DNA of 64,000 nucleotides from Bradyrhizobium diazoefficiens (GTDB taxonomy: Bacteria > Pseudomonadota > Alphaproteobacteria > Rhizobiales > Xanthobacteraceae). Made by a program: the position numbers and the translations under genes. Every line of letters starts with the position of its first letter. Position 1 is the stretch's first letter. Of the stretch, positions 1 to 64,000 are shown one piece after another. Where the stretch lies: positions 4,774,001 to 4,838,000 of the forward strand of contig NZ_CP067101.1 of the NCBI RefSeq assembly GCF_016616425.1, written 5' to 3'. The notes beneath the pieces are model-generated. The model had not been told where the DNA came from. It saw only the letters and a list, made by a program, of their open reading frames with translations, and made no database searches.

Positions 1-1
1 C

Positions 2-310
2 GTGATCGAAGGCAGTGCGCAGGTGGTGATCTTCGAGGACGATGGCCGGATTCGCGACGTGCTCGAAATGGCACCCTACGGCCAGGGCAAGCACTTTTAC
101 TACCGGATGCCCGAGCAGGTGTTCCACTCGATCCTGATCACCTCGGAGTGGCTGGTGTTTCACGAAACCACCGCCGGTCCGTTCGACCCTTCACGCACGG
201 CATTTCCCGACTGGGCTCCCGATGGCAATGATGCCGCCGAAGTGCAGGACTACGTCACGCAGATCGGCAGGCTCGTCATCGAACATCAGGGCCGAGATGC
301 GAGGGCCTGA
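2..310 (+). CDS. WbuC-like cupin metalloprotein, 5' truncated by window edge
   Basis: The 102 visible residues form the C-terminal two thirds of a small cupin of the WbuC family, proteins of about 160 residues found in O-antigen and other polysaccharide clusters. Family-like segments are VVIFEDDGRI, the HFYYRMPEQVFHSI stretch that ends one cupin half, and the tail HETTAGPF with P-D-W-A-P-D further on. The frame is open to base 1, so the GTG at position 2 is probably not the start and the gene begins left of the window. The downstream membrane protein starts 4 bases after this stop, which suggests one operon for surface glycan biosynthesis. The exact reaction of WbuC proteins is not established. 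Confidence 0.75.
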   Translation: MIEGSAQVVIFEDDGRIRDVLEMAPYGQGKHFYYRMPEQVFHSILITSEWLVFHETTAGPFDPSRTAFPDWAPDGNDAAEVQDYVTQIGRLVIEHQGRDARA

Positions 311-314
311 GGCC

Positions 315-2075
315 ATGATCGAAGCGGCCATTCCCAACGGCTTCCGCTTGAGGACGATCCCAAACGCAGCGCTTTCCTATATGCGCGAACGAATGGGTAT
401 CGGATATGTCTGGGTCGGTGTGGCTCTTGCCCTTGGTGCGAGCTTGCCTGCACTGTTCGCACGCGAGGTCTTCGGCGACGACTGGAGCGTTTACTACATC
501 TACTGGACTCAGGGGATCCCCGGACTTGTCCGCTTGCTGTGGGAAGCGGCCCATGCCGGCTTTGCCGTGCCGATGACGCTATTCGTCGCGCTCTTGCCCG
601 ATATGCCGGACGTCGCAGCGCGGCTCGCGGGTCTGGGTTGCCATCTCGTGAATGGCCTGTTGCTCTACTCCATCCTCCACAGGTCACCGCAAACGAAGCC
701 GATAGCGGCACTGTTTGTGGCCCTCTTCCTGCTCAGCCCATTTTACGTCATTCGCCTCACACAGAACGCCGTCTATGACGTCCTCCTGCTTTTCTATTTG
801 TTGTCTTACGAGTTGAGCTATTCGAAAGTGCGGGCGCTTCGATGGGCCGCACCGTTCTGCCTGCTCTTCTCTTTGTCGCTGGAGACCTTGATTGCCCTCG
901 AGCCACTCCGCGGGGTGCTGGCCCGATCTGCCGGCGAACGTTGGACGCGGACGCTCGCGCGTCTTGTTCCGTTCTGGTTGGCCATTGCGACCATTATCTT
1001 GCTGCGGCTGACGATTTTGGGGAAGCACGGTCACTACGCCGGACAATACAGTTTCGTGTCCGACCCTGCCGTCGTGCGAGAAGCGTTGCTGGCCCATCTC
1101 ATGGCCTTCAAGACCGGCCTGGAACACGCCTACTCCCGCGGGTTCGCGCTGCTAGGAAGTCGCATCTCCATCGCGCTGACATTGGCCGCTATGGCCGGCT
1201 CCGCCCTGCTCGCTACGAGCGCATTCTGGACACCATGGCTGCTGAGGAGCTTCGTCTCGTCCGCCAACGCGATGCTGCTGTTGGTGTTGGGAGCAGCAAT
1301 CGCCGTCCTCGGTGCAATGCCTTACGCCATTGCCGGACTTCATGGCGACGTGATGCGAGGCGAATCGAGACTGCTCTTTCCGTCGCAGTTCGGCATCTTG
1401 ATTCTGATAGCGACGTTCATCCAGGCGGTTCCGGGCGCACGATTGCGCGCCGGCTTGGCCGGCGCCCTGCTCACCGTCTTCGCGCTGTCCATGGCGCAGG
1501 ACTCCAAATGGCTTCTGTACGACGGGCTGATCAGCTCGGATCTCCAGCGGCAAGTTCGGGCAGCCTTGCTCGCTGACCCCGAACCAAAGGTCGTAAAGCT
1601 CCAAATCGAAAACGCCCACATGATTTCGTATCGCTTCCGCTGCCTTGGCGCGAGTGACATGAATGTCGCTCAGATGACGCTGCGCGATGAAGATCGAAAG
1701 CGATCGTTCGTGTACACGGATTATTGTGGAGATTTTGACAGTTCTGGCGCTGTCCGGAATGAGGCCTGTACAGTCTCCTACCTCGAGTTTTTTCCCTGCC
1801 CCCCACGCCGAGAGACCTGGCGCTACCGCGCTGCGCCGGGAATTCCGCTGCCCGACCGCATCGGACTCCTCGAACTCATGAGGACCGTCCTCAAGGATGC
1901 GCCGTCGGCCACGCAAGGTCGCGGTGAGCTCGTGCAATTGAAAGACGACGTGCCGATTCCCTTGGCAAGAGCAGAATACCGGCCGCCCTGCCGCCGGCCT
2001 GGAGTCCGTGGAGCCGCCTGGCTGCTGGCGTTACCCGCGCCAGCCTGCGAAGATTCCGGCTCGCGAGCTCGATAG
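315..2075 (+). CDS. Polytopic membrane protein, GT-C-type glycosyltransferase-like
   Basis: A 586-residue hydrophobic protein with about ten predicted membrane spans, followed by a soluble C-terminal region from about residue 420 that contains several cysteines. The first hydrophobic segment (residues about 30-50) is followed by an acidic DDW motif at residues 55-57. An acidic motif in the first periplasmic loop is typical of GT-C enzymes, which use lipid-linked sugar donors. The ATG at 315 is preferred because it follows the cupin stop by 4 bases. The 555-residue protein encoded on the other strand near 7-8.6 kb has the same architecture and a DDW motif at the same place. Substrate unknown; the GT-C assignment is inference from topology and motif. 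Confidence 0.6.
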   Translation: MIEAAIPNGFRLRTIPNAALSYMRERMGIGYVWVGVALALGASLPALFAREVFGDDWSVYYIYWTQGIPGLVRLLWEAAHAGFAVPMTLFVALLPDMPDVAARLAGLGCHLVNGLLLYSILHRSPQTKPIAALFVALFLLSPFYVIRLTQNAVYDVLLLFYLLSYELSYSKVRALRWAAPFCLLFSLSLETLIALEPLRGVLARSAGERWTRTLARLVPFWLAIATIILLRLTILGKHGHYAGQYSFVSDPAVVREALLAHLMAFKTGLEHAYSRGFALLGSRISIALTLAAMAGSALLATSAFWTPWLLRSFVSSANAMLLLVLGAAIAVLGAMPYAIAGLHGDVMRGESRLLFPSQFGILILIATFIQAVPGARLRAGLAGALLTVFALSMAQDSKWLLYDGLISSDLQRQVRAALLADPEPKVVKLQIENAHMISYRFRCLGASDMNVAQMTLRDEDRKRSFVYTDYCGDFDSSGAVRNEACTVSYLEFFPCPPRRETWRYRAAPGIPLPDRIGLLELMRTVLKDAPSATQGRGELVQLKDDVPIPLARAEYRPPCRRPGVRGAAWLLALPAPACEDSGSRAR

Positions 2076-2276
2076 GCAAACAGCGATGCTCACACCAAGA
2101 CTCCCCTTGATCCTCCTCGCAGGTTCCCCCGAAATGGACCAATTAGATTCGAGCCATTGCACCCATGCTCGCCAGAGCTAGTGCCGCAGTTCCCCATTGC
2201 CCTCTCCGGCGGGTCGCAATCGGCCGATGTGCGAAACCGGGAAGGACTGGCTGCCGACAGGTGGAACGGGCTGGCG

Positions 2277-3242
2277 ATGGTTCCTGGTAGGAAGACAATC
2301 ATTGTCCTGACCAAGTTCATGGTCTCAGCCGGCATCATCCTTCTGGTCGCACGCGACCTGGATCTTTCCTCACTCAAGGCCGACCTTCTCGCGGTTAAAT
2401 TACACATGCTCGCGCTGGCGATGTTGCTGCTGTTCGCGCAGACGTTCGCCCTCTGCAACCGCTGGATTCTGATCCTTCGCGCGATCGGCGTGTCCCTGGA
2501 TTTTATGGCCGGATGGCGCATTGTTCTTGCCAGCGCCTGGTTTAATCAGGTGTTGCCCTCCGGCGGCGAAGCGGTCCGGATCTGGATGTTGCGGCGACAC
2601 GGAATAGAGTGGTCGCAGACCCTGAGCAGCATTGTCGCAGATCGGTTCATCGGCCTTCTGGCCCTCGGCCTGATCATTTTGGTTGGAATGCCCCTCTTGA
2701 TCTCGCGCATCCATGACAATGCCTTGCTGCTCGCCGTCGCAGGTATTGTCGCTGCCGCTTACTGCGGCGCAGTCGTCCTCGTGACATTGAATCGGTTGTC
2801 GGCTCGAGTGACCGCGGTTCTTCCCGTCAGGATCCTGCAGTTTGCGGAACTCCTCAAGGCGCCGCTACTCGCGCGAGCAGGACGCAGAGCATTGTTCGGT
2901 TCGGCTATCGTTGTTCATCTCCTGACCGTTATTGCTTGTTATGCCCTCGCGATTGGGTTGGACGCCGGGTTGTCCGCAGTTGACACATTCGTCCTCGTGC
3001 CGCTGGTGATCATGGCGGCTGCCGTCCCGCTGTCCATCGGAGGATGGGGCATTCGTGAGGGAGCGATGGTCGGTGCGCTGGGGCTCGTTGGCATCGCATC
3101 CGACAAGGCGCTTGCGATATCGATCCTGTTCGGGCTCGGCAATCTTGTCGTAGGCGTGATCGGGGGTGCTGTGTGGCTGCTGGCGCCGGAGCGTGCGACG
3201 TACAGCGCCGGCCAAGCGCGAGTTCAGCGCCGAACAGGATGA
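2277..3242 (+). CDS. Lysylphosphatidylglycerol-synthase-TM-like (flippase-like) membrane protein
   Basis: 321 residues with about eight membrane segments, matching the integral membrane domain of MprF/AglD-like proteins (PF03706 type). Supporting segments are the early RWILILRAIG helix, FNQVLPSGGEAVRI (the family's conserved glycine-rich turn) and the late PLSIGGWGIREGAM motif, the most diagnostic signature. Such stand-alone proteins are often found beside glycosyltransferases and are thought to move lipid-linked intermediates across the membrane. The ATG at 2277 is chosen over an in-frame ATG at 2157 because the extra 40 residues are polar and unlike the family. A role in glycolipid export fits its neighbours but is inferred. 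Confidence 0.75.
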   Translation: MVPGRKTIIVLTKFMVSAGIILLVARDLDLSSLKADLLAVKLHMLALAMLLLFAQTFALCNRWILILRAIGVSLDFMAGWRIVLASAWFNQVLPSGGEAVRIWMLRRHGIEWSQTLSSIVADRFIGLLALGLIILVGMPLLISRIHDNALLLAVAGIVAAAYCGAVVLVTLNRLSARVTAVLPVRILQFAELLKAPLLARAGRRALFGSAIVVHLLTVIACYALAIGLDAGLSAVDTFVLVPLVIMAAAVPLSIGGWGIREGAMVGALGLVGIASDKALAISILFGLGNLVVGVIGGAVWLLAPERATYSAGQARVQRRTG

Positions 3243-3489
3243 TGCTGCTGCGCCCCTCCATCAATTGCGCGGACCTGAGGCGCGTCGCACGGAACTGCAG
3301 CCGTGTCTGGGACGGGCCGGATGCTTTTGCTCAAAGCCTACCGTGCAACACCACGCTGGTCCGACCGCTGGTGGACAGGGCAACTTAGGAATTGTGACCT
3401 CGGCTGGGCCACTATATAGGCTTCAGTTGCGTTGAGTTTTCACCCTGGGGGCTGTTGTTCCCCTGCCATTCCTGAACAGGCTCAGACCC

Positions 3490-4698
3490 GTGCCCGACCA
3501 TTGCCGCCTTTGCCATTCGACCAACCTGCGACCGGTGATCGACCTCGGGATGATGCCGATTGCGCATCGGCTTCGGCACAGCCGAAACGAGCAGGAGGAA
3601 CGGTATCCATTCGAGGTGCTGGCCTGCGGCGAGTGTGGCCTGCCGCAGATCGTCAAGCCGATCGATCCGGACATTCTGTACCGCCAGTTCAACTACAATT
3701 TCAGCAGCTGGAAGCCGGAGCCGCACCAGGCGAACGAGCTCGATACCATCGCGAAATTCTCGAAGCATCGGTCCGTGTTCGAGATCGGATGCAACGACGG
3801 CCTGTTCATGGACAAGCTGCGCGAACGCGGCGCGAAGGTCTTGGTGGGCGTGGAGCCCAATCCCGTGTCGGGCAAGATCGCCCGCGAGCGCGGCATCAAG
3901 GTCTATGCCGACATGATCAGCCCGGCGCTGTGTCACGACGCGGTCGCCGAGGCTGGCAAGTTCGACCTCGTCGTCTCGCGCCAGGTGCTGGAGCACATCG
4001 TCGATTTCGAGAACTTCTTCGACTGCATCAAGATCGCGCTCAGCGACGACGGGCTGCTGTTCATCGACGTGCCTGATTTCGCCCCTGGGTCGACGGCGGG
4101 AGACCTCTCCGTCCTCTGGGAGGAGCACGTCAGCTATTTCACCGAACCGACCCTGCTCGCGCTGCTGGCGCGCCACGGCTTCGAGGCGGTGTCCGTGAAG
4201 AAGTACAATTTCAGCGGCGGCAGCCTCGCGATCGCAGCCCGCCGTGCCAAGGGCGACGTGACGCCGCCGCCTGCGCCATCCGGCGTCGGTGAGAAATTCG
4301 GTCAGCGCGCCAGAGACTATGGCGCGCGTCTCCGTCCGATTCTCGCGAAAGCCCGCGCCAGCGGCGCCGAGATCGCCATCTACGGCGCCGGTTGCCGCGC
4401 CTGTACCTTCACCAATGCCCACAAGCTGGCGGATCTCGTCGACCTCTCGGTCGACGACCAGAAAGAGCGCCAGGGGCTGTTCCTGCCCGGCACCGGCATC
4501 CCGATCCGTTCGCCCGAGGATCTCGCCGGCAAGTCGGATCCGCTCGTCTGCCTTCTCGCTGTGAACCAGGAAAACGAAGCCGCGGTCACTAGGCGGCTGC
4601 GCGAGAACGTGAAGCGTCCGCTGCACATCGTTTCGATCTTCGCGCCGTCGGATATCTGGGGTGAACTCGATCACCTTGATGCGATCTCGGGTGGGTGA
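3490..4698 (+). CDS. SAM-dependent sugar C-methyltransferase with zinc-binding N-terminus
   Basis: 402 residues with the three-part layout of NDP-hexose C-methyltransferases (TylC3/NovU type). An N-terminal zinc site is built from CRLC (residues 5-8) and CGECG around 46-50. The central Rossmann domain carries the SAM motif EIGCNDG near residue 97 and an EHIVDFENFF segment. The C-terminal domain begins IAIYGAGCRACTFTN near residue 298 and resembles the second nucleotide-fold domain of this family. The enzyme probably adds a methyl group to a deoxysugar nucleotide, making a branched sugar for the local glycan. Its stop codon directly abuts the next methyltransferase start, indicating translational coupling. 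Confidence 0.85.
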   Translation: MPDHCRLCHSTNLRPVIDLGMMPIAHRLRHSRNEQEERYPFEVLACGECGLPQIVKPIDPDILYRQFNYNFSSWKPEPHQANELDTIAKFSKHRSVFEIGCNDGLFMDKLRERGAKVLVGVEPNPVSGKIARERGIKVYADMISPALCHDAVAEAGKFDLVVSRQVLEHIVDFENFFDCIKIALSDDGLLFIDVPDFAPGSTAGDLSVLWEEHVSYFTEPTLLALLARHGFEAVSVKKYNFSGGSLAIAARRAKGDVTPPPAPSGVGEKFGQRARDYGARLRPILAKARASGAEIAIYGAGCRACTFTNAHKLADLVDLSVDDQKERQGLFLPGTGIPIRSPEDLAGKSDPLVCLLAVNQENEAAVTRRLRENVKRPLHIVSIFAPSDIWGELDHLDAISGG

Positions 4699-5913
4699 AT
4701 GGCCGAGGGCAAACTCTTTCACTATTATGAAACGCAGAATGTCCTGCCGACGTTCGGCAATCTGAGATCGCCCGCGGAGCTCGAAACCTATGCAGCTCAG
4801 CGGCGCGAACTGTTCGCAGACAAGCTGTTGCTGCCTCCCGCACAATTTCGCGGCGCTGACCTGCTCGAATTCGGTCCGGACTCCGGCGAGAACGCGATGG
4901 TCTTTGCCGGCTGGGGCGCCCAGCTGACGCTGGTCGAGCCGAACCGGCATGCGCACGAGAAAATCCGGGCCTATTTCTCCCATTTCCTTCTCACCGATCG
5001 TCTGAACGAGCTGTTGCTGACCGACGTCGAGGGTTTCAGCACCGGCCGCACCTTCGACATCGTCGATGCGGAAGGATTCATTTACACCGTACAGCCGACG
5101 GAAAAATGGCTCCACATTTTCCATAGGCTGCTCAAGCCGAATGGCTACGCGATCGTATTCTACTACGAGCGCTGCGGGGGTTTCTTCGAGCTGGCCCTCA
5201 AGGCGATCCATGCCGCCGGTAAGCAGTTGGTGGACAGCTCGCCGCTCGAAGCGGCAAGGCGCCTGTTCGGCAAAAAATGGAATAGCATCCCGCATACCCG
5301 CAGCTTCGAATCCTGGCTGATGGACGTGTTGGAAAATCCCTTTGTCCGGCACCGCTATTTCATCGACGCTGCAAGCCTTTGCAGCGCCGCACACGAGATT
5401 GGATTCGACATCCATTCGGCTTGGCCTTCCTACCGCGACGGCCTCGAGGTCTATTGGCACAAGAAAGTCTTGTCGCACCAGGAGAAGCTGCACCGGACTG
5501 TACGCCATCTCAGCCGCAGCCGCCTCAGCTTCCTGGGCGGGCGGAAGCTCTATCTGGTGGGCAACACGGACGCAGCGGGGGCAATCTCGGCCTCCATCGA
5601 GGAACTGGTCCTCGACGTCGACAGGTTGATCGATGATCCCTTCGGCGAAAGCCTTCCCAACGTGGTTTCCAGACTGACCGCATTGCGCGAGACGATTGGC
5701 ACCACGACGCTTCTCGCCGACGATACCGCCGACATCGCCGCCATCACGTCGACACTCGATAGTTTCCATCGCATCTTCAACGCGATCGCGAGGCGAGATG
5801 CGTCCGCGCTCACTGCGCTCACCCAGTCCGACCCCGCGTTCATCAGCAACTGGGGACAGCCGGCGCATTTCGTCGTCCTCCGCAAGCGTCCCGAGGTCGA
5901 TCGAGAGGGATAG
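4699..5913 (+). CDS. Class I SAM-dependent methyltransferase
   Basis: 404 residues. The N-terminal half contains a Rossmann methyltransferase core with motif I as LEFGPDSG (residues 56-63), an acidic end of strand beta2 in LTLVEPN, and a motif IV-like FDIVDAEGF. The C-terminal 200 residues are helical and not recognised. The start ATG follows the upstream stop with no spacer, and the stop is 6 bases before the oxidoreductase start, so all three genes are probably one operon. The substrate is likely a sugar or lipid-linked sugar by context, but the motif alone does not say which. Confidence 0.75.
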   Translation: MAEGKLFHYYETQNVLPTFGNLRSPAELETYAAQRRELFADKLLLPPAQFRGADLLEFGPDSGENAMVFAGWGAQLTLVEPNRHAHEKIRAYFSHFLLTDRLNELLLTDVEGFSTGRTFDIVDAEGFIYTVQPTEKWLHIFHRLLKPNGYAIVFYYERCGGFFELALKAIHAAGKQLVDSSPLEAARRLFGKKWNSIPHTRSFESWLMDVLENPFVRHRYFIDAASLCSAAHEIGFDIHSAWPSYRDGLEVYWHKKVLSHQEKLHRTVRHLSRSRLSFLGGRKLYLVGNTDAAGAISASIEELVLDVDRLIDDPFGESLPNVVSRLTALRETIGTTTLLADDTADIAAITSTLDSFHRIFNAIARRDASALTALTQSDPAFISNWGQPAHFVVLRKRPEVDREG

Positions 5914-5919
5914 GTTCGA

Positions 5920-6954
5920 ATGCGTCCGGGCATCGGCATCATCGGAACAGGCATGGTGGGCCAGATGTGCCATCTTGCCAATTTCGCCGCCAATCCCGCA
6001 TGTCGCGTTGTCGCGATCGCCGACCTCCGGCCGGACCTCGCCGCCGCAGCGGCGCAGAAGTTCGGTATCTCACGGGTCTACGCAACACACCGGGAGCTGC
6101 TTGCAGACAGTGAGGTGTCTGCCGTCGTCGTAGTGACCAAGCGTCGCGCCACCGGCGCGATTGTTCTGGACGCACTGAACGCTGGCCGGCACGTGCTGTC
6201 GGAAAAGCCGATGGCCTACACGACGATCCAGGCGACCTCACTGGTCGAAGCCGCGCGGCGACACGGTCTCGTTTACAGCATCGGCTATATGAAGCGCCAC
6301 GACGCCGGAGTAGCGCGCGCGATGGCCGAATTGGCGAGCATCGGAACGAACCAGTCGCTTGGTCGCATCGTAGGCGCGCGCGGCTGGTGCTTCGGCGGCA
6401 ACACCGGCACATCACCTGACACGTTCGTCATGACCGGCGAGGCCCGGCCGGACGGGCTCGCGCTGTGGCAAGACGGACCGGATTGGATGCCGGCTGATAT
6501 GCGGCCCGGCTACGACGGCTTCCTGAACGTCTTCAGCCATATCATCAACCTGGCCCGTTACGTGCTCGGGCCTGCACCGACAGTCGCTGAAAGCAGTATC
6601 GAGCCCTCGGGTGCCGCACGCGTCACGCTCGACTTCAGCGGCATCGCCTGCATCCTGGAACTCGCGCACGGATCGGAAGGGGCCTGGCGCGAAGGTCTGA
6701 CGATCAATTTCGAGCGCGGCGCGATGACCATCGAATTGCCCCCTCCCTTCGCCGAAGGCGAGGCGCAGATCATCCTCGATGAGTATGGTCGTATCACGCG
6801 GCCGAAGCCCGGCCAGAGCTGGGCATTTCGACGTCAAGCCGATGCGTTCGTTTCCGACATCGTCGGACGAAGGGCCCCCATTGCGTCCGGTGAGGATTCG
6901 ATCACTGACATCGCAATCGCGGAAGCGATCTGGAAGCGGCAGGTCAGCGGCTAG
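5920..6954 (+). CDS. Gfo/Idh/MocA-family sugar oxidoreductase
   Basis: 344 residues. The NAD(P)-binding Rossmann motif is GTGMVG (residues 9-14) and the catalytic-domain signature EKPMAY is at 95-100, with the lysine expected for this family. The YMKRHDAG stretch follows. These enzymes oxidise or reduce hydroxyls of sugars or nucleotide sugars, so here it likely works with the two methyltransferases on an activated sugar. The gene overlaps the convergent membrane-protein gene on the other strand by 11 bases at their 3' ends. Length and motifs are normal for the family; the precise sugar is unknown. Confidence 0.85.
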   Translation: MRPGIGIIGTGMVGQMCHLANFAANPACRVVAIADLRPDLAAAAAQKFGISRVYATHRELLADSEVSAVVVVTKRRATGAIVLDALNAGRHVLSEKPMAYTTIQATSLVEAARRHGLVYSIGYMKRHDAGVARAMAELASIGTNQSLGRIVGARGWCFGGNTGTSPDTFVMTGEARPDGLALWQDGPDWMPADMRPGYDGFLNVFSHIINLARYVLGPAPTVAESSIEPSGAARVTLDFSGIACILELAHGSEGAWREGLTINFERGAMTIELPPPFAEGEAQIILDEYGRITRPKPGQSWAFRRQADAFVSDIVGRRAPIASGEDSITDIAIAEAIWKRQVSG

Positions 6955-8611
6955 ACGGCGCCAGTGTGTTCGGGGCGTCGAGCTGCTTGATGCCGGCAAT
7001 GGGTCCCAACACGATGCTGACATCCGCAAGCCCGGCAAGCAATTGCGAAAGCTCGCAGCGCCCGAGCAGCCGACACGAATAGTATCGTTTCACCAATGCC
7101 GGGTTAGGTGCTGCGTTGGGGCCAGGCCGAAGCAAGATAGTAGCTTGCGGGCCAGTCGGATCGAAATGATGGAACGCGCTGCCCTCCATCCGCCGGGCCG
7201 CATCCATTTCCTGCAAGATCGTCGGCCGTTCGGCCCTGCCGGTGAATCCGAAGAAGGGCTTGTTGCCCCAAGCGAGCCGGATCATGCCGGTCACTTCCGA
7301 AATGCCGAACGGCGTATGCGGCGATGGATAATCCAGAAACCCGTCATCCAGATCGAAGACCGTTGCCGCGGGTTGCCGCATGGCCGCGAGATGGCTGTAC
7401 AAGGCTTCCTGCTTGAGAGCCCTCGCCTGCTGAAAGACATATCCGTTCCAGAGCGCAGCGACCCAAACCACCGCAGCAGGACCGAACACGATCGCGAACG
7501 CCACGCGTCCCCCGGCGAAGACTTCCACCAGACGCTTGAGGGTAAGCAGGCCGAGCGCCGACGGCAAGCCAAACATCAGCAAATGGCGAGTCTCATAGAA
7601 ATGTCGCGAAGGACGAAGGCCGGCGATGAGATAGGGCAGCGAAAGCATCAAGAACAGTGCCGCGGCAAGCAGCAACGGCGCTGCAATTGACCGCCTTCCA
7701 TCTGCGCGGTGTCGTTGGTCCGAAAGCAGCATGAGGAAAGCCGCGCCGACCGCAACCACCGCCAGCGCAAGGATCCTCGGATCGTCCAGCGCCATGTGAA
7801 CCGTGTCGCTCACCACGTCCCAGTAGCTCAAACGAAAGAACACCTTCCACCCGGTGATCAGCTCGGGCAGGGAGGGAAAATGAGCGTTGTAATGCGCGGC
7901 ATACGCGCCGACGCGCTTGAACCAGATGTTGAGCACTGCCCAATAGGCGACTGGAAGCAAGACAAACTCGGGATAGGTGATCGCACAACGCCATGCCGAT
8001 GCGACCAGGCGACGAATGGGTCTCGGTTCATCACCGCTGGTACGCAGCACGGCGATGAACAATCCCAGCATCGCAAACGCAAACAGCACCATCGTCGAGT
8101 TGAGGGCAAAGCTGAAGAAGTAGGTCAGCGCGGCTCCGATGCGATAGAGGATCCGCGCTGCCCCCTTGGCTTTCCACATCTGCGTCAGCAGATATGTCGC
8201 GATGCAACTGAGAGCGAAGCTCGCAATGTAGCCCGTGTTGCCTTTGCAGGTCCAAAGCACGTAACCCGGATAGGCCCAGACGATCGCCGAAAATCCCACC
8301 GCCTCGACGGACGTGAGCAACCCCGACACGATTGCGGCTCGCAGCAGACAAACGCCGCCACTCACGATCGCGACGAGCCCTACGATTTTCATGAATAGGA
8401 TCGGGGCGCCCGTCAGGTTGGCGAGGCTGTAGAATCCGAAAATGATGGGATGACCTGCGCCATTCAACAGGAAATCGAGATCGACGAAATAGTCCGGGCG
8501 CGGCTTGAGCACCAGCCAATCGTCCATGACGAGACTGTCATTCAACCAAAGCGGCGCGTGCGCAACCAGCAGCAAAAGTGCGATGATCCAGAAAGGACGA
8601 GCGCGCATCAC
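6944..8611 (-). CDS. Polytopic membrane protein, GT-C-like
   Basis: 555 residues with about ten hydrophobic spans and a short soluble C-terminus. A DDW motif at residues 30-32 follows the first membrane segment, mirroring the 586-residue protein at the left end of the cluster. The architecture suits a GT-C glycosyltransferase or O-unit-modifying membrane enzyme, but no catalytic residue beyond this acidic pair can be named. The ATG at 8611 opens directly into a signal-anchor-like helix. It is convergent with the oxidoreductase gene (11-bp overlap) and divergent from the small membrane-protein genes starting at 8779. Confidence 0.55.
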   Translation of the reverse strand: MMRARPFWIIALLLLVAHAPLWLNDSLVMDDWLVLKPRPDYFVDLDFLLNGAGHPIIFGFYSLANLTGAPILFMKIVGLVAIVSGGVCLLRAAIVSGLLTSVEAVGFSAIVWAYPGYVLWTCKGNTGYIASFALSCIATYLLTQMWKAKGAARILYRIGAALTYFFSFALNSTMVLFAFAMLGLFIAVLRTSGDEPRPIRRLVASAWRCAITYPEFVLLPVAYWAVLNIWFKRVGAYAAHYNAHFPSLPELITGWKVFFRLSYWDVVSDTVHMALDDPRILALAVVAVGAAFLMLLSDQRHRADGRRSIAAPLLLAAALFLMLSLPYLIAGLRPSRHFYETRHLLMFGLPSALGLLTLKRLVEVFAGGRVAFAIVFGPAAVVWVAALWNGYVFQQARALKQEALYSHLAAMRQPAATVFDLDDGFLDYPSPHTPFGISEVTGMIRLAWGNKPFFGFTGRAERPTILQEMDAARRMEGSAFHHFDPTGPQATILLRPGPNAAPNPALVKRYYSCRLLGRCELSQLLAGLADVSIVLGPIAGIKQLDAPNTLAPSSR

Positions 8612-8778
8612 ACTACATTCTAACAGGGGAATCGCCGCCGCGCCGAGCGCTCGCGTCCGTTCCGCCGAGGGTAAGGTTGACCGGGTGAATTCGACGCCCT
8701 ATACAGGCTTTGTTCGGGCATGCCAACTATCAAGGACGAGGAGAGGCTTGCCGATCGGACTATAATGGTCGGCTCCCG

Positions 8779-9285
8779 ATGAATCTTCTGCCAGCACCGA
8801 TGCAATGTGTTGCCCTCGCGCTCGGCGCATCGACCCCCGTCGTCCTGATCGTCTGCGCGAAGTTCACGCGAGTGCGTGGTGCCGGTGCGGGATATCTGAT
8901 CGGCTCCCTGATCTCCATCGCGATCTTCGTTGCAATCGCCTTGATCCTGCCAGGCGCGCGAGATGCGGTTGACCTGTTCAGCGGCTTCTTGCTTCTGCTG
9001 GCTGCCTTGCTGTTCTGGAACGTCCCGTGGAATCTGCTTGCCTTCGGATTTACGCTGACGCTGCTGACGGCGCTCGTAAAGTTCGGTCGGCCTGCGACGC
9101 GCAGCCAGTGGATCTCTGCATACATGCAGGGATCGGACCTGGAAAAGTTTGCACAGAACCGACTGCAACTGCTTCTTGGCGCAGGAATGGCGACCATTGA
9201 TCGGAACGATATCGTCGCAACCCGTATCGGATTCGTCTGCGCCAATCTGGTCCGGATGACCCGCCTGCTCTGCGGCGTGCGGTAA
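8779..9285 (+). CDS. Small membrane protein, function unknown
   Basis: 168 residues, not recognised. Three or four hydrophobic helices occupy about residues 8-110, followed by a soluble tail containing RNRLQLLLGAGMATIDRND. The ATG at 8779 is the first reasonable start; the longer frame from 8710 adds polar residues before the helices. The stop lies 5 bases before another small membrane protein, and a GT2 glycosyltransferase follows 47 bases after that, so the three are probably cotranscribed. It could be an accessory subunit that recruits the glycosyltransferase to the membrane; this is inference from synteny only. Confidence 0.6.
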   Translation: MNLLPAPMQCVALALGASTPVVLIVCAKFTRVRGAGAGYLIGSLISIAIFVAIALILPGARDAVDLFSGFLLLLAALLFWNVPWNLLAFGFTLTLLTALVKFGRPATRSQWISAYMQGSDLEKFAQNRLQLLLGAGMATIDRNDIVATRIGFVCANLVRMTRLLCGVR

Positions 9286-9290
9286 TTCCC

Positions 9291-9842
9291 ATGTTGTCGC
9301 TTCTCATTGGCCTGCTTGCAGTTGGTCTCTTCATTATGATTGCTGCGCCGATGCAGGCATTGGCGCGGCGACTTCTGCCATCGACGTCTCCAGTCGTGTT
9401 CCTGGCCGCCGCGGCGGTGATCGCTCATCTGACGACTTCCCTGCTGGCCGCAAACCTGGTGTCCTCGTTCCAATATTGGACTGCCACCTCGGTGTTCTGC
9501 TTCGCGGGGATGATCTACGTTCAAGTGTTTGGAGCAGTCCTCAAATCCGTTTCACTGGGGATTCTACTCGACTTGACGAGCAGGCCCGACGGCAGGATCG
9601 ATTTGGACGAAATCTTGTTGCAGCGGCTTCCGCGGATATTCGCTGAGCGATGCGATATCCTGATTGCGACGGGCATGGTGGCTCGCGAGCAAGATGCGTT
9701 CATTCCGACCGATGCCGGTCGAAAACTTGCCGCGCGGGTCTCTCGGCTGAGGCGACTGCTTGGGATCGGCGACAGCAGTCTGTACAACTTCAATTCCGCC
9801 GCCTCGTGGAACTCGCGCGTAGCCGACCGCACAGAAAACTGA
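9291..9842 (+). CDS. Small membrane protein with soluble C-terminal domain, function unknown
   Basis: 183 residues. Residues 1-100 contain three hydrophobic helices. The remainder is soluble and has a winged-helix-like pattern: a charged LDEILLQRLPRIF helix, a second helix ending in GMV, and a hairpin of the form FIPTDAGRKLA. Such tails can bind DNA or another protein, but I cannot name the family. It follows the 168-residue membrane protein by 5 bases and precedes a GT2 gene. The pairing suggests a dedicated membrane complex for the glycosyltransferases. Confidence 0.6.
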   Translation: MLSLLIGLLAVGLFIMIAAPMQALARRLLPSTSPVVFLAAAAVIAHLTTSLLAANLVSSFQYWTATSVFCFAGMIYVQVFGAVLKSVSLGILLDLTSRPDGRIDLDEILLQRLPRIFAERCDILIATGMVAREQDAFIPTDAGRKLAARVSRLRRLLGIGDSSLYNFNSAASWNSRVADRTEN

Positions 9843-9889
9843 GGAAGTTTCGGCTCGCGCCGCCGAACCGGCTCAATTAGAGGTAGCAG

Positions 9890-10642
9890 ATGCGTTCCAT
9901 CCCCAGAACTCTTACGATCATCATACCGGCCTTGAACGAGGAGGCCAAAATCGCCGATACGATCAACGCGGTTTTGCCTCTCGCGCGCGATCTGCTCGAT
10001 GATTTCGAAGTGGTTCTCGTCAATGATGGGAGCACGGACGCCACCGGCTCGATCATGGAGCGGTATGCCGCCGATCCGCATGTCTCAATCATTCATCACG
10101 AGCAGCGTCGCGGTCTCGGCTTCGCGTTCATGGAGGTGTTGAAGCAGGCCAGATGCGACTCGATCGTCCTGATCCCAGGCGACGATGCCTATCAGCACGA
10201 CGGCATCGCGAGGATGTTCAGAGCCGTCGGCGCCGCCGATCTCGTGATCTGTCACCGCGACAACCAGTCAGACCGTTCCTTTCTTCGTTCCGCTCAGTCG
10301 CACGCCCTTCGCGTGATCTTGAACGGCCTGTTCGGTTTCGGCCTCTTCGACTATCACGGTATTCCAATCTATCCGGTGAAATGGGTCCGCAGGATCGCCC
10401 TCGACGCGAACGGATATGCTTTTCAGATCTGCGCGCTGATCTCCCTGCTTCAGCTCGGCCTCACCTACGTGCAGGTACCCGTGAGTCTGAATGCGGAACT
10501 GAAGGGTTCGTCCCGCGCATTGAGGCTCGGGACCTATCTTGCACTCGGCAAAGCCGTCATCGCGCTGCTCCGCAGAGTGCCGATCCGCGACATCGACCCG
10601 AGTCTCGCTCCGTCGAACGCGCCGCGCCCCCCTGCACGTTAG
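9890..10642 (+). CDS. GT2 (dolichol-phosphate mannosyltransferase-like) glycosyltransferase, copy A
   Basis: 250 residues. The N-terminal GT-A fold reads LTIIIPALNEE followed by VNDGSTD (residues 45-50 region), the nucleotide-sugar binding site of GT2 enzymes. The usual DADLQ metal motif is replaced by PGDDAYQ at 96-102. There are no obvious C-terminal membrane spans, so it is a peripheral enzyme of the polyprenyl-phosphate glycosyltransferase type. AGAGGT upstream of the ATG at 9890 is the ribosome binding site. It shares roughly two thirds of its residues with the next glycosyltransferase (my visual estimate), so the two arose by tandem duplication. Confidence 0.85.
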   Translation: MRSIPRTLTIIIPALNEEAKIADTINAVLPLARDLLDDFEVVLVNDGSTDATGSIMERYAADPHVSIIHHEQRRGLGFAFMEVLKQARCDSIVLIPGDDAYQHDGIARMFRAVGAADLVICHRDNQSDRSFLRSAQSHALRVILNGLFGFGLFDYHGIPIYPVKWVRRIALDANGYAFQICALISLLQLGLTYVQVPVSLNAELKGSSRALRLGTYLALGKAVIALLRRVPIRDIDPSLAPSNAPRPPAR

Positions 10643-10664
10643 AGGGGCCACGAGAGGGGCCACG
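10641..10664 (+). repeat. Short tandem direct repeat after GT2 copy A
   Basis: Two perfect copies of AGAGGGGCCACG lie head to tail, beginning in the stop codon of the upstream glycosyltransferase. Function unknown; it may be a slippage product. Confidence 0.7.
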
Positions 10665-10843
10665 CCAGCGGTGGCAAGCTGGAGGACTACCCTATCCGGG
10701 GCCCGCTATGCCCTGCCCGAATGCAACTCGCCGGTTGGTTGTGCCTGTGTGGGAACTGTCGGGACACCGGTATTGTTCACTGCCTCTCGGTCGCTTAGAA
10801 TTGAAGTTGGGGCTTGAACAGCACCGGGCAACGGCGGCTAGAG

Positions 10844-11605
10844 ATGACACCTTCCAGGGCGGCAAAAGGGCTTACGATCGTCATTCCTGCACTGAACGAG
10901 CAGGACAGGATTGCCGACACCATCGACGGCGTGTTGCCGCTCGCCCGCGAGCTGCTCGACGATTTCGAGATTTTCCTGATCGACGACGGCAGCACCGACG
11001 CCACCGGCGCGATCATGGATGAGTTCGCGGCTGGCGAGCCGCGCATCATCGTGCAACATAACGCCGAGCGGCGGGGTGTCGGGGCCGGCTTCGAATACGC
11101 CCTGTCGCGCGCGAAATTCGATGCCATCACGCTGATTCCCGGCGATCACGCCTTTCAGAACGAGGGCATTGCCCGGATGTTCAAGGCAACAGGTGCCGCC
11201 GACCTCGTCATCACCTATCGTGACAACCAGTCGGACCGCTCCGTCAATCGCTCGGTGCAGTCGCATTCGCTGCGGTTCATCCTGAACTGCCTGTTCGGCT
11301 TCTGGCTGTCCGACTATCACAGCATGATCGTCTATCCCGTGAAATGGCTGCGCCAGATCCCGGTCAAGGCCGACGGCTACGGCTATCAGATCTGCGCGTT
11401 GATCTCGCTGCTCCAGCTCGGCCTCAGCCATGTTCAGGTGCCCGTGAGCCTGAATGCAGAGCTTAAGGGGTCGTCGCGCGCGCTGCGCCCCAGCACTTAT
11501 TTGCAGCTCGGCCAGACAATCATCTCGCTGCTGCGCCGCGTTCCCATCCGGGACATCGATCGCAGCGGGGTTCCCACCGACGCAGAGCGGGCGCCCGCGC
11601 GCTAG
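10844..11605 (+). CDS. GT2 glycosyltransferase, copy B (tandem paralogue)
   Basis: 253 residues from the ATG at 10844; a TTG at 10814 would add ten non-conserved residues. The nucleotide-sugar motif is IDDGSTD near residues 46-52. The metal-binding region reads PGDHAFQ (99-105), so the second acidic residue seen in copy A (GDDA) is a histidine here. Long blocks are shared with copy A, for example RDNQSDRS, QICALISLLQLGL and VPVSLNAELKGSSRA. The 201-base spacer from copy A means it may have its own promoter. It probably transfers a different sugar or uses a different acceptor in the same glycan pathway; that is inference. Confidence 0.85.
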   Translation: MTPSRAAKGLTIVIPALNEQDRIADTIDGVLPLARELLDDFEIFLIDDGSTDATGAIMDEFAAGEPRIIVQHNAERRGVGAGFEYALSRAKFDAITLIPGDHAFQNEGIARMFKATGAADLVITYRDNQSDRSVNRSVQSHSLRFILNCLFGFWLSDYHSMIVYPVKWLRQIPVKADGYGYQICALISLLQLGLSHVQVPVSLNAELKGSSRALRPSTYLQLGQTIISLLRRVPIRDIDRSGVPTDAERAPAR

Positions 11606-11752
11606 GCGACGCCTTGCCCGCGCGCTCCTTCGCCTGAACAGCAGTGAATGTTGCGTTCAATGGCCGTTGCGTCGGGACTCTATAAGCTCCCTTGCAGGAA
11701 CTCGCTTCCTGGCCCTTCGTTTACAGGAATCGATCAAAAAGGGAGAGAGACG

Positions 11753-12025
11753 GTGCTTATCCAAGCCATGATACTGGCGCTGAGTGCCCTTGGGCCAATA
11801 TCGGCCGCGCCTGCCCAAGAGTCTCTAATTCAGCAAGTCCAATTCCCGGGAAGAAATGGCTCATGTCCGCGTGGCTATGACTTCAACTATTCGAACGGCT
11901 ACTGCTTTCCCAATGACTATCACGCCCCCGGCCTCTACGTGAGACCGGTGCCGCACTATCCACCATACCGTTATTACCGACCTTACCGACACAGGTACCG
12001 GCCAGACTATTATGAACGCTACTAA
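11753..12025 (+). CDS. Small secreted Tyr/Pro/Arg-rich protein
   Basis: 90 residues from the GTG at 11753, which has a GGGAGAGAGA ribosome binding site just upstream; the ATG at 11768 is an alternative. Residues 1-21 are a signal peptide ending near PISAAPAQ. The mature part contains two cysteines (SCPRGYDFN, GYCFPND) and a tail rich in YRPYRHRYRP-like repeats. Small Tyr/Arg-rich exported proteins are common in this group and their role is unknown. It stands alone between the glycan cluster and tRNA-Trp. Confidence 0.6.
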   Translation: MLIQAMILALSALGPISAAPAQESLIQQVQFPGRNGSCPRGYDFNYSNGYCFPNDYHAPGLYVRPVPHYPPYRYYRPYRHRYRPDYYERY

Positions 12026-12329
12026 GGCGCCCCTCGCATAGAGAGGGCCGGTCAGCCTTAGCCCGTGCCCCTCGTGGCACCAGCCCTGATCCTGGAAAGG
12101 GCGTGCCGGTGCACACGGTTGCCGGGCGGATCGGCGATGATCCGGCGGTGCCGCTCAGAAACCACGCGAAGCGCAAACGCAAGCAGATGGCGGACGCATC
12201 GGCCGCGTCGCTATCGACAACCTCTCTGCGGTAGTTTTGGGGTCCCGACCCATTGGGTTCGGGCAGGGTCCAGTTCAACCTCTTGGAGGCAAAGAGCAGC
12301 TTAAGCCATTGAATTGTCTGGGAATTATC
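12026..12329. other. 304-base gap with no supported gene
   Basis: The space between the small secreted protein and tRNA-Trp contains an open frame on the plus strand (about 12016-12239) ending in a basic KRKRKQMA-like tail. It has no ATG and no clear ribosome binding site, so I do not call it. No secE or nusG, often found next to tRNA-Trp, is present on either side. Confidence 0.5.
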
Positions 12330-12405
12330 TGGCAGGAGTGGCAGGGCTCGAACCTGCGACCCCCGGTTTTGGAGACCGGTGCTCTACCAATTGAGCTACA
12401 CTCCT
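12330..12405 (-). tRNA. tRNA-Trp (CCA anticodon)
   Basis: On the minus strand the gene reads from AGGAGTG at the 5' end to CACTCCTGCCA, so the acceptor stem pairs fully and the terminal CCA is encoded. The anticodon loop CTCCAAA gives anticodon CCA, and the TPsiC arm contains GGTTCGAGCCC. 76 nucleotides including CCA. Confidence 0.95.
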
Positions 12406-12555
12406 ACAGACCCTGCGTCGCCTTAGGATCAGGCGCGCTTTCAAGCACAGAGAGCGGCCGGATTGCAAGGGTGAACCGCGCCGGCTTCGCTTGTTTGTAC
12501 CGGGGTTTCTGGGTCACAGTCGCTTTCCGACAATGAAGAGCAATTGGGAGCGCCC

Positions 12556-13791
12556 ATGACCGTCAAAGCGACCGCACCAGCCGGCCCACAGGCCACGATC
12601 GTGCCGCACACCCCATCCCTGCCGGAGGCCCGTCCGGAGACGCTGGGGCTGTCACGCCCCCGCCTCCAGGCCATGTCGGACGCCTTCAGGCGCGAGATCG
12701 ACAAGGGAACCGTTCCCGGCGTCACCGTGCTGGTGGCCCGCCGCGGCCAGGTCGGCTGGTTCGAGGCACTCGGCAAGCAGAGTCCGGCGGCCGCCGCACC
12801 GATGGCGCGCGATTCGATCTTCCGGATCTTTTCGATGACCAAGCCGATCGTCTCGGTCGCCATCATGGCGCTGGTCGAGGACGGCCATCTCCTGCTCGGC
12901 GACGCCGTCGCGAAGTTCATCCCGGAATTTGCAGGCCAAAAGGTCGGCGTGATCAAGGACGGCAAGCTGGAGCTTGTGCCGCCGGCGCGGCCGATGACCG
13001 TGCAGGACTTGCTTCGTCACACTTCGGGTCTCACCTACGAGCACCAGGGCGACGGCCCCGTGCACAAGCTCTACCAGGAGTCCCGCGTCCGCAGCCGCAA
13101 GATCACCAGCGCCGAGCACGCCGCACTGGTGGCGAGCTTCCCACTGGTCTGCCAGCCCGGCGCGGAGTTCAACTACAGCCGCTCCACCGACATCCTCGGC
13201 CGCATCATCGAGGTCGTCAGCGGCAAGTCGCTCGGCACGTTCCTCGCCGAGCGCGTGCTCGCGCCGCTGCAGATGGCCGAGACCGGCTTCTCGACGAGCG
13301 AGTCCAATGCCGGCCGGCTCGCCGAGCCGTTCGCAACCGACCCCTGGACCGGCGACAAGGTCGCGCTCTTCAACATGCTCGAGCGGCCGGTGATGGAGTC
13401 CGGCGGCGGCGGCCTGGTTTCGACCACCATGGATTATGCCCGCTTCTGCCTGATGCTGCGCAACGGCGGCACGCTCGACGGCAACAGGATCATCGGTCGC
13501 AAGACGCTGGAGTTGATGGCGTCCGACCATCTCGGCCCCGGTGTTCCGACCAACGGCACTCTGCTCTCACCCGGCCACGGCTTCGGCCTCGGCTTCGCGG
13601 TGCGCATGCAAGCCGGCATCGCACCGTTTCCCGGCAGCGTCGGCCAGTATTTCTGGAGCGGCATTGCCGGCACGTTCTTCTGGATCGATCCGAAGGAGGA
13701 TCTGTTCGTGGTGTTCATGAGCCAGGGCCCGGGCCAGCGTGATTTTACGCGAACGCTGGTGCGGGATCTGGTTTACGCGGCGGTGGAGTGA
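12556..13791 (+). CDS. Serine beta-lactamase-like hydrolase (class C/EstB type)
   Basis: 411 residues. The serine-lysine motif SMTK lies at residues 93-96, and an NYSRSTD motif around residue 200 supplies the tyrosine of the Y-x-x motif. A glycine-rich GHGFGLGF stretch and a SGIAGTFFWID region near the C-terminus complete the fold. These proteins are esterases or peptidases related to AmpC and not usually antibiotic-degrading. There is no signal peptide, so it is probably cytoplasmic. The ATG at 12556 is chosen because GGGAG sits 5 bases upstream; a TTG at 12544 is less likely. It stands alone, followed by a palindromic repeat. Confidence 0.85.
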   Translation: MTVKATAPAGPQATIVPHTPSLPEARPETLGLSRPRLQAMSDAFRREIDKGTVPGVTVLVARRGQVGWFEALGKQSPAAAAPMARDSIFRIFSMTKPIVSVAIMALVEDGHLLLGDAVAKFIPEFAGQKVGVIKDGKLELVPPARPMTVQDLLRHTSGLTYEHQGDGPVHKLYQESRVRSRKITSAEHAALVASFPLVCQPGAEFNYSRSTDILGRIIEVVSGKSLGTFLAERVLAPLQMAETGFSTSESNAGRLAEPFATDPWTGDKVALFNMLERPVMESGGGGLVSTTMDYARFCLMLRNGGTLDGNRIIGRKTLELMASDHLGPGVPTNGTLLSPGHGFGLGFAVRMQAGIAPFPGSVGQYFWSGIAGTFFWIDPKEDLFVVFMSQGPGQRDFTRTLVRDLVYAAVE

Positions 13792-13832
13792 GGCGGATCC
13801 GTGAAATCGAACAGTCGAGCGCCACGCTCGGT

Positions 13833-13958
13833 ATAACCTCTCCCGCTTGCAGGAGAGGTCGGCGCGTAGCGCCGGGTGAGGGCTTTCTCAGCTAGGGGAC
13901 CATTCCTTTGCGGAGGCACCCTCTCCCCAGCCCTCTCCCGCAAGCGGGAGAGGGAGCG
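13833..13958. repeat. Dispersed palindromic repeat (CTCTCCCGC type)
   Basis: Two dyads: ACCTCTCC/GGAGAGGT around 13836-13859 and a nearly loopless CCCTCTCCCGC/GCGGGAGAGGG at 13931-13954. It sits between convergent stop codons and could act as a bidirectional terminator. Dyads of this composition recur throughout Bradyrhizobium genomes, from memory. Confidence 0.8.
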
Positions 13959-13987
13959 CAGCATGCGCTGCCGCGACATCTCCACTC

Positions 13988-14755
13988 TCAACTGATCGTC
14001 GCGCCGCCGTCGATCACCATGGTCTGGCCGGTCATGAAGTCGCCGGCCTTCGATCCCAGGAACACTGCCGCGCCCGCGATCTCGTCGGGGACGCCGATGC
14101 GCAAGAGCGGCGAGCGCGAGGTCGAGGCCTTCAAGTTCTCCGGATTGTCCCACAGCGCTTTGGCAAAGTCGGTCTTGATCAGGCCGGGCGCGATGCAGTT
14201 CACGCGGATGTTGTGCTTGCCGTATTCGCAGGCGAGGTTGCGTGCGAGCTGCATGTCGGCGGCCTTGGAGATTGCATAGGCGCCGAGGATGGTCGAGCCC
14301 TTGAGGCCGCCGATCGAGGAGACGATGATGACGGAGCCGTCCTTGCGCTCGATCATCTGCGGCACCACCATCGAGATCAGCCAGTTGTTGGCGACAATGT
14401 TGTTGTCGAGAATCTTCCTGAACTGATCGTCGGAGATTCCGGCGAGCGGACCGTAATACGGGTTCGAGGCGGCGTTGCACACCAGCACGTCGATCTTGCC
14501 GAAGGCGCGGTTGCTCTCGTCGACGAGGTTTTGCAGGTTCTCCTTCGACGAGATGTTGGCGGCGACCGCAACCGCGGTGCCCTTGCCGAATCTGTCGTTG
14601 ATGCCCTTGGCCACCTGCTCGCAGACGTCGGCCTTGCGCGAGGAGATCACGACCTTGGCGCCGTGCTCGGCCATGCGCTCGGCGATCGCGAGCCCGATGC
14701 CGCGCGTCGAGCCGGTAATGACCGCAACTTTCCCCTTCATATCGAACAACGTCAT
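13988..14755 (-). CDS. SDR-family oxidoreductase (glucose/ketoacyl reductase-like)
   Basis: 255 residues. The cofactor motif TGSTRGIG is at 14-21, NAAS at 94-97, the catalytic serine near 146-147, and the YxxxK pair at Y160 and K164. It ends with the usual GQTMVIDGG segment. These enzymes interconvert alcohols and ketones with NAD(P)H. The nearby SDR at 15729 on the plus strand is only distantly alike. The gene is followed by a palindromic repeat and preceded by another one at 14788-14888, so it appears monocistronic. Substrate unknown. Confidence 0.85.
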   Translation of the reverse strand: MTLFDMKGKVAVITGSTRGIGLAIAERMAEHGAKVVISSRKADVCEQVAKGINDRFGKGTAVAVAANISSKENLQNLVDESNRAFGKIDVLVCNAASNPYYGPLAGISDDQFRKILDNNIVANNWLISMVVPQMIERKDGSVIIVSSIGGLKGSTILGAYAISKAADMQLARNLACEYGKHNIRVNCIAPGLIKTDFAKALWDNPENLKASTSRSPLLRIGVPDEIAGAAVFLGSKAGDFMTGQTMVIDGGATIS

Positions 14756-14787
14756 GTCTCTCTCCCAGATTGATCTTTATCTGCAAC

Positions 14788-14888
14788 GTCATTCCGGGGC
14801 GATGCGAAGCATCGAACCTGGAATCTCGAGATTCTCAGGTGCGCAACTGCGCACCGTAGTCCGGTCCTGCGGACCGTCCCGGAATGAC
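14788..14888. repeat. Dispersed palindromic repeat (GTCATTCCGGG type)
   Basis: Outer arms GTCATTCCGGG (14788-14798) and CCCGGAATGAC (14878-14888) are perfect inverted repeats about 80 bases apart. Inner dyads include GGTGCGCA/TGCGCACC and GTCCGGTCCTGCGGACCG. The same outer arms recur at 17431-17539. Confidence 0.85.
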
Positions 14889-14896
14889 AGGCTCGC

Positions 14897-15595
14897 TCAG
14901 GCAAGCTTCTTGACTTCCGGTCCCGCAGGCTGGTGCATCGCTGCATGCGCAGCGTCGGCGATCCACGGCTGCTGGTTCACCATCGGCAACCGCCAGACCG
15001 TGCGCTCGGGGCTTGCGAAATGATCAAGCCGCGTTACCGACACATTGTCGATGTCGAATGCGAGCCCCTGCTCCGGCAAGTCACCGAGCGCGAGGCCGAC
15101 TGCCGCCTTGATCGTGCCGCCATGGGCGACCGCGATGATGTCCTGCCCGGCCGCCTCAACGTTGATCCGCTCGATGGTGCGGCGCGTGCGGTTGTAGAGA
15201 TCCATGAAACTTTCGCCGCCGGGTGCGGGCTCGTTGATGTCGGCGAACCAGCTCGTGCCCACGGGCCGGCTGGCGATGAACTGCGCGCGGTTCATGCCCT
15301 GCCAGCGGCCGAGATTCTGCTCGGCGAGGTCCGCTTCCCGTTTCATCGAGGCGGGCCGCGGGAAGCCGGCCGCCCAGATCGCCTCCGCGGTCTGGTGCGT
15401 GCGCATCAGGTTGCTCGAATACCAGACCGCCGCGCGTGGCAGCACCTTGGCAACAGCGTTGAACACGTAGGTATCGCTGGTGTCGCAGGCGATGTCGCTC
15501 TGTCCGTAGATGTTGCCGCCGTCGTTGCGCACCGGCGCGTGCCGCACCCACCACCATCGCGTGACGACCACATTGGGCTTGTCTGCGCCTGCCAT
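14897..15595 (-). CDS. Histidine phosphatase family protein (phosphoglycerate-mutase-like)
   Basis: 232 residues. The catalytic motif is VRHAP with R18 and H19, and the second histidine is in VAHGGT near residue 170; a conserved acidic ESFMDLYNR segment lies between. This is branch 1 of the histidine phosphatases, which hydrolyse small phosphate esters. The frame is open for another 190 residues upstream, but that extension overlaps the opposite-strand SDR; the ATG at 15595 has an AAGGG ribosome binding site and fits family length. It is divergent from the SDR gene at 15729, sharing a 133-base promoter region. Confidence 0.85.
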   Translation of the reverse strand: MAGADKPNVVVTRWWWVRHAPVRNDGGNIYGQSDIACDTSDTYVFNAVAKVLPRAAVWYSSNLMRTHQTAEAIWAAGFPRPASMKREADLAEQNLGRWQGMNRAQFIASRPVGTSWFADINEPAPGGESFMDLYNRTRRTIERINVEAAGQDIIAVAHGGTIKAAVGLALGDLPEQGLAFDIDNVSVTRLDHFASPERTVWRLPMVNQQPWIADAAHAAMHQPAGPEVKKLA

Positions 15596-15662
15596 CGAAA
15601 CCCTTCCATCCCGTTTGATGTCGCTGTACGTCAGTAGCGAACGTGTCTCAAGACACTTTACC

Positions 15663-15681
15663 GTTTGAAATCTTGTTTGAA
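15663..15681. promoter_or_regulatory. Direct repeats of GTTTGAA, candidate operator
   Basis: GTTTGAA occurs at 15663-15669 and again at 15675-15681, exactly 12 bases apart, in the promoter region shared by the phosphatase and SDR genes. The same heptamer forms an inverted repeat in front of the TetR gene at 22056-22086. A shared regulator is possible but unproven. Confidence 0.35.
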
Positions 15682-15728
15682 ATTCCGTCGCGCGGCAAGG
15701 GCCGCGCACAAAGCAAAGGGAGAACCGC

Positions 15729-16514
15729 ATGGGCCGCCTGCAAGGCAAATCCGCCATCATCACCGGCGCCGGCAGCGGCATCGGTCGCGCTGCTGCGCTG
15801 CTGTTCACCAGGGAGGGCGCCAAGCTGATCGCGGTCGACCGCACCGAGGCGGTGAAGGAGACCGTCGACGAGGTGAAGAAGGCCGGCGGCATCGCGGAAG
15901 CCATGATCGCCGACGCAGGCTCCGAGACCGACGTCGTCGCCGTGATCGACAAGGCGGTGAAGACACATGGCCGGCTCGACGTGATCTGGGCCAACGCCGG
16001 CATCTCCGGCGGGCTCGTCCCGCTCGGCGAGCAGACGGTGGAGCACTGGCAGGAGATCTTGCGGGTCAATCTGATCGGACCGTTCCTCGCGGTGAAACAC
16101 GCGATGCCGCACATGGTCAGGCAGCAATCCGGCGCGATCGTGTTGACCGCGTCCGTCGCGGGTCTCAAGGCCGGCGCCAGCGGGCACCCCTATGCCGCGA
16201 GCAAGGCCGGCGTGATCAGCCTTGTGCAGACCACTGCCTATTCGCTCACCGGCACCGGCGTGCGCATCAACGCGGTGTGCCCGGGCCTGATCGAGACCGG
16301 CATGACCAAGCCGATCTTCGACCGCGCCAGGGAGCGCGGCACCCAGGACAAGATCGGCCAACTCAACCCTCTCAAGCGCCCCGGCCAACCGCACGAGCTC
16401 GCGGCAATGGGTCTGTTCCTGGCCAGCGACGAGGCCTCGTATGTGAACGGCCAGGCGTTCCCGGTCGACGGCGGCTTGACGGCCTCGATGCCGTATACCG
16501 GCAAGCCGGTGTAG
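15729..16514 (+). CDS. SDR-family oxidoreductase
   Basis: 261 residues. TGAGSGIG at 12-19 binds the cofactor, NAGIS follows at 89-93, the catalytic serine is about S142, and YAASK provides Y155 and K159. The FPVDGG segment near the end is typical of classical SDRs. It may act in the degradation of a hydroxylated acid or terpene-like compound, considering the acyl-CoA genes a few kilobases away, but this is only context. Divergent from the histidine phosphatase. Confidence 0.85.
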   Translation: MGRLQGKSAIITGAGSGIGRAAALLFTREGAKLIAVDRTEAVKETVDEVKKAGGIAEAMIADAGSETDVVAVIDKAVKTHGRLDVIWANAGISGGLVPLGEQTVEHWQEILRVNLIGPFLAVKHAMPHMVRQQSGAIVLTASVAGLKAGASGHPYAASKAGVISLVQTTAYSLTGTGVRINAVCPGLIETGMTKPIFDRARERGTQDKIGQLNPLKRPGQPHELAAMGLFLASDEASYVNGQAFPVDGGLTASMPYTGKPV

Positions 16515-16524
16515 CGGGAGAGGT

Positions 16525-16664
16525 CTCGTGTCCCGGACGCGCCGCAGCGTTCTCACGCTGCTGCGCAGAGCCGGGACCCGGGAAGCGACACGGATCGCTG
16601 CCGCATGGGCCCCGGCTCTGCAGCGCATCGTCGAAGGGACGCTGCGCTGCGTCCGGGGCACGAG
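16525..16664. repeat. Dispersed palindromic repeat (CTCGTGTCCCGGACGC type)
   Basis: Arm CTCGTGTCCCGGACGC (16525-16540) is matched by GCGTCCGGGGCACGAG (16649-16664) with one mismatch. Inner GC-rich dyads such as AGCGT/ACGCT make a long branched hairpin. Related units occur at 18817-18876, 18923-18981 and 19363-19425. Confidence 0.85.
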
Positions 16665-16718
16665 CTTGTGGTTTTAGGTACACCTGCATCAACACCGTCA
16701 TCGCGAGCGGAGCGAGCG

Positions 16719-16806
16719 GTAGGATGGGTAGAGCGAAAGCGAAACCCATCAATACTTCATTCGCGCTGAAACGTGATGGGTTTCGCAAGTGCTCTACCCA
16801 TCCTAC
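16719..16806. repeat. Dispersed palindromic repeat (GTAGGATGGGTAGAGC type)
   Basis: Perfect 16-base arms GTAGGATGGGTAGAGC (16719-16734) and its complement (16791-16806) enclose a second perfect dyad, GCGAAACCCATCA (16739-16751) with TGATGGGTTTCGC (16774-16786). The transcript would fold into one long hairpin. Confidence 0.9.
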
Positions 16807-16831
16807 GGCCTCGCAGACACGCCTTCGCATC

Positions 16832-17345
16832 CTCGCGGCGGATCTCCGCCCGAGCTTTGCTTCGTCGCGTCACCCTCGAATGAAAGAGGGCGCAGGGAAG
16901 GCCGGGAGCCGGCTGGCACCCGCGGTCCACTGTGCGAAGTCTTGGTAAGAAGTCTGCACAGCGGCATACAGGTGAAGCCAGGACATCCCGGCCTTCCCTG
17001 CGCGGTGGCTTTACGGCTTATGTCGTGATCTCCCCGGAGAGCGATGCACTATTGCCCCCGTCGCCTTGCAGATGGCTGACGCACGGGCCCGGTTGGGCCG
17101 CACACATCACCGCAAGACTTGGCGCACAGACCCCGGGCGCCAGGACGGCACGATTTCGCCGTACGCGGGTCACACCGGTCGTATGCGCGACACTCTCGCT
17201 CACGGTTGCCCGCCCTGCGAAGCCCTTCGCGCCGATGTCACCTCGCGTCCACCGCCGCCCGGCCCGCGTTCGTGACGATCGCGATCCGCCCCTCTTCCTT
17301 GGGCCGGGTTGCGCCGACACATACGCCATTTCCGAATTTCGGTAA
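16832..17345. repeat. Long structured intergenic element, about 0.5 kb
   Basis: No credible gene lies here, although short frames are open. A perfect 17-base inverted repeat, CGCAGGGAAGGCCGGGA (16891-16907) with its complement (16986-17002), frames about 80 bases. The right end carries a small CCGAAtttCGG-like dyad near 17330. I believe near-identical copies occur widely in Bradyrhizobium genomes, which would make it a dispersed element; that is recollection, not a search result. Confidence 0.55.
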
Positions 17346-17430
17346 AGTGGAATATTTTCGTCGCCGCGTGTTGGCCCACCGCTGGCGTGTTTTGCCCGTC
17401 GATCGACGCAAGGGCTTGTAGCCCGCGCCA

Positions 17431-17539
17431 CCGTCATTCCGGGGCGCGACGAAGTCGCGAGCCCGGAATCCATTTGACCGCGCGTGATGCGGCCCGATGG
17501 ATTCCGGGCTCGATGCTGCGCATCGCCCCGGAATGACGG
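17431..17539. repeat. Dispersed palindromic repeat (CCGTCATTCCGGGGCG type)
   Basis: Perfect 16-base arms CCGTCATTCCGGGGCG (17431-17446) and CGCCCCGGAATGACGG (17524-17539). Inside, GAGCCCGGAATCCAT is mirrored by ATGGATTCCGGGCTC, giving a nearly continuous cruciform. It lies just upstream of the argE-like gene. Confidence 0.9.
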
Positions 17540-17584
17540 TGGCGGACTTCATTTGCCCATCTGGCCGACACCTTGGTATGGTCC

Positions 17585-18799
17585 ATGCAGGCATCTCAGC
17601 CTTCCTCCTCCCCGAAGAACGTGACAATGCAGAGCTCAAGACCCGACCGCATCCGAAGACTCCTCGCCGACCTCGTGTCGTTCGACACCGTCAGCGATCG
17701 CACGAACCTCCCCCTGATCGCGCATATCGAGAACTATCTCGCCGCGCTGGGCGTCCCGAGCGAACGCATCGTCGATGAGACCGGGCAAAAGGCCTCGCTG
17801 TGGGTCACGATCGGTCCCGAGGACCGCCCGGGCCTCGTGCTGTCCGGACATACCGATGTCGTGCCCGTCGTCGGCCAGGATTGGAGCCAGGATCCGTTCA
17901 AGCTGGTCGAGCGCGACGGCCGGCTCTATGGCCGCGGCACCACCGACATGAAGGGCTTCGTCGCGGTGTGCCTCGCCATGGTGCCCGAGATGGTGGAGGC
18001 CAAGCTCAAGACGCCGATTCATCTGGCGATCTCCTACGATGAGGAGATCGGCTGCGTCGGCGTGCGGCCGATGCTGCGCGAGATCGCGAAGAAGCGCGTC
18101 AAGCCGCTCGGCTGCTTCGTCGGCGAGCCGACCGAGATGAAAGTGATCATCGGTCACAAGGGCAAGCACGGTGTGCGCGCCACCTTTCGCGGCCTCGCCC
18201 GCCATTCCTCGATCGCGCCTGATGGCGTCAACGCGATCGAATATGCGGCCGAGCTGATCGTCGAAATCCGTCGCCGGGCCGTCCAGCTCGCCGCCGCACG
18301 GTCAACGGACAGCCTGTACGACGTCCCTCACTCGACGCTGCTCACCAGCATCGTCCATGGCGGCGCCGCGCTGAACATCGTGCCCGATACCTGCACGGTG
18401 GATTTCGAATGCCGTGGCATCGGCATCACCGAGTCGCGCGAGGTCACGGATGCGATCGTCGCCTGGGCCAGGGCCGAGCTCGAGCCGGCGATGAAGACAC
18501 GGCATCCGGAGTGCGGCATCGATTTCGAGGAGATCCTCGACTATCCCGCGCTCGATACGGCCGCCGACGCTGCGATCGTCACCCTCGCCAAGAGCCTTGC
18601 GGGGCGCAACGACCACGCCAAGGTCGCCTTCGGCACCGAGGCCAGCCTGTTCGCCAGCATGGCCGATATCCCCTCGGTGGTGATCGGCCCCGGCTCGATC
18701 GCGCAGGCGCATACGCCGGACGAGTTCGTGGAGATGGCCGAGTTGGAGAAGTGCGCGGGATTCGTAGAGAGGCTGATCGCGCATTGTGTGAAAGAATAG
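17585..18799 (+). CDS. argE: Acetylornithine deacetylase-like M20 metallopeptidase
   Basis: 404 residues from the ATG at 17585; an ATG at 17627 would remove a low-complexity leader and may be the real start. Metal-binding and catalytic motifs are SGHTDVVP, RGTTDMKGF, the glutamate pair in YDEEIGCVG, GEPTEMK and GPGSIAQAHTPDEF. These match ArgE closely, with a lid domain in the middle. The enzyme hydrolyses N2-acetylornithine to ornithine in arginine biosynthesis, though M20 relatives with other acyl-amino acids cannot be excluded. The gene is isolated between palindromic repeats, so it is not in an arg operon. Confidence 0.8.
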   Translation: MQASQPSSSPKNVTMQSSRPDRIRRLLADLVSFDTVSDRTNLPLIAHIENYLAALGVPSERIVDETGQKASLWVTIGPEDRPGLVLSGHTDVVPVVGQDWSQDPFKLVERDGRLYGRGTTDMKGFVAVCLAMVPEMVEAKLKTPIHLAISYDEEIGCVGVRPMLREIAKKRVKPLGCFVGEPTEMKVIIGHKGKHGVRATFRGLARHSSIAPDGVNAIEYAAELIVEIRRRAVQLAAARSTDSLYDVPHSTLLTSIVHGGAALNIVPDTCTVDFECRGIGITESREVTDAIVAWARAELEPAMKTRHPECGIDFEEILDYPALDTAADAAIVTLAKSLAGRNDHAKVAFGTEASLFASMADIPSVVIGPGSIAQAHTPDEFVEMAELEKCAGFVERLIAHCVKE

Positions 18800-18816
18800 C
18801 CGGAGTTCGTAGTTGA

Positions 18817-18981
18817 CTGGGTCCCGGCTTTGCGCAGCAACGCTACGCGTTGCAGCGCGTCCGGGACACGAGAGCACAGTTTAAACCATGCTGCGACGAT
18901 AAAATATGAGACCGGGAAAACCGGTCTCGTGTCCCGGACGCGGTGCGGCACGAAGTGACGCTCCGTAGAGCCGGGACCCAG
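18817..18981. repeat. Pair of oppositely oriented palindromic repeats
   Basis: One unit runs from CTGGGTCCCGGCT at 18817 to GTCCGGGACACGAG near 18873. A second unit in the reverse orientation runs from CTCGTGTCCCGGACGC near 18923 to GCCGGGACCCAG near 18981. They lie immediately left of the GIY-YIG gene. Confidence 0.85.
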
Positions 18982-19069
18982 AATGAGAGCCGGGACCCAG
19001 AATGCTTGGCGATATCTCACATACATGCAATTATAGGTAGCGACACCAGTCAATACCGATTGCCCGGAC

Positions 19070-19366
19070 ATGCCATACTTCGTCTACATCCTTGCGAGCA
19101 AACGAAATGGAACACTCTACGTCGAAGTTACAAACGATCTCGCGCGCCGCATAATGGCACACAAGGCCAAGGTCATGCCCGGCTTCACACGGCAGTATGA
19201 TGTAACTCTGCTGGTCTATTTCGAAACCTTCGAGTCGGTGCTCGAAGCGAGATCCCGCGAGCATACGCTGAAGCGTTGGCGGCGCGCCTGGAAGCTCAAG
19301 CTATTCGAAGGGCTCAATCCGGATTGGCGCGATCTCACTGACGAGCTGAATACTCTGGCGTCCTGA
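19070..19366 (+). CDS. GIY-YIG nuclease domain protein (UPF0213 type) with altered motif
   Basis: 98 residues, the normal length of single-domain GIY-YIG proteins. The N-terminal VYIL and GTLYVEVTND correspond to the two halves of the GIY-YIG motif, but the invariant glycine of the second half is glutamate (E19, codon GAA, one base from GGA). The helical arginine (LARR) and the metal-binding glutamate in SREHTLKRW are present, as is the conserved WRRAWK. It may therefore be an inactive or altered nuclease. Palindromic repeats of the same family flank it on both sides. Confidence 0.8.
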   Translation: MPYFVYILASKRNGTLYVEVTNDLARRIMAHKAKVMPGFTRQYDVTLLVYFETFESVLEARSREHTLKRWRRAWKLKLFEGLNPDWRDLTDELNTLAS

Positions 19367-19425
19367 CTGGGTCCCGGCTCTGCGGAGCAGCACTGTGTGC
19401 TGCACCGCGTCCGGGACACGAGAGA
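19363..19425. repeat. Dispersed palindromic repeat right of GIY-YIG gene
   Basis: From CTGGGTCCCGGCTCTGC to GCGTCCGGGACACGAG, same family and orientation as the unit starting at 18817. It overlaps the last bases of the GIY-YIG frame. Confidence 0.85.
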
Positions 19426-19434
19426 GTGCTAATG

Positions 19435-19461
19435 AAAAAAGCGCGGCCATATCGGCCGCGC
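19435..19461 (-). terminator. Rho-independent terminator of the phosphotransferase gene
   Basis: On the minus strand the arms GCGCGGCC and GGCCGCGC form a perfect 8-bp stem with a 5-base loop followed by six Ts, 11 bases after the stop codon at 19473. Confidence 0.9.
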
Positions 19462-19472
19462 CTTCCTCGTCC

Positions 19473-20531
19473 TTACACCGCGCCCGCCTTCTGCGCGTAG
19501 TCCCATGACGCCTGCGAGAGCGGCACGGTGCGCTTGGCGGATTCGAGCGCCTTGGCGTTGGCGGCAGTGCCATCGCGGATGCGGCCGGCGATACCCTGCG
19601 TGATGCCGGCGAGGCGGAACAGATTGTAGGAGAAGTACCAGTTGAGATCAGGCACGTTCATCTTGGTGACGTTGCAGTAGATCTGCGCGGCCTCTTCCAG
19701 GCTCGGGATGTTGAGCGCCTCGATATCGACGCCCTGCAGGCCTGGCATGATCCACTGCATCAACAAATAGGTGAAGTCGGCCATGGGATCGCCGAGCGTC
19801 GACAGCTCCCAGTCCAGCACGGCCTGCACGCGCGGTTCCGTTGCGTGGAAAATCATGTTGTCGAGGCGGTAGTCGCCGTGGACGATCGAGACGCGTGCCT
19901 GCTCCGGTACGGTCTTCGGCAGCCATTGGGCGACCTTCTCGAACTCGGGAATGTGCTGGGTCTCGGAGGCGCGATACTGCTTGGTCCAGCGGTCGATCTG
20001 CCGCGCGAAATAATTGCCGGGCTTGCCGAAGTCGCCGAGCCCGATTGCCACGGGATCGTACATGTGCAGCTTCGCCAGCGTCTCGATCTTGCTGGTGAAG
20101 ATCTTGCGGCGGTCCTCCGGCGTCTGGCTCGGCAGCGCCGGATCCCAGAACACCCGGCCCTCCTCCATCGACATGATGTAGAAGGCGGCGCCGATGACGC
20201 CGTCGTCCTCGCACAGCGCATAGGCGTGCGCGACCGGAAAGCCCTGCTTGCCGAGCGCCGCGATCACCCGGTATTCGCGATCGACCGCATGCGCCGACGG
20301 CAGCAATTTGCCGAACGGCTTGCGGCGCATCACGTAGGAACGGTTCGGCGTGTTCAGGCGATAGGTCGGGTTGGACTGACCGCCCTTGAATTGCAGGACG
20401 ACCAGCGGTCCCTCATAACCTTCGACGTTGTCGCGCATCCAGGCTTCCAGGCGCATCTCGTCGAAACGATGCCGCTCCTCGACCGGCTTGGTGCCCGAGA
20501 ACTCTTCGTCTTTCCTGACGCCGTCAGCCAC
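19473..20531 (-). CDS. Phosphotransferase family protein (ACAD10/11 kinase-domain type)
   Basis: 352 residues with an aminoglycoside-phosphotransferase fold. The ATP-phosphate loop region is FKGGQSNPTYRL, the catalytic loop is HGDYRLDN at 218-225, and the metal-binding LDWE is at 239-242. The sequence type matches the kinase domain of ACAD10/ACAD11 and the LvaA kinase of levulinate catabolism, which phosphorylate 4-hydroxyacyl-CoA. Its immediate upstream neighbour is an ACAD11-like dehydrogenase, which supports this role. It ends at a clear terminator. Confidence 0.85.
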   Translation of the reverse strand: MADGVRKDEEFSGTKPVEERHRFDEMRLEAWMRDNVEGYEGPLVVLQFKGGQSNPTYRLNTPNRSYVMRRKPFGKLLPSAHAVDREYRVIAALGKQGFPVAHAYALCEDDGVIGAAFYIMSMEEGRVFWDPALPSQTPEDRRKIFTSKIETLAKLHMYDPVAIGLGDFGKPGNYFARQIDRWTKQYRASETQHIPEFEKVAQWLPKTVPEQARVSIVHGDYRLDNMIFHATEPRVQAVLDWELSTLGDPMADFTYLLMQWIMPGLQGVDIEALNIPSLEEAAQIYCNVTKMNVPDLNWYFSYNLFRLAGITQGIAGRIRDGTAANAKALESAKRTVPLSQASWDYAQKAGAV

Positions 20532-20570
20532 GTGACGCTCCCTCTTCAGTCGAGCATGATCCTAATCGGT

Positions 20571-20597
20571 AACCGCTGACGCACTTGCGTCAAGCGG
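20571..20597. other. Hairpin between dehydrogenase and kinase genes
   Basis: ACCGCT-GACGC, loop ACTT, GCGTC-A-AGCGGT forms an 11-bp stem with one bulge in the 123-base spacer between the two cotranscribed genes. There is no T-run on the minus strand, so it is more likely an RNA-processing or attenuation structure than a full terminator. Confidence 0.5.
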
Positions 20598-20654
20598 TCA
20601 CCGCATCAGGCCCGGTCGTTTCTTCAGATCGGGAGCGCCTCTCGGCCCTCCCTC

Positions 20655-21890
20655 TCAATGATTGGGAGAATTTGCATACTTCCGAACCTCAAGCCTGGCA
20701 ATGGCGCGATTGTGCACCTCGTCCGGACCGTCGGCAAGACGGAGCGTGCGGATGTGGGCGTAGTCCTTGGCAAGCCCGGCCTCGTCCGAGACACCGGCGC
20801 CGCCAAAAGCCTGGATCGCCTCGTCGATGATCTTCAGCGCCATGTTGGGCGCGGCGACCTTGATCATGGCGATCTCGGCCTGCGCGGTCTTGTTGCCGAC
20901 CTTGTCCATCATGTCGGCGGCCTTGAGGCACAGAAGACGCGTCATCTCGATGTTGGTGCGGGCCTCGCCGATGCGCTGCTCCCACACACTGTGCTCGACG
21001 ATCTTCTTGCCGAAGGCGGTGCGCGAGGAGAGCCGCTTCACCATCTTCTCCAGCGCCTCCTCGGCCTTGCCGATGGTGCGCATGCAGTGATGGATGCGGC
21101 CCGGGCCGAGGCGGCCCTGCGCGATCTCGAAGCCGCGGCCTTCGCCGAGCAGGATGTTCTCCTTCGGCACCCGCACGTTGTCGAGCAGCACCTGGGCGTG
21201 GCCGTGCGGCGCGTCGTCGAAGCCGAACACCGGCAGCATCTTCTCGACCTTGATGCCGGGGGTGTCGAGCGGAACCAGGATCTGCGACTGCTGCTGGTGC
21301 TTGGCCGCCTTGAAATCGGTCTTGCCCATCAGGATCGCGATCTTGCAGCGGGGATCGCCGACGCCGGACGACCACCATTTGCGGCCGTTGATGACGTAGT
21401 GATCGCCGTCCTTCTCGATGCGGGTCTCGATGTTGGTGGCGTCCGATGAGGCGACCGCCGGTTCGGTCATCAGGAAGGCGGAGCGGATCTCGCCGTCCAT
21501 CAGCGGGCGCAGCCATTTGCGCTTCTGCTCCCTGGAGCCGTAGCGAATGAACACTTCCATGTTGCCGGTGTCGGGCGCGGAACAGTTGAACACTTCCGAG
21601 GCCCAGGTGATGCGGCCCATCTCCTCCGACAGCAACGCGTATTCCAGGTTGGTCAATCCCGCGCCGCGGAATTCGTCGTCCTCATGCTCGGACGGCGGCA
21701 TGAACATGTTCCAGAGGCCTTCGGCCTTCGCCTTCTTCTTGAGGTCTTCCAGGATCGGGATCACTTTCCAGCGCTCCCCACTGTGATCCTGCTGATCGTA
21801 GATCGGCACCGCCGGGCGCACATGCTTGGTCATGAAGGACCGCACGCGGTCGAGCCATTCCTTCTGCTTGGGCGACAGATCGAAATCCAT
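20655..21890 (-). CDS. Acyl-CoA dehydrogenase (ACAD11-like)
   Basis: 411 residues. FAD- and substrate-binding segments include [15 protein letters not shown] and [14 protein letters not shown], the flavin-proximal helix contains RTAFGKKI, and the C-terminal signature is [11 protein letters not shown] with DGPDEVH. These features are typical of the long ACAD10/11 branch. With the downstream kinase it could convert 4-hydroxyacyl-CoA, through a phosphorylated intermediate, into an enoyl- or 3-hydroxyacyl-CoA that enters beta-oxidation. It is transcribed divergently from the TetR gene and is its most likely target. Confidence 0.88.
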
Positions 21891-22040
21891 GGGACGCTCC
21901 TCGTCTTGCTTTGCGAACCTGTTTGCTTCGCGAACCTGTTTTGCGCCGGACTGTCCTCCCGCTGCGCGCAGCCCGCAAGCACGAGCTTACGGATGCTTCG
22001 GAACCGGACGTGCGAGTTGCGAACGGGTCCCGATTGCGGA

Positions 22041-22086
22041 TTGACATCTCCGGCCTTCAAACGATAGTTTCATACAACTGTTTGAA
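22041..22086 (+). promoter_or_regulatory. Candidate promoter and TetR operator
   Basis: TTGACA (22041-22046) and GATAGT (22063-22068), spaced by 16 bases, could form a promoter for the regulator gene. A perfect inverted repeat TTCAAAC-N18-GTTTGAA (22056-22086) overlaps its -10 element and lies in the divergent region facing the acyl-CoA dehydrogenase gene. This is where an autoregulating TetR protein would bind. Confidence 0.45.
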
Positions 22087-22112
22087 TTGCAACTCCCTCC
22101 TTGGAGGCGTTC

Positions 22113-22775
22113 ATGGCCAGCGATCATACGAGGTCTGCCATTCTCGCCGCCGCCGAACGGCTCTATGCCGATCGCGGCTTCGGCGACGTGACACTGCGCG
22201 ACATCGTCGCGGAGGCGGGTGTCAATCTGGCGGCGGTGAATTATCATTTCGGCTCGAAGGACGAGCTGATCGCGGAATTATTTGTCACCCGCTCGATCGC
22301 GACCAATCGCGAGCGCCTGCGCGAGTTGAAGGCGGCGGAAGAGCAAGGCGGCGGCCGCGCGCCGATCGAGGTAATCTTGCGCGCACTGGTCGGGCCGACC
22401 TTGCGCGGCTGTCTCGGCCCCGAGAACCAGCGCTCCACCGCGGCGCGCTTCATGATCCGCGCCTCGATCGAATCCGTGCCGCCGATCCGCCGCATCAAGA
22501 ACCGTGAGATCGACCATCTGCGCAAATTCGCCGGCGCGATGCGCCGCGCCCTGCCCGAGCGCAGCGACGTCGATATCTATTGGGGCCTCAACTTCGCACT
22601 CGCTATGGCGCACCACACCATCCGCGAGAGCGAGCGGCTCACGAAACTGTCGGAAGGCAAATGCGATCTCGACGACGTGGATGACGTCGTCGCCCGCGTC
22701 GTCAGCGTGGCGACGATGGCGCTGACGACGGGACGGGCGGAGGCGAAGGCGCCGTCAAGAGTGGCGGCGCGCTAA
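22113..22775 (+). CDS. TetR/AcrR-family transcriptional regulator
   Basis: 220 residues. The N-terminal helix-turn-helix reads ILAAAERLYADRGF, LRDIVAEAGVNLAAVNYHFGSKDELI, a textbook TetR DNA-binding domain. The C-terminal ligand domain resembles the DUF1956/CecR-like group and has LRKFAGAMRRALPE. GGAGG at 22103-22107 selects the ATG at 22113 over a TTG at 22101. Divergent orientation from the acyl-CoA dehydrogenase and the nearby inverted repeat suggest it represses that catabolic unit until an acyl-CoA-type ligand binds. Confidence 0.88.
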   Translation: MASDHTRSAILAAAERLYADRGFGDVTLRDIVAEAGVNLAAVNYHFGSKDELIAELFVTRSIATNRERLRELKAAEEQGGGRAPIEVILRALVGPTLRGCLGPENQRSTAARFMIRASIESVPPIRRIKNREIDHLRKFAGAMRRALPERSDVDIYWGLNFALAMAHHTIRESERLTKLSEGKCDLDDVDDVVARVVSVATMALTTGRAEAKAPSRVAAR

Positions 22776-22777
22776 CC

Positions 22778-23170
22778 TCACATCATCGCGATGCAGTCGA
22801 TCTCGATGTCGAAGGGGCCGGTCCATTCGGGGATGCAGACAAAGATTCGTGCCGGCGGCTGGTCCGGGAAGTAGCGCGCGTAGATCGCATTGAAGATGGC
22901 GAAGTGTTTTGCCGAGGTGCAATAGACGTTGCACTTCATGACGTTGTCGAGCGAGGCGCCAGCCGCCTGCAGGCACAGCTTCATCTGCTCCATGACGAGC
23001 TCGCTCTGCCGCTCGATCGGGACCTCCGCGATCTCGCCCGTCTCGGGATCGAACGGCGGCAGGCCGGAGACGAAGATCATGTTGCCGGCGCGCGTCACCG
23101 GCGAGGCCGGCGCCTTCCAGAGGTCTAGCCAGGACGAGATCGGTTCGACGCGGAGCGCTTCGCGTTTCAT
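22778..23170 (-). CDS. RidA/YjgF-family enamine/imine deaminase-like protein
   Basis: 130 residues, the standard length for the trimeric RidA fold. GNMIFVSGLPPFDPETG, MKCNVYCTSAKHFAIFN and the arginine in PPARIFV (R108), equivalent to the substrate-carboxylate-binding arginine of RidA, are visible. Such enzymes hydrolyse reactive enamines released by PLP enzymes, although many subgroups have other roles. It converges on the TetR gene with a 2-base gap between stop codons. Confidence 0.85.
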   Translation of the reverse strand: MKREALRVEPISSWLDLWKAPASPVTRAGNMIFVSGLPPFDPETGEIAEVPIERQSELVMEQMKLCLQAAGASLDNVMKCNVYCTSAKHFAIFNAIYARYFPDQPPARIFVCIPEWTGPFDIEIDCIAMM

Positions 23171-23263
23171 CGGCAGCCACCTTCGGTTCGAGCGAGAGTG
23201 GCGCCTTGCTACATCATGTTGCAGCCGGCACGCTTCGCTTCTGATCGAAGTGTGGTCAACGGG

Positions 23264-23479
23264 TCAGCCCCGCTGCGGCATCTCCTCGGCCTCTTCCTTG
23301 GCGAGCAGCAGCAGCATCTCGATGCCCATCTCGCCTTCCTGCGGCGAACGGATGAACTTTATTTCGTCGGCACTTTGCCGCAGCGCAGCAACGATGGCGA
23401 CCGCCTGATTGGCGGTGGCCGCCTCGGTCGCCAGAATTGCCTTCTGGTCCTTGGCCTGGAACCCGATCGTGTAGGACAT
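23264..23479 (-). CDS. Small conserved-looking protein, function unknown
   Basis: 71 residues; no family recognised. It begins MSYTIGFQAKDQ, has a central amphipathic helix (ATANQAVAIVAAL) and an acidic C-terminal helix (LLLLAKEEAEE). GAGG lies 6-7 bases before the ATG at 23479, which makes translation credible. It sits alone between RidA and the CoA-transferase gene, all on the minus strand. Confidence 0.55.
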   Translation of the reverse strand: MSYTIGFQAKDQKAILATEAATANQAVAIVAALRQSADEIKFIRSPQEGEMGIEMLLLLAKEEAEEMPQRG

Positions 23480-23692
23480 TCACTTTCCTCCCCGAACTCA
23501 AGTGGAGAGATCGAATCAGAGTCGCGGGCGAAGCGAAAGCCTGTGCGACTACGGACCGGAGTTATCTGGGGATTGCGGGCAAGCCTCAGGTAAGGCTTAG
23601 CCTCGCAGGCGCAGGTGACGATGGTTTTGGTCAGGCGCTGTCGCGGCGAGCCCCTCTCCCACCAGGAAAGCTCGCGCGGCGCCTCGTCGAAG

Positions 23693-24922
23693 CTAGATAG
23701 TGCCCTGCTGCTTCAACTCCTCGATCTTGCCCGCATCATAGCCGAGCTTGCCGGCCAGCACCTCCGCCGTGTGCTCGCCGAGCAGCGGCGGGGCGCGATA
23801 TTCGGTGATGGGCGTGCCGGAAAGGGTCAGCGCGTTGCGGATCAGCGAGAGATCGGGCTCGAACTTGTGCTTCGTCTTCACCCGCATGCCGCGCGACTGG
23901 ACGTGCGGATCGGAAAATACCTGCTCGAAATTGTTGATCGGCCCCGACGGCACGCCGGCCTCCTCCAGCTTGTCCAGCCAGTAGGCCACCGGCTTCTTCA
24001 GGAACAGGCCGGCGAAGATCGCCATGATCTCCTTGCCGTGCACGACGCGGTCGTTGTTCTTGATGAAGCGCTTGTCGTTGGCGAGTTCCGGCTCGCCGAG
24101 CACGGCGCAGGTGCGCTGGAACTGGCCGTCATTGCCGACCACCAGCATCAGTTCGCCATCGGTGCAGCGGAACACGCCGGCCGGCATGCCGCCATTGCCC
24201 CAGGTGCCGCGACGCGGCGGGGTCTTGCCGTTGACGAGGTAGATCTGCAGCCAGTGCGACAACGATGCGATGACGGTATCGAACAGGCAGACGTCGATGT
24301 GCTGTCCCTGCCCGCCATTGACGTCGCGATGGTAGAGCGCCGAGAGAATCCCGATCGAGGTGTTCATCCCGGTCATGTAGTCGACGATCGACGGGCCGAC
24401 CTTCATCGGGCCCTCACCCGGCTCGCCGTCCATATGTCCGGTGACGCTCATCAGGCCGCCCATCGCCTGCAGGATGGCGTCATAGCCGGCACGGGGCGCG
24501 TAGGGTCCGGTCTGGCCGAAGCCGGTCACCGAGCAATAGACGATGCCGGGATTGATCGCCTTGATCGTCTCGTAGTCGAGGCCGTAGCGCTTGAGATCGC
24601 CGACCTTGTAGTTCTCCATGAAGACGTCGACGTCCTTGGCGAGTTCGCGGATGATGGCCTGCCCTTCGGGCTTGGCGATGTTGACCGTGACCGACTTCTT
24701 GTTGCGATTGGCGCAGAGATAGAAGGAATTGTTGTTGTTGGCCTTTCCTTCCGGATCGGTCAGGTAAGGCGGCCCGAACGCGCGCGCGTCGTCGCCGGTG
24801 CCCGGCCGCTCGATCTTGATCACCTCCGCGCCCAAATCGCCCAGCATCTGGGCCGACAAGGGCCCGGCAAGCACGCGCGTGAGGTCAAGGATCTTGATGC
24901 CTGAGAGCGGCAAGGCCGACAT
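23693..24922 (-). CDS. Class III CoA-transferase (CaiB/BaiF, formyl-CoA transferase-like)
   Basis: 409 residues. The N-terminus LSGIKILDLTRVLAGP and LGDLGAEVIKIERPGTGDD are diagnostic of the family, and the catalytic aspartate of the oxalate/formate enzymes corresponds to D215 in LFDTV. Class III enzymes move CoA between carboxylic acids through acyl-Asp anhydrides. The frame is open 37 codons further upstream, but GGAGG lies 8 bases before the ATG at 24922. It likely activates the organic acid handled by the nearby SDR, kinase and dehydrogenase genes; that link is inference. Confidence 0.88.
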   Translation of the reverse strand: MSALPLSGIKILDLTRVLAGPLSAQMLGDLGAEVIKIERPGTGDDARAFGPPYLTDPEGKANNNNSFYLCANRNKKSVTVNIAKPEGQAIIRELAKDVDVFMENYKVGDLKRYGLDYETIKAINPGIVYCSVTGFGQTGPYAPRAGYDAILQAMGGLMSVTGHMDGEPGEGPMKVGPSIVDYMTGMNTSIGILSALYHRDVNGGQGQHIDVCLFDTVIASLSHWLQIYLVNGKTPPRRGTWGNGGMPAGVFRCTDGELMLVVGNDGQFQRTCAVLGEPELANDKRFIKNNDRVVHGKEIMAIFAGLFLKKPVAYWLDKLEEAGVPSGPINNFEQVFSDPHVQSRGMRVKTKHKFEPDLSLIRNALTLSGTPITEYRAPPLLGEHTAEVLAGKLGYDAGKIEELKQQGTI

Positions 24923-25098
24923 GTCGATTTCCTCCGGGGAACTGATCTTGGCGCAGCCGCTCAAAGCGGCCCGCGCTCCCTGCCGATACACCATTTTTGT
25001 GCCCCGAGCACTGCACTGGCGGCATGCGGCCATCTCCTGCCGGGCACGAAGGCCATTGCCATCAGCACTTTCCGCGCCGCGAATATTGCCTCATCGGC

Positions 25099-26301
25099 TC
25101 AGGTCACGGCCACCGCGGCCAGCCGCGGCCGCCGCCGCCCGAGCAGGATCAGGATCAGCACCGTCGCGCAGGAGAACACCAGGGTGAGACCGAGTGCGCC
25201 GCGGCTGCCGAATTCGGTGAGCAAGCCGACAAGGAGCGGCGGCGAGATCGCGGAGGCCAGATTGAGCGGCAGCGCGATCATCGACATGGCCTTGGCGAAC
25301 TCGGCCTGGTCGTAGAACACGAGCGGGATGGTGGCCCGCGCGACCGCCATCGCACCGCTGCCGGCGCCATAGAGCAGGATGAAGACCGCGACAGCCCAGG
25401 TCGCCCCCTCGCTCATCATCAGCAGCAGCATGGCTATGGGCAGCGCCGTGCCCGCAACGAGCCCGGTCGTGATCCCGTCCCACCGCCCGCCGCCGAGAAA
25501 ATCCAGCCCGCGGGCGCTGACCTGGATCACGCCCAGCATCGAGCCGAAGGCCAGCGCCTGCGCCGGCGCCAGCCCCTCCGCCCGCAGCAACTCGATCAGA
25601 ATGGCGCTGATCCCGAAATTGACGAAGGCGTTCAGCGTGATCGCGGCAACGACGAGGCCGAAGGTGCTGCGTGGAATCGCAGGGGGCGGCGACGACTTGA
25701 CCGGCTCGCCGCCATCATCCCTCGCGATCTTGCGGCGTGGCGCGAACGCATAGAGCGGAAGGCTGACGACGAGCATCATCGCGGCATAGACAAGGCACGT
25801 CCCCCGCCAGCCGAGCTGCCCGCTCAGGAACGAGGTCGTCGGCCAGAAGATGCTGCTGGAGAGGCCCGTGACCAGCATCAGGGCCCCGATCGCGTTCTTG
25901 GCCTGCCGCCCCGCGATCTCGTTCAGCATGATATAGGCGCCGGTCGACAGCGTGGCGCTGCCGGCGATACCGAGGACGATCCAGGCGGCGAAATAGAGCA
26001 TCGGCTCGCGCGCGAAGGACAGCAGCACGAAGCCCGGCGCGGTGACGACCGTGCCGACCATCATGACCGTCCGTGCGCCATGCCGCGCAAACGATTTGGC
26101 GAGCCAGGGCGCACACAGCCCCATCGAGACATAGAGAACGGACGTCCCGGCGAACACCGCCGGCAGGCTCATGCCGAGATCGGCGGCGAGATCGCGTCCG
26201 ACGATGGCGGGAAGCCCGATCGTGCCCCATCCGACCAGTTGCGTGATAGCGAGCACCAGCAGGACACCGATCAGCCTGCTGTCAGATGTCAAGAACCGCA
26301 T
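25099..26301 (-). CDS. MFS transporter, 12 transmembrane segments
   Basis: 400 residues with twelve hydrophobic helices and the inter-domain cytoplasmic loop around residues 185-215. The motif-A-like loop after helix 2 is APWLAKSFARHGARTVM. The family resembles monocarboxylate or sugar-acid MFS carriers, but substrate cannot be told from the sequence. It lies 176 bases downstream of the small-protein operon and upstream of the CoA-transferase on the same strand, so it could import that enzyme's acid substrate. Confidence 0.8.
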   Translation of the reverse strand: MRFLTSDSRLIGVLLVLAITQLVGWGTIGLPAIVGRDLAADLGMSLPAVFAGTSVLYVSMGLCAPWLAKSFARHGARTVMMVGTVVTAPGFVLLSFAREPMLYFAAWIVLGIAGSATLSTGAYIMLNEIAGRQAKNAIGALMLVTGLSSSIFWPTTSFLSGQLGWRGTCLVYAAMMLVVSLPLYAFAPRRKIARDDGGEPVKSSPPPAIPRSTFGLVVAAITLNAFVNFGISAILIELLRAEGLAPAQALAFGSMLGVIQVSARGLDFLGGGRWDGITTGLVAGTALPIAMLLLMMSEGATWAVAVFILLYGAGSGAMAVARATIPLVFYDQAEFAKAMSMIALPLNLASAISPPLLVGLLTEFGSRGALGLTLVFSCATVLILILLGRRRPRLAAVAVT

Positions 26302-26426
26302 TCCAAACGTTCGCCTGCCCGGCTGGCGCGGATCGCGCCGGTTGCGACCAGTCTTAGCCGGAGACTCGGTTCATGGACATGTCAGTTCCGAATGGCACCG
26401 CGGCGCCAGAAGCAGAGCGCGTCTGC

Positions 26427-26597
26427 TCAGGACGTGTGGCCGGGATCGATATGCTTTGGCGTCTTCTTCTCGCGCTGCGGCGTCATCTTGGCCGGATCCG
26501 GCGCACCGGGCACCCCGCGCGGACCGAGTTGGTCCCGCTGGATGTCGTCCTCGGATCGCGACGGCTCGACACCGTTTGGTTCACGAGGCTTGGTCAT
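26427..26597 (-). CDS. Small hydrophilic protein, function unknown
   Basis: 56 residues, Pro- and charge-rich (REPNGVEPSRSEDD and KMTPQREKKTPKHIDP), probably disordered. The ATG overlaps the stop of the upstream 82-codon gene by ATGA, and AAGGAG precedes it, so it is translated by coupling. No family recognised. Confidence 0.6.
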   Translation of the reverse strand: MTKPREPNGVEPSRSEDDIQRDQLGPRGVPGAPDPAKMTPQREKKTPKHIDPGHTS

Positions 26598-26842
26598 CGT
26601 GGCTCCTTCTCTCGAATGCCGTTCTGCGCCCGGGCGCTCTGGATACCGAGCGCGGCCTCGCCGGCCTCGCGGCCGGGCACACTGACATGAACTTCGTGTC
26701 CCTCGCGAAGCGCGAGGGACGCGGCGGCGACCGCCGATTCGAACGCGGCTTCCTTGGTGGCGTATGTGCTCTTGACGTCGCCGTCGTGCAGCACGCCCCA
26801 TTCGTCCTGCACCGGCACGATGGCATATTGAGCAAGGCCCAT
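26594..26842 (-). CDS. Small protein, function unknown
   Basis: 82 residues beginning MGLAQYAIVPVQDEWGV, followed by a helix STYATKEAAFESAVAAASLAL and a strand HEVHVSVPG. The beta-beta-helix-beta pattern is like small DUF2188-type proteins, but I do not assign the family firmly. It starts 20 bases after the sugar-dehydrogenase stop and overlaps the 56-residue gene by 4 bases, so the three belong to one operon. Confidence 0.65.
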   Translation of the reverse strand: MGLAQYAIVPVQDEWGVLHDGDVKSTYATKEAAFESAVAAASLALREGHEVHVSVPGREAGEAALGIQSARAQNGIREKEPR

Positions 26843-26862
26843 TGTCCGACTCCTCGATCTGT

Positions 26863-28200
26863 CTATCGCTGTGTGAGCTGCGGATGCGCGGCGGTCACGC
26901 GCCACACCGTGTTGCCACTGTCGTCTGCGACCAGCAAGGCGCCGGTCTTGTCGATGGCGACGCCGACGGGGCGGCCACGCGCCTGGCTGTCGCCGTTCAG
27001 AAAGCCGGTCACGACGTCCTGCGCCGGTCCGCTCGGCTTGCCGTCCTTGAACGGCACGAACACGACCTTGTAGCCGTTGAGCACCTGCCTGTTCCAACTG
27101 CCGTGCTCGCCGACGAAGGCGCCGCCGCGATAAGCGGCGGGCAGGCTGGAGCCGGTGTTGAAGGCGAGCCCGAGCGGGGCGACATGCGAGCTCAGCGCAT
27201 AATCCGGCACGATCGCCTTGGCGACGAGATCCGGCCGCTGCGGCTTGACGCGGGGATCGACGTGCTGGCCGTAATAGCTGTAGGGCCAGCCATAGAAGCC
27301 GCCGTCCTTCACCGAGGTCATGTAGTCGGGAACGAGATCGGGACCGAGTTCGTCGCGCTCGTTCACCACCGTCCACAATGCGCCGGTCTGCGGCTCGAAG
27401 CTAAGCCCGTTGGGATTGCGCAGGCCGCTTGCGAACACGCGCCAGCGGCCGCTGGCGCGATCGACCTCGAGGATCGCGGCCCGATTATGCTCCGCTTCCA
27501 TGCCGTTCTCGGTGATGTTGCTGTTGGAGCCAACGCCGGCATAGAGTTTTGAGCCGTCCGGGCTGGCGACCAGGCTCTTGGTCCAGTGATGGTCGATCGG
27601 GCCGCCCGGCAGCGGCGCCAGCACCGTGCCCGGCGCGGTGATCTTTGTTTCCCCTTCCTTGTAGGGATATCTGACGATGGCATCGGTGTTGGCGACGTAG
27701 AGGTCGTTGCCGATCAGCGCGACGCCGAACGGCGAGTTGAGATGGTCGAGGAAGACGCTCTGCGTGTCCGGTACGCCGTCAGCATTGCTGTCGCGCAGCA
27801 ACGTGATGCGGTTGCCCGGTCCGGTGTCGCCGCCGCCGGACGTCGCCCAGGATTCGATATATCCCATGACGATCTCCTTGGGTCGCTTGATCGCGGCGGC
27901 CTTCGGCGCCTTGGATTCCACCACCAGCACGTCACCGTTGGGCAGCACGTAGAGGAAACGCGGATGCTGCAGGCCGGTCGCGAAGGCCTTGGCCTGCAGA
28001 CCCTGCGCGACGGTCGGCGTCTCGTTCTTCTTCCAGCCGACGATACGCGCGATGTGCATCGGCGGCAGCAGATATTGCTGGATGTCGGGGAGCTTCGGGC
28101 TGGCACCGATTTGCGCCTTGGGATCGCCGCTGCCGTCGTCGCAGGCGGCGAGCCAAAGCAGCGAGGAGCACAACAGCGCGCGGGCAAGCTTCGATATCAT
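26863..28200 (-). CDS. PQQ-type sugar (sorbosone) dehydrogenase-like lipoprotein
   Basis: 445 residues. An N-terminal signal with lipobox LAAC (acylated Cys at residue 20) places it on the periplasmic side. The body is a six-bladed propeller of the glucose/sorbosone dehydrogenase family, with [52 protein letters not shown] and GEHGSWNR as blade signatures. The enzymes oxidise aldoses or sorbosone using PQQ. The ATG at 28200 overlaps the stop of the upstream DUF2231 gene by 4 bases. The predicted frame extends upstream but only over that gene. Confidence 0.85.
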
Positions 28201-28649
28201 CGAGCAACTCCGACGCCGTGGCGATAGACCATGGCCCAGCCGAGCCAGCCGGTGATGGGCAGGATCAGGACAGTGATCACGGACAGCACGAATCCCGTCG
28301 GCCACACCGAGGTCCAGGCATCGCGCGTGTGGACCAGCGCATTGACGGTCCCCAAGATCAGCACAACGGCGTTGCCGATCAGATGCGGCCAGGCCGGCGG
28401 CTGCGCCCGCACCAGGCGATTGCCGAGAAAATCGGTCAGGCCCGCGATCGCTGCCAGCACGCCGAAGACGACGCCGACGCCCAGAAGCCAGGCGGAAAAA
28501 TCCGCCCACATGATCTCGGCGCTGGCGACATAGGCAATGTCGGTCAGCAGCGTCCCGACGAAGCACGCGATCGGGATCGGCACCAGCATCGGATGAATGG
28601 GATGACCCGCGATCTCAGCGGTGCTGCGCACACGCACGTCTTGTTGCAC
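28197..28649 (-). CDS. DUF2231 four-helix membrane protein
   Basis: 150 residues. [13 protein letters not shown] near residue 15 is the signature of DUF2231, and four membrane helices follow. In many bacteria this family lies next to sorbosone-dehydrogenase-like proteins, as here, so it may be its membrane electron-transfer partner. The start is a GTG at 28649. The gene heads the four-gene operon that runs down to 26427. Confidence 0.85.
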
Positions 28650-28750
28650 GGTCGGCCTCGTGTGGCTTTCACCCCGCCCGACCGGCCAACTCGCGCTTGC
28701 GGTGATGGTTCCTAGACCCAGGCCTTCCCCGGCGCCGACACCTCATCGGG

Positions 28751-29274
28751 TCACCGCTCGATCGTTCCGGTTCGCCGAATCTTCTTCTGAAGGAGCACGA
28801 GTCAGTAAAGCAGGGCTTCAGCCGTCGGAGGACAGCCGGGCACATAGATGTCGACGGGCACGATGCGATCGCATCCGTGCACGACCGAGTACGAAGAGTG
28901 ACAGTAGCCGCCCCCGTTTGCGCACGATCCCATCGAGATGACGTAGCGCGGCTCCGGCATCTGGTCATAGACCTTGCGCAAGGCTGGTGCCATTTTGCTG
29001 CAAAGCGTACCCGAGACGATCATGACGTCGGACTGTTTTGGCGATGCGCGAGGAGCTGCGCCAAACCGCTCGATGTCGTATCGTGGCATCGATACCTGCA
29101 TCTGCTCGATCGCACAGCACGCTAGGCCGAAGGTCATCCACATCAGAGAACCCGATCGTGCCCATGTGATGAGGTCGTCAGCGGGGCTACGAAGTAGCCA
29201 GGGTCACCGAGCTGGTCCTGGACATCCTCGAAGGGAGCGTTTTCGAGATGGTTCGTGGCGGGATCGCTTCGCAA
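28751..29274 (-). pseudogene. nuoB: Decayed nuoB (complex I 20-kDa subunit)
   Basis: The largest open piece (28802-29143) encodes [13 protein letters not shown] through [12 protein letters not shown] and retains all four cluster N2 cysteines: the CC pair, GSCANGGG and PGCPP. Upstream the same protein continues in this frame as [14 protein letters not shown], but the preceding N-terminal part, ending [10 protein letters not shown], is in another frame, so one base is missing near 29180. Downstream, TGA at 28802-28804 replaces the glycine expected after LLY, and reading through it gives LVLLQKKIRRTGTIER then a true stop at 28751. One frameshift and one nonsense mutation make this a pseudogene. 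No other nuo genes are near, so it was a stand-alone extra copy. Confidence 0.85.
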
Positions 29275-29390
29275 GCCCCGCCTGATGCTGCACGCATGGC
29301 TTCGCCTTGCTGTTCCTAATTTCCTTTCCTGTTTCCTCGGCCTCGAATTCAAATGTCATCTGCGTCCCAATTGGCAAGGAACAGTCTTGC

Positions 29391-29533
29391 GGATAGGCGG
29401 TTGCCCGCCAATCCGGAACCCGGGTGAGGACCAGAACATCCTGCACGAAAGCCTGGAGGAGGAGAAGGAGGCCGACGCCATGCTGACGATGCTCGCGAAG
29501 GGCGAAGTCAATCTCGACGCTCTGGCAGCCTGA
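29391..29533 (+). pseudogene. C-terminal fragment of a ferritin-like DUF892 (YciE/YciF) protein
   Basis: The end of an open frame reads NILHESLEEEKEADAMLT and then MLAKGEVNLDALAA, which looks like the last helix of YciE/YciF-type ferritin-like stress proteins (typically ..LL..TL.EEK.TD..LT.LA..). The other three helices are absent and the upstream residues do not fit the family. It is therefore a remnant. Confidence 0.5.
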
Positions 29534-29680
29534 CTGGAGTGTCGCCGGTGAGTCCTTGCTGACGGCCACGCGACTTCGGTGGGAGGACCCGGCCAGGTGC
29601 AGATGCGGCGGGCGGTCGAGGGTCCCCCGCGCAGATCGCAATGGGCCCCATCTTTAAAACCAAGGCCTTCAAACAAGGAC

Positions 29681-29715
29681 CCCGCCGGTTACCGAAGTAA
29701 CCCGACGGGGCTTTG
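29681..29715 (+). terminator. Terminator-like hairpin
   Basis: CCCCGCCGGTTAC, loop CGAA, and GTAACCCGACGGGG form a stem with minor mismatches followed by CTTTG. It lies 150 bases after the ferritin-like remnant and may be a survivor of that gene. Confidence 0.55.
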
Positions 29716-29946
29716 TGAACGAATCTTTGACCTGGTTTATCCGCAGCTTTCGCTTTGGCCTCGCCGTTTCATCGATCGCTCACTGACCAACTAACCGACG
29801 ACCTCAATGGACGTTCCGGACGGCGGCCATTTTTAATGTTTCTGATCGTCCGTGCTGGCGCAGCAGCATAAGGCATCGAGCGGAGGGCCGGATTCTCCAG
29901 AAGATGGAACAGGGGCCTGCGCTCACCCTTCGGGCGGATGCGTCCA

Positions 29947-29962
29947 ATTGGAGCGGGTGAAG
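29947..29962. repeat. Copy of tRNA-Gly 3' end, possible attachment site
   Basis: ATTGGAGCGGGTGAAG is identical to 32769-32784, which covers the CCA end and acceptor stem of tRNA-Gly. A 16-base match to a tRNA 3' end is what a site-specific integration leaves at the far end of an island. No integrase gene remains between the copies. Confidence 0.5.
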
Positions 29963-30170
29963 CGCGCCAAGTCAAATGCGATACGGGCAAAAATGTAGAA
30001 CGATCTTTACCTTTCGCACAGCAACTCCGCAGCACGTTGGCCATCAGCACCGCTGATCGATGCGAATACCCCAAAGCGAACCAGTTGGAGCCGATCAATG
30101 AGCCATGTTCACAGGCGCGCTGGCGCCGTGCTATCCTTGATCAAGCTGACTGATGGTTTGGGGAGCAATC

Positions 30171-30620
30171 ATGGGCGAATTGGCACGCCGGTCTTTCGTC
30201 TCTGCGGCAGTGGCGGCCGTATTTTTCGGTGGCGCCGCGGCGGCGCAAAACGTGACGCCAAACGCCGCCCCGCGCGTCGCACTCAAGGGCTACGACCCGG
30301 TTTCCTATTTCACGGACAGCAAGCCGGAACAAGGCTCGGCCGAATTCACTTTCGCCTTCGACGACACCACCTATTGGTTCAAGAGCGCCGAACACCGTGC
30401 TAAATTTGCCGCCGACCCTGAGCACTACGCCCCGCAGTTCGACGGTTTCTGCGCGGTGCAGCTCTCACGCGGCCGCAAAGTGGAGGCCGATCCGGAGAAT
30501 TGGACCATTAACGACGGCAAGCTTTACGTGTTTTCGGGAAAACACGGGTTACCGATGTTCAATGCACATCCGGTCGATATTGCCCAAAGGGCCGGCGAGA
30601 ATCTGAAGCAACTTCGCTAG
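30171..30620 (+). CDS. Exported YHS-domain protein
   Basis: 149 residues. A Tat-like N-terminus (ARRSFVSAAVAAVFFGG) with probable cleavage after AAAQ directs it to the periplasm. The YHS domain is GYDPVSYFTDSKPEQG, TYWFKSAEHRAKFAADPEHYAPQF. YHS domains are short metal-associated folds also found in copper proteins. GGGAG at 30161-30165 selects the ATG at 30171. The gene converges on the cyclase/TPR gene with a 4-base overlap of their 3' ends, and both lie between the tRNA-Gly direct repeats. Confidence 0.85.
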   Translation: MGELARRSFVSAAVAAVFFGGAAAAQNVTPNAAPRVALKGYDPVSYFTDSKPEQGSAEFTFAFDDTTYWFKSAEHRAKFAADPEHYAPQFDGFCAVQLSRGRKVEADPENWTINDGKLYVFSGKHGLPMFNAHPVDIAQRAGENLKQLR

Positions 30621-32512
30621 AGCCCGGCTCTTTTGAGTGCGGCAACGAGTTTCCGCTGCAATTCCGGCTTGCGCAGCAGTGTGCCGAATTCCGCGGTGTC
30701 GAAGCGTGCGTCGAGCCGCCGCACCGTGTCGGCTTGCCGAGCGGCATCCGTCTGCCGTCCGGCCTGCGCGTAGGCAGCGGCCAGAATCGCATTCGTGTAA
30801 GGGTCGCTCCTGTTGCGCGCGACCGAATTTTCGAGGATGCGGATGGCGTCATCATTGCGATCGGAAAGCACATATGCGGTGCCGAGAATGAACGTCTCGT
30901 TCGCCGAGGCCGTGAGACCCAGCTTGCGCGAGATCTCGAAGTTCTTCAGCGCTCCATCGACGTCGCCTGACCAGAGCTGCGCTGTTGCCAACCCGGCATA
31001 GCTAGCCGGGTCGCTGCTGTTCAGTTCCACCGCGCGCCGCATCTCGTCCAGCGCCCGGTCGTAGTCCGCATAGCGGATATAGATGCTCCCGAGCAGTGCG
31101 TGGGCGCCGGCGCTGGTCGAATCGATCGCGGTCGCCTTTTGGCCGAGGCCCTCGGCGCGTTGCAGGGCGGCATTGGGATCGGCAGTCCATCCTTGGATAA
31201 CGCCGTTCAGCTCGACCCGGGCGAGGCCAATGTAAGCCGGGCTATAACCCGGGTCGAGCTCGATCGCTTGTTTGAACAGCGAGCGCGCCTGCGAGTTGGC
31301 CGTGCGGTTGACGCGGTTGAGAAGATCACGGCCGCGCAGAACCGTATCGTAAGCTTCCATATTGCTCGGCGGCTTAGTCGCAGCCTTGGCCAGTTCAAAA
31401 TTGGTCAAACGGCTGGCCAGCGTTCCCGCGATGCGCCGCGTGATGTCGTCCTCCACCGAGAATATCTCCTTCGGCGCCACGTCGTAATTTTCCGACCACA
31501 GCAAGGTGCCGCGCGTGGCGTCGGTCAGGCGAATCGAAATACGTATGCGCTCGGGGTTGCGGCGGATGCTGCCTTCCACGATATAACGCACGTCAAGATC
31601 GCGGCCCACCTCGTCGGGCCGCGGCGTCTTGCCTTTGTAGGCGAAGACGGCGTTGCGCGAACGGACGACTAATTCAGGAAATCGCCCGAGTGCGGAGATC
31701 ACATCTTCGGTCAGGCCATCGGCGAAATAATCTTCCTTGCTGGCGTCCGCCAGCGTCGCCAGCGGCAGCACAGCGATCGATGGGCGCGACCCCGATGACA
31801 CCGGCGTGCCGGCTACTTGCGGGGAGGATGGCGCGCGCATCGTCCACCAGGCCGCGGTGCCGGCAACAATCAGCAGCAGCACCAGTGCCCCTCCCAGGAG
31901 CGCGCGATTGCGCGACCTGGGGCGTGCAATGCGGCCGGGCGACAGCTCCGGAGCCTCGGCGATCGCCTCTGGTGACAGGGCGAAGACGCGCACGGGGCGG
32001 GCAATATTCTTGACCTGCTGCTCGCCGCCATCCGCAAACGCCAGCGGCAGCTTGCCGCGGACCTGGTCGCAGGCAAGGTCCGAGATGCACAGGCCGCCCG
32101 GTTCGCAGATCGATTCAAGTCGGGCCGCGATATTCACGCCGTCGCCGAAAATGTCCTTACCGTCGATGATGATGTCGCCGATATTGATGCCAATGCGGAA
32201 AACAAGTCGCTTGTTCTCCCCGATGTCGCGGTTGCGCCGGACCATGCCGCGCTGAATGGTGACGGCGCAGGTCACTGCGTCGACGACGCTTGGAAAATCC
32301 ACCAGCAAGCCGTCGCCCATGGTCTTGACGATGCGTCCGCCGTGAGCGGCGATGGCGGTATCGACCAGGTCCTTGCGGACGGCCTTGAGAGCACGCAGAG
32401 TGCCGACTTCATCGACCCCCATCAGCCGGCTATAGCCGACGATATCCGCCGCCAGAATCGCGGCAAGTTTGCGCTCAACGTGCTCGTGCTTTCCCAAAGG
32501 GAAGACCTTCAT
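30617..32512 (-). CDS. Adenylate/guanylate cyclase with TPR repeats
   Basis: 631 residues. A class III cyclase domain at about 12-180 shows LAADIVGYSRLM (metal-binding Asp), MGDGLLVDF and the IFGDGVNIAARLE helix. A single membrane span follows (LLGGALVLLLIVAG, about 208-225). Next is a TolB/FlgO-like segment (IAVLPLATLADASKEDYFADG) around 250-370, then TPR units to the C-terminus (for example GAHALLGSIYIRYADYDRALDEM). This layout is abundant in Bradyrhizobium, where many paralogues exist; each makes cAMP in response to unknown signals. It lies inside the possible tRNA-Gly island. Confidence 0.9.
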   Translation of the reverse strand: MKVFPLGKHEHVERKLAAILAADIVGYSRLMGVDEVGTLRALKAVRKDLVDTAIAAHGGRIVKTMGDGLLVDFPSVVDAVTCAVTIQRGMVRRNRDIGENKRLVFRIGINIGDIIIDGKDIFGDGVNIAARLESICEPGGLCISDLACDQVRGKLPLAFADGGEQQVKNIARPVRVFALSPEAIAEAPELSPGRIARPRSRNRALLGGALVLLLIVAGTAAWWTMRAPSSPQVAGTPVSSGSRPSIAVLPLATLADASKEDYFADGLTEDVISALGRFPELVVRSRNAVFAYKGKTPRPDEVGRDLDVRYIVEGSIRRNPERIRISIRLTDATRGTLLWSENYDVAPKEIFSVEDDITRRIAGTLASRLTNFELAKAATKPPSNMEAYDTVLRGRDLLNRVNRTANSQARSLFKQAIELDPGYSPAYIGLARVELNGVIQGWTADPNAALQRAEGLGQKATAIDSTSAGAHALLGSIYIRYADYDRALDEMRRAVELNSSDPASYAGLATAQLWSGDVDGALKNFEISRKLGLTASANETFILGTAYVLSDRNDDAIRILENSVARNRSDPYTNAILAAAYAQAGRQTDAARQADTVRRLDARFDTAEFGTLLRKPELQRKLVAALKRAGL

Positions 32513-32770
32513 TGCTATTTTGATCTGTTGCGATCAGGTTATCTTATCCTGAGAAGATCTGCACGGGTGTGGAATAACTGCCGTAGGCTTCGGGATCGCA
32601 GACAGCGTCGCGGCGGCCGCGTCAGCTGGGGTCGCATCGCCTCGAGCAGCTCAGCTCTTGGAGACAAACTCGACCTACACCAGCTCGAGCTAACGCGACC
32701 TTCGCGCCCGGGAGCCTGAGCGCGACCATCCAGCGAACGCGATCGCAGAAAATCGTAGGAAATCGTGGAT

Positions 32771-32844
32771 TGGAGCGGGTGAAGGGAATCGAACCCTCGT
32801 ATTCAGCTTGGAAGGCTGCTGCTCTACCATTGAGCTACACCCGC
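32771..32844 (-). tRNA. tRNA-Gly (TCC anticodon)
   Basis: On the minus strand GCGGGTG at the 5' end pairs with CACCCGC, followed by TCCA with encoded CCA. The anticodon loop CTTCCAA gives TCC, and the TPsiC arm is GGTTCGATTCC. 74 nucleotides including CCA. Confidence 0.95.
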
Positions 32845-32957
32845 ATTACGGGCTGCCTAACACGGCCGGGCTTCGGTCTCAACTGTCCAGGAGGTCGCTT
32901 TCCGACGTCGTCCCGGCCCTTGCGAACCGCCTCGGTTCCTGCGGAGCCGCCCGCCCC

Positions 32958-32986
32958 TTAACAGCGGCGACGACGCCGCCTATATT
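32958..32986 (+). promoter_or_regulatory. Sigma70-like promoter with internal palindrome
   Basis: TTAACA (32958-32963) and TATATT (32981-32986) are separated by exactly 17 bases. The spacer contains GCGGCG-ACGA-CGCCGC, a perfect 6-bp dyad that could be an operator. Transcription would begin about 20-25 bases before the extended Shine-Dalgarno. Confidence 0.65.
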
Positions 32987-33006
32987 GAGGTCTTCCGAAA
33001 CCAACG

Positions 33007-33066
33007 AAAGGAGGTGATCCAGTGTCTTATCTCAAGCGCTGTCACCTCGCTGGGATCGCCCGCTAA
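33007..33066 (+). CDS. 14-codon leader ORF with full-length Shine-Dalgarno
   Basis: AAAGGAGGTGATCC at 33007-33020 is complementary to the entire 3' tail of 16S rRNA, far longer than a normal site. A GTG at 33022, 7 bases after GGAGG, opens a frame of 14 codons (MSYLKRCHLAGIAR) ending with TAA at 33064-33066. Within this ORF, TCACCTC (33042-33048) is complementary to GAGGTGA (33011-33017) of the Shine-Dalgarno, so the RNA can hide its own ribosome site. No downstream gene is cotranscribed before the terminator at 33128. Translation is inferred from the site, not known; the range includes the Shine-Dalgarno. Confidence 0.45.
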   Translation, partial: KGGDPVSYLKRCHLAGIAR

Positions 33067-33127
33067 GCTTCGTTTACAGGCTTGGCATCGGGGCGCTCTC
33101 AGCCCTGGACCAGCGAGCACGAAATCG

Positions 33128-33163
33128 GGCGCGACGGGGCCTCCCCGCCGCGCCTTTTCTTTT
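33128..33163 (+). terminator. Strong rho-independent terminator
   Basis: GGCGCG-A-CGGGG, loop CCT, CCCCG-C-CGCGCC forms an 11-bp stem with one mismatch followed by TTTTCTTTT. It closes a transcript of about 170 nucleotides that starts from the promoter at 32958-32986. Confidence 0.9.
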
Positions 33164-33412
33164 GCGATTCGTTGATCGGGAAGCAGGGTCGGCCGGTCAG
33201 CCCGCGCCAAGCCGCTGCCGCCTCCAGCAGAAACCTTGTTGTTTGTGGTCATCAGTCGCAACCGCTTCCGGCGGCGTTCACGCGGCAAGACCGCAATCGC
33301 GTTTCGGGACGGTTTCGTCGCTTGCCGGTCACGCAATATTCTGCTTCGGGATTGTCGGCGCGGACTGCCGTGCTACGTCCTTGAGACTTGCACAGAAAAC
33401 GACGAGGTGACG

Positions 33413-33793
33413 ATGCTTTACGCCATCCTGGCCTATCACGTGGAAGACGAGATCTTGTCCTGGACGCCGGAGCAGGACGCCGCGGTCGTGGCCAAAGTCA
33501 TCGAGGTTCAGGCACCCTTGCGGGCAAGCGGGCAGTTCGGGCCGGCCGCCCGCCTGGACGAGACCCGAAAGGCCCGCACCTTGCGTGGCCCCGGCGCGGG
33601 CATGGTGCTGGACGGTCCGTTTGCCGAGACCAAGGAGCAGCTTCTGGGCTTCCACCTGATGGAATGCGCCACCGAGGGGGAGGCGATCGCGGCGGCGCGG
33701 AAGCTGCGTGCGGTCAATCCGACTGCGGTCTACGAAATCCGCCCGGTCAAGCTTTACGTGCCGGCCGACGGGTTCGGCGCGACACCGGGGTGA
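33413..33793 (+). CDS. YCII-related (DGPF-domain) protein
   Basis: 126 residues. The family hallmark DGPFAETKEQLLGF is present in full, as are the N-terminal strand MLYAILAYH and the C-terminal YEIRPV strand. YCII/DGPF proteins are ferredoxin-like dimers of unclear function, often beside ECF sigma factors. The ATG at 33413 has GAGGTGACG upstream. The gene stands downstream of the small SD-containing transcription unit and converges on the TMEM175 gene. Confidence 0.85.
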   Translation: MLYAILAYHVEDEILSWTPEQDAAVVAKVIEVQAPLRASGQFGPAARLDETRKARTLRGPGAGMVLDGPFAETKEQLLGFHLMECATEGEAIAAARKLRAVNPTAVYEIRPVKLYVPADGFGATPG

Positions 33794-33799
33794 GCCGAC

Positions 33800-34390
33800 T
33801 TACGTGTCCGGCCCGGTCCGCGCACCGTAGAAGCGCTGGATCACGAGGCCGCCGAAGGCGATGGTCCACACATAGGGCGCGATGTGCGGCGCGAATGCCG
33901 CCACGATCGTGCCCGGAATGAACACCAGCAGGGGAAACAGCGAGGCCATCATCTCCTGGCGCCAGCCGCCCACGATCGTCCACCATAGCCAGGCATTGAG
34001 GCCGGCTATCGCGGTGAGGTGCAGGCCGTAGAGCACCGCGACCGCGCTGCTCACGCCGTAATTGGTGTAGAGGCCGTTGGTCACCGGCAGCAGCACGATC
34101 GAGAGCAGGAAGAACAAATTCAGGATCACGGCGCCGCGGCTGCCGACAGGCTGGCGCGCCAGCCGGCGGTGATGGCTGATCCAGAACACGCCGGCGATGA
34201 TGAAGCTGAGCGCGAAGCCGGCGAGCTTGCCGGAATAGACATGGGCGAGATCGCTCCAGCCGGGCGCGCTGGTGAACACCGCGGCCTTGGGCAGATCGTA
34301 GGCCAGGAGCGTCATGGCGACACCGAAAATGGTGTTGCTGAGCGATTCCAGCCGCCGCATCTCGAACTGGTCGGACTTGAGCTCGGTCAT
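33800..34390 (-). CDS. TMEM175-family (DUF1211) potassium-channel-like protein
   Basis: 196 residues with six hydrophobic helices, the usual size of bacterial TMEM175 subunits, which assemble as tetramers. The first helix carries RRLESLSNTIFGVAMTLL, equivalent to the family's RxxxFSD signature, but here FSD is LSN, so the filter-near motif deviates. The rest (SFIIAGVFWISHHR, LNLFFLLSIVLLPVT) matches well. It is probably a K+ leak channel. Converges on the YCII gene. Confidence 0.8.
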   Translation of the reverse strand: MTELKSDQFEMRRLESLSNTIFGVAMTLLAYDLPKAAVFTSAPGWSDLAHVYSGKLAGFALSFIIAGVFWISHHRRLARQPVGSRGAVILNLFFLLSIVLLPVTNGLYTNYGVSSAVAVLYGLHLTAIAGLNAWLWWTIVGGWRQEMMASLFPLLVFIPGTIVAAFAPHIAPYVWTIAFGGLVIQRFYGARTGPDT

Positions 34391-34478
34391 GCCGGGTGCG
34401 CTTTTCGGACTGGAACTTCGGGCGGTCTTTCCCCCTAAATCCTAATCCCGGTTTCGTCCAGCCGCATTGCGATTCGCG

Positions 34479-36575
34479 ATGGGATCGCCGACTCTCGTTC
34501 TTTCACCGGGGCGATTCGTGGCAACATATCTGGACACGCTCAATGCGGAGCAGCGCCGCGCCGTCGAGCATGGCGTGGCCGAGGGCGCAACCGTGGGCGC
34601 CCCCCTGCTCGTCATTGCCGGTGCCGGCTCCGGCAAGACCAACACGCTGGCTCACCGCGTCGCGCATCTGATCGTCGCAGGCGCCGATCCGCGCCGCATC
34701 CTGTTGATGACGTTCTCGCGCCGCGCCGCGGCCGAGATGGCCGGCCGGGTCGAGCGGATCGCCCGCAAGGTGCTTGGCGAGAACAACGCCGCGATCATGC
34801 GCGATGCGCTCACCTGGGCCGGCACCTTCCACGGCATCGGCGCGCGCCTCTTGCGCGAATATGCCGAACGGATCGGCGTCGACCTTTCGTTCACCATCCA
34901 CGACCGCGAGGACTCCGCCGACCTGATGAATCTGGTCCGGCACGAGCGCGGACTGTCGAAGACCGAGAGCCGCTTTCCGGCCAAGGGCACCTGCCTGTCG
35001 ATCTACTCGCGCTGCGTCAACGCCGAGATGGAGATCGAGAAGGTGCTCGGCCAGCACTATCCCTGGTGCGCGGGCTGGGCCGCCGAGCTGAAGAGCCTGT
35101 TCGCCGCCTATGTCGAGGCGAAGCAGGCCCAGCACGTGCTCGATTACGACGACCTGTTGCTGTACTGGTCGCAGATGATGAGCGATGCGCTGATCGCGGA
35201 AGAAATCGGCGGCCGCTTCGACCACGTGCTGGTCGACGAATACCAGGACACCAACCGCCTGCAATCGTCGATCCTGCTGGCGCTGAAGCCCGACGGTCGC
35301 GGGCTCACCGTGGTCGGTGACGATGCCCAGTCGATCTATTCGTTCCGCGCCGCCACTGTGCGCAACATCCTGGACTTTCCGCAGAGCTTCTCGCCCCGCG
35401 CCGAGCTGATCACGCTCGACCGCAACTACCGCTCGACGCAGACCGTGCTGGCGGCAGCCAACGGCGTCATCGGCCTTGCGCGCGAGCGCTTCACCAAGAA
35501 CCTCTGGACCGACCGCACCGCCTCGCACAAGCCGCAGCTCGTCACTGTGCACGACGAGGCCGACCAGGCCCGCTACATCGTCGAAGAGGTGCTGGCGAAC
35601 CGCGAGCAAGGCGCGCTGCTCAAGCACCAGGCGGTGCTGTTCCGCACGTCCTCGCATTCCGGCCCGCTCGAAATCGAGCTGACCCGCCGCAACATCCCCT
35701 TCGTCAAGTTCGGCGGGCTGAAATTCCTCGATGCCGCGCACGTCAAGGACGTGCTGGCGCTGCTGCGCTTTGCCGAAAATCCGCGCGACCGCGTCGCCGG
35801 TTTCCGCATCCTGCATCTGTTGCCGGGCATCGGGCCTGCGACCGCACAGCGCGTGCTCGACCAGATGGCGGAGAGCACCGATCCGCTCGCCGCACTCGGC
35901 CAGCTACCGGTGCCGGCGCGCACCGGCGCCGACTGGACCGACTTCGTCCGCACCGTCGAGAATCTGCGCTATTCGGAATGGCCGGCCGATCTCGAACGCG
36001 TGCGGCTCTGGTACGAGCCGCATCTCGATCGCCTTCACGAGGATTCCGAAACGCGCCGCGCCGATCTGATGCAGCTCGAGCAGATCGCGAGCGGCTATGC
36101 TTCGCGCGAGAAGTTCCTGACCGAGCTCACGCTCGATCCGCCGGATGCGACCAGCGATAAATCAGGGCCACCCTTGCGCGACGAGGATTATCTGATCCTC
36201 TCCACCATCCACTCGGCCAAAGGCCAGGAGTGGAAATCGGTGTTCGTGCTCAACGTCGTCGACGGCTGCATGCCCTCCGATCTCGGCGCCGGCACCTCTG
36301 CCGAGCTCGAGGAGGAGCGCCGCCTGCTCTATGTCGCGATGACCCGCGCCAAGGACGATCTGCACCTCGTCGTGCCGCAGCGCTTCTTCACCCACGGCCA
36401 GGCCGCCAAGGGCGACCGCCACGTCTACGCCTCGCGCACCCGCTTCATCCCGGAACAGCTGATCCACCTGTTCGAGCGCACCGCCTGGCCGAAGGCCGCA
36501 GCGGCTGGCGTGCGCGCCGCGTCGCAAGGTCCCAAGATCGACATCGGCGCGCGGATGCGGGGGATGTGGCGGTAG
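34479..36575 (+). CDS. UvrD/PcrA-type ATP-dependent DNA helicase
   Basis: 698 residues from the ATG at 34479; a GTG at 34518 is also possible. Superfamily 1A motifs occur in order: Q-motif LNAEQRRAV, Walker A GAGSGKT, motif Ia TFSRRAAAEM, Walker B DEYQDTN, motif III VGDDAQSIYSFR, motif IV LDRNYRS, motif V STIHSAKGQEWKSV and motif VI YVAMTRAKDDL. Length is typical of UvrD/PcrA-like helicases, but the 1B insertion is smaller and the C-terminus short, so it is not necessarily the cell's main UvrD. It converges on rlmB. Confidence 0.92.
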   Translation: MGSPTLVLSPGRFVATYLDTLNAEQRRAVEHGVAEGATVGAPLLVIAGAGSGKTNTLAHRVAHLIVAGADPRRILLMTFSRRAAAEMAGRVERIARKVLGENNAAIMRDALTWAGTFHGIGARLLREYAERIGVDLSFTIHDREDSADLMNLVRHERGLSKTESRFPAKGTCLSIYSRCVNAEMEIEKVLGQHYPWCAGWAAELKSLFAAYVEAKQAQHVLDYDDLLLYWSQMMSDALIAEEIGGRFDHVLVDEYQDTNRLQSSILLALKPDGRGLTVVGDDAQSIYSFRAATVRNILDFPQSFSPRAELITLDRNYRSTQTVLAAANGVIGLARERFTKNLWTDRTASHKPQLVTVHDEADQARYIVEEVLANREQGALLKHQAVLFRTSSHSGPLEIELTRRNIPFVKFGGLKFLDAAHVKDVLALLRFAENPRDRVAGFRILHLLPGIGPATAQRVLDQMAESTDPLAALGQLPVPARTGADWTDFVRTVENLRYSEWPADLERVRLWYEPHLDRLHEDSETRRADLMQLEQIASGYASREKFLTELTLDPPDATSDKSGPPLRDEDYLILSTIHSAKGQEWKSVFVLNVVDGCMPSDLGAGTSAELEEERRLLYVAMTRAKDDLHLVVPQRFFTHGQAAKGDRHVYASRTRFIPEQLIHLFERTAWPKAAAAGVRAASQGPKIDIGARMRGMWR

Positions 36576-36639
36576 GTCCGGGCCGGATTGAACAACGGCT
36601 GTTCGACGGTGCGGGAATGATGAGCTGGCTGGCTTCGGG

Positions 36640-37482
36640 CTACGACGTCACGCCTTGCTTCATCAGCCCGAGCCGGCTGGCGCCGACATAGAGTGCGAGC
36701 ACGGCGGCATTGGAGACGTTGAGGCTCTTGATCTCACCGGGCATGTCGAGCCGCGCCACGACGCTGCAGGTCTCGCGGGTCAATTGCCGCAAGCCCTTGC
36801 CTTCGGCGCCAAGCACCAGCGCGAGCGGCTCGCGCAGCGCGACGCTCGAGAGATCCTCGCTGCCTTCGCTGTCGAGGCCGACGGTCTGGAAGCCACGCTC
36901 GTTCAGCGCAGTCAGCGCACGGGCAAGGTTCTGGACGGTGATGAGCGGCACGAGCTCGAGCGCGCCGGAGGCGGCTTTCGCGAGCACGCCGGTGGCTTCG
37001 GGGCTGTGACGCGCGGTGGTGACGATCGCCTTCACCGCAAAGGCCGCGGCCGAGCGCAGGATGGCACCCACATTGTGGGGATCGGTGATCTGGTCGAGCA
37101 CCAGCACCATGCCTTCCTGCTTCAGAGTCTCGATGTCAGGCGAAGGCAGAGGGTCGGCTTCCGCGAGCAGGCCTTGATGCACGGCGTCGGGCGAGAGCAG
37201 CCGGTCGATCTCCTGAGGTCGAACGATCTCAGGCGTGACGCGGGTCTCGATGTTTTCTTCCGCCAGCCGCCGCGCAGCATTCTCGGTCAGCGTCAGCTTG
37301 CGGATCCGCCGCTCCGGATTCGCCAGCGCCATGGTGACGGTGTGCCAGCCATAGAGGATGACGGGGCCGTCGCCGTGCGAATCGCGGTCGCGCCAGGCCG
37401 GCCGGCCGGTCGATTTTCCGGGCCTGTTGAAGGGCTTAGCTCCCCCGCGGGGGCCTTTGGGAGTGAATTTTCGATCCTTCAT
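36640..37482 (-). CDS. rlmB: 23S rRNA (guanosine-2'-O)-methyltransferase
   Basis: 280 residues. An N-terminal L30e-like substrate-binding domain (LYGWHTVTMALANPERRI) is followed by the SPOUT fold with DPHNVGAILRSAAAF, LVLGAEGKGLR and the trefoil-knot motif IKSLNVSNAAVLALY. It methylates G2251 in the peptidyl-transferase P loop. A basic tail (about 35 residues) precedes the canonical domain. The ATG at 37482 is preferred over an upstream TTG at 37518. It precedes tRNA-Tyr on the opposite strand. Confidence 0.93.
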   Translation of the reverse strand: MKDRKFTPKGPRGGAKPFNRPGKSTGRPAWRDRDSHGDGPVILYGWHTVTMALANPERRIRKLTLTENAARRLAEENIETRVTPEIVRPQEIDRLLSPDAVHQGLLAEADPLPSPDIETLKQEGMVLVLDQITDPHNVGAILRSAAAFAVKAIVTTARHSPEATGVLAKAASGALELVPLITVQNLARALTALNERGFQTVGLDSEGSEDLSSVALREPLALVLGAEGKGLRQLTRETCSVVARLDMPGEIKSLNVSNAAVLALYVGASRLGLMKQGVTS

Positions 37483-37689
37483 GGGCTCGCTTGTGTCACG
37501 GGTTCCGGAATATGGCAATTTGGGTGGCTTGGAAGGCGATTTTAGCTGTTCGCCTCGGTTGACTTTGCCCTATCGGATCGCCCATAACCGCGCCCGGTCG
37601 CGCCCCCATCCGGGCTGCCGCGGCCTTCACGTTCCATGGCCGTCTTCGGTCCGCCGGCAAGGTCCGGCCCGATTGTGCTGCCGTCGAGC

Positions 37690-37775
37690 GGGGGAGTGTC
37701 CCGAGTGGCAAAGGGAGCTGACTGTAAATCAGCCGCCTCATGGCTTCGCAGGTTCGAGTCCTGCCTCCCCCACCA
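37690..37775 (+). tRNA. tRNA-Tyr (GTA anticodon)
   Basis: GGGGGAG at the 5' end pairs with CTCCCCC, then A and encoded CCA. The anticodon loop CTGTAAA gives GTA. It has the long class II variable arm expected for bacterial tRNA-Tyr. 86 nucleotides including CCA. Confidence 0.96.
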
Positions 37776-37941
37776 GCCTTCGCTCGCTTCGCGAGCTACG
37801 GCTAGGCAAGCCAGTTCAGGACATCATTAAGCGAAAGAGCGAAGGCTGCCACGCCGTAGCCGGTAGGCGTAGGCGGGCTGTAGGCGGGCTGACGGCCCAA
37901 ACCGATTTCCAATCGCGACTGCGGCACGCTCCCACCAAACA

Positions 37942-37974
37942 AAACGCCCGTCCGCATCATACGGACGGGCGTTT
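37942..37974 (-). terminator. Bidirectional rho-independent terminator
   Basis: AAACGCCCGTCCG (37942-37954) and CGGACGGGCGTTT (37962-37974) form a perfect 13-bp stem. On the minus strand it follows the glycine/tyrosine-rich protein gene by 22 bases and is succeeded by a T-rich stretch. Confidence 0.9.
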
Positions 37975-37996
37975 CGTCGGCTCAACCGATCGGAGA

Positions 37997-38473
37997 TCAG
38001 TAGTAGCGGCGCAGCACGCGGTGGCCGCCGTAATAGTAGGGCGCAGGCGCGCGGCGATGGGCGTAGCCGTAGCGCGGACCGTAGCCATAGTGCACGCGCG
38101 GCAGATAGCCGTAGCGCGGGCCGTAGCCGTAGCGATACGGACGGTAGTACGGGCGCTGATAGGGAGCCACTGCGGCACGATAGCCGTAGCCGTAATTGGC
38201 GGGCGCGACGACCGCGTCTTCACGGTAGGTCGGATACGGCGCGAAGGCGCCCGGACCGGTATAGGTCGGGCCCTGGTTGACATAGTAATACTGTGTGGTC
38301 GGCTCGGCGAGACGCTCATAGGCGCCATAGCCATAGCCGCCGCAACCGGTGTTGCAGCCGGAATAGACCGGCGCAACCGGCTGGCACGGGTTGAAGCCGC
38401 ACGCCGCGGCCGGCGCGGTGGCGGCGAACATCACGGCAGCCGCCGCGACCAGTCCCGAAATCATCTGACGCAT
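37997..38473 (-). CDS. Secreted Gly/Tyr-rich protein
   Basis: 158 residues from an ATG with GGAGAGAG upstream. A signal peptide (ISGLVAAAAVMFAATAPAAA) precedes a cysteine-rich start of the mature chain (CGFNPCQP, CNTGCGGYGYG). The C-terminal half is a run of Gly-Tyr-Arg repeats such as RYGYGPRYGY. Such proteins are envelope-associated and common in Bradyrhizobium, of unknown role. It lies 43 bases downstream of the next small secreted protein, possibly in the same transcript. Confidence 0.7.
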   Translation of the reverse strand: MRQMISGLVAAAAVMFAATAPAAACGFNPCQPVAPVYSGCNTGCGGYGYGAYERLAEPTTQYYYVNQGPTYTGPGAFAPYPTYREDAVVAPANYGYGYRAAVAPYQRPYYRPYRYGYGPRYGYLPRVHYGYGPRYGYAHRRAPAPYYYGGHRVLRRYY

Positions 38474-38516
38474 TACTCTCTCCTGTTGATTTTCGTTTGT
38501 TGGATTTTGACGTTTC

Positions 38517-39002
38517 TTAACCCGGCGGCCTGCCGGGCGCTTGGACATGCGGCCGCGGTCGCGGGGACCGCGGACGATCGTTGATCTCGGGCGCGAGGAT
38601 CACCGGCGGCGGATCGACGGGCACATCCATCTGCGGCGGCAGCGGCGCCGATTGTGCGCCCCAGCTCCGGAGGTAGCTCTCGGCCGGCTTCGGCAATTTG
38701 CGGTTCGCGGGCGGCTCGACCTCAAGCCGGCCGTAGCCGGGCCGCAGACCCAGCGTCGGATAATAATGGCCGACGTCGTCGGGCTGTCGCTCGGCGATGT
38801 AGCGCCCGCCATAGATCGTGGGCTGCACCTGCTGGTTCTTGCCAAGGCCCCAGACACCCTCGACAACGCTGTAGGACGCGTCGATGCTGTTGATGATGAT
38901 CGGCACGCCGGGCCGGCCGGGAACGACGATGTCGAAACCGCCGCCGGCAAACGCCGTCGCGGGCAGTCCGATCAGAAAGGCGGCAAGCGCCACAGCGCGC
39001 AT
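38517..39002 (-). CDS. Small secreted Pro-rich protein, function unknown
   Basis: 161 residues; residues 1-19 form a signal peptide (RAVALAAFLIGLPATAFA). The mature N-terminus FDIVVPGRPGVPIIINSIDASYSVVEG is followed by a GGRYIAERQPDD segment and a Pro/Arg-rich C-terminus. No family recognised. The upstream TTG at 39029 is less likely than the ATG at 39002. It is probably cotranscribed with the Gly/Tyr-rich protein downstream. Confidence 0.6.
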   Translation of the reverse strand: MRAVALAAFLIGLPATAFAGGGFDIVVPGRPGVPIIINSIDASYSVVEGVWGLGKNQQVQPTIYGGRYIAERQPDDVGHYYPTLGLRPGYGRLEVEPPANRKLPKPAESYLRSWGAQSAPLPPQMDVPVDPPPVILAPEINDRPRSPRPRPHVQAPGRPPG

Positions 39003-39286
39003 GAGGAGACCCCGGTTATGCGGCGACAACCTACCCGATCGCGGCGCTGAGAGGGTTAAGGCCCGCTCACCAACTTCCGGTAAGCCTAATGTGTAACGAT
39101 TGCGCGCCGCTCAAATGCTGCAAGGCGAGCTAGCGAAGCGTTAACGGCACCGCGCTCACCGATCGGAACTACGCCCATAGGCTCACATCCGTGTGACCGT
39201 CCGGCTGCGAAAATCTGCCGGTTTCACCGGAACGTCCGGCGCGTTCGGCATTTAGCTTCCGTCAATCACAACGGGAGCCAACAACC

Positions 39287-39739
39287 ATGAATATCAAACT
39301 CCTCGGCGCCGTCGCGATCGCGACCACCACACTCGCGGGCTCCGCGATGGCACAGACGGTGGTCAATAATCCCGCCCGCTGTTCGGCCGAATTCCCCAAC
39401 GCCAATTGCCGGAGTCTCGGACCGGGACAAACGTATACCGAGAGGGGTTATCGCCATCATCGCCGCATGTCCTACCGCCAGACCAACGCCGATCGGAATG
39501 ACGACTGGAACAGGAGCCGCACCGGCTTCTGGCCGACCGACGTCGCCGCCGGCGTAGCTGGCGCTGCGATCGGCACCGCAGGCGCCATTGCGACCGCACC
39601 GTTCCGCAGCTGGAATAATTCCTACGCCTACGACAACCGCGGTTGGGATACCCGCACCTACGCCCAGCGTAACGGCTTCGTCTGTACGCCCGGGACGTGG
39701 TTCAAGGGCCAGGACGGCCGCCGGCACATCTGCCAGTAA
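39287..39739 (+). CDS. Small secreted protein, function unknown
   Basis: 150 residues. A cleavable signal (MNIKLLGAVAIATTTLAGSAMAQ) precedes a mature chain with a central Gly/Ala-rich hydrophobic segment (AAGVAGAAIGTAGAIATAP) and four cysteines (RCSAEF, NCRSLG, VCTPGTW, HICQ) that may form disulfides. GGGAG lies 8 bases before the ATG. The pattern of early and late cysteine pairs is common in Rhizobiales periplasmic proteins. Precedes tRNA-Thr. Confidence 0.7.
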   Translation: MNIKLLGAVAIATTTLAGSAMAQTVVNNPARCSAEFPNANCRSLGPGQTYTERGYRHHRRMSYRQTNADRNDDWNRSRTGFWPTDVAAGVAGAAIGTAGAIATAPFRSWNNSYAYDNRGWDTRTYAQRNGFVCTPGTWFKGQDGRRHICQ

Positions 39740-39907
39740 GGCGATACAAGTCGAACGCGAGACATCGGGCGGCCTTCAGGGCCGCCTGATTCATGTCTCG
39801 CGAGAACGACCTTCGGGTTCTGGCACTTTCCGACCAAGTCTGGTATTGCGGCGCGCACGGGTGGACGGCCCCGGCCCATGCCGGCCCTGCCCGCGTCTTC
39901 AGGCGTC

Positions 39908-39982
39908 GCCGGCTTAGCTCAGCGGTAGAGCAGCGGTTTTGTAAACCGAAGGTCGGGGGTTCAATCCCCTCAGCCGGCACCA
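39908..39982 (+). tRNA. tRNA-Thr (TGT anticodon)
   Basis: GCCGGCT pairs with AGCCGGC, followed by A and encoded CCA. The anticodon loop TTTGTAA gives TGT. 75 nucleotides. Accessory DNA begins directly after it, so its 3' end is a plausible insertion site, although I found no second copy of its 3' end in the window. Confidence 0.95.
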
Positions 39983-40339
39983 GTGTCTACAATGGCTTAG
40001 CGGAAAAATGTAGCCCCACTCTTCCAATCCACCTCTCGCAAGTGGCGCTGTGGGGATACATGGGGCTACAATAATCATGGAGTCCGTGGGGCAACATACG
40101 TCAGTCGCCCGACGGATTTCCACTCCAAGATTTGGGCGAAATATCCGCACCATCATTTCCTTGTTGCGCGTGACGGCTCGCCGAGTCGTGTCGTAATGAA
40201 TCTTGAATCTTCCAGCAAACTATTCGCAGGACTCCCGGCGTACAATCGCCGGATGCTCCTTATATGAGAACTCTTTCTAGTTCGCACGGCCCTGAAGCGC
40301 TGGTCGCAGGGATGGTGTCTCAGTTTGGATTGGGGTTAT
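39983..40339. other. Accessory-region gap with one inverted repeat, no gene
   Basis: This 357-base stretch contains TGTAGCCCCA (40009-40018) and its exact complement TGGGGCTACA (40061-40070) but no credible ORF. Its composition is less GC-rich than its surroundings. It could be remnant integrase or IS end sequence. Confidence 0.5.
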
Positions 40340-41143
40340 TCATAGAGTTCTTCTTGTAGGGGCCGCGAACCGGGTTGGCGGGATCAACATGGCAACCACG
40401 TCCGTCATCTTCATAACGCGGTCAACCAGACCAGCCGCCATTGCCGGGGTCGCGCCAAGCATCTTATGAACGCGGCAAAAATTGTAGAACATGAAATAGC
40501 GCGCCAGCGCGTGGCAGCGGCTCTCAAACTTCTTGCTGAACGCATTAGTCAGGCGGGTGAACTGGCGCATTGACATGCGCATGGTGAGGTTCTGGCGCTC
40601 GGCAAACGACGTTTTGATCAGCTCCGGGTCGGGGTTGCCCATAATCGGGGTCTTGATCGCACTGTAGCGGCCAGCGCCAGCATAGTCGTTCGCGAAAATC
40701 TTGTTCAGCATCGCATAGTCGGCATCGAATCGACCTCCGCAACGGCCTTCAAATAGGCCTTGTGGCCGTCCGTGGTGAGCTGGACGCGGTTGGCAGGCGA
40801 GCCTTCAAGTCCTCCATGAACGAAATATCGGTATGCTGGCTGCGGTTGCCACCATGCCAAGACACGATCAGCTTGGAGTCGGCGTCAATTGCCGTCCACG
40901 TCCAAACGTCGCCAGCGGCTTCAGTGCGGCCTTCGCGAATTTAACGTTCTTGGTGTAGCTGAACGACCAAATCTCGTCGCACTGAACGGCCTTTGCAGCC
41001 ACGCCGCGCACTGTCTTGTCGTGGAAGGCCGCGCAAGCCAACCCGGCGTCTATCAGAAGCTTGGATACGGTATTGATGGAAACCCCAGTAATGCGGCTGA
41101 TGGACCGCATGTACTTCAAGCCCAACATAATCCCTCCTCGCAA
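40340..41143 (-). pseudogene. Degenerate IS1-like transposase
   Basis: Read on the minus strand the pieces are: an N-terminal part with ITGVSINTVSKLL and CDEIWSFSYTKN (40868-41143); then, in other frames, VWTWTAIDADSKL and VSWHGGNRSQHTDISF, then QLTTDGHKAYLKAV; and a C-terminal part with TSFAERQNLTMRMSMRQFTR and a YFMFYNFCRVHKML tail (40340-40711). The DDE aspartates are identifiable in AIDADS and TTDGH. At least two frameshifts break the frame, so it is inactive. Clear IS ends were not located. Confidence 0.8.
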
Positions 41144-41595
41144 ATGACCGCCGTGACCTCATCAAGGATTGGATCTGGTTCGTAACTTGGCGCGGGTGGT
41201 CGAAGGCGCCGCCCTGTCGCGACGTGAAGGCTCACACGAGGCCAAGCGTGGCGGTCGCACATCTCGATTGCGTGTTTTACCCTCGGCGGCTTGGCAGTGG
41301 GTGCGACATGACGACACGTGGAGATCACGACGGCGGCGTCAGAGAACTCGGAGCACTTCGGCCGCGCCGTCATCACCGGCCACCGCGTCTGCTGCGGTCG
41401 GCTCTCCTTCGCCTCTACGTCGGCGTAAAGGTGGTCGGCAACGCCTTCCTGCAGAAGCCCATAGGCCCTCGTTGCATCGGATCGTGGCACACCCCTTCAC
41501 CCCTTCCGCCGACCAGACGGCGTCTCGTCGGGCGCGGGCAGCAGCTGGCGCTATCGTGGGACCGCCCCAATTCGGGGCAAGTCGGTGCCGTCACA
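41144..41595. other. 452-base accessory gap, no supported gene
   Basis: Several open frames on both strands, none with conserved-looking motifs. Possibly remnant of a mobile element between the decayed transposase and the mobilisation module. Confidence 0.5.
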
Positions 41596-41928
41596 CTACT
41601 CGAAGGCCTTGTTGCGGAAGGCCGCGGCCTGGGCGGGAGTCAGACGAGCGCGCACCTCGTCGCCGATGAGAGCTGCCACGGAGGGCTCCAGCCTGCCTTG
41701 CTCGAGCAGGTCCCACACGGCGCGGCCCACCACCCCTTCGCGAATGCCCTGTTCCCGCGCCGACGCTTCGTGCAGCTTGCGCTTCTCCTGAACGAGGGCG
41801 AGGCGGAGGGCCGCGAGCCGCTGCTCCGATCGCGCGACGGCGCTGCGGCGTTGAACACGTAGGGCCTCGTCCCCGCCACCGTCGCCGGGGGCTTCGTCAG
41901 GGATGGCGCCATCAGAAAGGAAAGTCAT
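41596..41928 (-). CDS. Small coiled-coil mobilisation-associated protein
   Basis: 110 residues, largely helical with heptad-like Leu spacing (VARSEQRLAALRLALVQEKRKLHE) and a C-terminal LTPAQAAAFRNKAF segment. Size, charge and position (divergent from a relaxase with an oriT-like dyad between) resemble TraC/TraD-type accessory proteins of rhizobial plasmids, which help assemble the relaxosome. The identification rests mainly on synteny. GGAG sits about 10 bases before the ATG at 41928. Confidence 0.5.
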   Translation of the reverse strand: MTFLSDGAIPDEAPGDGGGDEALRVQRRSAVARSEQRLAALRLALVQEKRKLHEASAREQGIREGVVGRAVWDLLEQGRLEPSVAALIGDEVRARLTPAQAAAFRNKAFE

Positions 41929-42250
41929 TAGGATGCTCCATTAGGCTTGGATTGCAGGAGCCCCCCATTATTGTCAGGATCCTGCAACGATCCAGAGCCT
42001 CGTTTAAGCTTTTCGTCGCCCAGGCGCCGTGCCGTTCTCGTCGCCACCAAGACTGCGATCAAGGACTTTCGCTCAGGCTGGCATCGGTGCAAGCACTTCC
42101 CTCATCACGGAGCCCTGACCACGATCCAACGGGCGGGCTAGAGTTCGCCCGTTGGATCGAAGTCCAGGACAGGACGGTTTTTGCAGCCTTCCCTCTTGCA
42201 AGCTCGGCCCATAGGCTCCTCTGCAGCTTCATCTATACATTGGGTCAAAC
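41929..42250. promoter_or_regulatory. Divergent region with oriT-like inverted repeat
   Basis: No gene. A perfect 14-base inverted repeat CGATCCAACGGGCG (42122-42135) and CGCCCGTTGGATCG (42146-42159) surrounds a 10-base loop GGCTAGAGTT. Reading CTAGAGTTCGCCC across loop and right arm resembles the RSF1010-type nic region CTAAGTGCGCCC as I remember it. Being between a MOBQ relaxase and an accessory protein, this is a candidate origin of transfer. Confidence 0.45.
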
Positions 42251-43201
42251 GTGAGCGATCACTTCGGTCTAGATCTGAGCGTGGTACAGCGCAGCCGTGG
42301 GCAGACCGCCATGGAGCGCTCTCTCTATCAGCTCCGCGGTTCTGCACGGCTGCCCGATGGTTCTGTCGTGGACTATTCGGATCGAACTGATCACGTCGCG
42401 CACTTCATCGTCGCACCCGACGATGCGCCCGCTTGGGCCACCAACTGGAAGGAGTTGTGGACTAGGGCTGCCGCCGCAGAGACGCGGGCGAACGCGCAGG
42501 AGGCGCGTCTCATTGAACTGTCGCTGCCGCGCGCGCTGGCGCGAGAGGATTGGATCGAAATCGCCCGGCGGGTGGCCAAAGCTCTCGCGAAGCGCGGCAT
42601 GGTGGTACAAGTGGATATCCACTGTCCGATCGCATCTGACGGAGGCCTGAATCCCCACGTCCACTTCATGCTCACAATGCGCGAAATCAAGGATGGAAAA
42701 TTTGCGCAAAAGAAAGCTCGCCACTGGAACCAGGAGTTCTACGGCAAGGCGTCCGTCATCCGCCGCGAAATGGCGGAGGTCTTGGACCGGTACTGCCAGA
42801 AGCGAGGCGTCGACTACCACGCCGATCACCGCTCGAATCTCGAGCGGGGCCTGCCTCCGGCTGAGGTCCGTCTGGCGCGCTGGAACGTGCTGCACTACAA
42901 GCGGACCGGAAAGAAGACCCCTGCCCTGGAGCGGCGCGACCGGGAGCGCGCAGCCAAGGCGGAGCTCGCCCGCCTGGAGGCCGAATGCCGTGAAGTCGAG
43001 CGCGAGCTGGAGCTCGCCCGAGCGGAGGAGGCGGCGCCCATCGCCCCCATGAACTCGCGTGAGCCGATGACCTGGCCGGTCCGCCCCTCCGTCAAAGCTA
43101 TGACCGCGCGCGCGACGCCCGATCGTCCTACTAAGGCGTTCGCGGCTCTCATGTCCTCGGTTTCTATGGATGAACCGTCCGCTCCCCGGTACAGACCGTA
43201 G
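42251..43201 (+). CDS. MobA/MobL-family relaxase (MOBQ)
   Basis: 316 residues. The relaxase core shows a motif I-like tyrosine in SLYQLRG (Y26), the ELSLPRALAREDW helix, and the metal-binding histidines in VDIH (H124) and NPHVHFMLT (H136, H138). A KAEAELARLEAECR-like helical tail follows. Unlike TraA there is no helicase domain. It nicks DNA at oriT and carries the strand to a recipient using a type IV system encoded elsewhere. The GTG at 42251 is the first in-frame start; the customary MAIYHL opening is absent, so the N-terminus may be slightly shortened. Confidence 0.85.
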   Translation: MSDHFGLDLSVVQRSRGQTAMERSLYQLRGSARLPDGSVVDYSDRTDHVAHFIVAPDDAPAWATNWKELWTRAAAAETRANAQEARLIELSLPRALAREDWIEIARRVAKALAKRGMVVQVDIHCPIASDGGLNPHVHFMLTMREIKDGKFAQKKARHWNQEFYGKASVIRREMAEVLDRYCQKRGVDYHADHRSNLERGLPPAEVRLARWNVLHYKRTGKKTPALERRDRERAAKAELARLEAECREVERELELARAEEAAPIAPMNSREPMTWPVRPSVKAMTARATPDRPTKAFAALMSSVSMDEPSAPRYRP

Positions 43202-43334
43202 CTGTTAATCGGCGTGGGGTCCCGGCGCAGTCGGTCCGAAACATCGCCTCGCGAACCTTCCCTGGATACGCAAGGCGCCCCAGTTTGGAAGTCGCTGATC
43301 GGCGGTGAGAACCGAGTTACCTGATTCACCTCGC

Positions 43335-44465
43335 TCATTGGAGAGTTGTTGCAGTGGCGGTTTCACACTCGCGCACCGTCCAACCGATCAGCTCCTTGGC
43401 GATGCGCGCAAAGGCCGCGTCGAACGCTGCGACTGCCGCGGCCGGTTCGATCTTGTCGAGCTTCTCGCTGGTCGCGACGAGGCGCGAGGCGATCACCTTG
43501 CCGTTCTTGTCGACGACCCGGGCCGACAGTCCGATCTCGACCCGGGTCTCACCCTCTGTGGCGACCCGGAAGCGCCTGATGTCGATCAGGAGCTGATAGT
43601 CGGCCTGTCCGAGATCGGTCGTTCGCAACGGCGCGTGAGCGATGTCGTAGTTCTCGAAGCTGTCGATCAGGCGGGCCTGCACCAGCTTCGGAATGCTGTC
43701 GGCCCAGAGGAAATCGGCAAAGCCCGGATTGTCGCCGCCAGGCGCAAACAGCATGCGCTGAGTCTGGAGCATCGCGACCGCGGTCGGCTCGGGAATGGCC
43801 AGTGACGCCGAGAGCGTCTTGCCGGCCGGCCCCAGATTCTGCGGCGTGCGCAAATCATAAGTGATCTTCTGCACGGGCGCGCCGCCGCCGGTCATCTTCT
43901 CGAGGCCCGCCAAAATGCCGTCGAGCTTGCCGGCGTTGCGTGCGAGCCCGTCGGAGAACGTCTTGAGATTGGCGATGGTATCCTTCAACGGGCCGGAATT
44001 GTCCTCAAGCACGGTGTCGACCCGCCGCAGCGCATCGCGCGCGGCCTGCGTCATGCTCTGGCCGACGCCGGCCTTGGCAATCAAGGTCACGGGCTCGCCG
44101 GCCTTGGCGACCATCATGCCGCCCTCCAGCGTCACCACCGGCACGCCGGTCAGTCCCTGGAAATCGAGGCCGACCTTGCTGTCGGCACGCACCGGCGTGG
44201 TCGCGGCAACCGAGATCGTCGCGTTGACGAAACGCGGATTGTCCGGCGCGAGCCGAAGCTCAGTCACCTCGCCGACACGGATTCCGTTGAACAGCACGCC
44301 GGCGCCGACCAGCAGGCCCGGCACGGGTCCCTGGAATTGCACGTGGTAGGCCGTGCGCGGCCCGATGCCGCCGGTGTTGTTCAGCCAGTAGACGAAGCCG
44401 AACACCGCGACGATCGCGGCCAGCACGAAAGCGCCGATCAGCACATAGGAAGCGCGGGTTTCCAT
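43335..44465 (-). CDS. MCE-domain protein fused to PqiC-like auxiliary domain (MlaD-type)
   Basis: 376 residues. A signal-anchor helix (SYVLIGAFVLAAIVAVFGFVY) precedes the MCE domain at about 40-118 with GPVPGLLVGAGVLFNGIRVGEV. A helical linker extends to about 190. The last 170 residues form an ABC-type transport auxiliary domain of the PqiC/LptE-like lipoprotein class (SASLAIPEPTAVAML, IDIRRFRVATEGE). In enteric bacteria these are separate proteins, so this is a fusion of the periplasmic lipid-binding hexamer with the outer-membrane-linked component. Last gene of the operon; its start is 3 bases after the ATPase stop. Confidence 0.85.
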   Translation of the reverse strand: METRASYVLIGAFVLAAIVAVFGFVYWLNNTGGIGPRTAYHVQFQGPVPGLLVGAGVLFNGIRVGEVTELRLAPDNPRFVNATISVAATTPVRADSKVGLDFQGLTGVPVVTLEGGMMVAKAGEPVTLIAKAGVGQSMTQAARDALRRVDTVLEDNSGPLKDTIANLKTFSDGLARNAGKLDGILAGLEKMTGGGAPVQKITYDLRTPQNLGPAGKTLSASLAIPEPTAVAMLQTQRMLFAPGGDNPGFADFLWADSIPKLVQARLIDSFENYDIAHAPLRTTDLGQADYQLLIDIRRFRVATEGETRVEIGLSARVVDKNGKVIASRLVATSEKLDKIEPAAAVAAFDAAFARIAKELIGWTVRECETATATTLQ

Positions 44466-44468
44466 CTC

Positions 44469-45242
44469 TCATCTCATCTCGTGTTGCAGCATCTGCGAGC
44501 GCTTGCCGTGGAAATAGGCGCGCACCCAGGGATGTTCGGATTGCAGCAGGTCGCGCATCGGGCCGATCGCGACGATCTTGCCGTCGGCGAGCGCGGCGAC
44601 GCGGTCGCAGACCGTGGTCAGGCTCGCCAGATCATGGGTCACCATGAACACGGTGAGGCCCAGGGTCTTTTGCAGCGTCTTGATCAGCCCGTCGAAATCA
44701 CCGGCGGCGATCGGATCGAGGCCGGAGGTCGGCTCGTCCAAAAACAGGATCGGTGGATCGAGTGCGAGTGCGCGCGCCAGTGCCACGCGCTTGGTCATGC
44801 CGCCGGACAGTTCCGCCGGATATTTATCCGCGTCCTGGGCGCGCAGCCCGACCATTTCGAGCTTGGCGATCGCGATTTCGTCCATCAGCTCCTGCGACAA
44901 GACGAGATTTTCGCGCAACGGAAACTGGACGTTCTGGCGGACCGTCAGCGAGGAGAACAGCGCGCCCTGCTGGAACAGGATGCCCCAGATCATGGCTGCG
45001 CCGTGAGCAGGGCCGCTGATGGGTTGTCCCATGACTTCGATGGTGCCGCCTCGGCGCGGGATGAGGCCGATGATGGTCCGCATCAACACCGACTTGCCGC
45101 CGCCGGACGCCCCCACCAGCCCGAGGATCTCACCCCGCGGGACGTCGAGCGACAGACGATCCAGCACGGTCTGCTGGCCGAAGCCGACCACGAGGTCACG
45201 GACGCGGATTGCGGCCTCTTGCAGCGATTCCCCCATCGTCAC
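44469..45242 (-). CDS. mlaF: MlaF-type ABC transporter ATPase
   Basis: 257 residues. Walker A GASGGGKS, Q-loop LFQQGALFSSLT, signature LSGGMTKRVALARA, Walker B ILFLDEPTSGLD and the H-loop VTHD are all intact. It powers movement of phospholipid between the inner membrane and the MCE protein, maintaining outer-membrane asymmetry. It overlaps the upstream permease gene by 4 bases (ATGA), indicating coupled translation. Confidence 0.92.
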   Translation of the reverse strand: MTMGESLQEAAIRVRDLVVGFGQQTVLDRLSLDVPRGEILGLVGASGGGKSVLMRTIIGLIPRRGGTIEVMGQPISGPAHGAAMIWGILFQQGALFSSLTVRQNVQFPLRENLVLSQELMDEIAIAKLEMVGLRAQDADKYPAELSGGMTKRVALARALALDPPILFLDEPTSGLDPIAAGDFDGLIKTLQKTLGLTVFMVTHDLASLTTVCDRVAALADGKIVAIGPMRDLLQSEHPWVRAYFHGKRSQMLQHEMR

Positions 45243-46375
45243 ATTCCGATCGAGGCAAAGAAGATCGCGAACAGGCCGTCGAGCACGATGACCAGGAAGA
45301 TCGACTTGACCACCGACGTCGTCGTCTGTCTGCCGAGCGACTCGGCGCTGCCCTTGACGCGCAGGCCTTCGCTGCAGGCAACGACCCCGATCACCAGCGC
45401 CATGAACGGCGCCTTCAGGATGCCCACCTCGAAGTGAGTGACGGAGATGGCCTCGTGCAGCCGCGCGACGTAGATCGCCGGTCCCATATCGCCGTAGAAC
45501 TGCGCGACGAGGCCGCCGCCGTAGAGCGCGGAAATCGATCCGATGAAGGCGAGGATCGGTAGCCCGACGACCAGGGCCGCGACGCGCGGCAGGATCAGGA
45601 CGTCCACGGGATCGAGTCCCATGGTCGAGAGCGCGTCGATCTCCTCGCGCATCTTCATCGAACCGAGCTCGGCGGTGTAGGCGCTTCCCGACCGGCCGGC
45701 CACCATGATGGCAACGATGAGCACGCCGAGCTCACGCAACACCAGGATGCCGACCATGTCGACGGTGTAGGACTCGGCGCCGAACCTGCGAAAATGAAAA
45801 AATCCCTGCTGGGCTATGATGGCGCCGATCAGAAAGGTGATCAGCATGACGATGGGGATTGCCTGCCATCCGATCCGGTAGAGCTGATAGACCAGCGATG
45901 TCAGCCGCAGCGATCGCGGCTGGCGCAACACACCGATCACGGCCATGAACAAGGCGCCGAGCATTCGAAGAAAGATCGTGACGTCTTCCCGTGCACCGAC
46001 CGTAGACTTGCCGAGATCGTTCAGCCTGAGCAGAACCGGGTTGGGCGCCGCCGCGGGCGCCGGCGTGTGGCGGCTGAATTGATGAACCTCGTCCAGCAGG
46101 CCGCTGAAATGATCGGCGACACCGAGGAATTCTGCCGATCGGCCTGATGATGAGGCCCTGCGCGACAGCTTTTCCAGAACCCAGGCACCGAGTGTATCGA
46201 GCGCGCTGACGCCCGACATGTCCAAGGTCACAACGCGCGATCGATCGACATCGGCGCCGGCCGACCGGGACAATGCCTCGAGCGCCACCACATGCGCTGC
46301 GGTCCACGGCCCTTCCGGGCGCAATTTCAGCACATCGCCGGTCGGCGTTGCGAACAGCAGCGGTTCGGGGGTCAC
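45239..46375 (-). CDS. mlaE: MlaE-type permease with N-terminal STAS domain
   Basis: 378 residues. Residues 1-about 95 form a STAS-like domain (VVTLDMSGVSALDTLGAWVLEKL) and residues about 150-378 the MlaE permease with RQPRSLRLTSLVYQLYRIGWQAIP and ELGSMKMREEIDALSTMGLDP, the hallmark loop. In E. coli the STAS protein MlaB is separate; here it is fused to its permease. GTG start at 46375 with a GAGG site. First gene of the three-gene lipid-transport operon. Confidence 0.9.
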   Translation of the reverse strand: MTPEPLLFATPTGDVLKLRPEGPWTAAHVVALEALSRSAGADVDRSRVVTLDMSGVSALDTLGAWVLEKLSRRASSSGRSAEFLGVADHFSGLLDEVHQFSRHTPAPAAAPNPVLLRLNDLGKSTVGAREDVTIFLRMLGALFMAVIGVLRQPRSLRLTSLVYQLYRIGWQAIPIVMLITFLIGAIIAQQGFFHFRRFGAESYTVDMVGILVLRELGVLIVAIMVAGRSGSAYTAELGSMKMREEIDALSTMGLDPVDVLILPRVAALVVGLPILAFIGSISALYGGGLVAQFYGDMGPAIYVARLHEAISVTHFEVGILKAPFMALVIGVVACSEGLRVKGSAESLGRQTTTSVVKSIFLVIVLDGLFAIFFASIGM

Positions 46376-46549
46376 ACTTCCACCTCATCGGGACGATGGG
46401 TCCCTATTCAGCCGGTATTTCTAGGCCAGCGCGTGGCGGCCGGCTTGACCTGTCTCAAGATCGGGACCGCGCCCGCCTTTGACGCAAATCAAGCGCGGCC
46501 GCGCCGTCGGGTCCTAGGTTCCTTTGCATTCAATGGGGATACCGGATCC

Positions 46550-46825
46550 ATGTTCGACAGCGACAGGATGAGCGAAGAATTACGAACGCTGAAAGTTGAT
46601 GTCGCGCGCCTGCTGAGCACTGCCGGCGAGGAGATGTTCGAGAGTTCGAAAGATCGCGCCGAGGCGCTCGCCGATCAGATCAGGGCCGCGCTCTCCGAGC
46701 TCGACGAAACCGTCGACGAGGAGCAGGAGCAGCTTCAGCGCCTCATTGCGGAGAGCCCGGTCACGTCCCTCGCCTCGGCCTTTGCGCTCGGCGTGGTCGT
46801 CGGCTTCATGCTGAGGAGACATTAG
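46550..46825 (+). CDS. ElaB/YqjD-like DUF883 protein
   Basis: 91 residues. An amphipathic helical body (LRTLKVDVARLLSTAGEEMFE, ELDETVDEEQEQLQRL) is followed by one membrane helix close to the C-terminus (SLASAFALGVVVGFMLRRH), the YqjD architecture. YqjD-type proteins anchor inactive ribosomes at the inner membrane. The stop codon abuts the GTG of a YqjE-like gene, so they pair as in enteric yqjDE. Confidence 0.8.
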   Translation: MFDSDRMSEELRTLKVDVARLLSTAGEEMFESSKDRAEALADQIRAALSELDETVDEEQEQLQRLIAESPVTSLASAFALGVVVGFMLRRH

Positions 46826-47314
46826 GTGAATACCGAGAATGTCGTCAAACATCTGCGCGCGCTGTGGCGCACCGACAGGATCATCGCGGACAGCAGGCTG
46901 CGTCACCTGCTGGTGGGCCTCGGCCTGCGCGCCTTTGCGGCGCTGATCGCGGCATTCGGGCTTCTGATGCTGGAGCTGTCGGCCTATTTCGCGCTGATCC
47001 AGATCTGGAGCGCAACCGCCGCGGCCGCAATCCTCGGCGCCGTCAATTTTGTCATCGCGGCCGCGCTCTTCGTGATCGCCGGCCGCTCTCCGTCAGGCCG
47101 CGACATCGAGCTCGCCAACGAGATCCACGGAGCATCCATCGAGGCCCTTCAACTCGAGGCGCGCGCGTTCCAGGCCGAGGTCTCAGGCGCCGTTCATCAC
47201 CCGCTCAGCACCATTGTGCCGGTGCTCGTGCCGCTGATCGCGATCATCGTCAAAAGTTTGCGGAAGACCGCCAAGGAACCCTCCGCGGCCAATTCGGCGG
47301 AAGCGCGTTCCTAG
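46826..47314 (+). CDS. YqjE-like (holin-X superfamily) membrane protein
   Basis: 162 residues with two hydrophobic hairpin helices at about 28-85 (RAFAALIAAFGLLMLELSAYFAL and AILGAVNFVIAAALFVIAG), followed by a charged helix and a hydrophobic segment VPVLVPLIAIIV. The gene starts with GTG directly after the upstream stop with GAGGAGA as its ribosome site. The DUF883 partner supports the assignment. Function not established. Confidence 0.75.
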   Translation: MNTENVVKHLRALWRTDRIIADSRLRHLLVGLGLRAFAALIAAFGLLMLELSAYFALIQIWSATAAAAILGAVNFVIAAALFVIAGRSPSGRDIELANEIHGASIEALQLEARAFQAEVSGAVHHPLSTIVPVLVPLIAIIVKSLRKTAKEPSAANSAEARS

Positions 47315-50016
47315 CGGGCGCGCTCAAGTTTCAGCCGGACGTCGCAAATATCCGGCTCAGCCGGATCTGGCTTGACCTCGAAACCGAGCTGCCGGCACAT
47401 CGCGAGCATCACGGTGTTCTCCTGGAGCACGTCGCCGGATATGGTTTTCAGCCCTTCCGACTTCGCATAGTCGATGGTCAGCTGCATCAGGGCCCAGCCG
47501 AGACCCCTGCCCTTGAGATCGGACCGGAGCAGGATCGCGTATTCGCCGCTCTCGTAGATCGAGTCCGAATGGAGCCGTACGACACCGACCATCTCGTTGG
47601 TCGCCTCGTCGAATGCGATGAAGGCCATCGCACGCGCATAGTCGAGCTGGGTCAGGCGCGCGATGAACTCGTGGGTGAACTCCTTCATCGGGGCGAAGAA
47701 GCGTAGGCGAAGGTCGTGCGGCGTCACGTGCCGCAGAAATTCGTGAATGGTCGGCTCATCCTCGGGGCGCAAGGGGCGTACGAAGATGCGCCATCCGTCC
47801 TTGAGCTTGAGGCGGCGCTCCCATTGTGACGGATAGGCGCGAACGGCGAAATTGCCCGGACCGGAACCGGCAAACTTCCGTTGCGGCGGTCCGACCGCAA
47901 CGCGGGCATCAACCGCGGTCACGCGGGTTTCATCGGCCAGCAGCGGATTGATTTCGAATTCGCGGATCTCGGGAATGTCGGCCGCGATCTGCGCCAGCTT
48001 GACCAGCACCATGGCGACGGCGTCCGGTTTCACCGCCGGCACGTCCCGGTAAGCGTGTAGCAACCGCGAGACGCGCGTGCGGTCGATCAGGTCGCGGGCC
48101 AGTTGCAGATCGAGCGGCGGCAGTGCAAGCGCCTTGTCGTTGATGATCTCCACCGCTGTCCCGCCGCGGCCAAAGACGACCACGGTGCCGAAGGTCGGAT
48201 CGTCGGCGAGGCCCAGGATCAGCTCGCGCGCTTTCGCCTTGACCACCATCGCCTGGACGATGACGCCGCCGATGCGCGCTTCCGGACGCAGCTTCTGCGC
48301 CCGCGCGAGAATGCCCGTCGCGGCCGCTCGCACGGCTTCAGGCGTGGTCAGGTTGAGAACGACGCCGCCGACATCGGATTTGTGGACAATGTCGCGCGAC
48401 ATGATCTTCAGCACGACGGTGTCGCCCTGTGCGAAGATGTCCTTCGCATGGCGCACCGCCTGCTCGACATCGGTTGCCGCATGGGTCGGCACCATCGCAA
48501 TGCCGTAAGCTTCGAGCAGGTGCTTGATCTCGACCGGCTCGAGCCATTGACGGCCGTCGGCGATCGCGGCGGTGACGATCTGCCTGGCCCCCCGGGCGTC
48601 CGGAACGAACGTGTCGGGCATCGCGGGGGGAACCTGACTCAGCTCCTCCACCACTTCGCGATGTCGGACCAGATGCATGAAGCCGCGCACGGCGTCGTCC
48701 TCGGTCGGATAGTTCGGCATACCGGCACCGGAAAGTGCCTGAATGATATGCTGATCGGCCCCGACCCACGCTGCCAGCACCGGCTTGGCCCAGCGGCGGT
48801 GCTGCTCGCGATATTTGCCGACGAGCTCGGTCACGGTGGTGGCGATCTCGGCCGCCGAGGCAATGGCCGTTTGCACGTTGAGGACCAGAACCGCGTCGTT
48901 GTCGCGATCGGGCAGCAGCACCTCAAGCGCCGCCGCGTAGCGCGAGGCGTCAGCGTCACCCACGATGTCGACGGGATTTGCGCCGGACCAGGTCTTCGGC
49001 AGTACGGCATCGAGCTTCGTGACCGCCTCGGCCGAGATGTTCGCCGGAATTCCGCCGAGCTCGACCAATCGATCGACGGCGAGGACGCCGATGCCGCCAC
49101 CGTTGGTCAGGATGGCGAGACGCTTTCCCGTCGGCGATTCGACGCGGCCGAGCGTCTCGGCACAATCGAACAGCTCGCGCAGATCGGAGACGCGCAGGAC
49201 GCCCGCCCGGCGAAACGCCGCATCGTAAACCGCGTCGGCGCCGGCGAGCGCGCCGGTATGCGTGGCAGCCGCCTTGGCACCCTGCGCCATGCGGCCGGAC
49301 TTCACCACGACGACGGGCTTCACGCGCGCGGCGGCGCGCGCCGCCGACATGAATTTGCGCGCATCCTTGATGGACTCGATATAGAGCAGGATCGCGCGCG
49401 TCTTGCGATCCATCGCGAAATGGTCCAGCAGATCCGCAATATCGACGTCGATCTGGTCGCCGATCGAGACGATGCCGGAGAAACCGACGCCGCGCTGCGC
49501 AGCCCAGTCCACCATGCCGGCAGCGATCGCGCCCGATTGCGAGATCAGCGCGAGGCTGCCCGCCGCCGGCATATGGGCGGCAAAGCTGGCATTCAGGCTG
49601 ACCCCGGGGATCATGATGCCGAGGCAGTTCGGTCCGATCAGCCGCATGCCGCATTTGCGGGCCGCGGCGATTGCAGCCTCGTGCAGAGATCCGGCTCCGT
49701 GGCCGAGCCCGGCCGAGACGATCAGCGCGCCCGCAGACCCGCAGCGCCCGGCTTGTTCGACAATGCCTGGGATCTCGCCCGCCGGGGCAGTGATGACCAC
49801 GAGCTCCGGCACGAACTCCAGCCTGTCCAGACTCTTCACCGCCGCGATGCCGCCGATCTCGGCATGGCGTAGGTTGACGAGGCCAAATTGACCCTTGAAT
49901 CCGGCCTTGCGGATGTTCTCCAGGACGGCGCGTCCCACGGACGCCGGACGGGCGCTCGCCCCGACGAGCGCAACCGAGCGCGGCGACAGCAGGTTGTTCA
50001 GACGATGGGTTGACAT
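47311..50016 (-). CDS. ADP-forming acyl-CoA synthetase fused to GNAT acetyltransferase
   Basis: 901 residues. Domains in order: CoA-binding (1-130, SVALVGASARPASVGR), succinyl-CoA ligase-like with conserved His253 in THTGALAG, ATP-grasp (about 500-710), and GNAT (about 740-901, LRFFAPMKEFTHEFIARL and RSDLKGRGLGWALM). This is the bacterial Pat/PatZ layout. The His is the phosphorylated residue of ADP-forming acetyl-CoA synthetases; it is retained here, so unlike E. coli PatZ the synthetase half may be active. The GNAT acetylates lysines, e.g. of acyl-CoA synthetase. Converges with the YqjE-like gene with a 4-base overlap. Confidence 0.9.
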   Translation of the reverse strand: MSTHRLNNLLSPRSVALVGASARPASVGRAVLENIRKAGFKGQFGLVNLRHAEIGGIAAVKSLDRLEFVPELVVITAPAGEIPGIVEQAGRCGSAGALIVSAGLGHGAGSLHEAAIAAARKCGMRLIGPNCLGIMIPGVSLNASFAAHMPAAGSLALISQSGAIAAGMVDWAAQRGVGFSGIVSIGDQIDVDIADLLDHFAMDRKTRAILLYIESIKDARKFMSAARAAARVKPVVVVKSGRMAQGAKAAATHTGALAGADAVYDAAFRRAGVLRVSDLRELFDCAETLGRVESPTGKRLAILTNGGGIGVLAVDRLVELGGIPANISAEAVTKLDAVLPKTWSGANPVDIVGDADASRYAAALEVLLPDRDNDAVLVLNVQTAIASAAEIATTVTELVGKYREQHRRWAKPVLAAWVGADQHIIQALSGAGMPNYPTEDDAVRGFMHLVRHREVVEELSQVPPAMPDTFVPDARGARQIVTAAIADGRQWLEPVEIKHLLEAYGIAMVPTHAATDVEQAVRHAKDIFAQGDTVVLKIMSRDIVHKSDVGGVVLNLTTPEAVRAAATGILARAQKLRPEARIGGVIVQAMVVKAKARELILGLADDPTFGTVVVFGRGGTAVEIINDKALALPPLDLQLARDLIDRTRVSRLLHAYRDVPAVKPDAVAMVLVKLAQIAADIPEIREFEINPLLADETRVTAVDARVAVGPPQRKFAGSGPGNFAVRAYPSQWERRLKLKDGWRIFVRPLRPEDEPTIHEFLRHVTPHDLRLRFFAPMKEFTHEFIARLTQLDYARAMAFIAFDEATNEMVGVVRLHSDSIYESGEYAILLRSDLKGRGLGWALMQLTIDYAKSEGLKTISGDVLQENTVMLAMCRQLGFEVKPDPAEPDICDVRLKLERAR

Positions 50017-50058
50017 GAAGCAAATGCGCCGGGTCAGCGTCAGTTCCGATGGTTACAA

Positions 50059-50379
50059 TCAGGCCGGAAGATAAGGGCCTGGTGCGAAATCATAACCCAA
50101 CACGGTGGCTGGCCAATGACGGTCTTGGTCACACCACCCTAGACGATCTCGTTCAGGCGCGAATGCATCGTCGTTCGCCTCACGCGAACTGCCGGACTCC
50201 GCGGAATCGCGGTCGTAGGGCAGCATCAGCTTCGGCCGCTCGAAAACCTCTTCCTCGAGCGCGAGCGCGTTGATCCTTGCGCCGAGCTCGGCGGCGACGG
50301 TCGCACATTTCTCGATGACAACCGGGGCTGACCCGCGCGGCTCGCCGACGAGCGGCAGAAAGACGTCCTTGATGGGCAT
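50059..50379 (-). pseudogene. Truncated universal stress protein
   Basis: The first 56 residues, MPIKDVFLPLVGEPRGSAPV and then IEKCATVAAELGARINALALEEEVF, match the start of Bradyrhizobium-type universal stress proteins. The rest does not fit: there is no G-x-x-G nucleotide loop, and the frame ends after 106 residues instead of about 275. I judge the C-terminal half lost. A FixK/FNR-type box lies 48 bases upstream. An intact relative is encoded at 59149. Confidence 0.7.
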
Positions 50380-50426
50380 CGGGATGCTCCTTGGCCGCCA
50401 CGATAAGCCGGCTTTTGTCGAGACGG

Positions 50427-50440
50427 TTGATCCTCGTCAA
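50427..50440. promoter_or_regulatory. FNR/FixK-type binding site 1
   Basis: TTGATCCTCGTCAA matches the TTGAT-N4-ATCAA consensus at nine of ten positions and lies between the divergent universal-stress remnant and alcohol-dehydrogenase genes. It could serve either promoter. Confidence 0.6.
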
Positions 50441-50549
50441 GCCAAGGAACTCGGTACGATCGGGACCAGGCGTTGGACCGACGTCAAGGACTGGCACTCG
50501 GCTGTTCTATGAATAGTTCAGTCGGAGCGGTTCGCCCCCGGAGAGACTT

Positions 50550-51533
50550 ATGCGTGCGATGGTGTTGCCGGCCCCACGAACGCGGCTGCAGATGCAGGAG
50601 CGGCCTGATCCGATGCCTGGCGAGGGTCAGCTCCGGGTGAAGATCAGCGCCTGTGGGGTATGCCGAACCGATCTTCACCTCGTCGATGCCGAGCTGCCCG
50701 ATATTGGCTATCCGATCGTGCCTGGCCATGAGATCGTCGGCCGGGTCGATCTCGTGGGTCCGAATGTCGCAACGCATGCGCCCGGTGATCGGGTCGGCGT
50801 TCCCTGGCTCGGCTTTACCTGCGGGCATTGTCGCTTCTGCCGCCAAGGCATGGAAAACCTGTGCGACGCACCGCTGTTCACCGGCTACACGCGCGACGGC
50901 GGCTACGCGACCCACACCATCGCCGACGCACGCTACGCCTTTCCCCTCGGTGAGGCCGGCAGCGACGTGGAGATTGCCCCTCTGCTGTGCGCTGGGCTGA
51001 TCGGCTGGCGCTCGCTGGTGCTGGCCGGCCCTGCCGACCGGCTCGGTCTCTATGGTTTCGGTGCGGCCGGCCACATCATTGCGCAAGTCGCGGTTTGGCA
51101 GGGACGATCCGTCCATGCCTTCACGCGACGGGGCGATACCGCTGCACAAGACCTTGCACGTCGCCTCGGCGCCGTCTGGGTGGAGGCCTCTGACGAGGTG
51201 CCTGACGAGCCGCTCGACGCTGCCATCATCTACGCACCATCAGGCGAGCTTGTCCCGGCCGCGTTGCGCGCCGTACGCAAAGGCGGTCGCGTCGTATGCG
51301 CCGGCATCCACATGACCGACATTCCAAGCTTTCCGTATGATTTGCTCTGGCAGGAACGGCAGCTGGTCTCTGTCGCCAATCTGACCCGGCAGGATGGCCT
51401 CGATTTTCTCAAGATCGCTCCGCAAGCTGGCGTGCGTACCGAAACGACGGCATTTCCGCTCGATCAGGCCAACGAGGTTCTGAACATGCTGCGAGCTGGC
51501 CAGATTCTCGGCGCGGCCGTGCTGACGCCGTGA
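50550..51533 (+). CDS. Zinc-dependent alcohol dehydrogenase
   Basis: 327 residues. Catalytic zinc ligands are in CGVCRTD and GHE (PIVPGHEIVGRV); the structural zinc cysteines are in CGHCRFCRQGMENLC. A GFGAAGH nucleotide-binding loop lies in the Rossmann half. The sequence type resembles propanol-preferring enzymes used in microaerobic or fermentative metabolism. GGAGAGA precedes the ATG. With a FixK-type box upstream, it probably recycles NADH from alcohol-aldehyde interconversion when oxygen is low. Confidence 0.88.
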   Translation: MRAMVLPAPRTRLQMQERPDPMPGEGQLRVKISACGVCRTDLHLVDAELPDIGYPIVPGHEIVGRVDLVGPNVATHAPGDRVGVPWLGFTCGHCRFCRQGMENLCDAPLFTGYTRDGGYATHTIADARYAFPLGEAGSDVEIAPLLCAGLIGWRSLVLAGPADRLGLYGFGAAGHIIAQVAVWQGRSVHAFTRRGDTAAQDLARRLGAVWVEASDEVPDEPLDAAIIYAPSGELVPAALRAVRKGGRVVCAGIHMTDIPSFPYDLLWQERQLVSVANLTRQDGLDFLKIAPQAGVRTETTAFPLDQANEVLNMLRAGQILGAAVLTP

Positions 51534-51557
51534 TGGTGCTTTTGGATGCCCGTTTCC

Positions 51558-51848
51558 ATGAAAGATGAAATGGCGGCCCAGGAGCGGATCTTCCGGACGC
51601 TGACCGGCCATCCCGGCGTGACGCGGATCGACACGCAGCTTCGCTCTTCCTCGGCGGCAAGCGTGCGATGAGGATCAAGCGTGCCGTCCGGTTTCCCTTG
51701 CTCGACTATTCGACGCTCGACGAGCGTAAAGCGGCCTGCGACGAAGAAGTCCGAATCGACCGGCCACTGGCGCCACAGATCTATCACCGCGTCGTCGCGG
51801 GAGCTCTTGGCGATCGTGCCCGCATTTGTCAATGGCACCGGATAGCTG
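51558..51848 (+). pseudogene. Fragment of COG2187-type aminoglycoside-phosphotransferase/AAA protein
   Basis: The plus strand reads RIFRTLTGHPGVTRIDTQ in one frame, then after a shift near 51627 SLFLGGKRAMRIKRAVRFP and LLDYSTLDERKAACDEEVR in the next frame, and after another shift TSRELLAIVPAFVNGTG before a stop. These are consecutive parts of a COG2187-like protein of some 520 residues. Only the first fifth remains and it has two frameshifts. It sits between the dehydrogenase and the PHA synthase gene. Confidence 0.75.
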
Positions 51849-51854
51849 CCTCGC

Positions 51855-53675
51855 TCACGGCTCAAGCACGTATCTGCCGGGCGCGTCGTCTAACGCCCTG
51901 CTGGGCTGTCCCGGACTTCCCAGCTGCGGCGCCGGGACGGGCTGACTGGAATGCGCAGTGAGAAACCGCGTCCATTCAATCCACCACGATCCTTCGTAAG
52001 ACGGCGCACGTCCGACCCAGTCGTCCGGACCAACATAGGGCTCATCGGCTCTCTTCGTGAGCACCTGATAGCTGTGGCCCTCCTCGCTCGGAGGTGCGAC
52101 GATGCCAGCGTTGTGCCCGCCACTGGTCAGGACATAGGTGACATCGGCATCGGCAAGGAAGTGGATTTTGTACGTCGATTTCCATGGTGCAACGTGATCA
52201 CGCCGGGTGCCAACCACAAACATGGGCACATGCATATCGGACAGGGACACGGCTTTTCCGTCTGCCTGGTAGCGGCCTTCGGCGAGATCGTTGTTGAGGA
52301 AAAATTTGCGCAAGTAATCCGAATGCATGCGATAGGGAAGCCGGGTTGCGTCGGCATTCCACGACATCAGCTCGCTCGGAGCGGCGCGCTCTCCGATCAG
52401 ATAATCCCGAACGATTCGGGACCAGAGCAGATCGTTGCTCCGTAGCATCTGAAACGCGCCAGCCATCTGCGCCGGTCCCAATACGCCGGCGCGCCACATC
52501 ATGTCTTCGAGGAACGCGACCTGGCTTTCGTTGATGAATAGCGTGAGCTCTCCCGCCTCTGTAAAATCAGTCTGCGCTGCGAGTAGTGTCACGGAGCGCA
52601 AGCAGTCCGGGCGTTCGCGACCCGATCTGGCGGCAGCGATCGACAACAACGTGCCGCCGAGACAATAGCCCGCGGCGTGGATTGGGCGTCCTGGAATAAT
52701 GTCGTTGATGACGGTAATCGCCGCGTCCACGCCAAGTTCGCGGTAATCCTCCAGGCCATAGTCCCGATACTCCGGCGGAGGGTTCTTCCACGAGATCATG
52801 AAAACCGTGAAGCCATTTTCGACCAGGAAGCGGACCAGCGAATTTTGGGGCGAAAGATCGAGAATGTAATATTTCATGATCCAGGCCGGTACGATCAAAA
52901 CCGGTTCAGGTCGCACGATCGAGGTGGTTGGCGAGTACTGAATGAGTTCCATCAGCTCATTGCGATAGATGACTTTGCCCGGCGTAATGGCAACGTCTTT
53001 GCCCACCGCGAATTGCTGATCGCTTTTCGGCTTACCGTCCGTGATCAGGGCCTGGAGGTCCTCCACCCAATTGTGCATGCCCGAAACAAAATTCGCGCCG
53101 CCCGTCTCCATGATCTTCCGCAACACCTCCGGATTGCTGAGAGCGAAGTTCGTAGGAGCCATGGTGTCGAGACATTGGCGAAGCGCGAAATCGGTGATCG
53201 CAGCGTTCTGCCGCGCTAGTCCGCGGATTCCAGTCGTTGCGGCATGCCACCATTCTTCGGTCAGCAAGAAGCTCTGCGCCAGGAGGTTGAAGGACGGTAG
53301 CTCCCAATCTGATCCGGAGAAGCGCCGGTCATTCTCCGGCGGCTTGATCAGCGACCATGGCTGGAACGTCGGACGCGGAGCTAATGCCTTGGCGAACTCA
53401 ACCGCCCGCTTCAATGCCTCGCCGGCGAGTGCTGCGCGTTTTCCCGGCGCTGCGAACAGATGGAGCTGCCAGTCCGCCAACGCAAGCGCCATCGCCGCAG
53501 GTGAAAGGCCGCCCGTGAATCGCGCCAGATTGGCGTGGAAGGAGCGATCGACGTTGTCAGCACCCACGTCCGGATCAGGTCCACGCGATGGCTCTGCCAT
53601 TCGGGGCTTCGCCTCGACCACGTCTACCGACGAGTTGGGAAGCCCAATGGCTTGACTGACCGGCGCTGGCAACAT
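51855..53675 (-). CDS. phaC: Polyhydroxyalkanoate synthase, class I type
   Basis: 606 residues. The lipase-like box GYCLGG carries the catalytic Cys338, followed by the aspartate in RRDHVAPW and the histidine in GGHNAGIV. A conserved N-terminal PhaC domain includes FNLLAQSFLLTEEWW. It polymerises 3-hydroxyacyl-CoA into storage polyester granules. The ATG at 53675 has AAGGAG upstream. A FixK/FNR-type box lies 47 bases upstream, as expected if it is induced when oxygen is low. The likely precursor enzyme, a PhaB-like reductase, is encoded 5 kb away. Confidence 0.93.
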   Translation of the reverse strand: MLPAPVSQAIGLPNSSVDVVEAKPRMAEPSRGPDPDVGADNVDRSFHANLARFTGGLSPAAMALALADWQLHLFAAPGKRAALAGEALKRAVEFAKALAPRPTFQPWSLIKPPENDRRFSGSDWELPSFNLLAQSFLLTEEWWHAATTGIRGLARQNAAITDFALRQCLDTMAPTNFALSNPEVLRKIMETGGANFVSGMHNWVEDLQALITDGKPKSDQQFAVGKDVAITPGKVIYRNELMELIQYSPTTSIVRPEPVLIVPAWIMKYYILDLSPQNSLVRFLVENGFTVFMISWKNPPPEYRDYGLEDYRELGVDAAITVINDIIPGRPIHAAGYCLGGTLLSIAAARSGRERPDCLRSVTLLAAQTDFTEAGELTLFINESQVAFLEDMMWRAGVLGPAQMAGAFQMLRSNDLLWSRIVRDYLIGERAAPSELMSWNADATRLPYRMHSDYLRKFFLNNDLAEGRYQADGKAVSLSDMHVPMFVVGTRRDHVAPWKSTYKIHFLADADVTYVLTSGGHNAGIVAPPSEEGHSYQVLTKRADEPYVGPDDWVGRAPSYEGSWWIEWTRFLTAHSSQPVPAPQLGSPGQPSRALDDAPGRYVLEP

Positions 53676-53721
53676 GGCGGGCTCCTTTTTATGAACCCTA
53701 CCGAATGTGCGCACTTACAGA

Positions 53722-53735
53722 TTGAGCTGCATCAA
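53722..53735. promoter_or_regulatory. FNR/FixK-type binding site 2
   Basis: TTGAGCTGCATCAA matches the TTGAT-N4-ATCAA consensus at nine of ten positions. It lies between the divergent PHA synthase and MgtA-like ATPase genes. Confidence 0.6.
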
Positions 53736-53798
53736 ACTACCGATCGGGTAGGCACTTACCTTGGCGGCGCAACCCGTCATTTAGCCGCGAGTGCGACC

Positions 53799-56375
53799 AT
53801 GTCGTTCCAATCCGAACTCAAGTCGCTGCCCGCAGATTTCTGGCGCCTGCCCGTACATGCGCTGCTTTCCTTCCTCGATGTTACCGCAAATGGCCTAACG
53901 TCGGCTGACGCAGCGAGGCGTATCGCGATCTTTGGACCAAACCGGTTCGAGGCTTCACAGCGCAGCTCGGTCCTTCGCAAGCTTGGTCAGCGCATCCTGA
54001 ATCCGCTTGTGGCGATGCTGGTCATTGCGGCCGCGGTCTCCGGACTGAGCGGCGACCTCGGAAGCTTCGTGATTATCGTCACGGTCGTAGCGCTGTCAGT
54101 GACCCTCGACATCGTTCAGGAGCACCGGGCCGAGTTGAGCGCAGAAGCATTGCGGGAGTCTGTTGCCGTCGAGGCCGACTGCATACGAAACGGTGCAACC
54201 ATATCGATTGCAGTGACGGCCCTTGTCCCCGGTGACGTGGTCAAACTACGCGCCGGCGACATCATACCTGCTGACGGCATTGTCCTGGAAGCACACGAGC
54301 TGCAGATCAACGAAGCATTGATGTCGGGCGAGTCCTTTCCCGTGCTCAAGACCAGCGCTCCCTGCTCCGCCGCGTCGCCTGCCGAAGCAAACAATGCCCT
54401 GTTCGCCGGAACCAGCACGGTCGGGGGCAGCGGGACGATGCTCATCGTGAACACTGGACACCAAACGCGATTCGGCACCATAGCCGCCAAGCTGGCCGAA
54501 ACCGGGCCGCCGACCGCGCTTGAACAAGGTGTTCGGCGGCTCGGCATGCTGATCCTCCGTCTGACCCTCTTTCTGACCCTGTTCGTCCTGCTGGCGCATC
54601 TTTCAGCGCACAGAGACGCGATGCAATCGTTCCTCTTTGCGGTTGCCCTGGCGGTTGGCCTCACACCCGAGCTCCTGCCCATGGTCATGACCGTAACGCT
54701 GGCGCGAGGAGCGCGGCGGATGGCTGAACGAAAAGTCATCGTCAAGCGACTATCCGCAATCCACGATTTTGGTGCGATGGATACGCTCTGCGTCGATAAG
54801 ACGGGCACCCTGACCGAAGCCAAGATAGCCCTCGTCGCACATGTCGATACCCAGGGACATACCAGCGAACGCGTACTCGGTCTCGCCCAACTGAACAGCA
54901 GGTTCCAGACCGGAATAAGGAGTCCGCTCGACGATGCGATCCTTGCGGTGACCCGCAACGACGTTGCCGGATGGTCCCGTCTTGCGGAAGTCCCCTTCGA
55001 CTACAAGCGCCGCTGCCTTTCAGTGCTCGCTTCACGGGAGGAAGAGGCTGTGCTGATCGTGAAGGGAGCACCAGAATCCATCATTGCGAGGTGCGTAGCA
55101 GTCGAATTGGACGGATTGGCTCATCCCCTCGATGAACATTGGCTTGATAGGCTCTCGAGACTGCAGGAGGGTTACTCACGCGATGGCTTTCGGCTCCTTG
55201 CTCTGGCCACGAGATCAATGCCGGCCGGTCAGACGGAGGTATCCCCTGAAGACGAGTCGGCCCTGGCCCTGGCCGGGTTTGTCGCATTCGCGGATCCACC
55301 GAAAAGGGACGCGGCGGAGGCCGTCGCGACGCTCAGCTCCCTCGGCGTGCACATCAAGATAATCTCGGGGGACCACCCCGACGTCGTAACGCATGTAGCC
55401 AAATCTGTCGGATTGACGTCCGGAAAGATTATGACCGGCACCGAGATCTCCGGTCTGACAGACGTTGCGCTCGCAGCCCAGGTCGTCGCAATCGACCTTT
55501 TTGCGCGCATCGACCCTGACCAGAAGCGTCGCATCACTGCTGCACTTCGACATCAGAACCACGTCGTCGGGTTCATGGGCGACGGTGTGAATGACGCGCC
55601 TGCCATTCACGCGGCTCACGTTGGCATATCTGTTACCGGAGCGACCGACGTTGCCCGGGCAGCCGCCGATATCATCCTGCTGGCTCCCGATCTCTCGGTT
55701 TTGGCAACAGGAGTGCGCGAGGGCCGCAGAACGTTCGCCAACATCCTGAAATATGTCCGCATGGGAACGAGCTCGAATTTCGGCAACATGCTTTCGATGG
55801 CGCTTGCTTCGATCGTGTTGCCTTTCCTTCCGCTGCTCCCCTTGCAGATCCTCTTGAACAACCTGCTCTATGACTTATCCGAGGTCGGCATTCCCTTGGA
55901 CGAGGTCGATCAAGAAGATGTTAACCGTCCTCAGACCTGGAACATCGCAAGCATCCTGCGCTTCACCATAATTATGGGCGCAGCCTCGTCGCTGTTTGAC
56001 GCGCTCACCTTCGTAGTTCTGCTCAAGGTCTTTGAGGTCGATGCCGCGACGTTTCAGACGGGTTGGTTCGTCGAATCGATCGCGACGCAAATTCTGGTCA
56101 TCTTCCTGATCCGCTCTCGCCGGCCGCCCTGGCGCGCCAGCCGCCCGCACAAGTTCCTGGTCACGACGTCCATTGGTGCCCTCGTTGTTGCCCTCGCGAT
56201 GGCACTCGGTCCCTGGGCGCACCTGTTCGGCTTCAGCAACCTTCCCTTGCCGCTACTCGGAGTCATCGCCACCGTTGCGCTCGCGTACCTTCTCGTCGCT
56301 GAGATGGCCAAGCGATCGGCGCTATCAACGTGGAGCTTCCGCAAGGCTGCTGCGAGGACTGACCTCGAACACTGA
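53799..56375 (+). CDS. mgtA: MgtA-like P-type ATPase (class IIIB)
   Basis: 858 residues. The phosphorylation motif DKTGTLT has its aspartate at D333. The dephosphorylation loop MSGES, ATP motif KGAPE and hinge GDGVNDAPA are intact. The C-terminal group of helices ending NLLYDLSEVGIPLDEVD is characteristic of class IIIB Mg2+ importers. The ATG at 53799 is chosen; an upstream in-frame ATG would make the FixK-type box part of the coding sequence. In other proteobacteria such ATPases are also controlled by FNR-like regulators. Confidence 0.88.
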   Translation: MSFQSELKSLPADFWRLPVHALLSFLDVTANGLTSADAARRIAIFGPNRFEASQRSSVLRKLGQRILNPLVAMLVIAAAVSGLSGDLGSFVIIVTVVALSVTLDIVQEHRAELSAEALRESVAVEADCIRNGATISIAVTALVPGDVVKLRAGDIIPADGIVLEAHELQINEALMSGESFPVLKTSAPCSAASPAEANNALFAGTSTVGGSGTMLIVNTGHQTRFGTIAAKLAETGPPTALEQGVRRLGMLILRLTLFLTLFVLLAHLSAHRDAMQSFLFAVALAVGLTPELLPMVMTVTLARGARRMAERKVIVKRLSAIHDFGAMDTLCVDKTGTLTEAKIALVAHVDTQGHTSERVLGLAQLNSRFQTGIRSPLDDAILAVTRNDVAGWSRLAEVPFDYKRRCLSVLASREEEAVLIVKGAPESIIARCVAVELDGLAHPLDEHWLDRLSRLQEGYSRDGFRLLALATRSMPAGQTEVSPEDESALALAGFVAFADPPKRDAAEAVATLSSLGVHIKIISGDHPDVVTHVAKSVGLTSGKIMTGTEISGLTDVALAAQVVAIDLFARIDPDQKRRITAALRHQNHVVGFMGDGVNDAPAIHAAHVGISVTGATDVARAAADIILLAPDLSVLATGVREGRRTFANILKYVRMGTSSNFGNMLSMALASIVLPFLPLLPLQILLNNLLYDLSEVGIPLDEVDQEDVNRPQTWNIASILRFTIIMGAASSLFDALTFVVLLKVFEVDAATFQTGWFVESIATQILVIFLIRSRRPPWRASRPHKFLVTTSIGALVVALAMALGPWAHLFGFSNLPLPLLGVIATVALAYLLVAEMAKRSALSTWSFRKAAARTDLEH

Positions 56376-56475
56376 CGGGGTGGTCGCGATGTATCTGAAA
56401 GCGGACGTATTGTGCTTACCTTGAGTTTTGTCGAATTTAACCCCAAGCGGACCTCGATTGACACGGGTTCTTTTC

Positions 56476-57642
56476 TTACGCGCAACAACAGATCATCTCA
56501 TGCACGGCATTGTTGACGGAGTGCATCGACGCGAGCTCTGCCGCAACCTTTCTCGCGCCCGCGTGCATGGACTCGCTCGCCAGCACGGTGCGGATTGCGT
56601 TGGCGATCGCGTCCGCCTGATGGGAGAACACGGCTAATCCGGCGCCTGCTGCTTCCGTTGCACGAGCATTCGCGGGTTGATCAGCAAACAGGGGGACGAC
56701 CACGACCGGGCACCCGCTGGCGAGTGCGCTCAACAGTGTCCCCGAACCGCCATGGCACACGACGGCGCGGGCGTGCGACATGACCTGGGCCTGGGGCACG
56801 AATGTTTCGATGCGGACATTAGCCGGGATGGTGCCCAGCTCCTCTCTCGGCATGATCGGGCCGGTCGTCAGCAGAGCCCTTACGGGTAAGGAGCCGACCG
56901 CTTCCAGTAGGAGGCGATACGCATTTCTCGCGCGCTCCGATCGACCCGCGACGGTCCCGAAGGTCATGAACAGGAAAGGTCCCTCTCCCGCCGGCATCCA
57001 GTCTGGCGGCCCGGCACCAGGGGCTTGAGCGGACGGCATGTCCGGCGCCACGCGGAACGGCGCAGCCCGATCGCGCAGCGGCGGACCGCGGTCCAACGAG
57101 GGCGGAAACGACGTGAATGTGCGCTGGCTACGCTGGGCATGGCCGCCGTCGGGCTTCAGGCAAACCAGAGTGCGTAGCTTGTCGACCGCGCCCGCGACTT
57201 GTCCCGCAATCCAGGTTTCGTATTCACCGCAATAGACCGCAACGTTGGCTTGTGGGACGCCTGCCGCCTCCGCCGCAACCAGCGATGCGAACTCGGCGGA
57301 CTCACGGACGACGAGATTCGGGCGAAACTCGCGGATAGTGCGCCGCAGGCTTGGCAGCGCGGCTCGCGCCGCTAAGCCGGCAAAGCCCTCCCGGAAGGCG
57401 AACGCAATCGCTTCCTCGCCCTTGAGTTCGTCTACACGCTTCATGACGGCCTGCAGCTCGTCAGGGGCGGGGCTATCGAAGGGTGCGTGTGCGAGCCCGG
57501 CTGTTTGCAGCACCGCCATAGCGCCCTCGTTGACAGTAGTTGCGACGAGGACCTCGTGACCGAGTTCGCGCAAATGCCGAGCGTAGGGCACGAGAGGCGA
57601 GACGTGTCCGATGTCTTGGACGGTCGAAAACAGTATTCGCAT
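56476..57642 (-). CDS. GT1 (UDP-glycosyltransferase-like) enzyme
   Basis: 388 residues. MRILFSTVQDIGHVSPLVPYA at the N-terminus and VVCHGGSGTLLSALASGCP in the C-terminal half are the UGT/MGT hallmarks (acceptor domain and donor-binding PSPG-like box). The family glycosylates small lipophilic acceptors such as macrolides and sterols. The ATG at 57642 is selected because a longer frame adds 34 hydrophobic residues lacking in relatives. Separate from the PhaB operon by 213 bases. Substrate unknown. Confidence 0.82.
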   Translation of the reverse strand: MRILFSTVQDIGHVSPLVPYARHLRELGHEVLVATTVNEGAMAVLQTAGLAHAPFDSPAPDELQAVMKRVDELKGEEAIAFAFREGFAGLAARAALPSLRRTIREFRPNLVVRESAEFASLVAAEAAGVPQANVAVYCGEYETWIAGQVAGAVDKLRTLVCLKPDGGHAQRSQRTFTSFPPSLDRGPPLRDRAAPFRVAPDMPSAQAPGAGPPDWMPAGEGPFLFMTFGTVAGRSERARNAYRLLLEAVGSLPVRALLTTGPIMPREELGTIPANVRIETFVPQAQVMSHARAVVCHGGSGTLLSALASGCPVVVVPLFADQPANARATEAAGAGLAVFSHQADAIANAIRTVLASESMHAGARKVAAELASMHSVNNAVHEMICCCA

Positions 57643-57855
57643 CACAGGCTCTATCCGGCTCAGCTCGAGAAAAACAACATTTACATGAATGACGGCGAAC
57701 ATCTCGGCCGTGAGATGCGCGACCGATTTCCTGAATAAGAGCACTAGTATGCCCGGAGACCCGCCAAATTCAATGCGCTACCGGCTTTTCCTCAGATCAA
57801 TCAGCGGGAATATAGGAGATGTGCAAGGCGCGTAGCGGCACAATGAGTACACGGC

Positions 57856-58248
57856 CTAGTCGAGGCGGAAATGCTTTCGACCGTGCGCAATGATCTGCGC
57901 ATCCGTTGGATGGTGACTCGTTTCCACTCGAATTGCCAGGTCGGATCGAACCGAATGAAGATGATTCAGGAGCGCAACCTTCTCGGTCCCAGGCCCCATG
58001 ATGAGCAATTCATGGCATGTCTCGATCGCCTTGGCGATGTGCGGCAAAAAGGCTGGATCGTCATGGGCCCGGCCAGAACCGATCGTGTTTGCCTTGTGGC
58101 GAAGGTGTGTGGACGCGAGATGCGCGTGGACGACGCCGGAACTAACGCCGGCCAATCCCATCTGAAAGATCTTGGCGACCATGTGATCTATCCAGATCAC
58201 AGCACGATTGTGCCTTTCGGTCGCTTGCGGTTGCGTTGAGTTTTTCAT
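57856..58248 (-). CDS. eRF1-domain-3-like 'translational machinery' protein
   Basis: 130 residues. VIWIDHMVAKIF, the HKANTIGSGRAHDD segment and LLIMGPGTEKVALLNHL match small Rhizobiales proteins annotated as translational machinery components, related to the third domain of eRF1/pelota. It follows the PhaB-like gene by 45 bases and is probably cotranscribed with it. A role in ribosome rescue or hibernation under low oxygen would fit but has not been shown. ATG at 58248 with AAAGG upstream. Confidence 0.7.
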   Translation of the reverse strand: MKNSTQPQATERHNRAVIWIDHMVAKIFQMGLAGVSSGVVHAHLASTHLRHKANTIGSGRAHDDPAFLPHIAKAIETCHELLIMGPGTEKVALLNHLHSVRSDLAIRVETSHHPTDAQIIAHGRKHFRLD

Positions 58249-58293
58249 CCAGTTCACCTTTCATTGTTTCAGTTGCGGTTGCGGTTGCAATGG

Positions 58294-59019
58294 TCAGCTC
58301 ATGTATTGACCGCCATTGATCGACAGCGTGGAGCCTGTAATGAAGCTTGCTTCCTCAGCCGCGAGAAACAGGACAGCTCGCGCGATATCCGCTGGCTCGC
58401 CAAGTCGTCCAACCGGAATCAGCGGCAAGATGCTGTTTTGAAGGATATCCGGCGGTACTGCATCGAGCATCTCCGTGTGGATATAGCCCGGGCAGATCGC
58501 GTTCACGGTAATTCCCAATCGTGCAGTTTCGAGCGCCAATGCCTTGGTAAAGCCGAGCTCCGCCGCCTTTGCTGCGGAATAATTGGCCTGCCCGAACTGC
58601 CCCTTCTGGCCGTTGATCGATGAAATATTAATGATGCGGCCGAACTTCCTGGCACGCATTCCTTCGATCACGTGGCGGCACATGTTGAACAGCCCGTCGA
58701 GATTTGTACGGAGGACGCAATTCCATTGCTCCGGGGTCATCTTGTGGAGAGCCGAATCCCGAACGATGCCGGCATTGTTCACGAGCACGTTGACCGGCCC
58801 CAGCGACGCTTCCACAGCTCTTATGCCGAGTGAACACGCCTCGAATTCTCCGATATCCCATTGGTGAGTTTGAACGTTGCTTTCGGCCTGAAACGCCATT
58901 GCGGCTTTCGTGTTGCCCACATAGGTGGCCGCCACCGAATAGCCGGCGGCTTTCAATGCTCGCGAAGTCGCGGCGCCGATGCCCCTCGTTCCCCCCGTTA
59001 CCAATGCTACGCGCGCCAT
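58294..59019 (-). CDS. phaB: Acetoacetyl-CoA reductase (PhaB-like SDR)
   Basis: 241 residues, the length of PhaB. TGGTRGIG near the N-terminus, NNAGIVRD and the conserved INGQKGQFGQANYSAAKA with catalytic Tyr and Lys are diagnostic of PhaB. It reduces acetoacetyl-CoA to (R)-3-hydroxybutyryl-CoA, the substrate of the PHA synthase at 51855. The ATG at 59019 gives the canonical N-terminus MARVALVTGG. A FixK/FNR-type box lies 58 bases upstream. Confidence 0.92.
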   Translation of the reverse strand: MARVALVTGGTRGIGAATSRALKAAGYSVAATYVGNTKAAMAFQAESNVQTHQWDIGEFEACSLGIRAVEASLGPVNVLVNNAGIVRDSALHKMTPEQWNCVLRTNLDGLFNMCRHVIEGMRARKFGRIINISSINGQKGQFGQANYSAAKAAELGFTKALALETARLGITVNAICPGYIHTEMLDAVPPDILQNSILPLIPVGRLGEPADIARAVLFLAAEEASFITGSTLSINGGQYMS

Positions 59020-59076
59020 GTTGAAATTCCGGGCCTCGACAGCCGCGATCGTTAGCGGGATATGCCTCTGGCGGCC

Positions 59077-59090
59077 TTGACGTGCATCAA
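59077..59090. promoter_or_regulatory. FNR/FixK-type binding site 3
   Basis: TTGACGTGCATCAA matches the TTGAT-N4-ATCAA consensus at nine of ten positions. It lies between phaB and the universal-stress gene, which are divergent. Confidence 0.65.
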
Positions 59091-59148
59091 GCTCACCCAC
59101 GGCCATGTATGCTCTTCTCGCGATGGAGTTCAGAATGGGAGCTGTTTT

Positions 59149-59982
59149 ATGTTCAGGGATCTACTGGTCCACATCCCCACGGAACGCTCGCCGCGGCCCG
59201 CCATCGATGCCTCGATTTCGATAGCCCAAGGCTCCGGCGCGCATCTGGACGCGCTGGCTACAGGTTATGCGTCGACCAACGTACCCTTTGTCGCGGAGGG
59301 TGGGGCTGCTTTGGCGTCGTCCCTTCAATTCGAGTACGAGCGAGCATTGGAGCGCGCAGAGGCCGCGCTCCGCGTCTTTGAGATCGAGGCCAAGGCCGCA
59401 GAGATCAACTATGGGACCCGCGCGCTGGGAAGCACAATAGCCGAGGTCGTATCGACGGTCGGCGCCGCCGCGCGGACCTATGATCTTACCATCGTGTCGC
59501 AAGCAGAGCCGGAGCTCGACACATACGACAATCAGCTCCCGCAGGACATCCTGCCACAGACCGGCGGTCCCTTGCTGTTCATTCCGTACACATTCCGAGG
59601 GGACTTCAAGGCCTCCCGGATCGGCATTTGCTGGGATGGCAGCCGCTTGGCAGCCCGTGCATTGCGGGACGCCATGCCGTTTGTCACCGCGGCCGATACG
59701 TTGGCGACGATTGCGCTGAATCCCTCCGAGGTCCCGGCAGATGCCTCATCCGACCGGCTTGGGAAGCATCTCGCCCGCTATGGGATGCCGGCAAAGGCCA
59801 TCACCCTGCAGGCAGATCGAGGCAACGTGCAGTCGAGTATCCTCTCGATTGCTGCGGATGAAAGCCTCGACCTGTTGGTCATGGGCGGCTATGGGCATTC
59901 GCGCCTTCAGGAACGGGTGTTTGGCGGCGTCACGCGAGAGATGTTTCGCAGTATGACGGTTCCGGTTCTCATGTCGCATTAG
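59149..59982 (+). CDS. Universal stress protein, two-domain type
   Basis: 277 residues. Each half has the Usp alpha/beta fold; the second half ends with MGGYGHSRLQERVFGG, the G-2x-G-9x-G ATP-binding motif. The first half lacks that loop. The ATG at 59149 gives the conserved opening MFRDLLVHIP. Such proteins bind ATP and support survival under low oxygen. Downstream it is followed after 10 bases by a cytochrome c gene, so it probably shares its promoter. Confidence 0.88.
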   Translation: MFRDLLVHIPTERSPRPAIDASISIAQGSGAHLDALATGYASTNVPFVAEGGAALASSLQFEYERALERAEAALRVFEIEAKAAEINYGTRALGSTIAEVVSTVGAAARTYDLTIVSQAEPELDTYDNQLPQDILPQTGGPLLFIPYTFRGDFKASRIGICWDGSRLAARALRDAMPFVTAADTLATIALNPSEVPADASSDRLGKHLARYGMPAKAITLQADRGNVQSSILSIAADESLDLLVMGGYGHSRLQERVFGGVTREMFRSMTVPVLMSH

Positions 59983-59992
59983 GGGGCGGAAG

Positions 59993-60328
59993 GTGATCAT
60001 CTCTTTTGGAATTGGACGGGTCGTGGCCGGCAGCATCGTCGCCGCCATTCTTGTCTCCTCGGGTCCTACGGCTGCATCGAGTGTCGCCCAAGGAAAGCGT
60101 CTTGCCCTGCTCTACTGCGCAAAGTGCCACTCTATCGACAAGGTCGCTCCCAGTCCGCTCCGGATTGCGCCCCCGTTTCGGACATTGCACGAGCGATATC
60201 CAGTCGAGATGCTGCAGGAGGCTTTGGCGGAGGGCATCGTCACAGGACACCCGTCCATGCCGGAATTCCGCTTCGACGCCGATCAGGTCGGCGACTTCAT
60301 GGCCTTCCTGGAATCACTGGAGCAGTGA
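59993..60328 (+). CDS. Periplasmic cytochrome c
   Basis: 111 residues from a GTG. A signal sequence precedes a single haem site CAKCH (C42, C45, H46). Methionine M89 in GHPSMPEF is the probable second axial ligand. The rest resembles small class I cytochromes, of the kind used in electron transfer to terminal oxidases or reductases. The gene begins 10 bases after the universal-stress gene. Confidence 0.88.
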   Translation: MIISFGIGRVVAGSIVAAILVSSGPTAASSVAQGKRLALLYCAKCHSIDKVAPSPLRIAPPFRTLHERYPVEMLQEALAEGIVTGHPSMPEFRFDADQVGDFMAFLESLEQ

Positions 60329-60347
60329 AGAAGGGCGATGGCGGTGC

Positions 60348-60361
60348 TTGAGCCTGGTCAA
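60348..60361. promoter_or_regulatory. FNR/FixK-type half-strength site
   Basis: TTGAGCCTGGTCAA has both TTGA and TCAA halves of the consensus but differs at the inner positions. It lies 56 bases before the CBS-domain gene. Confidence 0.45.
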
Positions 60362-60416
60362 ACCGCGATCGCCTAACGACCGTAGTCTGAAGTCAGCAAC
60401 TCAAAAAGGAAACAGC

Positions 60417-61139
60417 ATGCGCGCGCACCATATCATGACGAAGGACGTTATTTCCGTCACGCCGCACACCACGATCGAAGACGCCGCAAAGATCATGCTT
60501 CGGACACATGTCAGCGGCTTGCCCGTCCTGAATGATGCCGGTGAACTTGTCGGCGTCGTTTCGGAGAGCGACTTTCTCCGTCGCAACGAAATCGGGACCG
60601 GCCGCAAGCACGCCGCATGGCTGAAATTCTTCACGGGGCCAGGACGCGCGGCCGCCGAGTTCATCCACGAACGCGGGCGCAAGGTTGAAGACGTCATGAC
60701 CCAGACGGTGATTTCCGTCAACGAGGATACGACATTGGATGAACTGGTGCGCCTGATGGAAAAGAACGACATCAAGCGTCTTCCAGTGACGCGGGAAGCC
60801 GCACTTGTCGGAATCGTGACAAGAACCAATCTGCTGCAGGCCGTCGCCAACCTCGTCCACAAAGTTCCTGACCCAACTGCTGACGACCAGCACATCCGGG
60901 AGCGCATCACCCGCACGGTGAACGCCACTGATTGGCGCCCTATCGGCTTTGAGCCCACTGTACGCGACGGCGTCGTGCATTTGCATGGAATGATCACCAC
61001 CGACGAGGCCCGCCAGGCGACCATCGTCGCGGCCGAAAATACTGATGGGGTGAAGGAGGTGCACGACCATCTCTGCTTCGTCGACACCTACTCCGGATTC
61101 TACGTGGAGTCCCCCGAAGACATGAAGGTCGCGAGTTGA
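60417..61139 (+). CDS. CBS-pair plus BON-domain protein
   Basis: 240 residues. Two CBS domains at about 7-58 (VISVTPHTTIEDAAKIM, LVGVVSESDF) and 92-145 (VISVNEDTTLDELVRLM, IVTRTNL), followed by a BON domain at about 160-225 (GVVHLHGMITTDEARQATIV). CBS pairs bind adenosine nucleotides and sense energy charge; BON domains bind membranes or phospholipids. Start ATG at 60417 with AAAAAGGA. These proteins are typical of low-oxygen regulons in alphaproteobacteria. Confidence 0.9.
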   Translation: MRAHHIMTKDVISVTPHTTIEDAAKIMLRTHVSGLPVLNDAGELVGVVSESDFLRRNEIGTGRKHAAWLKFFTGPGRAAAEFIHERGRKVEDVMTQTVISVNEDTTLDELVRLMEKNDIKRLPVTREAALVGIVTRTNLLQAVANLVHKVPDPTADDQHIRERITRTVNATDWRPIGFEPTVRDGVVHLHGMITTDEARQATIVAAENTDGVKEVHDHLCFVDTYSGFYVESPEDMKVAS

Positions 61140-61149
61140 GGCAGCATCC

Positions 61150-61323
61150 ATGCTTGGATGGATCGTCCGCATTCTCTTTGTTATTGCCGCGCCGATCACC
61201 GCGTTGTTCGTGGCGCGGGACGCGCTGAACTTCGGCCTGATCCAGACGTTTGTGACCATGTTGCTGGTGACTGGCCTGGTCGGGCTGGTCGCGGCATATT
61301 CCGGACGCAAAGCGCGGACGTAA
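61150..61323 (+). CDS. 57-residue membrane protein
   Basis: Two hydrophobic helices (WIVRILFVIAAPITALFVA and FVTMLLVTGLVGLVAAY) connected by ARDALNFGLIQ and ending in a basic RKART tail. GAGGCAG lies 7-8 bases before the ATG and the gene begins 10 bases after the CBS-BON stop. It does not resemble a known family I can name. Position suggests a partner of the CBS-BON protein or of the cytochrome b downstream. Confidence 0.7.
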   Translation: MLGWIVRILFVIAAPITALFVARDALNFGLIQTFVTMLLVTGLVGLVAAYSGRKART

Positions 61324-61456
61324 GCCAGAGCGCTTGCGCCCGCCGTGATCGAGCTCACATCCCGAAGCCTCACGGGTTCGCGAATTTTCCCGTGCGGCAC
61401 GATCTCGGGAACACTTATCCCGTGACCGTAGTTGCGAATTGTCGAGAGGTCTCGCT

Positions 61457-61999
61457 TTGTCACTGCTACCAAAACGGCGCTTGTACTATGGTGCAACGGC
61501 AAAACTGCTGCACTGGCTCGTCGTAGCCCTTCTCCTGGCGCAATATGTGATCGGCTGGCTGATGCCGGATATTCACGGCGCGATGGAGCCCGGCAATGCG
61601 ATGATTCTGCACCTGTCGCTTGGCATAACCATTCTGGTAATTGTTCTCGTGCGGTTCCTGTGGCGGCTGACGCACCCGGTCGCACCGGAGAGTTCGCTGC
61701 CGCAGTGGCAGCGCGTTTCGTCCGAATGGGTTCACTGGCTGCTCTATATAGCTGTCCTCGCTACCACGCTTACAGGTTGGCTCTTCGCTTCATACCGGGG
61801 TTGGCTGATGAAGTATTTTTTTGTCGTGCCGCTGCCGATGCTCGCCTCCAAGAATACTGCCGGAATTCGCATACTCGACGGCTGGCATCAAGCTTGCGAA
61901 TGGACGCTGCTGTTGTTCGTGGCCGTTCACGTCGGCGCTGCCTTTGTCCACGTCTTCATTTATCGAGATCGCATCATGCAGAGGATGCTTTGGGGTTAG
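61457..61999 (+). CDS. Cytochrome b561-type membrane protein
   Basis: 180 residues with four membrane helices. Haem-ligand histidines lie in KLLHWLV, MILHLSLG, EWVHWLLY and HVGAAFVH, as in bacterial cytochrome b561. The TTG at 61457 is selected by GAGAGGT upstream; a TTG at 61439 is possible. It probably passes electrons between the quinone pool and periplasmic cytochrome c. It converges on the metal-ATPase gene. Confidence 0.88.
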   Translation: MSLLPKRRLYYGATAKLLHWLVVALLLAQYVIGWLMPDIHGAMEPGNAMILHLSLGITILVIVLVRFLWRLTHPVAPESSLPQWQRVSSEWVHWLLYIAVLATTLTGWLFASYRGWLMKYFFVVPLPMLASKNTAGIRILDGWHQACEWTLLLFVAVHVGAAFVHVFIYRDRIMQRMLWG

Positions 62000-62190
62000 C
62001 CGCTGCGTTCGGGCCGGAGGAAGCGACGACCAGCTCGGGTCAGCGCCAGGTCCATGATCGCGCCCAGCGTCGCCGGCCAGCCTACGCCCGTGCCGAGGGA
62101 CCGTGCCGACGGAGCGGAAATAGAACGGCGGCCGAGCTCGCATCGGCAAACGCTAGGTTCGGCGCTCGCGCCTTTGCGTCTCATCGAACC

Positions 62191-64000
62191 TCATGCCGCT
62201 TCTCGGCAATTCCAAACGGGGCCACGGAGGACCCGAAGCGCATTGAGGATGACTGCCACGTCGATTGCTTCCTGAAGGAGCGCTCCCTCCACTGGAGTTA
62301 AATAGCCGAACGCCGCCCCAATCATTCCTGCGGTCGAAAGCCCAATTCCTGCATAGACGCTTTGAAGTGCGATGAATCGCGCCCGGCGGGCGATCCGGAT
62401 TGCTGGAACAATGCGATCGAGCCGATCGACAAGAAGGACGACATCAGCGGCCTCAGCGGACGCGGCGGCTCCTTTTGCACCCATGGCGACGCCGACATCG
62501 GCAGCGGCCAATGCTGGCGCATCATTGACACCGTCGCCGATCATCATAACCGGTCCGGCCTTTCGTTCCGAAAGGACGACCATAACCTTCTGATCCGGGG
62601 TGAGTTCGGACCTCACGGCGTCCAACGCTAGTCCCGCCGTGATCGCCTCTGCGACCTCGTGCCTGTCCCCCGTCGCCAATACGATCCGTTCAACGTCGAG
62701 GCCCCGAATGGTGCCCAAAAGCTGTTGGATGCCCGTGCGGAGCTCGTCGGCCAGCACAATTTCTCCAGCGAGCCGTCCGTCAAGCGCCACAGCCACGATA
62801 ACCGCTCCCGCGAGACGATCTCCGCCGGATTCACTTGTCCTGACTTCTGTGTCGATCTGCGACAGGCATGAGGAGACGAAATGACGACCGCCAACGGCTG
62901 CCGGCCTGCCCATAACTCTGCCGCGAACTCCCTCTCCAGGCACTTCAGCGACGTCCGTAGGCACCGTAAGATCGAGGCGCCGGCGGCGCGCGTCGGCGAC
63001 CAGTGTTTGGGCGATGACGTGCTTCGACGCCTGATCGAGGGCCGCTGCGGTCCGAATCACGTCGTCTTCGGTAAATCCTTCAGCAGCGCGGACGGAGACG
63101 ATGCTGGCTTTGCCCTCGGTCAGCGTTCCCGTCTTGTCGACGACAAGCGAGCGAATACGCGCCATCGTCTCGAGCGCCTTGCCGCCCTTGATCAAAATGC
63201 CCTGTCGCGCGGCGCGCGAAAGCCCGGCGACTATCGCGACCGGAACGGCCAATATCAGCGGACACGGTGTCGCCACGACAAGCACGGCCACGGCCCGCAC
63301 CGGATCCTGGGTCCAAAACCATGCGCCCCCAGCAATCACGACCGTGGAGATCAGAAACATCATCGCGAACCGGTCGGCCAGTCTGATCATCGGCGACTTG
63401 GATTTTTGCGCTGCCTCGACCAGACGGACGATTCCGGCATAGGTGCTCTGGGCGGCGGGTTGGGAAGCGATCAGATCGAAGGCATCGCCGGCGTTCGTCG
63501 ATCCGCTCATGAGGGACTCACCCGCGGCTCTCTGAACAGGAAGAGATTCGCCAGTAAGCGCCGATTGATCAACGACCGCCAGACCGTTCGCGAGCGTCCC
63601 GTCGGCAGGCACGACTTCACCCTGTCGGATTAGCAAGCGATCGCCGATCGCAACCTGGTCGATGTTGATTTCTTCGAGCTGACCGTCGCCATGACGCATC
63701 GTCGTGCGCGGCACGCGAGACAATAGCGCCGTCATTTCGCGTCGCGCGTGCCCCTCGGCAAAAGCTTCGAGATACTGCCCGCCGGCATACATCAAGGCGA
63801 CCACGACTGCTGCAAGCTCTTGACCAAATACCAGGGCGGCCGTCATTGAGAGGGCAGCAACGACATCCAGGCCGAAATCACGTCTGACCAAGCTCCGCGC
63901 AATGTCTACGAGCAGGACCAGCAACACTGGAATTGTGGCGAGAGCCGACACCCAATTGACGTACGCCTCGAATCCGGCAAATCGCAAGGCGAAGCCGAAC
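62191..64000 (-). CDS. P1B-type heavy-metal ATPase, 5' end beyond window
   Basis: About 600 residues are visible. The metal-binding transmembrane motif CPC is in VATPCPLILAV, the phosphorylation site is DKTGTLT, and MIGDGVNDAPAL forms the hinge. There is no N-terminal metal domain in view. The frame is open to the right edge, so the TTG near 63987 is not necessarily the start. Such pumps export Cu+, Zn2+ or Cd2+, and some are FixI-like suppliers for cbb3 oxidase. With haem proteins beside it the latter is possible, but no FixI-specific feature is seen. Confidence 0.88.
   Translation of the reverse strand, partial: FGFALRFAGFEAYVNWVSALATIPVLLVLLVDIARSLVRRDFGLDVVAALSMTAALVFGQELAAVVVALMYAGGQYLEAFAEGHARREMTALLSRVPRTTMRHGDGQLEEINIDQVAIGDRLLIRQGEVVPADGTLANGLAVVDQSALTGESLPVQRAAGESLMSGSTNAGDAFDLIASQPAAQSTYAGIVRLVEAAQKSKSPMIRLADRFAMMFLISTVVIAGGAWFWTQDPVRAVAVLVVATPCPLILAVPVAIVAGLSRAARQGILIKGGKALETMARIRSLVVDKTGTLTEGKASIVSVRAAEGFTEDDVIRTAAALDQASKHVIAQTLVADARRRRLDLTVPTDVAEVPGEGVRGRVMGRPAAVGGRHFVSSCLSQIDTEVRTSESGGDRLAGAVIVAVALDGRLAGEIVLADELRTGIQQLLGTIRGLDVERIVLATGDRHEVAEAITAGLALDAVRSELTPDQKVMVVLSERKAGPVMMIGDGVNDAPALAAADVGVAMGAKGAAASAEAADVVLLVDRLDRIVPAIRIARRARFIALQSVYAGIGLSTAGMIGAAFGYLTPVEGALLQEAIDVAVILNALRVLRGPVWNCREAA

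Follow-up and report, generated by a model that had tools for sequence, protein, structure and literature searches.

A conserved mini-gene with a 17-nt Shine-Dalgarno in Bradyrhizobium diazoefficiens matches the small mRNA gene rreB and may form a hairpin opened by the ribosome

What purpose is served by a gene of some 200 bases that has its own promoter, a Shine-Dalgarno (SD) sequence pairing with the entire 16S 3' tail, a reading frame of 14 codons, and its own terminator, with no other gene in the unit? Such a unit lies on the + strand (32958-33163) of the window, the 64,000-nt stretch of the Bradyrhizobium diazoefficiens genome analyzed here (contig NZ_CP067101.1, positions 4,774,001 to 4,838,000). 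A first-pass annotation, made from the letters alone, had described it as a self-contained mini-gene. All of the parts that it listed (promoter, SD, 14-codon ORF, refolding segment, and hairpin) are in place, and they are given here together with the helices predicted in this work and the upstream neighbor.

32771-32844, - strand: tRNA-Gly (TCC), divergent upstream neighbor, outside the unit
32958-32963, + strand: -35 hexamer TTAACA, from the scan for promoter-like sites and recognized also in relatives
32981-32986, + strand: -10 hexamer TATATT, after a spacer of 17 nt
32993-33163, + strand: predicted transcript of about 165-170 nt, from promoter and terminator, with the start placed 6-8 nt past the -10
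33006-33022, + strand: 17-nt extended SD, GAAAGGAGGTGATCCAG, complementary without mismatch to the 3' end of the genome's own 16S
33006-33010, + strand: GAAAG at the SD's 5' end, mostly unpaired in the prediction, proposed toehold
33018-33019, + strand: bulge TC, the remaining SD bases predicted to be free
33011-33048, + strand: predicted helix P1 (RNAalifold), GAGGTGA and CAGTGT (33020-33025) with TCACCTC and GCGCTG (33036-33041)
33022-33066, + strand: ORF from GTG to TAA, 14 codons and stop, MSYLKRCHLAGIAR
33049-33114, + strand: predicted helix P2 (RNAalifold), GCTGGGA.CGCC (33049-33060) with GGCG (33092-33095), TC (33097-33098), and CCAGC (33110-33114)
33127-33163, + strand: intrinsic-terminator-like hairpin, then TTTTCTTTT, from the fold, with related loci showing similar hairpins by eye

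The TTAACA-N17-TATATT element is a near-consensus promoter of the sigma-70 type, and it is the only promoter-like site found on either strand between 32700 and 33400 (one site vs. a shuffle mean of 0.1). A promoter composed of TTAAC[A/G], a spacer of exactly 17 nt, and a TATA-type -10 was recognized in 35 of 39 loci, 38 of which are from the same genus (the window included) and one from another genus. The perfect GCGGCG/CGCCGC dyad in the spacer, which the annotation had singled out, is not conserved. A 6-bp dyad occurs in three of the 35 recognized promoters, the window's among them; it looks like chance, and an operator function was rejected. At the other end of the unit, the 11-bp hairpin that had been described is present and followed by TTTTCTTTT, while its stem (33128-33154, with an outer G-T pair added) is broken by one A/C mismatch. 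This mismatch is probably the reason that an automated terminator scan of 32700-33400 reports no terminator, though the fold shows the hairpin clearly. With respect to a leader-peptide or attenuator reading, the terminator-like hairpin follows directly, and the neighboring genes vary by eye among the loci inspected. The tRNA-Gly(TCC) also adjoins 7 of 54 other loci scanned (L003, L005, L015, L020, L023, L039, and L042), all of them close relatives, and was not found beside more distant loci in scanned flanks of up to ~1.5 kb.

The pairing of the SD with the 16S 3' tail was assessed within the same genome. AAAGGAGGTGATCCA is present there twice, once in the mini-gene and once antisense to the 3' end of a 16S gene (L032, assigned through its Rfam SSU match), and the 17-nt complementarity to the genome's own 16S is therefore real. 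The final G of GAAAGGAGGTGATCCAG also opens the GTG start codon. The mini-gene itself has one copy in the genome, and a plasmid search found no copy of it. A decayed rRNA fragment, an origin that the annotation had allowed for, was rejected: the window and L032 share only GAAAGGAGGTGATCCAG there, the rest of the gene is conserved independently, and no Rfam SSU match was found within the window sequence.

This combination of features has apparently already been described. The gene rreB of the Bradyrhizobiaceae reportedly encodes a free-standing mRNA of 165 nt with a 14-amino-acid ORF, a GTG start, and a 17-nt SD. The mRNA is said to co-sediment with 30S subunits, to be weakly translated, and to be stabilized when the start codon becomes a stop codon. 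From these features we take the mini-gene to be rreB, from which it is not known to differ; the identification is very probable, and the gene is hence not new. More specifically, the window holds the 17-nt SD complementary to its own 16S 3' end and the 14-codon GTG ORF, and its promoter-to-terminator span, judged from sequence only, fits the ~165-nt transcript. The self-contained, conserved character of the gene, as the annotation had it, is supported; a 241-bp query matches 24 of 24 other same-genus genomes, in what seems to be the same group in which rreB is said to be conserved. The strong 30S binding that had been postulated is expected for such an RNA and has reportedly been seen with rreB. 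Hahn et al. 2017 (RNA Biol 14:1353-1363) is cited in the accessible part of PMC7298713, and the accessible parts of PMC5082802, PMC10117765, and PMC4842269 do not mention the gene. What is added here to rreB are the counts for P1 and P2, the near-neutral peptide, and the toehold reading, which may already be in Hahn et al. 2017. The name BjrC1505 is listed among RNA families in the accessible part of a Herbaspirillum paper; identity with it was dropped, no such family being among the three Rfam matches (E up to 10) in the window stretch.

Beyond the genus, the same query matches 4 of 16 genomes of the order's other families, mainly across the SD, and a family-level search gave matches at E below 2e-15 in 39 of 149 genomes. 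For the comparisons, set A was defined through the string RCHLA and comprises 66 distinct loci, 61 of which form the A1 alignment (L040, L056, L135, L136, and L145 were excluded for insertions or odd 3' parts). Set B is a wider alphaproteobacterial set of 112 loci that includes L134, L137, and L139, clear relatives without RCHLA. All 66 set-A loci start with GTG, and their stops are TAG in 29, TAA in 27, and TGA in 10. TCACCTC (33042-33048), which complements GAGGTGA (33011-33017) exactly, is unchanged in all 61 A1 rows. On one contig of one genome (L014 and L030), an insertion of ~2.2 kb lies between the promoter and the SD of the gene, with CAACGAAAGG at both edges, resembling a target-site duplication; this is either a natural copy severed from its promoter or an assembly effect.

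A 173-nt stretch of the unit folds with -78 kcal/mol (z -4.2), and none of 200 shuffles is as low. RNAalifold on the 61-row A1 alignment predicts two adjacent helices, P1 and P2. P1 would bury the SD core and the start codon and leave free the five SD bases at the 5' end and a bulge of two bases. All 13 of its pairs form in each of 60 distinct rows (100% of cells paired), and the refolding of the ORF segment onto the SD, read by the annotation from a single sequence, is conserved in the form of this predicted 13-bp helix. Three of the pairs vary on one side, to another standard pair, and the other ten are invariant, so that most of P1 is without a covariation test. In P2, two pairs have changed on both sides, in 8 and 19 rows, and are mismatched in 3 and 5 rows. 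For P1 and P2 together, 99.4% of cells pair, compared with 32-55% after shifting the partners by 1-3 columns. The number of cells in which both sides have changed lies above all 500 shuffles; the numbers of pairs with such changes and of further pair types do not, being reached by 456 and 500 of the 500. P1 as modeled is thus strongly constrained while being barely tested by covariation.

Folding energies were considered next to the alignment. The duplex between the SD and the ORF body has -14.0 kcal/mol in the window, a value reached by 4.3% of 300 mononucleotide shuffles and 1.7% of 300 synonymous versions. Among relatives of the mini-gene type (10 loci skipped, duplicates removed), 40 of 52 have shuffle values of 0.010-0.063 and 12 are no better than shuffles (above 0.1), which makes duplex energy alone modest evidence. 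Sequestration of the SD core was predicted in 65 of the 66 set-A loci, the window included, vs. 22 of 40 after shuffling of the downstream sequence, and the median opening cost is 11.2 vs. 8.0 kcal/mol. In the window, opening the whole SD would cost 12.2 kcal/mol, and the 17-bp SD:16S duplex is calculated at -31.0 kcal/mol. The predicted unpaired probability is 0.72-0.94 for GAAAG, 0.88 and 0.97 for the bulge TC, and ~0 for 33011-33016. In set B, sequestration of the SD core is not above shuffles (47 of 112 vs. 14 of 40; median opening cost 6.2 vs. 7.1 kcal/mol). Sequestration across the whole class was therefore rejected, and the locking by P1 belongs to the window's lineage. L134 and L137 keep the SD and the P2 arm, with TGTCACC replaced and an ORF of 17 codons; by eye, GGGATCGCC could pair with the SD there in place of TGTCACC.

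On balance, the whole is probably best explained by an rreB RNA whose P1 is opened from a toehold and whose stability follows ribosome engagement. As modeled, the transcript would fold into hairpin P1, in which the SD core and the start codon pair with the ORF, hairpin P2, and the terminator. The free GAAAG would serve as a foothold for the last 16S nucleotides, CUUUC, in what we infer to be a strand invasion, and branch migration would then swap P1 for the 17-bp SD:16S duplex. The SD would be 17 nt long because a normal SD of 5-7 nt could not invade P1. The 30S subunit would bind tightly and leave slowly, so that initiation would be rare, and each round of translation would open the RNA, so that RNA stability would follow ribosome engagement. 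Selection would see how the ribosome binds, starts, and stops on a folded RNA, and not the peptide. The RNA may gauge free mature 30S or act as a sink for it, and titration or sensing of free 30S, as first proposed for the mini-gene, is a possible function.

Another arrangement would be a decoy, in which an abundant RNA keeps free 30S subunits in reserve and lowers initiation elsewhere. The 17-nt SD:16S pairing at -31.0 kcal/mol and the near-consensus promoter with its fixed 17-nt spacer would suit such an RNA. The burial of the SD core in P1, however, disfavors a constitutive sponge, as does the single gene copy in the genome, and we consider a decoy unlikely.

It could also be that the 14-amino-acid peptide is the product that matters and that the RNA features just set its level. 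Start and stop are indeed kept: in set A, 30 of 33 disjoint pairs align stop with stop, 8 of them with another stop type, and neighboring triplets are identical in 395 of 561 cases; among 13 close wider-set pairs the stop is kept in 12, of another type in 4, with neighbors identical in 151 of 221. Indels are rare in the ORF, with 2 over the 33 pairs vs. 70 in the 45 nt past the stop, and with 0 vs. 18 in close pairs of the wider set, a scarcity that an RNA constraint on the ORF could also explain. RCHLA is invariant in set A, though set A was defined by RCHLA. The peptide sequence itself speaks against this reading, with pN/pS at 0.96 over the 33 pairs of set A, where changes are few (40 nonsynonymous, 14 synonymous), and at 0.74 in the wider set (22 pairs). 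Counted by codon position (1/2/3), the differences number 14/10/8 over 15 pairs and 99/90/113 over 26 pairs. Furthermore, the invariant codons CGC TGT CAC CTC GCT coincide with the P1 and P2 arms, and L134 and L137 encode RRTLA and RGTLA in place of RCHLA. In distant pairs (56-92% identity), the stop is kept in 36 of 48 and 94 of 118 ORF indels are not multiples of three, a frame test that is uninformative or against. Start, approximate length, and stop look selected from these sequence comparisons, the peptide sequence hardly so, and a peptide-centered function appears improbable.

We give little credence to a trans-acting small RNA, in which the 30S subunit would open P1 and the freed UCACCUC, an anti-SD, would pair with the SDs of other mRNAs. 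The invariance of TCACCTC would agree with it, and the wider set also tends to have an SD-complementary ORF segment: in a group test on 109 of the 112 set-B loci, reduced to 33 representatives, the mean z is -1.38, 11 of the 33 reach p up to 0.05, and the combined p is 1e-9 vs. 0.12 for the reversed SD. The stretch past the stop, however, also gives a combined p of 3e-4, and part of the signal is therefore not ORF-specific. As for an anti-SD RNA from the opposite strand mimicking the 16S end, as the annotation had envisaged, its likelihood is negligible, the likeness being an automatic consequence of the SD, with no promoter-like site on the - strand between 32700 and 33400 and the conserved promoter on the + strand.

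The SD-start block of the mini-gene also heads a family that is scattered through the class and filed by Rfam as the sRNA CC2171 (RF01867). With up to two mismatches allowed, AAAGGAGGTGATCCAGTGTCTNAT was found in 132 of 397 order-level and 43 of 385 class-level genomes, with the reversed-pattern control at zero throughout. Among 182 genomes from the rest of the phylum, one has a match to a looser pattern, and that match lacks a start codon. Methylobacterium, Microvirga, Bosea, Brevundimonas, and others are named among the matches listed. One genome (G569) shows two extended-SD copies (C1:805113 and C1:2922045), and the other matching class genomes show one. The ORFs of set B have 21-27 codons in 99 of 112 loci, and many begin MSHC. 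RF01867 scores above its cut-off in 5 of 13 such distant loci; it has hits in 31 of 142 class genomes at E up to 0.01, five of them passing the cut-off, and in 42 of 61 family genomes at E up to 0.1, 18 of them passing it. The window matches with 40.3 bits (E 2.8e-7; genome-wide E 1.3e-6), which does not reach the gathering cut-off of 75, and it is therefore not filed under RF01867. With the SD block removed, the window (33030-33175) gives no RF01867 match up to E 10, and L044, a locus of the same type as the window, gives 21 bits without the SD (E 0.0058). In the accessible parts of the respective papers, Rfam 15 names RF01867 among the families improved with R-scape, with one extra covarying pair, and a Mesorhizobium survey has one predicted member.

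The Caulobacter sRNA CC2171 resembles the mini-gene in its 5' block (SD, start, TCT), its length of ~160 nt, and its terminator, whereas CC2171-type ORFs are longer, mostly 21-27 codons compared with 14. Loci of this type carry an SD, a start, and a stop although Rfam files the family as an sRNA. A 7-bp closing helix, mostly CATTGTC:GACAATG and present in nine sequence versions, was found in 54 of 111 CC2171-type loci (reversed-arm control: 1). In L111, L105, and L121, for example, CATTGTC belongs to the ORF, and its pairing partner GACAATG immediately precedes the terminator. As the closing helix uses these ORF codons, the peptide 'HC' is perhaps RNA-driven. In the 149- and 61-genome family searches, in which some candidates per genome were scored, strong matches of both types were never found in one genome. 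For this reason common descent of the rreB and CC2171 types is plausible from the sequences, albeit unproven. Shared synteny of both types was rejected: among the largest flanking-gene clusters listed (flanks of ~1.5 kb), one alone joins them, via two set-B loci. A literature search, with most subscription journals outside its coverage, found no account of a link between rreB and CC2171.

Taking the toehold-opened rreB RNA one step further, we tentatively envisage a natural toehold switch that has the mature 16S 3' end as its trigger, reads free, fully matured 30S, and is indifferent to peptide sequence. It would be one lineage's version of an ancient ribosome-gauge RNA of the Alphaproteobacteria, which the databases now divide between an mRNA (rreB) and an sRNA (CC2171); in this full form we regard the idea as doubtful. 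Were the mature 16S tail alone able to open the hairpin, the RNA would give cells a direct measure of free, finished 30S, a quantity that figures in theories of growth control and is difficult to determine in living cells. Should the link to CC2171 prove correct, the members of an Rfam sRNA family would be mRNAs. The near-neutral peptide suggests that being translated may be the reason why a 'small protein gene' is conserved, which calls for caution when small ORFs are annotated.

Two other known systems come close to this design. In synthetic toehold switches, a hairpin hides the ribosome-binding site or the start codon, and a trigger RNA opens it from a single-stranded foothold. The mini-gene differs in being natural and in that the 16S tail itself would act as trigger. 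In Staphylococcus aureus, according to the accessible part of PMC13009471, extended SD:anti-SD initiation is common in many mRNAs and guides start selection. The mini-gene likewise points to initiation through an extended SD:anti-SD helix; in S. aureus many mRNAs use it, whereas here it concerns one locus, with the SD and the start codon locked in a predicted hairpin.
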